This document shows, in pieces, positions 1 through 64,000 of a stretch of 64,000 bases of DNA. Both the position numbers and the translations under genes were made by a program. Numbering within the stretch: the first letter of the stretch is position 1; each line of letters starts with the position of its first letter. The stretch comes from Physcomitrium patens (taxonomy: Eukaryota; Streptophyta; Bryopsida; Funariales; Funariaceae), in assembly GCF_000002425.4 (NCBI RefSeq), contig NC_037253.1, positions 3,378,576-3,442,575 of the forward strand, written 5' to 3'. The notes beneath the pieces are model-generated. The model had not been told where the DNA came from and did no database searches. It was given only the letters and a program-made list of their open reading frames with translations.

Positions 1-589
1 CAAATCGAATAGGAGAAAGTCCATGTTGGAATTTTTTGACACATGTCAAGTTGGCAAAAGATGCAAGTAGGTGAGTCTTTATTTAACATGGTATGATTGT
101 CTTACAAAGAATGATTTTTGTCTAGTAAATAAGTCTTGTTAACTATTGTAGTAGGTAATTTCCTAACTATCTTGTTATAAAAAGGCAAGAAAAAAGGAAA
201 GCTTGGGCTTCCTACCATTCCAATATAGAATTTTTTTCACAATTAAGATTGCTTAGAATCACTTCTACACATGGTAGTGTCATATAACAATTAAAATCTA
301 AAATAGTCTAGCTTGGAATAATATCCAAGTAGGCATTCTTCCTTTAGTTTTTTTTTTGTTTTATTTTCCTTCTTCATTAGAAGGTATCTAAGTGGGTTGC
401 AAGTAGAAGAATCAAATATTTAAATTGTGAAGAAATTAGATAGATTAAAAAGTATGCTAAGTTGAAGAGTATATTTATAATTATGTAGATGCATTGTTCG
501 ACTAGATCTAAGCAATCCAACCTATCTTCACCCATAGAAAATCTGAAACTTATTGACAAAAAAGAAAATTAAAGATCAAACAAGTAGAG
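1..589. other. AT-rich leader or LTR-like DNA, no gene seen
   Basis: No convincing coding sequence is visible. The stretch precedes a + strand gag remnant, so it may be the LTR or leader of the same decayed element. A TGTTGGAA start near position 24 would fit a plant LTR start, but I find no matching second LTR and no target duplication in the window. Confidence 0.25.
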
Positions 590-1679
590 ACTAAAGGATT
601 GGATAAGCAATCTCTTCTTCTAATACCAAAAGATATTTTTGTTCTAAACCCATTTAAATTAAATTTAGACTAAAGAATAGGAGAAAAAAAATTAGATCCT
701 TATTCTTCTAACTCAATTGTAGAGATAAATCAAGAGAGAAAAGAGTCAACACCTCTTTTCCTTCTAATGAAACATAAGAGAGAATCTACATCTATTTCTA
801 TATCCATTAAACCTTTGATTCAAGCAAGAGGTTTGCCAATTGTAATTCCAAAGGATTTACAAGCAGCTCCTATGTCCCACAACCTCTTTATATTTAAAAG
901 AATTAGAAATGATGATCTATTGACACATGTGGAAAGATTCATAGAACTTCTCATGATATGTTTAATAACCAATCCGAGTTATTATCTTGTATGGTTTTCA
1001 CGCATCTTTAAAGAGAGAGTTTACAAATGGTATAGAAACCATCCTTCCTTCCTCTTCTAAACCTTTAAAAACTAGGATATGCTTATGAGGGCGTTCCTAA
1101 AAAAAATTAGACCAGAAGTAGTGCAAAGGAATGCCCTCATGGCTCTTTTTTGTTTGATACAAGAAAAAAGGGAAGAAATCACTGAATATATTTGACAATT
1201 TGAGCTTGTAGTAATTCAATTTGTTGAAACTCTTTTTACGGATGATACTTTCATTCATTTTTTTATTCAAAGATTTAATAAAGAAGGGATAATTTGGAAA
1301 ATCCTTAAAAGATGGCTCATTTTATTAAAGACATTAACAAGCAATAAGAACAGATGTGGAAGAAAGAAAACCATAGAATTCTTGATTTTATTCCCATTTA
1401 TGCCCAAAATATAAGAAATTCTAAAAGATATTTGTATAGAGTTGTGAAAAATCAAATTCAACCTATAAATCACTATCAAGCACCTTTAGAGGTTAAACTT
1501 CACTCCAACCTCCTTGAATTGATATATCCAAATAATAGGAATAAATAGAAAGAATACTTCAAGAATGAAGCCCTTCAAAGTCAACGAGGATTCTAAAATA
1601 AACTTATTCAATAAATGAAGGCCACATAAGAGATGACTCTTTTAATTAAGAACCAAAAATCAAATCAAGCTCCACCTCC
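590..1679 (+). pseudogene. Decayed retrotransposon gag (capsid) remnant
   Basis: The longest open piece, at 767-1060, has a capsid-like layout: a predicted helix with HVERFIEL, then YYLVWFSRIFKERVYKWYRNH, which fits the Ty3/gypsy gag pattern of a WF-x-L-x-x-x-A-x-x-WY core. Downstream frames continue the similarity with stops and frameshifts: an ALMALFCLIQEKREEITEYI-like segment near 1137-1195 and a QRFNKEGIIWKIL-like segment near 1268-1310. It is the only gag remnant on the + strand in the window. It is cut by the LTR of C1 at 1680. Family assignment is by eye only, and the element it came from is not otherwise visible. Confidence 0.5.
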
Positions 1680-2228
1680 TGTCAAAGACAAGAACTCGAT
1701 GAAAAAATAGTTCAGACAAGTAAGCCTTCACTCAAAGAAAAGTAACAAAATATGAATAATAAGTATGTATATTGAAAAGAGAAACTAGAATGGCTATTGC
1801 CAAAAGACAAGAAAACTAGAGATCCTTGAAACTAGACTAGAAGCAAGAAAAGAGTTCACAAGAGTGAAGAAGCCTTCACTCTTGTCTCTATATATACTAT
1901 CTAATTAGGGGCTACGTGGCGACATTCTATAGGACCTCCAATATGTGTTGACTTTGTAGGACACATGCCTAGACTTATAACGTAAGTTTTTCTACATGTG
2001 GGCCACACAGTTAGCTTGATCTCCAAGCTAACAACATGTGTGGTACATGGCCAACTTGTTGACCACGTTTCTAATCCAAAAAGTCAATTAAAGACACCTA
2101 TGAAGTCAAAGCAGCGTCTAGGAAGTTTCTAGCAAGCTTCTATATTATTAACTTACTTTTATCTACTTTTACTTACTTCTAACTATTTTTATATGTAATT
2201 ATTAGCTTACATGATTATGGCCGTGACA
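1680..2228 (-). repeat. 3' LTR of C1
   Basis: The sequence starts TGTCA and ends TGACA, is 549 bp long and closely resembles the LTRs of C3. It carries the CTATATATACTA TATA region and the inverted repeat around 1858-1885. A polypurine tract (AGAAAGGGGGGTAA on the - strand) abuts its inner edge at 2229, as expected for a 3' LTR. The segment matching the self-primer has one substitution relative to C3 and C4. Confidence 0.85.
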
Positions 2229-2269
2229 TTACCCCCCTTTCTAGAGACGAGTTCCACGAGGAGCGGTCA

Positions 2270-2692
2270 TCATATGTTGAAGAAATCTATGATGCGACGA
2301 ATTGTATTCGCCACATACTCTGATCTCTGTTCTCTTCGAAGATGATTGATAGGGCCTCTCAACCATCGGTAGTGTCCCATACCAAGGCGGAAAGACCACC
2401 CAGTTATTTGATCATTGTTGAGGCCTTCGTAACTTCCTTCGAATAGAATATTCGGAACACCATCAAGAGTTGTTCCTACCTCTAGCAAAATCACCAAACA
2501 TCGAGAGTCCCTTCCCAAATCGTGATACCAAACGCATTGTATCTCACCATCTATTCGAGGAAGAACATGTCGTTCTTGAAGATCTTCATCTTGATTGCGT
2601 CGTCTTGAAGGTTGTGACAATCATAATGTCTCGTCGGGCAGGTCAGCAAACGAAGGTTCTTGAGTTGAATCCGCTGGTTGTTGGTTCTCCAT
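2270..2692 (-). pseudogene. Accessory ORF after pol in C1, one premature stop
   Basis: This is the C1 copy of the accessory ORF described at 35285-35707. The reading frame from the Met at 2692 is the same length (141 codons with stop) and almost the same protein, but has one TGA where C3 has CGA (Arg), about 24 codons in; the open part restarts at 2620. The conserved C-terminal block YRWLRGPINHLRREQ is intact. Its position between the chromodomain and the 3' LTR is the same in every copy. Function unknown. Confidence 0.6.
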
Positions 2693-2799
2693 CTAATTAG
2701 CGTCACAAATGCAAAGAAGTTACAAACAAGGATAGGAAATTGAATATTATCTTGCCTCAATCTTGTCTCTTTTATAAGAGAGATTTTCATCTTGATTTT

Positions 2800-4079
2800 G
2801 ATAAATGTCGTTGATGAAAACCTTTGACTTTAGCTGATGCATTTGCTAGATTCCTGGATGGCTCCCATGTGCATTCACTAATATCGTATTCGCGCCAATG
2901 AACAAGATATTTCAGCTTATTTCAGCACTACCTTGAGTCTAATATCTCTTCCACCTCAAATTCTTCATTATTATCTACTTCTATAGGAGGCGGTGGCATT
3001 TGTCTTCTTCTTTGTATATCCACTATCTTATATGGTTCAAGAAGAGATACGTGGAATACAGGATGGATCCTCATTGACTCTGGTAGATGTAACCGATATG
3101 CAACTGGGTTGATCTGTTCAGAAACAGAAAAGGGGCCAAGCCTACGATAGTCCAACTTGTCACAAGGTCGAGTAGTCTTGATATTGCGACGAAGTAGCCA
3201 TACCTTATCACCCACGTTGAGTTGTGGTTGCTCCTTACGATATAGATCTACGTTTATCTTTTGTCGTTCTTGAACTTCCTTCAATTGCGTCTTCATGATT
3301 GCATGTAACTCTGACAACGGATTTGCCATATCTTCTGCTGCAGGATTATCAACTTTTGAAAAATCAAAAGTATCAAGTCGTGGATGATAGCCATAATTGG
3401 CAAAGAAAGGTGTTTGTTGCGTGGAAGAATGTACCGTATTATTATAAGCAAACTCTGCCAATGGCAGAAGGGTTGTCCAATCATCTTGTTGGTAGTTGAT
3501 AGTACACCTTAAATATTGCTCCAAGACTTGGTTTATGCGCTTTGTTTGTCCATCAGTTTGAGGATGGAAAGCCGAAGATAGCTTTATGTCCACTTTTAAA
3601 ATCTTGAAAAGGGTCCTCCAAAATCTTGACACAAATTGAGTTCCCCTATCCGATATGATATCTTTAGGTAATCCATGATAGCGATAGATATTATCAATGA
3701 AAAGCTTAGCTGTTTCTTCACCTGTGATAGATTTTGTACATGGCATAAAATGTGCCATCTTGGTGAAACGATCTACTATCACAAATATAGAATCATAAGA
3801 TCTTGAGCTTGGAAGATCTGTGATGAAATCCATAGAAACAGAAGACCATGGTTGTTCTGGTATAGGTAATGGCTGAAGAAGTCCGTAAGGTCGATGACGA
3901 GGAATTTTTGATCTTGAACAAATATCACATGATTGTACAAAGTCTTTGACTGACTTCCACATTTGTGGCCACCAAAAATCTCTTGATATGAGTTCCAAAG
4001 TCTTATTATATCCAAAGAGCCCTGCTGCTGGAAAGTCATGACGTGCTTGAAGAACACGTAAACATGCTTCTCCTTCTTG
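2800..4079 (-). pseudogene. C1 integrase and broken chromodomain
   Basis: The open part (2928-3998) codes the integrase: the CDICSR zinc-binding end, the catalytic core (SMDFITDLP, ISDRGTQF) and the C-terminal GPFSVSEQINPVAYRL / HPVFHVSLLEPY region. The third catalytic residue, Glu in the family, is Lys at 3540-3542 (GQTKRIN), exactly 35 residues after the second Asp. The chromodomain that should follow is cut by two stops directly after EEILDSR, although LVHW and TWEPSRNLANA can be read beyond them. The upstream zinc-binding His is also changed (AAGLFG instead of AAGHFG). Not functional. Confidence 0.8.
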
Positions 4080-4250
4080 TACATAAACAAACCACTAGAA
4101 TATGGAGCAAAAGAAGGCTCCAAAAATTTTCATTCACATCTTTTCTTTCAATAATTCCACCAATTTAGGTAAATGTACCCTCGCCACGAAAATTGGCCTT
4201 AAGTTCCAAGGCACATGAGGCACTGTAAAGATAATCATAGGAGCAAGCTC
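4080..4250. other. Unassigned filler between C1 and N1
   Basis: Similarity to C3 ends near 4079 and similarity to the N1 right LTR begins near 4250. The 170 bases between match neither, and no gene is seen. It may be filler at a deletion junction or a third element fragment. Confidence 0.35.
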
Positions 4251-4683
4251 ACTAATATCTTAAGTCATTGGCTTCCAATCCACCAAATAAAACTCAATAA
4301 TGACAAATTAAATTTCTTGCTTAATAACATAAAGATTCAATTTCTATTTCACTATAATATTTTTAGTTTATATTATTCAATAATCACAATGGATTTCAAT
4401 CTCTCAATTTTGGTGTTATCATAAAAGAAAACAAAACAAAGAAAATAAGAGGTAGTACTAAGCTTACCCCAGCTCTAGATTTTCATAGTTCAAATCCCTT
4501 CTACTTCTTCTTCAACAGATTTATACTTATCCTTAAATACCAAATATTACACATCCAATATTAACTACTTTTTCTTCCTAATCATCCATTAAATCCTCTA
4601 TACTATCCATTCATTAATTTATTGGCTTTTCTTAATCCTACATATGATGTATTGTAAGACAAAAAGATCCTATTCATTCTACA
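4251..4683 (-). repeat. Truncated 3' LTR of N1
   Basis: It matches the second part of the right LTR (from about 11693) and ends CATTCTACA, like the LTRs of N2 and N3. A polypurine tract (AGGAGTGGGACTA on the - strand) adjoins it. About 500 bp of the outer part are missing. Confidence 0.65.
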
Positions 4684-4759
4684 TAGTCCCACTCCTAATT
4701 ATGCAATATCTTTGCAAACAAAGAATTAGTAAAAACTTTTTCAACTAACTCTTATAAAT

Positions 4760-5000
4760 TTTCTATCACTTTGGGCTTACTAGATTGATCAATTCCAACA
4801 TTCACTAAAGGTGGTTCCATAAGTTCTAGCTCTAATGATAAGTCCTCATCCTCCTCCAATACCTCAATTGGCTCTTTCTTAAATTGGGCTAATAAGTCCT
4901 TATTATATGCTTCAAATTCACTATGCTCAAACCATCTTCAAGGTCATAGTTTGTTATATATTCTTCCATTATTTCCACATCAATTAGTAGCAAATTATCT
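4760..5000 (-). pseudogene. Remnant of coiled-coil third ORF in N1
   Basis: This stretch is colinear with the C-terminal part of the coiled-coil ORF in N2 (20147-20518), including an acidic Glu/Asp-rich run. No frame is open for long. It shows that the extra ORF between integrase and 3' LTR is an old feature of this lineage. Confidence 0.5.
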
Positions 5001-5639
5001 AACTTTCATAAAAATTGATATAACTAAATATTTCTAAATTTTTTTGCCTTTGTAGAGACCAACAAATATCCAATTTTATTAGTTCCATATTGATAATAAC
5101 CATTAGGGACGGCAACTCCAAATCACTCTTAGCTTTCACATTTCAACTCCTATTATCTCTGTCTGCAACTCTCTTTATTCTTTCAATTGGACATTATGAA
5201 TGCTTGCTATGCCTTACTCGCACTAATACTACTTTTTTACTTACTGAAGTAAACACTATACCCCAACAATTACAAATCAAGACAATAATATTCAAAATGC
5301 TGAAAAAAACTTCTACTAAGTGCTTCTCTTGTAAACTTTTATTCAGGGCATGAACTAACAATTATCAGTCCGGTTTATCTTAACCTCACTTTTTATTATC
5401 TTTATTAATCATTATTATGATCCAAAACTAATCATCAATTGTCTTTACTACCCATTATACAACTATGATTGAAAGTAATCTATGATTAATAAGTAAGCCT
5501 TCATCCATCAAAATTATAAATTCATCCTGGATTTTAGTATAATAAAGTTGTAATCTATTACAATTAATATAAATAATAAATTAGATACCTTAAAGATCCT
5601 AAAATTATACTAATTTATTAGAAAAATCTTCAATGACAT
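5001..5639. other. Eroded interior of N1, no frame readable
   Basis: This corresponds by position to the N3 segment between the third ORF and integrase. A short block near 5510-5570 matches the integrase-end region of N2 (about 21000-21050) and N3 (about 31890-31940). The 87-codon open frame at 5090-5353 on the + strand is not conserved and looks like chance. Confidence 0.45.
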
Positions 5640-6420
5640 GATAGAGGCTATGCCAATGAATTTGAAATTTATCCAAAAAAAATTGAAAGTGGCTATCATA
5701 AAGCAAAATTAAATTATTATACATGAATGATTTTAGAAACAATTTATTATCATAATAACTCTTTCTTTGATGCTAGATAGCTTTTATAATCAAAAGAGCC
5801 ATAGTACTAATTTCATCCTATTTCTTCAATTATGCTAATTGATATTAGAAGGATTTCATGTCTCCAAGATATTCATCCAATGCAATTTGTAAGCTTTGAA
5901 CTTCCAATTCAACTGATAAAATGGCTTTTTGGCCATACACCAATTGAAATGGCATAACATTAGAAGTAACTTTATAAGCAGTATAATATGCCCATAAGTC
6001 TGTAAATAATTTAATATTTCAATTAATTCTTTGAAACATCCAAATTTAATAATAATATTCTCGTATAAAAAGATAGCTATAATATTGGTACTATCCATCT
6101 TTGTTTCAATTTTTTCTATCTATTTGGTTACATAATATATGGCTACTAAGATATATCGCTTATATTTATATCTCAACGCTGATACAATGGATCTAACAAA
6201 ATCAATATCTTATTTTTTAAATGGTGCATGTGCCGAAATTGGGATTAATAGCATAGCAAAAGTCACAGTAGGTTGACGAATACGTTGACAGTTATGGCAA
6301 TGATGCACATATTGGTGTACATCCAAAAACATTGTTGGCCATTAATAATCAGCCATTAAAGCTTTTTGAGCAATAGTATGACTAGCAAAGTTTTCACCAC
6401 AACTATCAAGGTTTCATCCA
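5640..6420 (-). pseudogene. N1 integrase remnant
   Basis: It is colinear with the N3 integrase region (32030-32900). The clearest block, near 6230-6370, corresponds to the N3 segment around the zinc-binding Cys residues and the first catalytic Asp. Many stops and indels; not functional. Confidence 0.6.
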
Positions 6421-7760
6421 TTTAAGATGGTATATACTTCACTTTAAAATATACAATGGTATAAAATTCCATCTTTCTCTTGCTTATACAAAGTATCGCC
6501 AATCATGGTATATAGAGCACTTTTCAAAATTAGACATCACTTTAGTTTCTCACTATAAATAAGTAGAAATGTCTAGAATATCAAATACTGAATCAATTCA
6601 CTATATTCTTAAGAAATTACATCTTCAAAAATAATACCACATTAAAGAATGTATCATTAATAGATTTATTACCTAATATATTAGACAATTGAGAAAGATG
6701 ATCAATATTGGCATATATTTTTTCCAATCAAACATTAATGATAAAATTAAATTTTTAGAGGAAGAACATCTATTTAGCAATTTGTCCACTTAATTGAGAT
6801 TTATTAATTATATATTTAAGAGCACCATGATCAATACAAAAGACAAATAAATATTTGAGCAGATAATGTTGATATTTTAAGATAGAATAAACTATGCCAA
6901 ATGCTTCTCACTTTATTGTAGTGTAATTCTGTTCAATTGCAACCAATTGATGTCTACGATAATGTATAAGATGATCAAATTCTTTCTCATCCTTCTAACT
7001 TAGTACAGATCCAATAACAACATTAGATGCATCAACATAGATGTAAAAAAAATTTGTTCAATATAATACAGTCAGTATAAGTGTAAAAACTAATTTTTCT
7101 TTCAATGCTTCAAATGTAATAGTATATTCTTTAGTCCATATTATACAAGAATCATCCAATAGTGGTTTCTTTAGAAGATTTGTTAAAGGTAGACATATCA
7201 ATTTGGAAATATGCCATATTTATTATATTATTCCAAATATTTACTGAGACATTCTAAATGATTTTGGATTGTATTGAAAGTACAGAAAGTATTTTAAAAT
7301 ATTTCCATAAATAATTATAAATAGTCTTGAAAGACTTGAATTATCACTCTTTGAAATGTGGCTAGTACATTATATAATTCAAATGGCATAACTTTATAAG
7401 CAAACATCTCCCAATCTATAATAGAAGTAATCTTCAATTTTTCTTCCATGGTAATTCAAACTTGAGTATATCCTAAGAATCCTTTTAAAATGAATAGCAT
7501 TCATGGCTAGCCACTATGTCTAATATATTATCCGTAAACTGTAATGAAAAATAATCCTTACTAATAGCCGCATTTAATTTCTAAAAATCTTGATAAATTC
7601 AAATTTTTCTATTTTTTTTTGATACCATCATAATTCGTGAAATCCATTTATTATATAGTACATGATATATAAAATCCACCTCTAATTTTGTTGAGATTGG
7701 AGTTGAAGTATGTCGAAATACACTTGTTTCTTAGATATGACATCTACTTCATTCAAACCA
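6421..7760 (-). pseudogene. N1 reverse transcriptase and RNase H remnant
   Basis: It is colinear with N3 at 32940-34500, with recognisable blocks near 6880-7040 (RNase H) and 7360-7640 (reverse transcriptase core). Frames are broken throughout. Confidence 0.6.
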
Positions 7761-8420
7761 CACTTGTCTTCAAAAGTAACTTCAAATCTTAAAATTTGAG
7801 ATTCTTTATGCTACTATATTAGGTACATTTACAATACAATCTTATTTGTTTTCTTTCAAATGGTCAAAGTACCATGATCTCAATCATTTTGTGCTTTATT
7901 TTGATATAACCATAGTCATCCCAATAAAATTACATAAGATGAAGTTGAATTTTATAACCAAAAAATAATATAATCAATGTTGTATTCAATGCTAGCAATG
8001 ACAGTGTGAATACTCTATAAAATGTCCATTGATTTAATTTGGCTATAATGAGCCATCCTTAATATCAATGTGGTGGGCAATAAGTTTACTAAATCCAAAG
8101 CTTTCATTATGTCTACATTCATCAAATTTACACTAGAGCCACCATCCACTTAGATGCCAAAAATCATAACTACATAAATTGACATGTCAATAGTTGGTGC
8201 ACCTGAGACAATGTTCAAACTAACCTCACAAATTTCTTTATTTCATTGCCTATGCCTTATTAATGATAAATTCAATATAGAATGACATTGTGATATTAGT
8301 ACTAAAAGTTGCTTCATTGAAATCAAGAATTAGATTAGGTCCAGATCTTTCAAAATATCATAAGATTTCATATTGGAAGCAATCTCCAATGCTCTAATTT
8401 TTTTCATTGATTTTAGCTGT
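7761..8420 (-). pseudogene. N1 protease region remnant
   Basis: It matches N3 at 41440-41980. The block around 8110-8150 corresponds to the VDGGSSVNLM protease motif of N3, with degraded codons. No open frame. Confidence 0.55.
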
Positions 8421-10740
8421 GCCCTTGGAGGTAGAAATTCATATTTTATTAGTACAGATATTGATATTGCTGATAGTGATTTTTCCATTTTTTTTCAATA
8501 AATAAATCTTCTATTGGATATAAAGTAACATGAAACCTTACCAATATTGGATTGATTGAAACTAAAATGGATTTTGGTTGAACTGCCATATTGATACTGA
8601 TTATAGGATTGCTGTGTTAAATTGAGTTTGGTGTCAACATTGAAATGCTTTTCTATAAATTCTAATAATTTGTAGTTGCCATATTGATACTGATTATTGG
8701 ATTATCATTTCTCAATTCTTGATTATGATTCTCGTTCATTGCTAGCTCTTCCACTTGTCTAATTGGATTATTTCTTTTTTGTTGGCCTCAAGTCACTATT
8801 GCTTTAATCACTTCAATCTGATACACTAGTGATTCTTGTTGAATTCGACCTTTATCTTTTGTTTGATTATTCAACTATATTTATTGAACTCAATTATTAA
8901 AATTAAATGGAGCATTGCATTGTAAGTAAGTAAATCCAAATTTGTTACAATTTCTATAAATTGGAGCATAATCATTATTAACTCTTAGATTCGGATATTT
9001 TTTAGCATAATGTCCCAATTGTCTACAATGATAATAATGAAGTAGATATCGTCTTGTACCATTTGGCATATTGAGTATTTTAATTGATATAAATTGGCTA
9101 GGTTTGTTTCAAGTTGGATTGATGAATAATCCTAGTTGTCTTATTAGTACCAAAGAAATTGTAATCAATTGTAGTGATAAGAAATATTGCTGATATGCTT
9201 GATGATTTTTTACATAATTTTGAGGATTTACATATATCTCATTATAATTTGAATCTTAAAAATTACTTAAGGTTTGATTTTGTTTATGTGAGCGATTTCC
9301 ATTCCAGCCAAACATATTCCTTGTATAGACTTGATTAACATTCCATTGAGTTGGTTGAATCATGGTCTGAGTATAAAACTGTTGTTGCTTCCATAAATTC
9401 TAATAATTTGTAGTTGAATGTTTTCCTCCATAAAATGTACACTGCACAATCATTTGTGGTGGCAAAGAACATTTGATCACCAAATAGCTAAAGCCCTTAT
9501 AATTATTGTACCACACATTAGACCTTATATTGATTGATTTTTGTTGCTTCTCTTTATCTTTAGCCATATGGACTACCAATTCTTCCATTTTTTAATCAAG
9601 TTTCATAACAAATTTTTATTTCTATTTTTTGGAGCTAAAATCATTGGTAAATCAATTATAGCCATTGGTGGCTATTGATAAGGAGGGAAATGATAATACA
9701 AAACTATTATTGATGGAAATATGGCTTGCAACGGTGCAACATTGATTATTTCATGTGTATTAGCACTTGAATTGGTACTTATAGCCATCAATCTTGCTAA
9801 CTACTTGCAGTTCCATTCTATACTAGAATTAAATAACTTCCTTGAAGTAAAATCATAATAGCTTCTATAAGTAAAAATTAGTCATAATAACATTCCTCCT
9901 ACACTTTTTGGCCCTACTAAGAGACATAGCCACTATATTTGATTGAACTTCCTTGACAAATATCTTAAGCTCAGATAGATGCAATCCATTAATCAATATA
10001 GATAATAAAAAAGGATCTAATATTTGGTTATTTGGCTACTTACAGAGTATATCTATCACATGGCCATGGTAAGATTCTACTGCCTCTTTTGGATTTATTT
10101 TATTATTCATTAGTCTTTTTTGAAAGCAATCATTAAAGCCAATTAGATGAAAATGGATTAAAAATGCATTCTTTAATGCTTCTTATTTAGAAAATTGATC
10201 CATTTATTTACAATTATACTATTCAAATGCTAAATCTTTCAAAGTTGATAGTAGCCATTATAACCAAATGTCTTTAGTTCTACCATTATTGACTATATAT
10301 GTAGTCAAAAATTGAGACAAATTTTGATCTGGATCAGTATTTAGCCATCCACTAAAAGTTGGTAATGGAGCCATGCTAGTGGTATGATCTCCCATTGCTT
10401 CCATTTGTACTGTAATTGGTATTACTAGACTTGCTACCGCCATTGGAATCTTTAGTACATCCCTTATTTTCTTCTTAATTTGAGCATTGCTCTTTCATGT
10501 TAAAATCTCTATATTCTCAACTTCTTCGTGATAATTTAAATCTTCTAATAACTTTATAATTTGTATTGGTGGCAAAAAATATGGATTCTAAAAAATTTTA
10601 AAATGACCTTGATTCAAAATTAATGGACTTAAATTTGAAGATAAGGCATTACTAGATTTTGCCACAACCAATATTAAAAATATACCCAATGGTGTACTCA
10701 ATTCTTTCCTACCTCATTTATCTTCAATAATCGAATTTCA
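8421..10740 (-). pseudogene. N1 gag remnant
   Basis: It is colinear with N3 gag (42370-44548). Short open pieces survive, for example 9400-9588 (MEELVVHMAKDKEKQQK, then a zinc-knuckle-like SNVWYNN segment with lost Cys) and 10258-10443 (TSMAPLPTFSGW...DPDQNLSQFLTTYIVNNG, the capsid N-terminal region). The zinc-knuckle cluster seen in N3 can be traced near 8900-9060. Many stops and frameshifts. Confidence 0.65.
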
Positions 10741-11195
10741 TGGAGATGTTGGACTTTTAAATAAATTCTTTGCAAGTGTCCTTGGAAATTTCATTGAAAA
10801 TATATAAGATTGAAATATTAAAGGTTTTTTTTAAATTGAATATGCTCGAATATATCTATATGCATGTAACTATGGCTTTATCCAACTCTATCAATACTTC
10901 TTCTTATGAGTTTGTTCTTATTCTTCTAATAACAAATTCCTTACTTGTATTCTATCTTATTTGTCTTTCAACTATTGAGTCTTTTTTAGAACAGTGCTAT
11001 CATTTCTATTAACCATAATTCTTCCTCATAAAGTTCTTGAAGTAATATATAGTACCATCCTATCACCATCCATATGACTTCAATTCCAGATTAACTACAA
11101 TTAAATAATAACTACATTCAATATCTAATCTTAAGTAGCCTATAAATAATCTCTAACATTAAAACAATTATCAATCATTGTTAATGATGCCAAAA

Positions 11196-12050
11196 TGTAG
11201 TGTCATTTTTCTTATTCCAAATTAATCTAATCAAAATAAACATATATAGGTAGATTTGAATACAAAAAAAGACTATGTGTATAAGATATATTTATTAAAA
11301 TGACACAATTAACCATTTTTAATTGGCTAAATTCAATGGGCATATAAAATATTCCAAAATGACTTCAATTTTTATAACTATCTATAGATTCTTTTTTATA
11401 GTTAAATATAAATATTTATAATATCATCTTCTATAAATCTCCTATTTTATTCACTTGACTTTCTTCAATCTCATAATACCATCATGTAATATTACATTGC
11501 CTTAACAAATTACATATATTCACTCAATATTTTAATTATTGGATATAAATCTTCTTTAATAATACATTCCAAAATTAATTATTTTTTTCATATTCTCTTT
11601 TATACATCCAATTCTACTCATTTTTTATAGATCTCTTTCACTATTCAACTATTATAGTCAATATGATACAACATCATTTGTTAGAACTGAACTACACCAA
11701 TATCTTAAGTCACTGGCTTCCAATCCGCCAAACAAAACTCAATAATCATAAATTCAATTTCTTGGTTAACAAAATAAAGATCCAATTTCTATTTTATTAC
11801 AATACTCTTGATTTAAATTATTCAACAATCAAAACGGATTCCAATCTCTCAACTTTGGTGTTATCATAAAAAAAAATAAAACAAAGAAAACAAGAGGTAG
11901 CACCAAGCTTATCTCAGCTCTAAACTTTCATAGTTTGGGTCCCTTCTATTTCTTCTTCAACAGATTTATATTTACTCCTAAATACCAAATATTACACATC
12001 TAATATTAATTATTTTTCCTTTTTAATCATCTATTATACCTTTTAAACTA
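11196..12050 (-). repeat. 5' LTR of N1, truncated at outer end
   Basis: It begins TG directly after a decayed primer-site sequence (GATGCCAAAA, compared with GGCGCCAAAA in N2) and matches the N2 LTR start (ACTTATTC..AATTAATCTAAT). It shares about 350 bp with the left N1 LTR and breaks off near 12050 before the CTACA end. Confidence 0.6.
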
Positions 12051-12059
12051 AAAAGTTCA

Positions 12060-13100
12060 TCAAAGCTTGAAAGTCTTATCCTTCATTTTTTTTAAATAAA
12101 CAATATCTTCTTTGATTGCCTTCTTTATAATTAGTACATATATTGTACTTGTGGTTTGGACTATCATACCACATATATCTTTTGATACATCTTCTAAGTC
12201 CTTTCAAAATATTTGATATAGTAGATTTTTGAGATCTTTTCAATTTTTTCATTTCTACCTTCAAATCTTTCATAATTTTGATTAATTCCTTCAGTACTTC
12301 ATCATATATAGCCTTGCTCATTTTTTGAGTTGATGAAGAAGTTGGAGTAGTGGACACAAGATCTAATTGTGTCAAATAATTCTAAGTCTTGAACTTTTAC
12401 TACTTAGTTAAATTTCCAACTGCTTCCTTTCATCTTTCTTCAATTGTTAGCAAAGCCATTCTCAAATGCTCTTTCTACTAAATAAATGAGTAATTTGCTC
12501 TCTAAATCATCATTTTTTATTTGTAAAAATAACTTAGTTTTCCTTATATGAAGTAATTTCCTTTTATAACTTAGCTATTGGCCAAACTTCTTCTTGAAAT
12601 CTTTAATTAACTTGATTAGATCTATTTGACATCTAGGCCTTTGTTTAATCTATTCTAAATATAATATTTTGATTATTCTTTTTGAATTTTCTTCAAAAAA
12701 TTCATCTTTAAGGTGTTTTATAAATTTGTTTCAAGAAATAGATTTTTTATGTAATTCTTCCATTTTTTTTTTAATCTTAGGAATAACAAGAAGATCAAAA
12801 GTAGAGATCATCTTTATATTTGAAACTTAATGTATTTTCATCTTGGATATATAGATCCTAAGAAATTTGGTGATGTTTCTTCTTTCAAATCATCTAATCT
12901 TATCAACAATAATTTGTAAGGTTTTTGTGGTACCTTTGCTTTACACTTGAACTTGTTATTGTTGTTCTATGAATTATGTAAATACTCAAAATAAGTCATT
13001 TGAAACAACTCCTCTTGGTATTTTAAAATCTAAATCAACATCTTCCATAATTCTTAGTAGAATAATAAGTGCCTCAAGGCTCTTTGAGTAAAAGCATCAA
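12060..13100 (-). pseudogene. Decayed gag of another retroelement
   Basis: The open piece at 12076-12375 (99 codons) has a lysine-rich coiled-coil-like stretch (VLKELIKIMKDLKVEMKKLK) followed by a degraded zinc-knuckle-like segment, CIKRYMWYDSPNHKYNIC. Upstream frames contain a gag-like WNKFIKHLKDEFFEENSKRI and FERRNITKFL, broken by stops. The rest of the element is missing because the left boundary is N1. The gag assignment is moderate and the family is unknown. Confidence 0.45.
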
Positions 13101-13739
13101 TATGACGTAGAGATAGAATTTGCTTGAAAAAATATTGAATTTTTGATTGCTATTGATTACTCTATTATCATGTAACTTTAGAATATGCACAACATTCTAT
13201 AAATAAGACTCTTTTATAATTCACTTGCTCTCATATCGATAATTTTTTCTTTCATTAAACATTTATAAAACAAAAACATGAGAGAGCCAAAACCTCCATT
13301 GAGAGTCTTTATATCTCCCTTTTAAGAGGATTTCTATCTTTTAAAAATTCTAAATCCTATTTCTAATTCTAAATCCTAAATCCTACTTTTAAATCCTAAT
13401 TCTTTTATTTTTATTTAAATTTTTATATATTTTTTAAAATAATTAAAAAATTAGATTGAAGATTGATTCCATCTCAATTTAAGCCACTACCAACTTGAGG
13501 TTTCTTCCTTTTTACAAGAAACTATATATCAATCGATCAAGAAGACAAATATATAGAAGACATAGGTATCACATATCATTCTCCTATTAAAGAAGATTCC
13601 TTGTTCCCACCCATAAGCAACAAGTGCCCTTGTCATCTAAGAAAATTTTCTAATACAAACATTGTGGAGCCAATCCTTTCAATATCTTCAATAAATTAAT
13701 TGAAGATTTTTAAAAAATATTCCTTTTCTCTTTCTCCTA
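13101..13739. other. AT-rich spacer, no gene seen
   Basis: Low-complexity AT-rich DNA. A short repeated motif (TTCTAAATCCTA variants) occurs around 13340-13395. No coding or RNA gene is supported. Confidence 0.5.
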
Positions 13740-13815
13740 TGTACTACCATGGAATTTTGAACTCGGAACCTCCTAGGTGCCACCTAAGTACCTTACCATC
13801 CATCCACCTCCATAA
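13740..13815 (-). repeat. Possible tRNA-derived SINE head
   Basis: On the - strand, GGTAAGGTACTTAGGTGG followed about 10 nt later by GGTTCCGAGTTCAAAATTCC resembles pol III box A and box B spacing of tRNA-derived SINEs. It is locally more GC-rich than its surroundings. No cloverleaf, poly-A tail, target duplication or second copy was found, so this is weak. Confidence 0.25.
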
Positions 13816-15838
13816 GCCTCAAGCTGCCACTTGATGTCCAAAGCTTTAATTTTGTTTTTTTTATGTATGCTGTCCGACCTCTTCATCTTTTTTAAATCTC
13901 TGTTTTTTATAAATTATAATTTTTTTATAAAAAAATTCATATCTATTTATAAATCTACTAAAAATATATCTACCAAATTTATATTAAATAGACACTTAAA
14001 TAATTAATTATCTTAAAACCTATTTTTTTATAAAAATTTAATTTTATATTTCTAATAATTATAATAATTTTTATTAATAGGATAATATTCTAAATATATC
14101 TTTATTAAATTTTATAATAATTAATTAATTAATTAATTCTAATTTTTAATTATTTTAAAAAATATATTTTATTTTATAAAAAAAATAAACTTAAAACTAA
14201 TGTATTTCATAGTTTTTATCCAGATTTTATATGTTGTGTATAAATATGACACAACAATGCAATTGGATTATTTCTAAGATTTAAGATCCTTCCTGTCTAT
14301 AGTAATATAAATCCTGTCACAATGTAAGGCAGCATAGATTAGAACAAAATTAAACAAAATACAACTTAAAAGGCAGAATAAAACAAAAGAGATTAAAACA
14401 TAATTGAACCATAGAATGCAAAATCAAACTTTACTAAGAAAAAGGATGTGAAGCCATATTTGACTAAATATCCAAATGGCCTTGAGTAATTCTATTTATA
14501 CTTTATCCAACTACCTTAGGACTTTCTAGAATGTTTTTAATAGTAGATTCTACTTAGATAAATACCTTAAATCCTTTTTAGAATGTTCTATGGTAGATCC
14601 CACATAAACCATCAACCAAGGTGCAATTCTTGAGACTTCTAAAAAATTTTTAAACATGGCTCCAACTACCTATTCTTATGCATCAATAATACAAATATCT
14701 TATCCATATCCTATTATAGACTAGGTCGATGTCTTGTTGTGGTTTGGCTATCATATAAAAATAATACTTATATATATTTATTATATAATTTATTATGTAA
14801 TATAATAGGAGCCATATTATTAAATTTTAATTACTCACAAAATATGATTAGATTACTACTTTGAAGTATTTAGTTAAAAAGAATTATAATTGAGATTGAT
14901 TTTATATTGATAATAGTTTTTATATATTTAAAGCCACCTTTATTAGATAATGGTGACTCTTCAAATCTTGTTTTGTTTCTTTTATTTGATATTTAAGATA
15001 CATATTATATAAAACGTATTAGAAAAAAGATTAGAAAAAGGTTTTATGTAAAAAGAGGTAGTTAGTCCAACCATATGGATGAATAGAGATGGATGATGAA
15101 AATCTCCTTTTTATTAGCCAAAAATCACGTCCAATAGACTTCAAGGACGCTATCTAAGATTTTATTAGGAACTAAGATTATTTTTCTAAAGAAATCCAAA
15201 AATTGAAGGTTACAATTATCAAGGTTAGGATTTTGGATATAATTTTGGTAAAAAATTTGTATAAATTATATTTTTTACAAAAAATATATATGCACTCAAA
15301 GTTAAGGTATTGATTTTGTACCTATTATCACTCTTTGGAACATAGTACATGTATTTAAAGGACTTTTGAAGATCAAATTATGCAATTGAAAAGTTAGTTT
15401 ATAATGCTATATTTAGCATGTAAAAAAAAACATTTAGAACTTATTTGGAGGAGCAATGACTACTTTAAGACATTGCTTCTAAGTTGAGGTTTTTCAATAA
15501 ACCAATTTTATAAAGGATTCAATTTTAGCCATATCTTAGATATTTGAAAGAATCTTTAGCTAAAATTTTCTATAAATATGTATTATTATATTATTAAGTT
15601 ACATACCAAATTTTGTGGCATTTGGATTTTATAATTTTGAGATATAAAGAAAATAGTATTTGAATATTTATAAATTAGAATTTAGAGCACCTGCGATGGA
15701 ATTTAAGATGCCAAATAATTTCTATTGGACTTATGGTTTGATTTTTTTGTAGTAAAGCTTAAGGATAAATGCTAAATTATTTAGAAATTTAAGAAAAATT
15801 AAAAAATTGGATCAAGAGATATGATATTCTAAAATTTA

Positions 15839-15863
15839 GAAAAAAAAAAAAAAAAAAAAAAAA
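15839..15863. repeat. Poly-A tract
   Basis: An uninterrupted A run of about 25 in AT-rich DNA. There is no retrocopied gene directly upstream. Confidence 0.8.
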
Positions 15864-17015
15864 CTTTGTAGGAGAAAAATATTTTAAAAGAATTTTGCTA
15901 AAATTTGGATATTTTATGCAAAATGAAGGGGTTTTGGGAAGCCAAGACTTTATATATATGTTAAAGATAGAGATTTGGAGCTATGAAAAAATTATGATAT
16001 AAATTTGGATTTTTGTAAGAAGATTATGGATTTTCTTTAAACTGATCAAAAATCTAAGTTACTGACAAATAGTTAGTTGTGATTTGGTTTAGCATAGGAT
16101 GTTAGGACATTTTTAGATGATTTAGAAAGCCTAAGGTATAAATCTTTTAAATATAAAATATTTTTACTATTAGAATATCTATCTATATTTTTGCATTTAT
16201 TTATCTTTTATAATAAAAATAAATCACTTATTAAAGCTTAGCCAATAATTTAAAGCTAAAATGTCTATAATTACGTATCTAGTATATTTCCAAATAAAAA
16301 ATTATACCATACAAAAATATATTTTAATGAAATTGCTAAAAAAAATTTAGCATGTAGTTAAATATTGTTATATGTGAATTTTTGTTAAAATATATATGTT
16401 GTATTTTATTTTTTTAAGATTTATTGATTATATTATAGAATTTTATATATATTAATTTTTGAATAATGAGTTGTATCGAAGATCATGGCCATAATAATCT
16501 ATTCTAATACATATGTAGATACCTTTTATAAATTTATTTATTTATTCACAATAAATCAACTATAAATCTTTTTTTAAGTCTTTTTTCATATTATATATTA
16601 ATCATTTATTTTATTAAAAGTTTTATATTAATTTAATATTTATTTAATTTATTTTTTATTTAATTCATCTATTTCTATAATTACAACCTCTATTTTTAAA
16701 TAATAGATAAAGATTAAATCATTATAATAGATTAAAATGTATCTTATTTCAATTCAATTTTTCAAGCTTGCAAAATCAAATTTCAATGTGATCATTATAT
16801 TTAAATATTAATTTTAAATAAGATTATTTATTTAAATTTCTTAATTTACTAATATTTTAAATAACAAGATTATATCATTACAATTTTTATTATTTTTTAT
16901 ATTTTATTGGAAATATTTATTTATAATTTTTAATTATAAATATATAAAAAAATAGTAAGATAAATTTAAATTAATAGATAATTATAAATTATTTATTCAC
17001 TTATTATTTAATATG

Positions 17016-17020
<5 letters not shown>

Positions 17021-17060
<40 letters not shown>
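17021..17060. repeat. TA dinucleotide microsatellite
   Basis: About 20 TA units flanked by inverted AATATTA/TAATATT-like sequence. Confidence 0.9.
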
Positions 17061-17067
<7 letters not shown>

Positions 17068-17937
17068 TATCAAATAATAATATATACTTATATAAAAACT
17101 AAGATTATTATCATGATAAGAACTCAAACACAAGATCACATACACATAAAAAAATGTATACACAATGGACTTATTTTACTTCAATATGATTAAAAAATAC
17201 ACACAATTGTAGTTCTTTGAAGCTTGATATTAGAACTACTAAATCTCCTAAAAATTATTATTTTATATTGTATTACAAAAAAATATTTTTTATTTTGCAT
17301 TGTATGAGTCTAAATTTCACCATTCAATAAAATTGATACTAGACAACAAGTTTAGGAGGTGGAATGGAAGAACTCTCAATTGTGTAATTGCTAAGTTAAT
17401 TTAAATCTTGGTGTTTGCAGTTCAATCTTGGTATTTGCAATAATTGATCAAGTAATTACTATTAATTTATAGTAAAAGTAAAAATCTTAAAGATTAAAAG
17501 TTAAAAATTTTAAAAAAAAGTTAAAATATAAAAGTTTTAAATTATTATAAAAATAAAAGTGAAACTAAAGAGAGATAAAAGCAAAAGTACCTTAATAATG
17601 TCCAATTAGCTGAGGAAGCTATCTACTACAATGAAATATGTTTTAAATCCCAATGACCATCATTCACTACTTAAGATTCATGCACACACAATTGTAAAGT
17701 TAATATTGAGATATAAAATCAAAAATGAAATTAAGATTATGGTTTAGGTCCAAAGTTTCACATGATTTCATCCTTCACCAAAAAAAGAGAGAAAGAGAGG
17801 GCTTAAAAAACCAAGCTACTCTTACACAATTGAGTAGTGGCTTGTGAAAAAGTGTCCACCTCTCCACCTTTGATTTCTAAAATTCCTTATGTATATCTAC
17901 AGCCTTCATTCATTCAAGAACTAATTTCATTACCAAG

Positions 17938-18299
17938 TGTCACGAATTTAGAATATAAACTGGAAATCTAAACAAAAAGCTCAAGAAAAATCAACAAGAA
18001 TTAGATTAATCAGATGAATACAAGAACAACACTAAAGAGGTGAGCTAGAGCTCCAAGGGGTGTGTTGTTGAGATTGAGGATCCCCTCAGTCTCGGCTCCT
18101 ATATATACTACAAGCTAGAAAGCTTCTCAAGTAGCTTCCACAAAGTAGAAAGCTTTTCAAGCAGCTTCTACGAGTTAGGAAGCTTCTCAAGCAGCTTCCA
18201 CGAGCTTGAAAACTTCTCAAGTAGCTTCTACAAACTACAAAGCTTCTCTAGAACCTTCTAGAATCTTCTACAACTTCCTAGTGTATGTCCTTGACTTCA
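17938..18299 (-). repeat. 3' LTR of C2
   Basis: 362 bp, TGTCA...CTTCA, with a polypurine tract (AAAGAGGGGAG on the - strand) just inside. It holds five tandem units of about 30 bp (AAGCTTCTCAAGCAGCTTC core) at about 18110-18255. The TATA region is CTCCTATATATACTAC near 18097-18112. Confidence 0.85.
18110..18255. repeat. 30-bp tandem repeats in C2 3' LTR
   Basis: Five imperfect copies of a unit of about 30 bp with core AAGCTTCTCAAG(C/T)AGCTTC. The other C2 LTR has three. The two-unit difference (60 bp) plus 5 bases lost at the outer end accounts for the whole length difference between the LTRs. Confidence 0.8.
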
Positions 18300-18346
18300 C
18301 TCCCCTCTTTAGCTTTGAGGTCTCCGAGAAGCACTTCTATTGCAAG

Positions 18347-18700
18347 TCAGTACCGATGTAAGAAGTTAAAAATTTGTCGCATAGTGTCTGCAATATATTC
18401 CAATTGTTGTTCGTGAAGTAAGTAGTTCATTGGTCCTTGTAACCAACGATAGTATCCTACGGCTTTGATTTCTGACCAGGCATAAATTTCCATAACTTCA
18501 TTGTGAAAATGCCTTATAAACACTCCTTTGAGAAGATCACCATAGGCAGGTTCTACCTCAAACACAATCACTAGTGACTTGTTACTGGGTATCTTCCGCC
18601 GTCTTTATGGTATAGGCAGTTCTTCATCTCGGGGTCATCTTTGTGACATACTCGATTGAGAAAATATGACTGGTATGGCATCTATGTCTTCGCTATCCAT
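18347..18700 (-). pseudogene. Accessory ORF after pol in C2, two stops
   Basis: From the Met at 18700 the frame has two in-frame stops (TGA, TAA) and then runs open from about 18571 to 18347. The C-terminal block YRWLQGPMNYLLHEQQLEYI matches YRWLRGPINHLRREQRSEYV of C1 at about half of the positions. An upstream SLVIVFEV matches CLVILLEV. This shows that the accessory ORF is shared by two diverged chromovirus families and is not a chance frame. Function unknown. Confidence 0.6.
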
Positions 18701-18859
18701 ATCAAACCAAAAAAACAAGTACTAAACATGAAAGAATGGGCTCAGGTTACAGATTTATAGTCTCTAACTATGTCTTTTAGAGGTTCCTTCTCTCCCTTCT
18801 TTGTAAGGTCGAGGATTAAGAGGCTTCAAGGAGAAGAGACTTCATTGAAAACTTTCATT

Positions 18860-19274
18860 GAAAGGGCTTAGATTTTTTAGGATAGCGTTAATGAAACTCC
18901 TATATTTTTTACAATGCATTGATAAGATTTTCCGTTGATTCCCATGTGCACTCATTGATATCATAGCCACTCCAATGCACTAGGTACTCTAATTTCTCCT
19001 ACTTTCACCACAAATCTAATAGCTTTTCTACCTCATATTCTTCGTGGTTGTTAATTTCAATACTAGGTGGCAGACATTGCACTCTTCCAATGAAAGATGA
19101 TTCTTGATAAGGCTCCAATAAAGAAACATGAAAGACTGGATGTACTTTCATAGCAGCTGGTAACCCTAGATGATACGCCACTAGATTGATTTGCTTCTGG
19201 ATGACAAATGGTCCCAATCTCTGATATTCCAACTTATCTTATGGCTACTTGGTTTTGATATTCCGTTGAAGCAA
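18860..19274 (-). pseudogene. C2 integrase C-terminus and chromodomain
   Basis: The open part (19005-19232) reads YQRLGPFVIQKQINLVAYHL and HPVFHVSLLEPYQ, the integrase C-terminal domain of chromoviruses. Beyond a stop after LLDLW, LEYLVHW.GYDI.E.TWE can be read: a chromodomain with conserved aromatic residues but broken by stops. The upstream part of the gene continues at 23569, on the other side of N2. Confidence 0.75.
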
Positions 19275-20038
19275 TGTGATTACTCGTTTTACTTATTTCA
19301 AATTAATCTAATAGAAATAAACCCATATAAAGGGATTTGAACATGGAAAATGACTAGTTGCTTAAGCATTCACGTTAGGGTTACACAATCAATTATCTCC
19401 TGAATATATCGTCTCTACTTCCAATATCTGAACACATAAGGAAACTATAATCTCCTCCTTCACCTTATCGATTTCTTCCTTACAGCAATTCAGTCATACC
19501 AATAACTGCTATTTCTACCAACATATTCACCCTCATAATCTCTAACTGTAATACTGTGCCCTCACAGCTTTCAGCACACAATTACCCTCATTCCAATTAC
19601 TAGAATTCTTCATACAGAACTGCCATTCATATTACGGTGTTTCACACAAATACACACTCATTCTCTCTACTAAACTACAATCAGATTTCAACATTCAATC
19701 TTTCTTCTTCTCAAATAATACCAATCACATTTCCATTCCATAATTCACTTCACAATATTCAAAAACTTTCAATCTTCTTATTCAAAGAAAATAACAAACT
19801 AAAGAAAAGAGGTAGCACTAAGCTTACCTCGGCTCACAACTGTCACAGCGATGGCACCTTAATTAACTTCTATAACTTCTATATACTTTCTCCTGATTCT
19901 TCAGATTCTAATTGTAATTTTGTAATTAATCACTTTTAATAACTAAATCACCCATCCATCCTCTTAAATTTCTTATTATATGGACTATTAATATATTTTA
20001 TTAATATCTTTCAAAAACAAATTAATATCTATTCTACA
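19275..20038 (-). repeat. 3' LTR of N2
   Basis: 764 bp, TGTGATTA...ATTCTACA. It is 17 bp longer than the other LTR because of one indel near 19330. The polypurine tract inside (AGGAGTGAGGCTA on the - strand) resembles that of N3. Confidence 0.85.
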
Positions 20039-20089
20039 TAGCCTCACTCCTATCTATACAGCGTCCTCGCAAACACTTAATTGATACCT

Positions 20090-20760
20090 ATCTAAAAATT
20101 ATCTAACAAAACTCTACAAAAATTGCGATCTCTTTGGCCTATCTAATTAATCAATTGCTGCAGTATCTGTTATTAGTTCCATCGATTCCAATTTTAACTG
20201 CAAATCTTCATCCTCCTCCAATCCTTCCATCGACTCTTGCCTCAACTGAGCTAAAAGGTCTTCATTGTATTCGCCCAGTTCACGAACTTGAGCTTCCAAT
20301 TTTAGGATCTGGGCATCTTTCAATTCCAACTGGCGCTAAAAGTGACTCTTCTCTTCTAGAACTTCGGGAACTGGCAACGTCGATACTTGTGCTTGACCAA
20401 TATTGAGTAAATCCTCTGCCAATCTTGTCACCTCAGCGTTCAAGGCTTCAATTTCAGTCCTTAACCACTCCACTTGACATCTGTATTGGACACTCAATAC
20501 CAATTTCTTTTGTGCCAATAACTCGGCCTTTTCTCACTCCATTACCAACTGATCCTTTACTTTTTTCAGTTCCAAAATTTAATGACTACGAGCTCGGAAT
20601 AGTTCTTGTCTGTGGATCTCCACCATGCATTCTCTTTCTTTGTCCCAAGCTTCCTATTGTTTCCCAATTTTTTGCTCCAATAGTAGCTTGAATTCCGCAT
20701 TTGTTTGGATGATCCATTCTTGTTCTTCAATTCTTCAGGTCTGCGTTGATATCACTCAAA
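20090..20760 (-). pseudogene. Third-ORF coiled-coil fragments in N2
   Basis: Two open pieces on the - strand (20336-20518 and 20147-20329, about 60 codons each) are rich in Leu, Glu and Gln at heptad spacing, for example VEWLRTEIEALNAEVTRLAE and QILKLEAQVRELGEYNEDLL. They match in position and style the C-terminal coiled coil of the N3 third ORF. More of the same frame is readable with stops up to about 20700. Truncated at its N-terminal side. Confidence 0.6.
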
Positions 20761-21124
20761 ATTGTAACACGAAAAAGAAACAATAACAAAATGCGATACT
20801 TGAGAATGATCGTAAATGGGTGTCCCACTCCTATTCTTTTACTTAATGGTGATAACGACAACATATTACCCCTACTGTCCGTTTCTCACCTCCGTCCCAT
20901 CTGACACATTAGTAATTATGAACTATCCTTTCAGTCGCCTCTACACCCTAACGCACTTAATTAGGTCTATCCTAAGTACATTCGACGTGACTTCCTCCAA
21001 AAATTGAAAATCCATCCTGGATTTTATGTATGATATAACTGTAATCGGTTCCTGTTAATGCGGGTACTGAATCGATGACCCATGAAATCCTCCAATTGAA
21101 CACACCCATTGGAAAACCCTTCAA
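20761..21124. other. Deletion-junction region of N2
   Basis: The part from about 20995 to 21140 matches the end of the integrase gene of N3 (about 31870-32010) and then passes straight into gag. The remainder is low-complexity and codes nothing recognisable. Confidence 0.5.
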
Positions 21125-22708
21125 TCACACGATATGGCCCATTATTTGTGAGGATGAGGGGTATTTTGTTACAGAATGACCGTGGCCCTTACAATTACTG
21201 CACCATACATTGGTCCTAGAATTGGTAGGCTTTTGTCTCTTCTCCTTATCTTTGGCCATATTGACAGCTATTTCTTCCATTTTCTTTGTCAAATTTAATA
21301 ACAAGGTTTCATTGGAATCTTTTAGGACTGGCATTATTGATATCTCTATCGTAGTTAATGCTTGTTGTTGATACGAAAAATATGGAGCATATATTATTGT
21401 CATGTTTGGTGGTATAGCTTGCAATGGGGTGACATTAACTGGCCCCTGAATATTGGTATTGGAATTGGCCCCTGTTTCTAACATCCGTGGATAACTACCC
21501 ACTGATTTATTCCAAGTCAAATTTTGATATCTACCTTGAACTGGAATCATCGTGGCTCCTGCAGTTAAAAACTGATCATAATGACATTCCTCCCAAACCT
21601 TGGCTCTATTAAAGGATGCAACCACCGTAATGGGTTGAGCTTCCTTTACAAACATTTTTAGCTCTAGTAGGTGCAAACAATTGATTAATATGGATAAGAT
21701 AAATGCCTCTGATATTTGGTGATTCGGCCACTTACTAAGTATATCAGCCACTCGGCCATAGTACAATTCCACTGCTTCTTTTAGGATCATTTTACTGTTC
21801 ATTAACCTCTCTCGAAGGCGGTCCTCAAAACCAATTGGTCGAAAATGAGATAGAAATGCATTCTTCAATGCTTCCTAATTCGAAAATTAACCCATTGGTT
21901 GGCGGTTGTATCATTCAAATGTCGTGTCTTTTAAGGTCACTGACAGCCATCGCAACCAAATATCTTCAGTTCTGCCATTATTAGCTACACATGCTGTAAG
22001 AAACTGAGACAAATGTTAATCGAGATCCACATCCAAAAATTCCCAAAAAGTAGGTAGTGGCATGACACTAGTCGTACAATCACCTACTCCACGTATTTGT
22101 ACTGCAATTGGAACGACTGGTCCTCCTGACGCCATTGAATTTCTTGTTCCACTAAACTTCATTTTAAAATAATCTCTGCTTTCCCTTATTCTAATTTTTG
22201 AGCTCTTAGTGCTCCTCGATTTACTATTATTTTTTGTAAATAGTTTTATTGGTTGAATTATAAGTAAAAACGTCAGATTTTGAAATATAATATAGTTATC
22301 TTTATTGGCGACCAATTTGTGCCAATTTGAAGAGCCATTATTGCTCATTTCAGCGGTACCTCCTACTGGAAAAATATCCAATGGAGTACGAAATTCTTCT
22401 ATGCTTCCTTCTCTTTCAATTAATGGCCTCAAGATTTCCACTAAAATATTAATAAAATTTCTCGCAAGTGTTCTTGGCAGTTTTTCTAATGGTACATATG
22501 ATTGCAGAATTAACAGTCTGTCCGGTTTTTGATATATTCGGATGCGCCGACAAGCTTACAACCATGATTTAATCCAATTTTGTTGATGCTTCCTTTTAAG
22601 ATTACATTCTTGCTCCTCTCTAAACAAGTTCCTTCCTTGTGATCTTCCTTGTCTTTCTCTCAACTGATTTATTTTCCTCGATGCAATGCTCTCATTCTTA
22701 TTAATCAT
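21125..22708 (-). pseudogene. N2 gag, broken
   Basis: The start is the Met at 22708 (INKNESIASRK), which matches the N3 gag start. The longest pieces are 22016-22441 (N-terminal region, LPRTLARNF then ILRPLIEREGSIEEF, then TTSVMPLPTFWEF) and 21125-21868 (capsid C-terminal part, KNAFLSHFRPIGFEDRLRER, then VKEAQPITVVASFNRAKVWE, ending in zinc knuckle CSNCKGHGHSVTKC-like with the last Cys replaced by Tyr). Several frameshifts and stops separate them. The C-terminal zinc-knuckle cluster present in N3 is deleted. Confidence 0.7.
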
Positions 22709-22803
22709 AATATTGCTTCAAACAATACTGAAATCATCTTCCATTGCCAATTTTTCCACATGTTTGGTAACTAATTCCTAACACTCAAAGCTATTATCAC
22801 TCT

Positions 22804-22818
22804 CCGACAGTGGCGCCA
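22804..22818 (-). other. N2 primer binding site, tRNA-Asp-like
   Basis: On the - strand, TGGCGCCACTGTCGG lies 3 nt inside the 5' LTR. It differs at two positions from the tRNA-Asp primer site (TGGCGCCGTTGCCGG) that I recall for the plant Athila/Tat group. Confidence 0.7.
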
Positions 22819-22821
22819 AAA

Positions 22822-23568
22822 TGTGATTATTCATTTTACTTATTCTAAATTAATCTAATGGGAATAAACCCGAACACGAGAAATGACTAGTTGCTTAAGC
22901 ATTCACATTAAGGTCATACAATCAATTACCTCCTAAATATATCATCTCTACTTCCAATATCTGAACATACAAGGAAACTATAATCTCCTCCTTTACCTTA
23001 TCGATCTCTTCCTTATAGTAATTCAGTCATACCAATAACTGCTATTTCCATCAATATATTCACCCTCATAATCTCTAACTGTAATACTACACCTTCACAG
23101 CTTTCAGCATACAATTACCCTCATTCTAATCACTGGAATTCTTCATACAGAACTGCCATTCACATTACGGTGTTTCACACAAACACACACTCATTTTCAT
23201 TGAACTACAATCAGATTTCAACATTCAATCTTTCTTCTTCTCAAATAATACCAATCACATTTCCATTCCATAATTCACTTCACAATATTCAGAAACTCTC
23301 AATCCTCTTATTTAAAGAAAATAACAAACAAAAGAAAAGAACTAGCACTAAGCTTACCTCGGCTCACAACTATCACAACGATGGCACTTTAATTAACTTC
23401 TACAACTCCTATATACTTTCTCCTGATTCTTTAGATTTTAATCGTAATTCTATAATTAATCACTTTTAATAACTAAATCACTCATCCATCCTCCTGAATT
23501 TCCTATTATATAGACTATTAATATATTTTATTAATATCTTTCAAAAATGAATTAATATCTATTCTACA
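22822..23568 (-). repeat. 5' LTR of N2
   Basis: 747 bp, TGTGATTA...ATTCTACA, similar along its length to the left copy apart from scattered substitutions and the indel. Confidence 0.85.
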
Positions 23569-26500
23569 AGCAACCATACTTTATCTTCAATTTTGAAAGT
23601 AGGTGCCAGATTCCAAAATTTATCTGCGAACGCCTTGTAAGCTTTTTAGGTAGTTTGTAATTAAAGCTTCAACGTAGTTTCAAGCTCTAATAGTTATTTC
23701 ACAAATCCTTCAGCTGTCGGGTTGTTATTGCTTGTTAGACTCAACAAATCAAGCTTCAGATGATACCCATAGTTGGAAAAGAATGGTGTTTGTTGAATCG
23801 ATGCTTGAAGGATGTTGCTATATACAAACTCGGCTAATGATAGATATGCAGTCTAATTATCTTGCTAATAATTGATACTGCATTGTAAATACTACTCCAA
23901 AGTTTGATTCATCCATTCCGTTTGGTCGTCAGTTTGAAGATGGAAAGCCAAAGAAAGCTTGATATCCATCTTCAATATCTCAAAGAGAGATCTCTAAAAC
24001 TTTGATACGAATTGAATTCCTTAATCCGATAGGTCATCATCTAGTAAACCATGATATCGATACACACTATCAAAGAAGAGCCTTGCTGTGTCTTTGCTTG
24101 ATGATATTTTCTTGCAAGGGATAAAGTGTGTCATCTTTGTAAGTCAATCTACTATAGCAAAGATGCTGTCAAATGAATTCGATGGCGGCACGTCCATAAT
24201 GAAGTCCATGGAAACTGAAGACCATAGCCGACATGGAATAGGCAATGGCTAAAGAAGACCATAAGGACGATGCCGAAGGTTCTTACATCTTAAACATATG
24301 TCACAGGAGAGGACAAAATCCTTGACATCCTTCCATATTTGGAGCCACCAAAAATCTCAGGAAATAAGTTCCAAGGTCTTATTGAATCCAAAATGTCCTG
24401 CAGTTGGAAAGTCGTGTCGAGATTGGAGAACTCGGAGTCGTGCTCATCTCTTTGGAATGTACAATTGCTCCTCAAAGTATAAAAGATCTCATTCCACCTT
24501 GAACTTGTCATTATTGATACATTATATTATATCAAGGGCTACAAAATCTCCAATAGTCGCAGTACATACCTAGTTGAAGAAGTCAGCATTAATTGGTACT
24601 ATAACAGAGCAAAGTCTAAATTTTTTCGACTTCAACAATGTTATACACTGTTGATCAAACGTTGCTTCTCCAACCTTTAGCACTAGATACAATCTCCTTG
24701 ATAATGCATTAGATAGTTCTTGTTTCTTCCGAAGCCGATAAATAATAACAAAGTCAAACTTGAATAGTAACATATTTCATCGAGCTTGATGACAATTCAC
24801 AACCCGAATCGACATGAAGTACTCCAAATTCTTGTGATCTATATATACAACTACTAGATGCGTAGCTCTTTTGAAAAAGTAATGCCACTCTTGGAAAGAA
24901 TCCACTATCACAAGAAGTTCTTTATCGTAGATCTCATAGTTGATCTTGGTAGCAAAAAACTTTCAAGAATAGAACGCAACCGGATGAAGCTTCTTGTCTG
25001 TGCCTATCTACAAAAGTACAGCTCCCATAGCAAAATTTAAAGTATTAGTCTCCAAATAGAAGGCCTTTGCAAAGTTTGGATGTACCAAGATTGGAGCCAT
25101 AGTAAATACCACCTTAAGATCTTTAAATGCTTTTTTCGCTAGAGGTCTCTATTCGAGTTTGTCTTTACATATCAATCGAGTGAACAAAGCAGCAACTTGA
25201 AAATAATTCTTAATGAAGATCCAATAGAAGTTAGCAAAGCCAAGAAAGCATTGTACATCTCTAATCGTCTTTGGAACTTCCCATGATACGATTGCTTCCA
25301 CCTTCTTAGGATCCATCTTAAAGCCTTTTGTAGTTGCAATGAATCCCAAAAATTCCATTTCAGTTTGATTAAACAAGCACTTCTCCAACTTGGCGTAAAG
25401 TCCTTGCTCGTGAAGTTTTTCAAAGACCAGACAAACGTATTTCTCATGCTTTTCTACATTCTTGGAAAATATCAAAATATTATCTAGATAGATAATAACA
25501 AAATCGTCAAGGTGCTTCCAAAAGATATCATTCATCATATGTTGAAAGATCATCAGAGCATTGCTAAGACCGAAAGGTATGACATTATATTCAAAATGGC
25601 CATACCTTGCACGAAAAGCTGTCTTCTATTTGTTTCCTTCCTTGATACACACAAGGTTCTAAGCTCCCCATAGATCAATCTTTGTAAAGATCCTTGCATG
25701 CCCAAGTTGCTCTAGAAGACCTGATATCAAGGATAATGGATAATGATTCTTCTTTGTCACCTTGTTGAGACCTCGATAATCCATGCACATCCGTAGCAAG
25801 CCATCTTTCTTCTTCACAAATAAGATTAATGCCCCAATTGGTAATTTTGAATGACGAATGAAGTTCTTGGCTAGATTCTCGTCAATGTCCTTATATAACT
25901 CCGCTAATTCCATCTGCGATAAATTATAAATTAGGCCAAAAGGTGGTTGTGCTCCTTCCTATAAGTCTATGGTACAATCGTATGGTCGATGCTCCAGTAG
26001 CATGTTGGAATTTTTCTTTTGAAACACGTCTTCAAAATCCTTATATTGCTCTGGTATATTTGCTGTCAAAATCTTCTCTACGCTAGTTGGAGTCGCATAA
26101 ATGATAAACGGTGTCCCTTCCTTGGACGATGTTACAAACGCTCTTGCTCCAATAAATAAGGATTTTTTTATTCGGGATCTTCTAATAGGCTTATTCTCGG
26201 AATGCTCTATAGGAAATGTCATCCTTTATAATCTCCAATCTATGGATGGATTATACATTTCTAATTAAGAAAGACCAATAATAACAAGGTTTGACGGGGT
26301 TCTATTAATATTGAAAATAATATAACTACTATGGTCTTTAAACGTCACCTCTATAGGTTTTTATTCATGAGTGATACTACTAGACAATAAAGGTTGTCCA
26401 TCTATTACTTCTATGTGAACCGGTTTAGGTTTCCACACTAAAAGAATCTTGTGATGCTTAGCAAATTCTTTGTTTAAAAAGCAAGCTGATGCTCTTGAAT

Positions 26501-26636
26501 CTAATAACACTAAGGTTTTTAGTTTTTGAGGGCCAAAAGATAGAGGAATGGTAAAGCAATGGGCAGGCTGAGTGGAAAGAGAGGAATTTGATTGTTGTTG
26601 TCGTATTGAATTGTTCAGCCGCACAGTCCCTATTGT
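23569..26636 (-). pseudogene. C2 pol: protease, RT, RNase H, integrase (broken)
   Basis: In coding order: protease (26624-26361; LLDSRASACFLN, active-site Gly replaced by Arg), linker (26222-25959), reverse transcriptase (25913-25659 with [20 protein letters not shown]; 25553-25149 with IIYLDNILIFSKN), RNase H region (24773-24570) and integrase (24511 down). The RT catalytic YLDD reads YLDN. The integrase keeps the third catalytic acid: GQTE-like DDQTEWMN with GAA at 23916-23918. Stops and frameshifts separate the pieces. The gene continues past N2 at 19274. Relative to gag it sits in the -1 frame. Confidence 0.85.
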
Positions 26637-26638
26637 GG

Positions 26639-27655
26639 CTATGCATCTTTGTTTTCTTGAACAAACGTGCCTCTAGTCCTGACAATGCATTGATTTTGCT
26701 TCTCAGAGCAGTCTTCAGCTATGTGGCCTTCTTCACCATAATACATGCATAGTCCCTCTTCCATACACCACTTTTTTTCTTTTAGAGTTAGAGATTTGAC
26801 ACATACCGCGTCAATTTGCATGTCTTCCACCTCTGAATGTGAATTAAAGCTACTTGCTAACATAGTTGGAGTGTGATGAGCCGTATATTATCTTGAACGT
26901 TAGTCTTGGTGACGTTGGAACATGTAGTTATCACACTTCACAGCTTGGCTAATGGCTTCGTTGAACATTTCCAGATCGGAAAGAGATAATAACAAATCCT
27001 TCAATTCGTCTTCCAAGCCCCAATAAAATTGACTCATCAATGCTTCCTCGTCCCAATTGATGTCGCACACTAATTATCTAAAAGCTGATGCATAGATTGA
27101 CGCAGAGCAAGCCTCTTATCGTAGCAACCAGATCTTTGTTGTAACCCATCGTGCCTTGTCATATTCGCCAAATGCTTCTACAAACGCCTCCAAAAAAGTT
27201 TCAAAGTTGTTCAAAATTAACGATCTTTTTTCAAACAAAGGAACAAATCATGATAGAGTTTGCCCCGTGATCAAAGTTCCAACCTTTCTAACACATGACT
27301 CCTCCGTCAGATAGCGTTTGGACCGTAAAGCTGTTATCAATCTAATTTGATTAACAAAACCTCGAAACTTGGAACTCATACCATCAAACTTGTTTGGAAG
27401 GCTAATTTAGAGCTCTTTTCATTGTACGACCGACGGTCCTTGTTGAACTAGAGGCAAAGTTGCTACTCTTGGTGCTAAAGCTTGAGACTGGTGAATTCTC
27501 GATTGTACAATCTTGGATGCTCCATCATTATGAAGTCTTGTAATGATTCCTTCAATCTCTACAGTTCTTTGTGATAACATAGCAAGAGCATTCATAATGG
27601 CGTCCAACTTGGACTTCAAACTTTCAGTCATATTAATATCTTGACCTCCGCCCAT
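26639..27655 (-). pseudogene. C2 gag
   Basis: The N-terminal piece (27655-27419) has a short coiled-coil-like segment. The middle is broken. The C-terminal piece (26863-26639) carries a zinc knuckle whose second Cys is Tyr (CMYYGEEGHIAEDC). Gag ends in TAG at about 26639, about 12 nt beyond GAAAAC (26651-26656 on the - strand), where the pol frame is -1, as in C3 and C4. Confidence 0.7.
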
Positions 27656-27919
27656 TCTAACAGAAGGAAAGAAATGACTCTATAAGAAGGTAGTATTGGT
27701 TTAAAGGAGGATACTTTGTAACCACTAAAATGCCTTGAAACCTTCAAGAAGAGGGGTAATCCACTCTCTCCAAGAAAGATAAGACTCCAATATTACAATA
27801 GAAGAAATATCAATTTAGAGGAGGGTAATCTGCAACCTCTAAAATGCCAGCACCTTCAAGCATAGAGATAATTCACATTCTAACAAGAAAGAACTAGATC
27901 TAATATGAAAAATGAGTGT

Positions 27920-27930
27920 AGTCTCGAAAA
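27920..27930 (-). promoter_or_regulatory. C2 self-primer binding site
   Basis: TTTTCGAGACT on the - strand lies exactly 2 nt inside the 5' LTR. It is complementary at 10 of 11 bases to AGTCTCGACAA in the same LTR (28060-28070), about 32 nt below the TATA box. Same geometry as C3 and C4 with a different sequence. Confidence 0.55.
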
Positions 27931-27932
27931 AC

Positions 27933-28229
27933 TGTCACAAATTTAGAATACTGACTAGAAATCTAAACAAGAAGCTCAAGAAGAATCAGCACGAACTAGA
28001 TTAATCAGATGAATACAACAACAATACTAGAGAAGTTAGCTTGAACTCCAAGAGGTGTGTTGTCGAGACTGAGGATTCTCTTAGTCTCGGCTCTTATATA
28101 TACTACAAGCTAAGAAGCTTCTCAAGCAGCTTCTATGAGCTTGAAAACTTCTCAAGTAGCTTCTACAAACTACAAAGCTTCTCTAGAACCTTCTAGAATC
28201 TTCTACAACTTCCTGGTGTATGTCCTTGA
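27933..28229 (-). repeat. 5' LTR of C2
   Basis: 297 bp. It lacks the last 5 bases of the left LTR at its outer end and has three 30-bp units instead of five (about 28108-28195). TATA region CTTATATATACTAC near 28093-28106. Confidence 0.8.
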
Positions 28230-29078
28230 TACCAAGGCTGATGGCTCTTGTAAGTGGTCAAATTTTTTTTTTTTGGTAAGTCTAACTTCACCATTGTATT
28301 CAAAACACCTTTTTATGCTAAAATCGACTATTCAAATGTGTCAATCCATGCTCATTTGTAATTTTTATGAAAGTTTTTTACTTACAAGAATTTTGGCAAT
28401 TCTTGTAAAATTCTTCAAAATGAGAATTTCATTGCTCCACTTGTATTTTGAACGAGAGGGTGCTGATCTTGTTTTCTTCACTCCATGGGGTGAATCAGGT
28501 GCCATCATTGCATTTGAAAGGCTTCCATTAATTAAAAGAACCTCTATGCTACTTGGATTTATTGAATTTGGAAGAAATCTCAAAACTGTCATTTTCTAAA
28601 CTTCACTAAATCTTTTAGAAAATTATAATTCTAACTCACTCATATTAGATGATTGTTGGTCAACTCATAGGCTCTTACTCAATCCTTATAGTAGTCACTA
28701 AGAACCTCTAAATTATTAAAACTAACTAAATTGCTATTTTAATTTTCTAACTCTTATCACTTTGATCTTAATTAACCTAACTCAAGGAATTAGGCTATGA
28801 TTTATACCAACAAAGGTTATAATCCTAAAAATTCTATAAAACTAAATTCTACTTATATAAATCCTGATCTAACATGCTTAATTATTATAAAATAAGAATA
28901 TAATAAAAATTTAAATTTTAAAGCATAATTCACAGTTCACACATTGTAACTTGTTTTAAATTATAAATTATATTTTAATTGATTTTGATTAAAAATATCC
29001 ATTTATATTGATTTATTAATTTGTTTTAAAAAATAAAATAAAAGAAAAAAAACAAATAGATACATGTACTTAGAAACT
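28230..29078. other. AT-rich spacer, no gene supported
   Basis: The open frame 28135-28599 (+) starts inside the C2 LTR and shows no recognisable domain, so I treat it as chance. Nothing else is seen. Confidence 0.5.
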
Positions 29079-29114
29079 TATATATATATATATATATATA
29101 CATGTGTGTGTATG

Positions 29115-29152
<38 letters not shown>

Positions 29153-29158
29153 CATGTG
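29079..29158. repeat. TA/TG microsatellite, left half
   Basis: TATATA with CATGTGTGTGTATGTATG interruptions. It ends ATGTG, the N3 target duplication, and matches in type the microsatellite at 45437-45736, so N3 probably split one array. Confidence 0.9.
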
Positions 29159-29934
29159 TGTGGTTGATCGTTTTACTTATTCCAAAAGAAACCTCCCAGA
29201 ATAAACTTGTATAGGGGAATTCGAATACGGGGAGTGACTAGTTGCTTAAGCGTTCATGTTGGGGTCACACAATTAATTACCTCCAATGTATCATCTCTAT
29301 TTCCATTGTCTAAGCACACAAGGAAACTATAATCTCTCTTTTCACCTTATCAATCTCTTCCTTACAAGAATTCAATCATATCAATAACTATTATTTCTAC
29401 CAATATATCTTCACTCTTATAATCTCCAACTGTAATACCGCAACATCACAGCTTCAGCACACAATTACCCTCATTCCAATTACTGGAATTCTTCACACAG
29501 AACTACCATTCACATTATAGTGTTTCACACAACCACAGATTCACTCTTTCTGCTGAACTACATTCAGATTTCAACATTCAATCTCTCTTCTTTTCATTCA
29601 ATAACATATAATTCCAATCACACTTTCATTCCATGATTCACTTCACAATATTAAGAAACTCTCAATACTCTTATTTCAAAGAACATAACAACAAAAGAAA
29701 AGAGGTAGCACCAAGCTTACCCCGGCTCACACTATCACAGTAATGGCCATTTCTTCCTCTCTCTCATCCTCCTTATCCTACCACGAGATACCAACTGCTA
29801 CATCTCTAATGAAAACTGCTTTTCCTAACTATTCATCCATTTTAACTACTAAACTACCTTTCCAACAGTCATATATCCCTGTTTACACTATAAACTAAGT
29901 ATCTACAAATGAGCAAATAACTACTTATTCTACA
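29159..29934 (-). repeat. 3' LTR of N3
   Basis: 776 bp, TGTGGTTGATCG...ATTCTACA. The polypurine tract just inside is AGGAGTGGGGCTA on the - strand. Confidence 0.9.
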
Positions 29935-30146
29935 TAGCCCCACTCCTAACTTTGCAGCGTCCTCGCAAACAACCAGTTCGAAACAAGAACTGATGACTCC
30001 TTAGCATTGCCCATACTCATAGCTACTGATTACAATTCTAAAGTCACTTCTTCGTCTTCTCCGTCTGATACATTTATTAGTACTATGTTCAATTTGGCCG
30101 TTAAATCTTCATTAAGTGCTCCCAATTCACGGACTTGGCTTTCCAA

Positions 30147-31628
30147 TTACAGAATTTGAGTGTCTTTTGTCTCTAATTGGTATTGTTGTTGCTTCACCTC
30201 CTGTTCCAATTTGCCAATTGAACCTTCAATTGACCCTTGTGGCCGTCGAATGCTGACCAATTCTTCCTCCAATTTCTTTGCAACCTCCTTTAGAGTGTTG
30301 ATCTCTCCTTGCATTTTTTCTGTTTTCACTCCGAATTGGTCACTCATTGTCTTCTTTTCCTGTTCCAAAGTCGCCATCTTCGTCTGGTTCAATTCCAATT
30401 GTTGCTTCATTTTCTCAACTTCCAGTTTCAATTGATTGAGAGAATTGGAGAGTTCTTGTTTCTGATGCGCCATTCCTTGGTGAAGGCGCTCTCTTTCTTT
30501 TTCCCATGCTTCCTGTTTTACTCCAAGGGCATGCTCCACTCTCGAATTGGCTTCTTTGGTGGCCCTATTCACCTGATCTTGTTCCAACAGTTTTTGACGT
30601 TGTTCTGCCATCTCCCTCTTACACGCCACCAATTGCTGCTTAAAATTCGTGTGATCAACCAATTCGTTTGCCGTCTTTTGTAATTGAAATAATTGCACCA
30701 AAAATCGCTCTTTCACACTGTTCTCCTCTGGTGTTCGATGTTGAATGTCCACTGGCCTATTGTCTCTCTGAACCATTGGACCCCTCTCCCAAACACTGAT
30801 TGGTTCTTCCGCCTGCTGGCTTGTTTCTCCTAGTCCCCATGGAAGTGCCAATAAATTGCTCCTTGGTTTTGGTAGTACTGGAGCTGCTATCGTCTTCCCT
30901 TTCTCCGACAACGGTTGACTCAACTCATAAACTATTGCAGACTGTATATAATTGGAACACAGAAGCGTTGCAATTCTACCTGACCTGTGCTTGTAACTCA
31001 ACTCTGCATGAATTCTGGTGGCCACGTACGCTGCCCAATTGAACACCATACCCTTGAAGGAGCCTATTGTCGCATATAATAATCGTTTAGCCATATACAT
31101 CGTATGTCTATTTAATCCCAACCTCTTCTGAATGAAGCGCATCCACTCCATCAATTCTGATATAAGTACATCTACCGTCCCCCATCCTTGATTCCTTTCT
31201 AGCGGCGTCATACCTCCTTTAAAATAACTCCCCGGATTGAAGTCTGAAGACTCTTCTGCGCCAACTGCTAACTCTCCTATTAGTAACTGTAATGCCTTAT
31301 GCAAGGTATTCTCATCAATTCCCAAAGTCCTCTCTTTTACAACACTCGAACCATCCTCAGGATCATAGTTCGTCAAGTATTCTTCCAATAGTTCTACATC
31401 GATTGATGGTAAATTGTCTACCGCTCGTAGAAAAGGATATAGTTGTGCACTTCTAAAGTCCTTCTGCCGCGTTGCATTCCAGCAAATTTCTAACCGCATG
31501 GATTCCATATTTGTGAGTATACAAAGAGAAAGCTCATCCATATTACTCCTTGACCTCACCCTTCTACCCTCTTCTTCCTTCTCAGAGGCTCTCTTCACCT
31601 TCTCCCTTGACATTATAAAGCTCTGCAT
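30147..31628 (-). CDS. N3 third ORF, coiled-coil protein of unknown function
   Basis: 493 codons uninterrupted on the element's own strand, between integrase and 3' LTR, the position of the env-like ORF of Athila. Residues 1-30 are charged and basic (KRASEKEEEGRRVRSR, possible nuclear signal). Residues about 35-235 look globular, with conserved-looking TNYDPEDGSSVVKERTLGID, WGTVDVLISELMEWMRFIQK and ATIGSFKGMVFNWAAYVATR. Residues about 310-493 are a long coiled coil rich in Gln, Glu, Lys and Leu. I see no signal peptide and no membrane segment, so it is not an obvious envelope protein. Remnants occur in N1 and N2. It is the longest clean frame of N3 outside RT. I do not recognise the family. 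Confidence 0.7.
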   Translation of the reverse strand: MQSFIMSREKVKRASEKEEEGRRVRSRSNMDELSLCILTNMESMRLEICWNATRQKDFRSAQLYPFLRAVDNLPSIDVELLEEYLTNYDPEDGSSVVKERTLGIDENTLHKALQLLIGELAVGAEESSDFNPGSYFKGGMTPLERNQGWGTVDVLISELMEWMRFIQKRLGLNRHTMYMAKRLLYATIGSFKGMVFNWAAYVATRIHAELSYKHRSGRIATLLCSNYIQSAIVYELSQPLSEKGKTIAAPVLPKPRSNLLALPWGLGETSQQAEEPISVWERGPMVQRDNRPVDIQHRTPEENSVKERFLVQLFQLQKTANELVDHTNFKQQLVACKREMAEQRQKLLEQDQVNRATKEANSRVEHALGVKQEAWEKERERLHQGMAHQKQELSNSLNQLKLEVEKMKQQLELNQTKMATLEQEKKTMSDQFGVKTEKMQGEINTLKEVAKKLEEELVSIRRPQGSIEGSIGKLEQEVKQQQYQLETKDTQIL

Positions 31629-31899
31629 ATTCGCACTAATACTATGATTTGCTGTGAACTCTCCACTAACGAACTATGCTTCAACAATTCTAGACAAAAT
31701 ACTAAAGGCAGCTACACAGAGTGCCCCTCTCCTAACTGTTTAACTAGTTATGAAACAAGAATCCCTAATCTTAATTGCTGATGTTCTAATACACTAATCA
31801 ACCACTGTCATTTGCCTCCGATTAGACACTTATGATGGCAGGCAAGTCATCATGAACGGCACGTCTGCCCCCTCTAATCTTGATAAACCCGCCCCCGGA
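31629..31899. other. N3 segment between integrase and third ORF
   Basis: No gene. It holds the leader of the third ORF on the - strand, and no promoter motif that I can support. Confidence 0.5.
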
Positions 31900-32868
31900 T
31901 TTATGTATAATACAGGCGTAGTCGGTTTCCATTGATACGGGTTGTGAATTTGGTTCCCGTGAAATCTTCTAATTGGACGGAACCATTGAGAAAGGCTGCC
32001 AATAAGCGATAGGGTCCATGCCACCGAATTTAAAATTTTCTCAGAAAATTGTAAAAATGGCTGTCGTACAGCAGAACAAGATCATTGGGCATAAATGATT
32101 TTGTGCGGAGTTTACTATCGTAATAACTCTTTCGGCGGCGCTGAATAGCTTCCATGGTCATCAAAGCCAAAGCCCTAATCTCATCCAATTTTTCCAATTC
32201 TGTTAACCGATATTGGAGAGATTCTTTGTACCCAACCGTTCTTCCAATGCAATTCTTAAACTAGGAACCTCCAATTCTATTGGTAAGATGGCCTCCTGCC
32301 CGTATACCAATTGAAAAGGTGTGGAATTGGTCGTTACTTTATACGCAGTTCGATATGCCCACAATGCTGCAAATAATTTAGTATCCCAGTCGGTTCCCAC
32401 TCTTGAAATAGTCTTTGTTAAGATTTTACATAGGATACCGTTGGTCTTTTTGGTCTGCCCATTGGCATGTGGATGATAAGGGGTAGTTTTTTGATGCTTG
32501 ATCTCATACTTCGTTGTCAATGCTTCAATGGTTACATTAACAAAATAGATTCCTCGATCACTAATCAATTCTTTCAGAAAACCAAAACGAGTGATAATGT
32601 ATAAAAATGTTGCTACAGTAGTGGCATTATCAGTTTTTGTTGCCATAGCCTTCGCCCATTTGGTGACATAATCGGTGGCTACTAAAATATAACGTTTTTG
32701 TCCATTTCGAGAAGCAAGTGCAATTGGTCCGACGAAATCAATACCCCATTTTTCGAATGGTGCTTGCACCAAAACTGGTACCAATGGCATTGCAGAAGTT
32801 TCAGTAGGTCGACCAATTCGTTGACAAGGGTCACAACGACGAACATATTTGTGAGCATCCGAAAACAT
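31900..32868 (-). pseudogene. N3 integrase, frameshifted, catalytic Glu to Lys
   Basis: Open from 32868 to 32203: CDPCQRIGR (zinc-binding end), GIDFVGPI (first Asp), ISDRGIYF (second Asp) and YGQEAILPIELEVPSL. The third catalytic residue is Lys (AAA at 32449-32451 in GQTKKTN) at D-35-E spacing. A frameshift near 32220 moves the rest into other frames; one stop follows near 32030, then GTKFTTRINGNRLRLYY, the usual C-terminal end for chromodomain-less integrases. The zinc-binding His pair lies upstream, beyond a stop at 32892. Confidence 0.8.
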
Positions 32869-32891
32869 TGTTAGCCACTAATAACCAGCCA

Positions 32892-34682
32892 TTAAAGCTT
32901 TATGCACGGTGCTATCACCCGCAAATGTCCTCTACAGCTATCCAAATGACATCCTTCCAATATGGTACACACTTCACTTGGAAATATGCAATGTCGTAAA
33001 ATACCATCCCGTCCTTGTTTGTATAATGCGGCTCCAATCATGGTATACGGCGCACTTCTTATAATCAGACGCTTCTTTAATTTTTCATTATAAGAAATTG
33101 AAAAAGTTTGAAATGTGAGATATTGGATCCGGTCACCATATTTGGGTGTAATAACCTCTACAGCAAATAATTGTGCATCCAGAAGGGCGTCGTTTATCGG
33201 CTCATTACCCAGTATATTAGATAAACGGGACAAGTGATCTGCATTGGCATGTGTCTTGCTAGGGCGAACATTAATTGTAAAATTAAATTCATGAAGAAGT
33301 AACACCCAGCAAGCAATTTGTCCGCTCAATTGGGGTTTATTTATCATATACTTAAGCACATCATGATCAACGTGGAATACAAATGGGTAGCCCAGTAGAT
33401 AATGGCCGAATTTCTGTACAGAATAAATCATGTCGAGGGCTTCTCGTTTGGTAGTATTATAATTGCGTTCGACCATAACCAATTGTCGACTCGCAAAATA
33501 TATCGGATGATCATGGTTATTGTCATCCTTCTGACTCAATATTGATCCAATCGTGACGTTGGATGCATCGACATAAACCTGAAATGGTTTTGTCCAGCAT
33601 GGGGCAACCAGTATTGGTACAGACACCAATTTTTGCTTTAAGGCCTCAAACGCAACACTGCATTCTGCCGTCCAAACGGGACTAGATCCATCCAATAGTG
33701 GTTTCTTTAGCAAATTTGTCAATGGCTGACATAGTACCGCAAAGGAGTGAATAAAACGCCGATAATAGCTGACATGGCCCACAAAGCCATGTACTTCTGA
33801 CACCATTTTTGGCTTTGGTAAAGCCAATATTCGAGTTACTTTATCTGGGTCCGTAGCAATACCGTAGCTGGACACTATGTGGCCCAAGACTCTTCCAGAG
33901 GGGACCCCAAATTGATACTTCTCTGAATTCAACGATATACCATACTTATCGCATTGGTCCAGACATCGTCCCAGGCAGTTCAAATGATCGGCTGTCATAC
34001 TGAACGTGCAAAAATCATCTAAGAATATTTCCATTGACACTCGTAAATAATCTTGAAAGGCCTGTGTCATCACTCTTTGAAATGTGGCTGGTGCATTGCA
34101 TAATCCAAATGGCATCACTTTGTATGCATATATACCCCAATCTGTCGTAAAAGTAGTCTTGGACTGATCTTCCTTGGTAATTTTGACTTGATTGTAACCC
34201 GAAAAACCATCCAAAAATGAATAACATTCGTGTCCTGCTACGGCATCCAATATACTGTCCGTAAAAGGTAGAGGAAAATAATCCTTCTTGGTAGCAGCAT
34301 TGAGTTTCTGAAAATCTTGACAGATTCTAATCTTGTCATTTTTCTTAGGTACCATTACCATTGGTGAGACCCATTCGCTATACGGAACCAGATAAATGAA
34401 TCCCACGCACAATAATTTGTCCAATTCCTCCTTTACTATCAAAGAATATTTTGGGTTGAGACAGTGTGGTCTTTGACGAACTGGTGTAGCATTCGAAACC
34501 AATATAATATGATGTTCACACACCGTTTCTAGAATATCCTTCGGATCTGCATACGTCCAAGCAAAGGACGATTTATGTTGGAGGAAGAATGCTTTTCACT
34601 GACTCAATTCGTTACCTTGAATACCCTTCTTTATCTTTATATTTTGGGGCACGTCAGGGTGCTTAAGTTCATAGTCTGGAAA
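32892..34682 (-). pseudogene. N3 reverse transcriptase and RNase H
   Basis: Open from 34523 (543 codons): RT fingers (PKKNDKIRICQDFQKLNAAT), palm (MPFGLCNAPATFQRVM), catalytic FLDD in MEIFLDDFCTF, tether, then RNase H (VYVDASNVTIGSIL, REALDMIYSVQKFGHYL, HADHLSRL) and the start of the integrase zinc domain (CHLDSCRGHL). RT and RNase H keep their catalytic acids as far as I can see. It extends to 34682 (SFAWTYADPKDI upstream), where C3 interrupts the polyprotein; the protease side resumes at 41074. Disabled by the insertion and by the stop at 32892. Confidence 0.85.
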
Positions 34683-35243
34683 TGTCACCGACAAGAACTC
34701 AATGAAAAAACAATTCAGACAAGTGAGCCTTCACTCGAAGCGAAATAACAAAATATATATAAACAAGTATATATATTGAAATAGAAACTAGAATGGCTAT
34801 TGCCAAAAGACAAGAAAACTAGAGACCCTTGAAACTAGACTAGAAGCAAGAAAGGAGTTGACAAGAGTGAAGAAGCCTTCACTCTTGTCTCTATATATAC
34901 TATCTAACTAGGGGCTACGTGGCGACATTCTATACGACCTCCAATATGTGTTGACTTTGTAGGACACATGCCTTGACTTACAAGGCAAGTTTTTCTACGT
35001 GTGGGCCACATAGTTAGCTTGATCTTCAAGCTAACAACATGTGTGGCACATGGCCAACTTGTTGACCACGTTTCTAATCCAAAAAGTCAATTAAAGACAC
35101 CTATGAAGTCAAAGCAGCGTCTAGGAAGTTTTTAGCAAGCTTTTATATTAAATATTATAGAATTAACTTACTTTTATCTACTTTTACTTACTTCTAACTA
35201 TTTTTATATGTAATTATTAGCTTACATGATTATGGCCGTGACA
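34683..35243 (-). repeat. 3' LTR of C3
   Basis: 561 bp, TGTCA...TGACA. It contains a 13-bp perfect inverted repeat (34860-34889) next to the TATA box. Polypurine tract AGAAGGGAAGGTAA (- strand) just inside. Confidence 0.92.
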
Positions 35244-45736: not shown

Positions 45737-46922
45737 GTGAAATAATGAGTTTGATTTGAATACAAAAAACCAAATATAATTAATACAATCAAAAGAATAT
45801 AACTAATAAAATAAAATTATTAGAAAAGTTATATTTTTAAAATTGTGTATGTGTATTTGTATTTGAATATACCAAAGGATTATGATTGAAGAGTATTATT
45901 TCAATGTCGATTATACTAAATATTGTATGAATGTTTTAGATAACAAAGTATACATAGAATAATCAAATACATACTTTGAAAGTAATATGAATTATTTCCA
46001 ACTTATAAATTCATTAACATATCAAAAAAAATATATCTAAAAGTTCTATAATGATTTAGAGGAATTATCTTTTTACCCCACTATTATTAATTATTAATTA
46101 TAAACCACATAAAACAAGTGCATCAACATCTACAAGATATTTTTATTATACAATTTTGTTTGTAAACTTAACTTTGTCATTGTGTTAGGAGATGTATGTT
46201 TATAGCCATTGAAGTTTGTAAGATCTTTAAATATTGCTTTGTTTTTTGGAATAGTCTTATTTTTTCAAGTTTTTTGGTAAATTTACTAAATCAAAATAAA
46301 CAATAGTTAATTGTGGCATATGAGAAAAAAATTCTAAAGATTATCAAATCTACTTTTTGATTTTCTTAAATGTTATGCATAGCATATATAATGTTATTTT
46401 CAAACTATAGCTATTGTAGCACAAATTAATAAGTTTTAACAACTAAAAAAAACCACTAAACTACCTTACTTACATCAACTGTAAAATACTTCAAAAAAGG
46501 AGTAACAATTTGAATTCCAATCTTACATAATATCTTTTATTTGTAATCTTGATAGTTATCTACCACGTTTAATAAAACTCAAAACATAATTAATTATAAA
46601 ATTAAAGATATTATAGACTTCAATATTTACTTTATGCATCCAAAACACTCAAAATAAACATATAAATTTAAATTATGTAAAGATATTTCCAAAAACATTA
46701 AAAATGCTAAAAATATAATATCCTATTAAAATAAATTGCATTTTTAGGTGTGATAGGATACATTAATTGTATTGCCTTTCATACTTTGTATTTGACAAAT
46801 AATATTGTAAATTCACAGATCGTACATCTAATTTTTTTGAATGCATTGATTTAATAATGTCCACTCAAATTCTATTTCACTACCCTAGAATCTAGGTTCC
46901 ATATACACATACAGCAACACAA

Positions 46923-46958
<36 letters not shown>

Positions 46959-47464
46959 CTTCTTTTTCAATAAGAGCATTGCATTTCTTCAAAACTTTAG
47001 ATATCACATTATATCATTGCAAGTCCTTCCATAATGTCTCAGAGGGAGGAAAAAATCTGAAAATTTTCGATTCAGCTACACTTTTAAGTGTAATAGTGCC
47101 AAATAGCACAGCACTGAGAGAATTTGTGAGCGTAAGGTGATAGTAGACCAGTAATGGTTCACCCAAAAGAGCAAGAGGAGATGAAACTGCACACCTGTGT
47201 TTGCTGAGCTATATCCTGGAGCCAGTGAGTATGCATCGAAGTTTTTAGTCTACATTGAAATAGGAACTCTAATCTACACGCAGTTTGTACTGATTAAAAT
47301 CTACTAGGGACGCTTGTAAATCCTGCAATTGCATATTCTAGCAATGAGAGATATTCTGTGCAGCCATAGACTACAACCGTGGTATGAGCTAGTGACCTTA
47401 CCCGTTGGAGATCAGTTCAGAGCACTTTGGAAAAAGCTTGCTTTAGATTCCTTAAGACTAGAGC
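45737..47464. other. AT-rich spacer between N3 and the GNAT gene
   Basis: No gene is supported. There is a TA repeat at about 46926-46956. From about 47150 the GC content rises toward the GNAT stop codon; the 300 bases next to it are presumably its 3' UTR and downstream flank. Confidence 0.5.
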
Positions 47465-49475
47465 TCAAATGAATTTGTGTAATAACTTGCGACGTGGTCG
47501 GGCTTGGTTCCTCGCTTCTGAGGCAGTTTCCTCCTTCTCAAGGATGAATCCACCTTTGCTGTAGAGCTTGACAGCAGCGTCGTTTGTGACCACGACATGG
47601 ACATACAAACTAGTTATCCCTGAAGAATACCACGAAAAAAGAGTTGAGTAGTGACTCAGAGTTCAAAATATAGCTCATTTCACCAGAAGGAACGTAGTAT
47701 TTAGTCTGATTTACCCCAATGCTGAGCAATCTTCTGGGACTGCAGCAGAAGGGCCACACCAATGCCTCTTTGACGCATCAAAGGCGCCACGCATACGTTT
47801 GAAAGGTAGCCTCTTTCACGCTCAGCACTACTGCCCTGCATTAATCACCGACAAGTTTATCAGTGATGTTCCATGAGTAATCCACCTTCTAGCCAGTGAG
47901 GGTTGACAACTAGTCCAGCAATCAAGCCAGGTCAGTGCAAATAGTCTAAAATATGGTCCACATCTCCAGTTAAGAAATCCACCTTCAATTTCTTACATGC
48001 AGGGATCTAGGTCACTATCCGCCCGCTGGCAAGATCGATGTCCTGAAGGGAATACTAGTAAAGATTCACCATCTCTAAGAGGAAGGCAGTTACACCAACT
48101 CCACCAGTACTAATCCAAGAGTTGTAATACTCAAGCTTGTCCATTGCACTGCCAGACACTGTCCTGGCTTGTCTCATATTCTGTACCTTTCATGAAATTC
48201 TCAAATTCTGGAACAAGCGTGCTAATCAACTGGGGCAAGACTGCAACTAGGAAAGGCCATGGATAACTTAAGTTTCTATTTAGGGAACCAATGTTTTGAT
48301 ACGAAAAATTGTCGATTTAGAGCCCACCTGGGGTTTACTCCCAACAATCTCTCCTGGTAGAACTTTGCCTTGACTCAAATCAAGCGATCCCACGAGCACA
48401 TGCTCCTCGCCATTTGCCAACGTAACCTGCACAGATAACCAATAGGACTTTAATCACACCAAATAGGTACACAAACTCTAGATTTCAGTTGAATTACAAA
48501 CATCAAAATGCAGTATCGAGGTACAGCCATCAGTGCAGAAGTTTATTTACAAGTTGATTCTCACCTTTAAGGCAGGGTGTAGATCGACGAGAGACCGATC
48601 AGGGAGGCAGGAGAGAGGGTAGAGTGCCAGAATACAGACAATGCGTTTATAGCCTTGCTCGAGACCCGCGACTTTGGAGGTGAGAGCAGTAAATTCATCT
48701 TCTGCCTTCATCTTGCGATGCAACTATGCAACCATCCAAAGTCTTTGCATCAATATTCTTTCCATATTTCTCTCACAATTGAATTAAATAAAGTTGAGTG
48801 TTTCCTAAATCTAGGACTGGTCGATTTATTCCGCACTCTGGACTCTTCAGATAACACAAACGAAGCCATCAAACGATACAAACATTTAGAGGAGTTTAGC
48901 GTGCGGAAACAAGAAGGAAAACCTGTACGGACAGTCTCAAACCACAACACCAAGTGAAAGCATGGTTTCCTCTGCATTAGGAATCCACCATGGATTACAC
49001 CGCTATCAGAGTAGTAAAAAAAATGTAGTTCACTCTGTTCTACTTTCTCAGTAAGTGCACTCAAAAATTTTAAAACAGCAGAGAGCATTTACGTCAGAGG
49101 TAATACCCTGATGGCTTCTTCGCCACGGCCTTCAGGATACGTATAAAATGAGAGAGCCCGCAAATAAGCCGCCGCTCGAATAATCTCTGGCGTGCGTCCT
49201 TCTTGGAAGACTAACCCATCTCTCACACATTGCAGAACGCTGGAGTCAAAAGGGGCACTTCCAAACTCAAATTTCCCTGCAACTGGTGCTGTAACCTCCA
49301 AACTATCACAAGGTGCCGCACACGCAATGACCCTAGAAACTCTCCCAGTTAATCCATAAGAGGGGATTCTAACCAGAGGGAGCGGCTTCCATCCAAGTTT
49401 ACTCGGAGCACATACCGATGCCGAAGGTCCAGACACTACAATCCCACGATTCAGCAACAACGTAGGGATCGACAT
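47465..49475 (-). CDS. Plastid-type GNAT N-acetyltransferase, five exons
   Basis: The only intact host gene seen. Exons (- strand): 49475-49107, 48711-48565, 48426-48328, 47835-47715, 47619-47465, with GT...AG introns (GTATTA, GTGAGA, GTGGGC, GTAAAT). The CDS is 891 nt, 296 residues. Residues 1 to about 55 are Ser/Arg-rich and poor in acids, fitting a chloroplast transit peptide. The GNAT fold follows: FTALTSKVAG, then GYKRIVCILALYPLSC, VTLANGEEHVLVGSLDLSQG, YLSNVCVAPLMRQRGIGVAL (acetyl-CoA loop Q-R-G-I-G), SLYVHVVVTNDAAVKLYSKG and GF, and a basic tail RPRRKLLHKFI. It should transfer acetyl groups from acetyl-CoA to Lys or N-terminal amines of plastid proteins, as its plant relatives do. The paralogue and substrate cannot be fixed from sequence. 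Exons 2 and 3 and the phases agree throughout. Confidence 0.85.
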
Positions 49476-51196
49476 TGCGACAACAAACCGAGCACCTCCG
49501 TTGCAAGAACCTAATTCTCACTCCAACATCTCAGTTGGCGATGGAAACCCAAATTTCTCACGCTTCAGCGCCGGATTTTTACGTCGCCTCGCAAAATCTA
49601 GTACGTATCACCAATGCAAATCTGCCTAAACATTGACTCTCCACGCACTGCATCCCATCCTACAATTCGGAAACTCAAAGCTCATTGTCCCAATTCTCAT
49701 TCCGCCGAGAAATCACCCTCGCGACAAAGCCCCACTCTGCAAGTCATCCGGGCCCACAAAACCAAACTCACGGAATTTTCTCGCAACCAAATCCCCCTCA
49801 CAGCACCTGATCAACAATCGACATTCCAAAGCGAATAAATGGAAAGAAAAGGCCGCGGTCGAAGATGGATAATATTAAAGAGGAGGAGATGGCGCGATGT
49901 GATCTGTGTTTGATGGTAAGTCCTAAGCTACATCCGTGTGATACTGTGAATTCCTTATCCACCAGCGAGTCAGGACCACCCAAACCGTTTCATGTACCAA
50001 CGGTGGTGAAGCAATGAGAGCAAGCTGCTTCACATAATTCTAATGAAAAGCAAAAGCGCATGTCATGCTGTTCAGTTCAATAGCCTCTGTCTAACCCTCT
50101 TTCGATATACCTTCTCAACCTTTCCCTCTCTCTCTCGTCTTGCATACATCGCCGTTCTCAGCCCCAGATGATCAAAGCCCGCACCCACGAGAGCATACCA
50201 CAATCACTTTCAGCTTGCCCGCAGTATTTCGAAGCTCTGCGAGTGATGGGACCGATGGCTTCTTCACCACTTCGTTGCTTAGCACGTGGGCCCGTTTCGC
50301 TCCTCTTTCCAATCCTGTTTCCCGTTTTCTTTATAGTTCACTTCCAGCAGTTCTTCTTCGTTTCTGTTGGCACAGCTTTCCACGACCCGCGACACTGTAA
50401 CTGCCATGACCCTGGCATGCAATCTCTCTCCCAATTACTGCGTGCAAAAGAGGCTATCGAGTGACAGCACGGCAGAAGCCTTTTTTGGACAGCTCAACCC
50501 TCTCACATCCGCCTTAGTAGCGACTTCAACGGCTTTTTATTAAGAAAACGTATCGACGAAACGCTCAAGTATGCTTGAGCTCAAGGATTTACTACCCTAC
50601 CAAGATAATTCTCGCACTCCCTCCTTCCAAACCCCTGGCAGTTACCAAGGGTCGTATCGCACATGACCTAAGAACGAAAGAAAAAAAACAAGTCTTTTGA
50701 AAACTAGCCTCTTAACACAGATCAGCCGAGTGAGACACCGCAATTACACAATCAAACTTCAGACACAGAATCATAGAGGGTAAAAGCTAAGACAATCACT
50801 GAGATTCGACGACTACGAGCAATCGGAAGTTGTGGATGCTCTAATTCTGGGAGCATTTCCTCCCCGAAGCGAGCACCGAGACCAGGGCCTGGATTCCATT
50901 TTTCAACACATTTCACTTGCACTGTTTCCAGTTTTGTTTCGTGTTTTTTAGCGTTCTTTTGTTCTTTCCCTCTGACTACACCGACAGATTATTTCGAGGG
51001 CAATTTGTGGTTGCCCATTCGAGATCGCTCTCCACCGGAAATCAAGCTCAAATTAAACCTGAATCACCATTCGGAATTAGGGTTTTGTGGAGACTCTTCG
51101 GGCCAGTCCAGTTCGGGGCCTCATGAGCCATTGCCCCCACCCTCCCAATGCCCATTTTTTCTGCTAATCTTGTTTGCCAATTTGCTGTAACAAAAC
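49476..51196. other. GC-richer unique DNA upstream of the GNAT gene
   Basis: Clearly less AT-rich than the rest and free of transposon sequence. It contains the GNAT promoter and 5' UTR, and may hold a divergent + strand gene: short frames such as METQISHASAPDFYVASQNL (49540, followed by GTACGT) and MTLACNLSPNYCVQKRLSSD (50406) start in reasonable contexts, but none is long or recognisable. A telo-box-like TTAGGGTTT lies at 51078-51086. I do not call a gene here. Confidence 0.45.
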
Positions 51197-51220
51197 TTTT
51201 TTTTTTTTTTTTTTTTTTTT
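51197..51220. repeat. Poly-T tract
   Basis: A run of about 24 T at the sharp border between GC-richer and AT-rich DNA. Confidence 0.85.
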
Positions 51221-51940
51221 GTTTACTAATGTCATCGTAATTTCGATAATGCCCCTTGATTAGCTCTTTATTCATTATTAGATTTTTTTAGAATAATATT
51301 AATGTTCATTTGTTTGTTTAACAGATACGATTTTGTGTATTAAAGTCTTTGTTGTATTTAGTGGCAATCGATTTTAATTTAGACTAAAATTATTAGTTAT
51401 TGTTAGACATATCAAATATATTGAGTTTAGTTTTAAAATAATAGTGTTAATTTAGAATAATTAAGAACAAAATTAGTGTCAAAGCTTTTAATATCATCTA
51501 AATATTTTTAAAATATTATTAGTTTTTTAATATAACAAATAACTCAAGTATTTTCTTAAGTATAATTTGTATGTCCAAATTTTCATCAATTATATTCAAT
51601 CATATATTTATAATCTTTATTAGAGTTTATATGGAGTTGAAAAGAAATTTATTTTAAGAAAGAGATGAATTTTAAAAAAAAATAAAATAGTATTTCTATA
51701 CTATTTAATAATTTATATGACAAGAATTCATATTAATATCTATGACAAGAATTTTTATTAATAATAGATAAAAAAATAAGATAGTTATAATAAGTAGAAG
51801 CTTATTACATTTTTTCAAAATTCTACATGAAGACCAATTTGTAGCTTTTCACTATAAATCTACTTCTTGTAAATAAAGAAGATGTTAATATTATAGTTAA
51901 TAAAGTTTAGGGTTAAAAAATATATATACACATTATTTCA
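51221..51940. other. AT-rich spacer, nothing recognised
   Basis: Low-complexity AT-rich DNA with no supported coding or structural feature. Confidence 0.5.
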
Positions 51941-52206
51941 TATCAAAGACATGAATCACAAAGAACCAAAGGATCAATATACAATCACCTTCTATCACTT
52001 AAACATGGAAGATAATCACTCAAAGATGGTATAATATTAAGACTAGAATGGCTATTGCCGAAGACAAAAAGATTGAAGACTCTTGAAACAAGACTAAGAA
52101 CTAAGAAAGCATTGACAAGAGGTAATAAGGCTTCATTCTTGCCTTATCATATGTACTATCTAATTACAAGGAACTTTTAAGACATGTGTCTAATTAGCAA
52201 GATAAG
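51941..52206 (-). repeat. Older chromovirus LTR, left part, split by C4
   Basis: TATCAAAGACATGAATCAC and then GACTAGAATGGCTATTGCC follow the C3/C4 LTR with many substitutions. It continues at 58220 after C4. The start corresponds to TGTCA with a G-to-A change. Confidence 0.7.
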
Positions 52207-52736
52207 TGTCAAGGACAAGAACTCGATGAAAGCTAAAGAGTAAGTGAGACTTTTCTCAAAAAGAAATAGGACAAAATAGAAATATGTATATTAAGAAAGA
52301 AACTGGAATGGCTATTGCCAAAATACAAGAAAACTAGAGACCCTTGAAACTAGACTAGAAGCAAGAAAGGAGTTGACAAGAGTGAAGAGGGCTTCACTCT
52401 TGCCTCTATATATACTATCTAACTAGAAGCCACGTGGCGATGTTCTATAAGACCTCCAATATATGTTGACTTTCTAGGCCACATGCCTTTGCTTGCAAGG
52501 CAAGTTTTCTATGGATGGACCACGTAGTTAGCTTGTTCTTTAAGCTTCCAACATGCGTGGCACATGGCTAACTTGTTGACCAAGTTTCTAACCTAAAAGT
52601 CAACTATAGACTCCTATAAAGTCAAAGCAGCGTCTATGAAGCTTCTAAGAAGCTTCTCTAGAAGATATTACACAATTAACCTACTTTTACATACTTTTAT
52701 CTATTCATATAGGTAATTATATGTATGTCCGTGACA
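52207..52736 (-). repeat. 3' LTR of C4
   Basis: 530 bp, TGTCA...TGACA. The 11-bp inverted repeat is at 52377-52402. The polypurine tract inside reads AGAAGGGGGGGTAA on the - strand. Confidence 0.94.
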
Positions 52737-52777
52737 TTACCCCCCCTTCTAGGGACGAGTTCCACGAGGAGCGGTGA

Positions 52778-52946
52778 TTATATATTGAGAAAATCTAATA
52801 TGCGGCGAATTGTATTTGCTACATACTCTGATCTTTGTTCTCTTCGAAGATAGTTGATGGGTCCTCTTAGCCATCGATAGTGTCCCATTCCAGGGCGAGA
52901 AGACCACCCTGTTATTTGATCACTGTTGAGGCCTTCATAACTTCCT
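52778..52946 (-). pseudogene. C4 accessory ORF, C-terminal fragment
   Basis: The last 55 codons or so remain open: GSYEGLNSDQITGW, then YRWLRGPINYLRREQRSEYV, ending LDFLNI-stop at 52778. About 310 bp, including the start codon, are missing relative to C3, joined at CTTCC/CTCAA with two or three bases of microhomology. Confidence 0.65.
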
Positions 52947-52975
52947 CAATCTTTTCTCTTTTATAAGGGAGGTTT

Positions 52976-55900
52976 TCATCTTGGTTTTGATGGATGTCGT
53001 TGATGAAAAACTTTGACTTTAGCTGATGCATTTGCTAGATTCCTGGATGGCTCCCATGTGCGCTCACTAATATCATATCCGCACCAATGAACAAGATATT
53101 CCAGCTTATTTCGGTGCCGCCTTGAGTCTAATATCTCTTCCACCTCAAATTCTTCATTATTATCTACTTCTATAGGAGGTGGTGGCATTTGTCTTCTTCC
53201 TTGTATATCCACTGTCTTATATGGTTCAAGAAGAGACACGTGGAATACAGGATGGATCTTCATTGACTCCGGTAGATGTAACCGATATGCAACTGGGTTG
53301 ATCTGTTCAGAAACAGAAAAGGGGCCAAGCCTACGATAGTCCAATTTGTCACAAGGTCGAGTGGTCTTGATACTGCGACGAAGTAGCCATACCTTATCAC
53401 CCACGTTGAGTTGTGGTTGCTCTTTACGATATACATCTGCATTTATCTTTTGTCGTTCTTGAGCTTTCTTCAACTGCGCCTTCATTATTGCATGTAACTC
53501 TGACAACCGATTTGCCATATCTTCTGCTGTAGGATTATCAACTTTTGAAAAATCAAAAGTATCAAGTCGTGGATGATAGCCATAATTGGCAAAGAAAGGT
53601 GTTTGTTGCGTGGAGGAATGTACCGTATTATTATAAGCAAACTCTGCCAATGGCAGAAGGTTTGTCCAATCATCTTGTTGGTAGTTGATAGTACACCTTA
53701 AATATTGCTCCAAGACTTGGTTTAGGCGCTTTGTTTGTCCATCAGTTTGAGGATGGAAAGCCGAAGATAGCTTTATGTCCACTTTTAAAATCTTGAAAAG
53801 AGTCCTCCAAAATCTCGACACAAATTGAGTTCCCCTATCCGATATGATATCTTTAGGCAATCCATGATAGCGATAGATATTATCAATGAAAAGCTTAGCT
53901 GTTTCTTCACCTGTGATAGATTTTGTACATGGCATAAAATGTGCCATCTTGGTGAAACGATCTACTATCACAAATATAGAATCATAAGATCTTGAGTTTG
54001 AAAGATCTGTGATGAAATCCATAGAAACAGAAGACCATGGTTGTTCTGGTATAGGTAATGGCTGAAGAAGTCCATAAGGTCGATGTCGAGGAATTTTTGA
54101 TCTTGAACAAATATCACATGATTGTACAAAGTCTTTGACTGACTTCCACATTTGTGGCCACCAAAAATCTCTTGATATGAGTTCCAAAGTCTTATTATAT
54201 CCAAAGTGCCCTACTGCTGGAAAGTCATGACGTGCTTGAAGAACACGCAAACGTGCTTTTCCTTCTGGAACATATAGGCGTCCTTCAAAATATAATAGAT
54301 TATTCTTGAACTCGAACTTAGAAGAATCATGAGACTTGGAAGAATTATTCTCGATATCATGAACAAGAGGGTCTGAGGACATACTGGACTGGATTTGCTT
54401 GAGAAAAGTTGAATCAACAGTCAATGTTGATTTCACTGCTCGGAGATGAAATTGCTCCGGTTTCAAGAGGACCGTTCTTTGTTGCTCAAAAGCTGCATCT
54501 CCTTCTTTTGGTGCAAAATAAGAACGTCTAGACAGGGCATCGGACAAACCTTGTTGTTTTCCTGGCCGATAAGTGATAATGAAGTCGAATCTTGACAAAG
54601 ACATACTCCAACGAGCTTGACGACGATTCAACACGCGTGCTGACATGAAATACTCGAGGTTCTTGTGATCTGTATACACAATGACTGGACTAGAAGCACC
54701 TTCTAGATAATGACGCCATTCTTGAAAAGAATCCACGATTGCAAGAAGTTCTTTATCGTGGATATCATAATTGATCTCGGCTGCTGAGAATTTTCTTGAA
54801 TGAAAAGCTATCGGATGAAGTTTGTCATCTGTTCCCATTTGTGATAAAACTGCACCCAAGGCAAAATCCGATGCGTCTGTTTCCATAAAAAATGCCTTGG
54901 AAAAGTCAACACGATATAAGACTGGTGCAGAGACAAACGATGTCTTCAAGGCTTCAAATGCTGCTTCCGCTTCTTGATTCCATTAAAATTTATCTTTACT
55001 AGTCAAGCGTGTAAGTGGAGCTGCAACTCGTGAGAAGTCTTTGATGAAGATCCGATAGTAATTGGCAAATCCCAAGAAACATTGGACATCTCTTACAGTC
55101 TTTGGAATCTTCCATTCCATGATTGTTTGGACTTTCTTAGAATCCATCATAAGACCATCATTTGAAATGATGTATCCTAAAAAGTCAACTTGAGTAGTGT
55201 GAAATACACACTTTTCCATCTTGGCGTACAATCCTGCATCTCTAAGTTTTTGTAATACTTGACGAACATGTATTTCATGTTCTTCAACATTCTTAGAATA
55301 AATCAGGATATCGTCTAGGTAGCAGACGACAAAATTGTCTAAGAATTCACGAAATACATCATTCATGAGATGTTGAAAAGCAGCTGGTGCATTCGTGAGT
55401 CCAAAAGGCATGACATTATATTCAAAATGCCCGTACCTGGTTCGAAATGCAGTCTTCCATTCATCTCCTTCTTTGATCCGTACTAGATTATATGCTCCTC
55501 TTAGATCTATTTTTGTATAGATCTTAGCTTAATTTAACTGGTCAAGGAGTCCTGATATCAAAGGTAATGGATACCTGTTCTTGATTGTGATCTTGTTGAG
55601 TCCTCGATAGTCAATACACATTCGTAAAGATCCATCTTTTTTCTTTACGAATAGAATTGGAGCTCCTACTGGAGATTTTGAATGGCGTATGAAATTCTTC
55701 GCTAAATTCTCGTCAATATATGTCTTGAGTTCAGCCAACTCATCTTGCGATAAACTGTAAATTGGTCCAAATGGTGGCTGAGTTCCTTCCTTGAGATCGA
55801 TTGAACAATCGTATGGGCGATGCTCAGGAAGAATATCTACATTCTTTTTCTCAAAAACGTCTTGATAATCTTGATATTGACTTGGAATGCCACTTGAAGT

Positions 55901-56497
55901 CTTTACGCTTTCAGAAATAGGTGCAGCATAAATAGCAAAAGTTGATCCTTCTTTTGCTGCATGTATAAATGCTTTTGTACCTATAGGTGCCAGTTTTACT
56001 ATACTAGACTCATGGTTTTTTACTTGGTTAATAGAACTGTTACTAATGCTCTGAGGAAAAACAAGTTTACGAGAAATCCAATCTATTCGAGGATTATACT
56101 TTTCTAACCATGATAAGCCTAAAATTACTGGATTAGAGGGAGATCTAATTATATTAAAAATTATGCAACTACTATGACCATTTATTACTACATCTACAGG
56201 AAGTGTTTCGTGAGTTACATCTCCAGAAGACAACGGACGACCATCTATGACTTCTACGTGTACAAGTTTAGTTTTTTGTATTTATGATATTCTATTACAT
56301 CTAGCAAATTCTTCATCTAAAAAACAAGATGAGGCTCCTGAATCTACCAAGGCAGAGGCTTTGTAATTATTAGGTCCTAAACGCACATCTATTATAAAAC
56401 AAGGAGATGGTTCTGAGGAGAAGATAGGACCTTTATTAGAAGTTGTACAAGATTCCAGCCGCACGGTCCCTATTGTAGCTGGACGTACTCGTTTTCC
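52976..56497 (-). pseudogene. C4 pro-pol with chromodomain, three nonsense codons
   Basis: Protease (56464-56282, ALVDSGASSCFLDEEFA), linker and RT fingers (56233-55529, [20 protein letters not shown]), RT palm (55411-54983, [12 protein letters not shown]), then 657 open codons (54949-52976) with RNase H (METDASDFALGAVLSQ, YTDHKNLEYF), integrase (zinc domain GHFGYNKTLELI...CDICSR, SMDFITDL, ISDRGTQF) and chromodomain (LEYLVHWCGYDISERTWEPS). Stops: 56282-56284 (protease), 55529-55531 (TAA for CAA in C3) and 54983-54985 (TAA for CAA in C3). The third integrase catalytic residue is Lys (AAG, 53729-53731). Otherwise the best preserved pol in the window. Confidence 0.92.
56454..56497 (-). promoter_or_regulatory. 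Candidate -1 ribosomal frameshift signal, C4
   Basis: Same layout as in C3: G GAA AAC in gag frame (56491-56497), 7-nt spacer (56484-56490), stem TCCAGCT (56477-56483) with GGCTGGA (56454-56460), one U-G pair, gag TAG at 56470-56472 in the loop. The P-site slip is less favourable than in C3. Confidence 0.5.
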
Positions 56498-57477
56498 GAC
56501 ATACTGTCTTCTTTGACAGCCGTACTCCTCATTTTGTAGTTACGTCGCTTCTTTGGACAATGTTGAGCAGTGTGCTTAGGTTCTCCACAATATAAGCACA
56601 ATCCTTCTTGTCGACGACGAGACTTTTCTTGCTCAGTAAGAGGTTTGAAACGTACCGCATCAATTTGCATATCCTCTACTTCTGAAGGTATGTGTTGAGG
56701 AGACGTCGGTGTTGCCATTGAATTGTAGTAACGTTGAGGCCCACTTGTGCGACTCTCGGATCGAAATTCAAAAAGTCGATTGTCGCACTTCACAGCAAAG
56801 TCAATTGCTTGACTCAATGTTTGAGGATCAGGTAAATTAAGCATCAATTTCTTTACCTCATATTGTAATCCGTAGAAAAATTGACTCACAAGTGCGGCAT
56901 CATCCCACTTGATATCAGTTGCAAGTTGTCGAAATTGCGAAGAATATAATGTTACTGATCGATTGCCTTGTTGCAAAATACGGATCTTGTTGGTTGCAAC
57001 ACGAATTGCATCATGTTCTCCAAACATGGATCGAAACTCCGCCAAAAAAGCCTCCAGATTATCCAATATTGGATCTCGTCGTTCAAGAAAAGATGAAAAC
57101 CATGACAATGCTGAACCTGAAAGAAGTGTACCAATGAATCTTACTTGTGACCCTGGAATTGGATAGCTCTGGGGTTGAAGTTCAATCACTAGTTGGACCT
57201 GATTGATGAATCCTCGAAACTTGGATCTGGTACCATCAAACTTCTCGGGCAAGGCAACTCTCGGTTCTCTAACACTCGAAGGGTGTTCCATTCTGGGAGA
57301 AGGGACATGGTTTGGTGCAGATGTTGAAGCAGCCCCAATCATCTCTATATCTTCACTTCCTACCATTCTTGTTGCTCCTTGTGGTGGTAAATTGAGTTGA
57401 TGCATCGCAAGCATTAACTCCCTCAATTGTTCTTGCATCTGTGCCATTGCACTCTTCATTTCAACAAGCTCTGCCAT
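56470..57477 (-). CDS. C4 gag, intact
   Basis: 335 residues. N-terminal short coiled coil (AELVEMKSAMAQMQEQLREL), then the retrotransposon capsid domain (LPEKFDGTRSKFRGFINQVQ, WFSSFLERRDPILDNLEAFL, FGEHDAIRVATNKIRIL), then a zinc knuckle CLYCGEPKHTAQHC (C-x2-C-x4-H-x4-C) and a basic tail (KKRRNYKMRS). It is the only fully open gag here, and ends VQLQ-stop like C3. It forms virus-like particles in the family. The start at MAELVEM is shared with C3. Confidence 0.9.
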   Translation of the reverse strand: MAELVEMKSAMAQMQEQLRELMLAMHQLNLPPQGATRMVGSEDIEMIGAASTSAPNHVPSPRMEHPSSVREPRVALPEKFDGTRSKFRGFINQVQLVIELQPQSYPIPGSQVRFIGTLLSGSALSWFSSFLERRDPILDNLEAFLAEFRSMFGEHDAIRVATNKIRILQQGNRSVTLYSSQFRQLATDIKWDDAALVSQFFYGLQYEVKKLMLNLPDPQTLSQAIDFAVKCDNRLFEFRSESRTSGPQRYYNSMATPTSPQHIPSEVEDMQIDAVRFKPLTEQEKSRRRQEGLCLYCGEPKHTAQHCPKKRRNYKMRSTAVKEDSMSENEYVQLQ

Positions 57478-57676
57478 AGTAGCACTTAGAAAAGAGAAGA
57501 TGTCTAATAACGCTCAAAACAAATAGAAGAGAGGAATTGATAACAAAGAAAATACTAAGAACAATATCAGTTTAAAAGAGGGTAATCCGCAACTTCTAAT
57601 GCGCTTATGTCTTATCAAGAAAAAGGGGTAATCCACTCTTAATCAAGAAAAGACAAAGCTCTCATATTGTAAGTGT

Positions 57677-57687
57677 ACTCTTGTCAA
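57677..57687 (-). promoter_or_regulatory. C4 self-primer binding site
   Basis: TTGACAAGAGT on the - strand begins 2 nt inside the 5' LTR and is perfectly complementary to ACTCTTGTCAA (57856-57866). The A at 57866 is 32 nt below the first T of the TATA box. Confidence 0.65.
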
Positions 57688-57689
57688 TC

Positions 57690-58219
57690 TGTCAAGGACA
57701 AGAACTCGATGAAAGCTAAAGAGTAAGTGAGACTTTTCTCAAAAAGAAATAGGACAAAATAGAAATATGTATATTAAGAAAGAAACTGGAATGGCTATTG
57801 CCAAAATACAAGAAAACTAGAGACCCTTGAAACTAGACTAGAAGCAAGAAAGGAGTTGACAAGAGTGAAGAGGGCTTCACTCTTGCCTCTATATATACTA
57901 TCTAACTAGAAGCCACGTGGCGATGTTCTATAAGACCTCCAATATATGTTGACTTTCTAGGCCACATGCCTTTGCTTGCAAGGCAAGTTTTCTATGGATG
58001 GACCACGTAGTTAGCTTGTTCTTTAAGCTTCCAACATGCGTGGCACATGGCTAACTTGTTGACCAAGTTTCTAACCTAAAAGTCAACTATAGACTCCTAT
58101 AAAGTCAAAGCAGCGTCTATGAAGCTTCTAAGAAGCTTCTCTAGAAGATATTACACAATTAACCTACTTTTACATACTTTTATCTATTCATATAGGTAAT
58201 TATATGTATGTCCGTGACA
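57690..58219 (-). repeat. 5' LTR and promoter of C4
   Basis: 530 bp. TATA box near 57889-57899, inverted repeat at 57860-57885, predicted RNA start near 57866. Confidence 0.94.
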
Positions 58220-58458
58220 ATAAGTTTCTTACATGTGTACCACATGGTTATCTTGTATCACAAGCTACCAACATATGCATCATGGGACTAACATATTGGC
58301 CAAGTTTCTAACCTACCAATCAATTACAAGCACCTCTAAAATCAAATCCAAGTCTATGAAGCTTCTAAGAAGCTTTACCATAAAATATTATCAAATCTAA
58401 TTGTATTTATATTTTACCTAACACTTCACATCTAGATAATTCATGTATATCCATAACA
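58220..58458 (-). repeat. Older chromovirus LTR, right part
   Basis: It continues the LTR similarity from 52206: ACATGTGTACCACATGGTTA, then TCTATGAAGCTTCTAAGAAG and ending CCATAACA, corresponding to CCGTGACA. No matching target duplication was found around the joined old LTR, so it may be one end of an older element. Confidence 0.7.
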
Positions 58459-59559
58459 CTGCCTTATATATTTAATATAACTACAATAATCAAGCTATAT
58501 GTATTTTTTTCTTATTACATGTAATGATAAATTAAATTGATATAAATAAAATAAAAATAAAAATAAACGTTTTAAAAGTTCATTGGAATATAAGAGATGT
58601 GTATTTTAAAAAAAAAATAGTCTTATAAATATAAAAAATTTCCAATAAATTTGTTAATTTATTGATTATTATGTATTGTAGTATATCAATGTGATACAAC
58701 ATATTAATATTTCTTTGAGTTATCAAAGTAAATACTTAAAGTCACAAGACAAACTACTCAATTATATGATTTAAGTATGGTATTTATTACTACTAGAATA
58801 ATTTTATATTGATTTAAAAATAATATGAATCAAAGATATAAAATTAAGAATAATAAAAAATATAATTTACATTATTTATAATATTGATATAGAAACATAT
58901 ATATATAAGCACACATGCATACATATATAAATACACATATTTTTAAAATTAATATTTTAATAAAATATAATTATAAACCTATTTGCATTTTTAAGTTAGA
59001 TATAATACAATTGAGTTATACACAATGCTTAAAAACTATTCTACCATACAAGAAGAAGTTGCAAGTGGTATAAATTAAGCTTTGAATGCATTAAACAATT
59101 CAAAATTTAAACAAAAATTCAAAATATTCAATCTATAGGATTAATCTCATGCAACTTCTACTCTCATATATATATATATATATATATTTTCCACATTAAA
59201 ACAGAAATATTAAATCTCCTTGTAATATTAGTAATTATTAAAAAACCAATGAAAGCTTAAAATTAAATAAAAATTTACATAGTTAGAAGAAATATATCTT
59301 TATGTTTATTTAATTAAATTATTGATGAATTTTTTAATATTTTAAAGTAGAATATTATTTTTAAATGTAATTAAAATTTATATGAAATAAATCTATAAAT
59401 TTAAAATATAAACTTGTGAATAATTTTTCTAAAATAAAATATATATAGTCAAGAGAAAATGTAGTTCAAAACTTAGGGGGCAAAGATTATTTAGGTGCCA
59501 CTTGAATTTAATTATTTTCTACTAAAATTTTATAAGATATTGATGTCGCTTTTTAGTGT
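58459..59559. other. AT-rich spacer, no gene seen
   Basis: AT-rich DNA with a TA repeat at about 59165-59188. Nothing else is supported. Confidence 0.5.
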
Positions 59560-60050
59560 ACCCCTCAAGCTTCCACGTGGACATTGTAATCTCAACCCGA
59601 AGATTAAGAATCAGCTTGAAAATCCATGCCCACAATCGCAATTCAATCAACGGATGATAAAACTACGATGGATCTACTTACAAGGCGGAACCATCCAGAC
59701 ATGTTCGGTGCCCGCTCAGCCGCCGACTCCACTTCGCATGAGCTCTCTCGGTTTCTCGCACTCTCGGTCTGTATCTTCTGATCGAACTGCGATCCAGCCC
59801 ATCGCATGAAAGCGATCGACATTTGCCGGAACAAGTTCTAGTGCATCTCTGGAATTATCGGCGTGCTTCACGCTGTGCTTTCTGTCGGAGACCAATTGAA
59901 GCGCTAGATGGTGGTGGGAAACGTGGGAGCATCGTCTTGTTTTTCAGGGTTTGTCTGCGAATCCTGACCCACGAAGTTGGTTTTTTGTGTTTTCCACTTG
60001 CAATTGTCTTTGCCCTGTGTCTGAATTGTCTGTTGTATTGGTGATGGGGT
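59560..60050 (+). other. GC-richer unique DNA with a Cys-rich frame fragment
   Basis: A short island of higher GC. The frame 59823-60044 (+) includes SRCAFCRRPIEAL, which resembles the C-x2-C-R-R-P-I end of some RING fingers, but the other metal ligands are not seen upstream. The frame at 59659 (MDLLTRRNHPDMFG) is short. It could be a decayed gene end, or the first exon of a gene ruined by insertions. Not called as a gene. Confidence 0.3.
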
Positions 60051-60429
60051 GAAATTTAAAGAAGTGGCTCTTCATAGCATACTTTTTCATAGAAGATCCA
60101 AATGTTTGTTTCAAGTTTTTGAAAGTAAAGATTTCTAGTCAACATGGATATTCTAGTCAAAATTAAATGCAAGATATTGGAACAATATTAAACATTCAAG
60201 GTATTGGAAGAGATTTATGGAAAAAATGTTAAATACATAGAGCATTGGAGGTTTTATTGAAGAGAAAAGACATATTGAATAGAAATCAATGTGCAAATCA
60301 ATATAAATAAATTAAAAATATCATGAAGTTATTTTGATTGCCTATGAATATGCAACAACAATATAATAGTATATAGGATTTTATTAAGCAAGTTATGTTT
60401 TGTGTTGAAAAAAGCTTATTTATTAGTAA
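60051..60429. other. AT-rich spacer before the kinase remnant
   Basis: No feature is supported. It may contain further decayed N-terminal sequence of the kinase pseudogene. Confidence 0.4.
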
Positions 60430-61600
60430 AGAATTGTGGAGAAAAAAATTGGTATGAAGCAACTATATTTTGAATGAAGAACAACAAAATATATAGAGAA
60501 TTATTTTGATATTTGAAGCATTGAATTGATATAGCAAGTGATATGCTTGTAAAGCACAATTCTTACAAATTGAAAGACAATATATATGGTACTTTTGACA
60601 TTGCATTCTATGATAAAGTGGAAGGTGATGAAAAATATTTATATGAGAGATTGATTTTTGTATATAAAGAATATTTTTAAGAATATAGATTAGCAAAATA
60701 TCTATTGCAAAGGTTGAAAGAATTGTGTTCCAAGAGAGTTTTTTGCTTAAAGACCACCATCAAATATAAAAATTCTTGAAATTATGGATTATATAAATGA
60801 AGGATCTTTTGAAGAAGTTTACAAGTCAAAATGGTTGGAACTTGTTTGTATAGTTAAAAAGATGGATGTTGGGCATTTATTTATCAAAGAGGTGGACATT
60901 CTAGTAAGTTTAAGCTATGCCAACTTGATTAAGTATTTTTTTGAAATAAAAGGAATACTAATGAAAGTCAAGAATGTTAGCAACTAAAAAGAAAAAGAAA
61001 AAAGAAGAAGTTGTATTTGGAAATAGAATTATTGCAAATGAATTTAAGCAAGATGGTTGAAAAAAAATGAAAAGTATCTTATATTTTTCTTATTGATATC
61101 ATGTATCAAATTGCAAGATGGATGTGTTACTTGTATGACATATACATTATATTTTATGAGTTAAAGCCTCACAATATTTTACTTAATATAGAAGAAAAGA
61201 AAATTTCAAATAAAATTGTTTAATATACTACTATAAAAGAAATGGATTTTGGAATGTCTAAAATTGAAGTTAAAAGAAATCCTAAAGCTATAAAGAATAT
61301 GTATAGGTATGGTAGTAAAAAATACTTGATTCTCAAGGTATTAAAGAAAAGATTTCAAACAATAATAATGTATCCTTTTCAAGTATATATTTATTTATTT
61401 GCAATGATATGTTATAAGATGCTTTCTAAGAAAGATCCATTTTGTGATGTCTAGAAGATAAAAGAGATATTGAAAAGAATAGGAAATAATGAAAGATCAA
61501 ATTTACCTTCAAATTGTGATAAATTGACTAAGCTCCTTAAAGAGTGTTGGAGCTTGAGTCCTTTACAACAACTAAAGTTTGTAAATATTTGAAAGAAGTG
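60430..61600 (+). pseudogene. Protein kinase pseudogene (TKL-like)
   Basis: Kinase subdomains appear in order across broken frames. Glycine loop NEGSFEEVYKSKW (60784-60830; first Gly lost). Lys region VKKMDVGHLFIKEVDILVSL. A subdomain VI block near 61090-61180 reading IDIMYQIARWMCYLYDIYII then ELKPHNILL, where HRD is lost. MDFGMSKIEVK (61242) holds DFG. YPFQVYIYLFAMICYKMLSK then KDPFCDV (61370-61454), then after a stop the C-lobe end LTKLLKECWSLSPLQQ (about 61524-61571). Upstream 60430-60680 has an open-looking helical segment that may be its N-terminal domain. No introns are visible, so a retrocopy is possible, but no poly-A tail or duplication was found. Confidence 0.7.
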
Positions 61601-61854
61601 ATTATATTAAAGAAAAAAATTTATGGTTGAAATAATTTAAATAAAGGCATCATATTTTAATACATCAAAAGACAAAAGTCATCAAAATATAGAATTGTAG
61701 CAAGAATATGATAGATTACTATTAATAAGCCTTATATCAAAATTTATGGTATACACATATTAAATTAAGTGGATTGATTGGTTGTTTTTCTTATATATAT
61801 ACTTTTATACTATGGTGATGGTTAGATGCTTATTTGTAAGCATAAGTTTATAAC
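61601..61854. other. AT-rich spacer, nothing recognised
   Basis: Short AT-rich gap between the kinase remnant and C5. Confidence 0.5.
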
Positions 61855-62396
61855 TGTCAAGGACAAGAACTCGATGAAAAAATAATTCAGACAAGTGAGC
61901 CTTCACTTAAAGAAAGGTAAAAAAATATAAATAAATAAGTATGTATATTGAAAAGAGAAACTAGAATGGCTATTGCCATAAGACAAGAAAACTAAAAACC
62001 CTTGAAACTAGACTGGAAAGAAGAAAGGAGTTGACAAGAGAGAAGAAGGCTTCACTCTTGTCTCTATATATATTATCTAACTAGGGGCTATGTGGCGATG
62101 TTCTATAGGACCTCCAATATGTGTTGACTTTGTAGGATACATGCCTTGACTTACAAGGCAAGTTTTTCTACATGTGGGCCACATAATTAGCTTGATCTTC
62201 AAGCTAACAACATGTGTGGCACATGGCCAACTTGTTGACCATGTTTCTAATCCAAAAAGTCAATTAAAGACACCTATGAAGTCAAAGCAACGTCTATAAA
62301 GCTTCTAAGAAGCTGCCATATTAAATACTATAGAATTAATTTACTTTTACTTACTTATATATGTAATTATTAGCTTATATGAGTATGTCTATAACA
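61855..62396 (-). repeat. 3' LTR of C5
   Basis: 542 bp, TGTCA...TAACA (last motif changed from TGACA). Polypurine tract AGAAGGAGGGATAA on the - strand. The inverted repeat next to the TATA box has one mismatch. Confidence 0.88.
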
Positions 62397-62437
62397 TTAT
62401 CCCTCCTTCTAGGGACGGGTTCCACGAGGAGCGGTCA

Positions 62438-64000
62438 TCATATGATGACGAAATCTATCATGCAACGATAGTCCAACTTGTCACAAGAACGAGTGGTCTT
62501 GATATTGCGACAAAGTAGCCATACCTTATCACCCAAGACAAATGACGGTTGTTTCTTTCGATAGACATCCACATTGACCTTTTGTTGTTCTTGAGCCTCT
62601 TTTAACTGCGCCTTCATCGTTGCATGTAGCCTTGATAAATGAATTGCCAAATCCTTTGTAGCAGGATTATCAACTTTTGAAAAGTCAAAAGTATCAAGTC
62701 GTGGATGATAATCATAATTAGCAAAGAAAGGTGTTTGTTTTGTAGAAGAATGTACCGTATTATTATAAGCAAACTTTGTCAATGGCAAAAGAGTTGTCCA
62801 ATCATCTTGTGAGTAGTTAATAATACATCTTAAATATTGCTCCAAAACTTGATTAACATGCTCCGTTTGTCCATCAGTTTGACGATGGAATGTCGAAGAT
62901 AGTTTTATATCCACTTTTAGAATCTTAAAAAGAGTCTGCCAAAATCTTGATACAAATTGAGTTCTCCTATCTAATATAATATCCTTGGATAATCCATGAT
63001 AGCGATAGATATTATCAAGAAAGAGCTTAGTTGTTTCTTCACATGTGATAGATTTTGTACATAGTACAAAATGTGCCATCTTGGTAAAACGATCTACTAT
63101 CATGAATATAAAATCATAAGAACCTGAAATTGGAAGATCCGTGATGAAGTCCATAGAAATAGAAGTCCATGGTTGTTCTAGAATGGGTAATGGCTGAAGA
63201 AGTCCAAAAGGTCAATGACGAGGAGTTTTTGATCTTGAGCAAATATCACATGATTGTACAAAATCTTTGACTGCCTTCTACATTTGAGGCCACCAAAAAT
63301 CCCTAGACATCAATTCCAAAGTCTTATTATATCCAAAATGTAATGCTGTTGGGAAGTCGTGACGAGCTTGAAGAATACGTAAACATGCTTCTCCTTTTGG
63401 AACATATAGGCGTCCTTCGAAATAGAGTAGGTTGTTCTTGAATTCAAATTTAGAGGGATCATGAGATTTAGAAGAATTATTCTTGATATCATGAACAAGA
63501 GGGTCTGAAGACATACTTAACTGGACTTGCTTAAGAAAAGTTAAATCAACAGTCAATGTTGATTTTATTGCTCGAAGATGAAATTGCTCCGGCTTCAAGA
63601 AAACCATTTTTTGCTGCTCAAAAGCTGCATCTCTTTCTTTTGGTGCAAGATAAGAACGTTTAGATAATGCATCGGACAAACCTTTTTGTTGTCTTGGCCA
63701 ATAAGTGATGATGAACTCGAATCTTGATAAAGACATGCTCCAACAAGCTTAACAACGATTTAATATGCGTGCTGACATAAAATATTTGAGGTTCTTGTGA
63801 TCCGTATACATGTTGACTGGAATAGAAGCGCCTTCTAGATAATGACGCCATTCTTGAAAAGAATCCACAATTACAAGAAGTTCTTTGTCATGGATCTCAT
63901 AATTAATTTTTGCTGCTGAGAATATTTTTGAATGAAAGGCTACTGGATGAAGTTTGTCATTTGTTCTCATTTGTCATAAAACCATACCTAGAGCAAAGTT
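62438..64000 (-). pseudogene. C5 integrase and RNase H, partial
   Basis: Integrase core at 63154-62438 (MDFITDLPISGSYDF, ILDRRTQFVSRFW with Gly to Arg after the second Asp, GQTEHVN with the catalytic Glu GAG at 62861-62863). Before it, 63736-63278 holds the RNase H end and zinc domain (LHFGYNKTLELMSRDFWWPQ, His lost), and 63970-63749 the RNase H (YTDHKNLKYF). Stops separate the pieces and the window ends inside the gene. The C-terminal part is deleted. Confidence 0.85.

Follow-up and report, generated by a model that had tools for sequence, protein, structure and literature searches.

In the retrotransposon Tf1 the first 11 nucleotides of the RNA anneal to the primer binding site (PBS), and the RNA is cut behind nucleotide 11 to prime reverse transcription (PMC7175516, PMC10085805). 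Priming and cleavage are described there as shown by experiment, whereas both are predicted here for the C4 element and its family. A Tf1-like self-priming has also been proposed for Tcn1 of Cryptococcus neoformans (PMC7175516), an element of a fungal host that we liken to C4 by its description. For plants, Neumann et al. (2019, PMC6317226) predicted self-priming in most Tcn1-clade chromoviruses of mosses and clubmosses and in the copia TAR lineage, so the statement in the first-pass annotation of this locus that no plant element had been described in this way does not hold. The TAR lineage (Houba, Osr-1) resembles C4 in that its members are plant LTR elements with proposed self-priming (PMC6317226). 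It belongs to Ty1/copia, unlike C4, whose pol is of the Gypsy type. The pol of the TAR lineage is distant from that of Gypsy elements. Elements of Physcomitrium patens have been placed in the Tcn1 clade (Novikova et al. 2010, PMC2864245), P. patens LTR-element chromodomains have been assigned to a Tcn1-type group (PMC3350952), and an aromatic cage is reported in 95% of Tcn1 chromodomains, confined to non-seed plants (PMC6317226). The account of SM-Tcn1 of Selaginella reports neither tRNA priming nor self-priming (PMC2864245), and a primer sequence, a spacer, covariation and a U3/R hairpin are all absent from the text available on the clade (PMC6317226, PMC2864245).

The window analysed here is the whole 64,000-nucleotide stretch of P. 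patens contig NC_037253.1. P. patens as the host agrees with a 23-nt primer for its gene YAN (PMC5908804), which has exact matches at 2 sites of the genome, against 0 for the reversed primer. The principal features of C4 within the window are as follows.

52207-58219, minus strand: whole C4 LTR element, with an LTR pair, gag and pol
57690-58219, minus strand: C4 5' LTR, 530 bp, TGTCA...TGACA, identical to the 3' LTR, target site duplication CTTAT
52207-52736, minus strand: C4 3' LTR, 0 differences from the 5' LTR
57890-57897, minus strand: TATA box of the C4 5' LTR, first T at 57897
56470-57513, minus strand: C4 gag frame, Retrotrans_gag / Ty3_capsid
52976-56281, minus strand: C4 pol frame, three pieces split by in-frame stops, with RVT_1, RNase H, H2C2, rve, SH3_Tf2-1 and a chromodomain

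The LTR edge is certain, since the two 530-bp LTRs do not differ at any position and a 5-bp duplication, CTTAT, borders the element on either side. RVT_1, rve, Chromo and SH3_Tf2-1 in the pol frame score above the Pfam cut-offs, and the first pol piece has no Pfam match. C4 is a young yet broken copy, with two in-frame stops in pol despite its identical LTRs; a database protein 98% identical to the last pol piece is listed as a single 1136-aa chain, and a longer open pol frame therefore exists outside C4. An old, decayed LTR of C4's own family at 51900-52206 of the window hosts the C4 insertion (duplication CTTAT). Old LTRs resembling this host had been considered as a third family, and the 13 parsed of the 14 fetched proved to be of the decayed type of C4's own family; two of the 13 (L078, L083) retain a PBS remnant. 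Further LTR-like repeats and Gypsy-type gag/pol frames of other families were seen by eye at 19300-23520, 29150-34595 and 42870-45250 of the window.

The elements that matter for priming are a short complementary pair in C4 and the same pair in a second element of the window, C3.

57677-57687, minus strand: C4 self-primer binding site TTGACAAGAGT, read from 57687 to 57677
57688-57689, minus strand: 2-nt spacer GA between the C4 LTR end and the PBS
57856-57866, minus strand: C4 self-primer ACTCTTGTCAA, predicted RNA nucleotides 1-11 at the predicted start of R
40500-40510, minus strand: C3 PBS TTGACAAGAGT
40688-40698, minus strand: C3 self-primer ACTCTTGTCAA

On the minus strand the C4 5' LTR terminates in ..CCTTGACA (..TTGACA at 57690), followed by GA and then by TTGACAAGAGT, which is a perfect 11/11 complement of ACTCTTGTCAA in C4 and in C3. 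The first-pass annotation had claimed this pair in both elements, with its sequences, its coordinates and the 2-nt distance of the C4 site from the LTR, and all of this was confirmed; its figure of 32 nt between the first T of the TATA box and the first base of the primer (57866) is corrected here to 31 nt. The spacing is the same in C3, where the spacer is also GA and the LTR has diverged from that of C4 outside the pair. In neither C4 nor C3 do the 25 nt that follow the LTR contain a complement to the LTR longer than 11. A complement of at least 11 to the 26-nt start-site zone arose in 3 of 2000 dinucleotide shuffles for C4 and likewise in 3 of 2000 for C3, the shuffled string being the 25 nt after the LTR, whose shortness makes the test conservative; against the LTR, 2 of 500 shuffles were as good for C4 (530 nt) and 5 of 500 for C3 (543 nt as taken, which misses roughly the first 18). 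Folding of the predicted RNA from 57866 placed nucleotides 1-11 on the PBS with modelled pair probabilities of 0.6-1.0.

With Tf1/sushi elements C4 thus shares a chromodomain, SH3_Tf2-1 and the pairing of the first 11 RNA nucleotides, as predicted for C4, with a PBS beside the 5' LTR (PMC7175516, PMC10085805, PMC4600332). The Tf1 'pretzel' consists of three duplexes, of which the central one is predicted here, whereas the side duplexes of C3 and C4 do not rise above shuffles. Six elements were computed: side duplexes were no better than shuffles in C3, C4, L070 and L087, and the downstream one was weakly better in L061 and L069. In an alignment of the C4 chromodomain to CDY-type chromodomains, F, W and Y are kept in the columns that we take to form the aromatic cage, which is accordingly present. 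The features shared with the Tcn1 clade, as published, are a non-seed plant host, an aromatic-cage chromodomain, predicted self-priming and the absence of a tRNA-type PBS. These likenesses suggest that the C4/C3 family, hereafter family A, is a Tcn1-type relative of Tf1/sushi. C3 and C4 probably belong to RLG1, the abundant chromodomain Gypsy family of P. patens, an assignment made on abundance and the chromodomain. RLG1 is described as the most abundant P. patens element and as expressed in protonema (PMC7466625).

The conservation of the pair was followed through the genome (470.4 Mb, 101 contigs), where the pattern TGACAGA-N11-ACACTTAC gave 1720 matches and its reversed control none; exact TTGACAAGAGT stands in 85 of the 100 matches listed, all on one contig. 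Of the 30 copies selected solely on their PBS flanks, 19 show Watson-Crick pairing at 11/11 positions, 4 deviate by G-U only and 7 carry true mismatches, and among 30 chosen by similarity to C4 the pair is perfect in 29. Taken together, the comparison across family copies that the first-pass annotation had proposed gives a perfect pair in 48 of 60 family A rows and one or two changes in the remaining 12; the 60 rows represent 59 distinct places, since L005 and L050 are both C4, and include C3. No compensated change was seen inside family A. Changes are present in 11 of the 30 copies selected on their PBS flanks and would be accounted for by decay after insertion; family A alone is therefore no proof of covariation.

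A protein search with a diverged reverse transcriptase at 25149-25625 of the window led to a second family, family B, in 10 stretches of 7 copies and then 20 more; L065 could not be parsed, and L070 and L085 are the same place. Its 5' ends read ..CCGTGACA, spacer GT and PBS TTGTCGAGACT, and its R starts with AGTCTCGACAA, so that the pair differs from that of family A at 3 of 11 positions, all three compensated. The spacer is GT in all 26 parsed rows, the primer lies 32 nt from the TATA box in the 4 rows measured, and all 11 pairs are Watson-Crick in 23 of 26 rows (22 of 25 distinct places), or standard in 24 of 26 when G-U is admitted. By eye, both families have two occurrences of a GGATTACCCC-like motif on the downstream side of the PBS (57500-57640 of the window; 1285-1420 of L063).

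A scan of prokaryote genome records added 44 contaminant contigs with related pol, in bins named Trichormus and Synechococcales, and we take these elements to be eukaryotic contamination. The motif TGACAGNTTG, picked after the contigs had been viewed, is present in six of the 44, and all six have a TATA box, a primer and a 2-nt spacer, with the TATA box 31-33 nt before the primer A; 4 of 880 shuffled contigs passed the same test. The pair is AAGGCGAACAA/TTGTTCGCCTT in L107, L108 and L110, and the primer is AAGGTGAACAA in L127, AGTCTCGACAA with one extra paired C ahead in L120, and the 12-mer ACTCTTGATCAA in L109. L111 was left out of the counts, as it has an 11-nt pair and a 2-nt spacer without a TATA box and with the two members only 61 nt apart. 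Every case found has a 2-nt spacer and a start 31-33 nt from the TATA box, and when R was matched to a foreign PBS across lineages the mean fell to 7.1 of 11 pairs (range 4-11). This covariation of primer and PBS between lineages is the strongest evidence, at the level of sequence, for self-priming. A 50-row RT-INT tree, which held no named Tcn1, Tf1 or seed-plant reference and for which L120 was too short, joins the moss element with L107, L108, L109, L110 and L127 in a supported clade (99/97) of open internal order. In the contigs L105-L110, L127 and L120, the elements resemble Tf1/sushi and share 53-72% identity with the moss pol across the matched portion. A gag search of viral contigs gave 4 pattern matches and a pol alignment 66 matches, none of them a relative. 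The Trichormus bin may derive from a fern symbiosis; if so, self-primed elements would extend beyond moss and clubmoss.

The transcript start is predicted to fall on 57866 or no more than one or two bases away, judging by the distance from the TATA box, the C-A start dinucleotide and the point where the complementarity ends. The complement stops at the A equivalent to 57866 in 60 of 60 family A rows; it extends one base (C:G) past this A in 13 of the 26 rows of family B, as it does in L120, so that pairing alone leaves the start unfixed to the base. Tf1/sushi self-priming, as the first-pass annotation had proposed it, is well supported by the geometry, by the covariation between families and by the lack of a TGG in C3 and C4, with the transcript start still a prediction. 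The competing view, that a tRNA or tRNA fragment primes elsewhere and the 11-nt match is due to chance or another role, could appeal to a TGG within 30 nt of the LTR in 2 of 26 family B rows (L063, L069), which lies about 24 nt in and does not adjoin the LTR. No TGG of a tRNA-type PBS occurs within 30 nt after the LTR in C3 or C4, a published survey describes most Tcn1 elements as lacking a tRNA-type PBS (PMC6317226), and primer and PBS covary in several lineages; we consider tRNA priming very improbable.

The primer has a further partner. The first-pass annotation was right that it pairs with the PBS and overlooked that it also forms half of a hairpin at the U3/R junction.

57858-57887, minus strand: U3/R inverted repeat of the C4 5' LTR, 13 bp with one G-U, 4-nt loop
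57875-57887, minus strand: 5' arm of the C4 hairpin, located in U3 and mimicking the PBS
57858-57870, minus strand: 3' arm of the C4 hairpin, holding R nucleotides 1-9
52375-52404, minus strand: the same inverted repeat in the C4 3' LTR, where U3 and R would both be in the RNA
40690-40719, minus strand: C3 U3/R inverted repeat, 13 bp perfect, loop GCTT

Across the hairpin-bearing elements the U3/R junction forms a hairpin of 12-13 bp with a 4-nt loop. The U3 arm, GACAAGAGTGAAG in C3 and GGCAAGAGTGAAG in C4, pairs over 13 bp with CTTC and R nucleotides 1-9, and its first 9 nt repeat the core of the PBS within U3. Elsewhere the arm is GTCGAGGCTGAAG (family B) or GTTCGCCTTGGT (L107), each fitting its own R. 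In six forms, arm and own R make 8-9 of 9 standard pairs, against a mean of 4.9 across lineages (range 2-9, n=26), and arm and R covary over four R sequences. Of the 60 family A rows, 56 have standard pairs at all 13 positions, as do 21 of the 26 rows of family B. The G-U pairs of the C4 type, family B and L120 are stable, and the folding z of the hairpin ranges from -3.6 to -6.1 over the 6 elements folded, all of which are negative. The U3 arm of family B carries a C to T change in L067, L091 and L097; in L067, R also has G to A, with the hairpin kept via a G-U step. L067 retains the hairpin pair and has lost the PBS pair at R2. Additional, weaker inverted repeats occur in the LTRs of C3 and C4, and four other LTR-like repeat stretches in the window yielded a single overlapping 11-nt palindrome.

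Over 30 family A copies, mean diversity is 0.062 in the U3 arm, 0.040 in R1-11 and 0.035 in the PBS, and 0.263 in the loop; the background is 0.083 in R12-60, 0.105 in U3 near the TATA box and 0.18-0.23 in the remaining LTR. Diversity is lower than in the hairpin arms both in the TATA box, which is invariant, and in the sequence immediately beyond the PBS, and among 647 windows of 11 nt the PBS ranks about 71st, R about 79th and the U3 arm about 167th, in an order inferred from the means. The hairpin arms are thus conserved, but not exceptionally. In computed energies, net binding of PBS to R is -10.4 to -15.9 kcal/mol without the U3 arm and 0 to -7.0 with it in the 8 of 8 hairpin-bearing elements tried, L110 not being among them. 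In L109, which has no hairpin, adding U3 moves the value from -16.6 to -14.3 kcal/mol. L109 self-primes by the test applied to the contaminant contigs, and the hairpin is absent from L111 as well; therefore, with L111 counting if it too is self-priming, the hairpin is not required. A hairpin of this kind matching the primer looks undescribed: none was found in a literature that was open access with few subscription papers, including the stem-loop and hairpin parts of PMC3601003 and PMC10085805. For Tf1, which we liken to C4 by its description, the available text of PMC7175516, PMC10085805 and PMC4600332 does not mention a U3/R hairpin.

Tf1/sushi-type self-priming in the C4/C3 family, with the U3/R hairpin as a proposed lock, is the explanation that we favour, with a probability of roughly 0.8. 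Built on the observed sequences, geometry and covariation, the scheme that we infer runs from transcript start through cleavage and priming to hairpin function. The RNA would begin at or near 57866, its first 11 nt would fold back onto the PBS 2 nt past the 5' LTR, cleavage behind nucleotide 11 would follow, and the 11-nt fragment would then prime minus-strand DNA; integrase would trim the 2-nt spacer. Where both co-occur in an RNA, the PBS mimic in U3 would pair with R nucleotides 1-9 and 3-4 U3 bases. Because U3 is missing from the RNA 5' end, the hairpin is confined to the 3' LTR or to RNAs begun too far upstream, and it may lock R at the genome 3' end and in such RNAs, leaving the PBS to the correct 5' end. 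We propose only tentatively that this start-site lock is a proof-reading device for RNA-primed reverse transcription, which blocks the 3' primer copy from invading the PBS and is kept by three-way covariation of U3, R and PBS.

Self-priming could be right and the hairpin could still serve 3' end formation, as a structure of the 3' LTR only that marks R for the poly(A) machinery. The hairpin is whole only in RNA that includes U3 as well as R, and its stem is conserved with a free loop, as such a role would have it; why the U3 arm should copy the PBS and change with R in several lineages is not explained by 3' end formation beyond a need for pairing, and we judge this role unlikely, if with a real share of the probability. 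A related question is whether the inverted repeat acts as DNA, as a promoter palindrome that forms a cruciform or a symmetric protein site. Its position between the TATA box and the start site, conserved along with both, would suit a promoter element, and a general remark in PMC3601003 holds that LTR promoters often involve hairpin structure. Pairing is nevertheless kept while the sequence varies between lineages, and the stable G-U pairs of the C4 type, family B and L120 fit RNA better than duplex DNA, which makes a DNA-level palindrome distinctly improbable.

Fold-back synthesis is known to give rise to inverted repeats, and the U3 arm might on that ground lack a function, as a side product of reverse transcription that folds back on itself and is regenerated by chance. 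Copies of family B and L120 keep one and the same G-U pair, which means that the arm is not copied anew in each cycle, and there is little chance in our estimate that it is such a side product.

Self-priming in plant elements has rested on predictions in the published accounts consulted, and our analysis gives for it, in a family of high copy number in a model plant, a primer, a spacer and a likely start site, with covariation across lineages. If the hairpin works as proposed, it would answer a question common to self-priming elements, namely how the right primer is used when the genome carries its sequence twice. If the family is RLG1, its expression in protonema (PMC7466625) would make a direct test possible.
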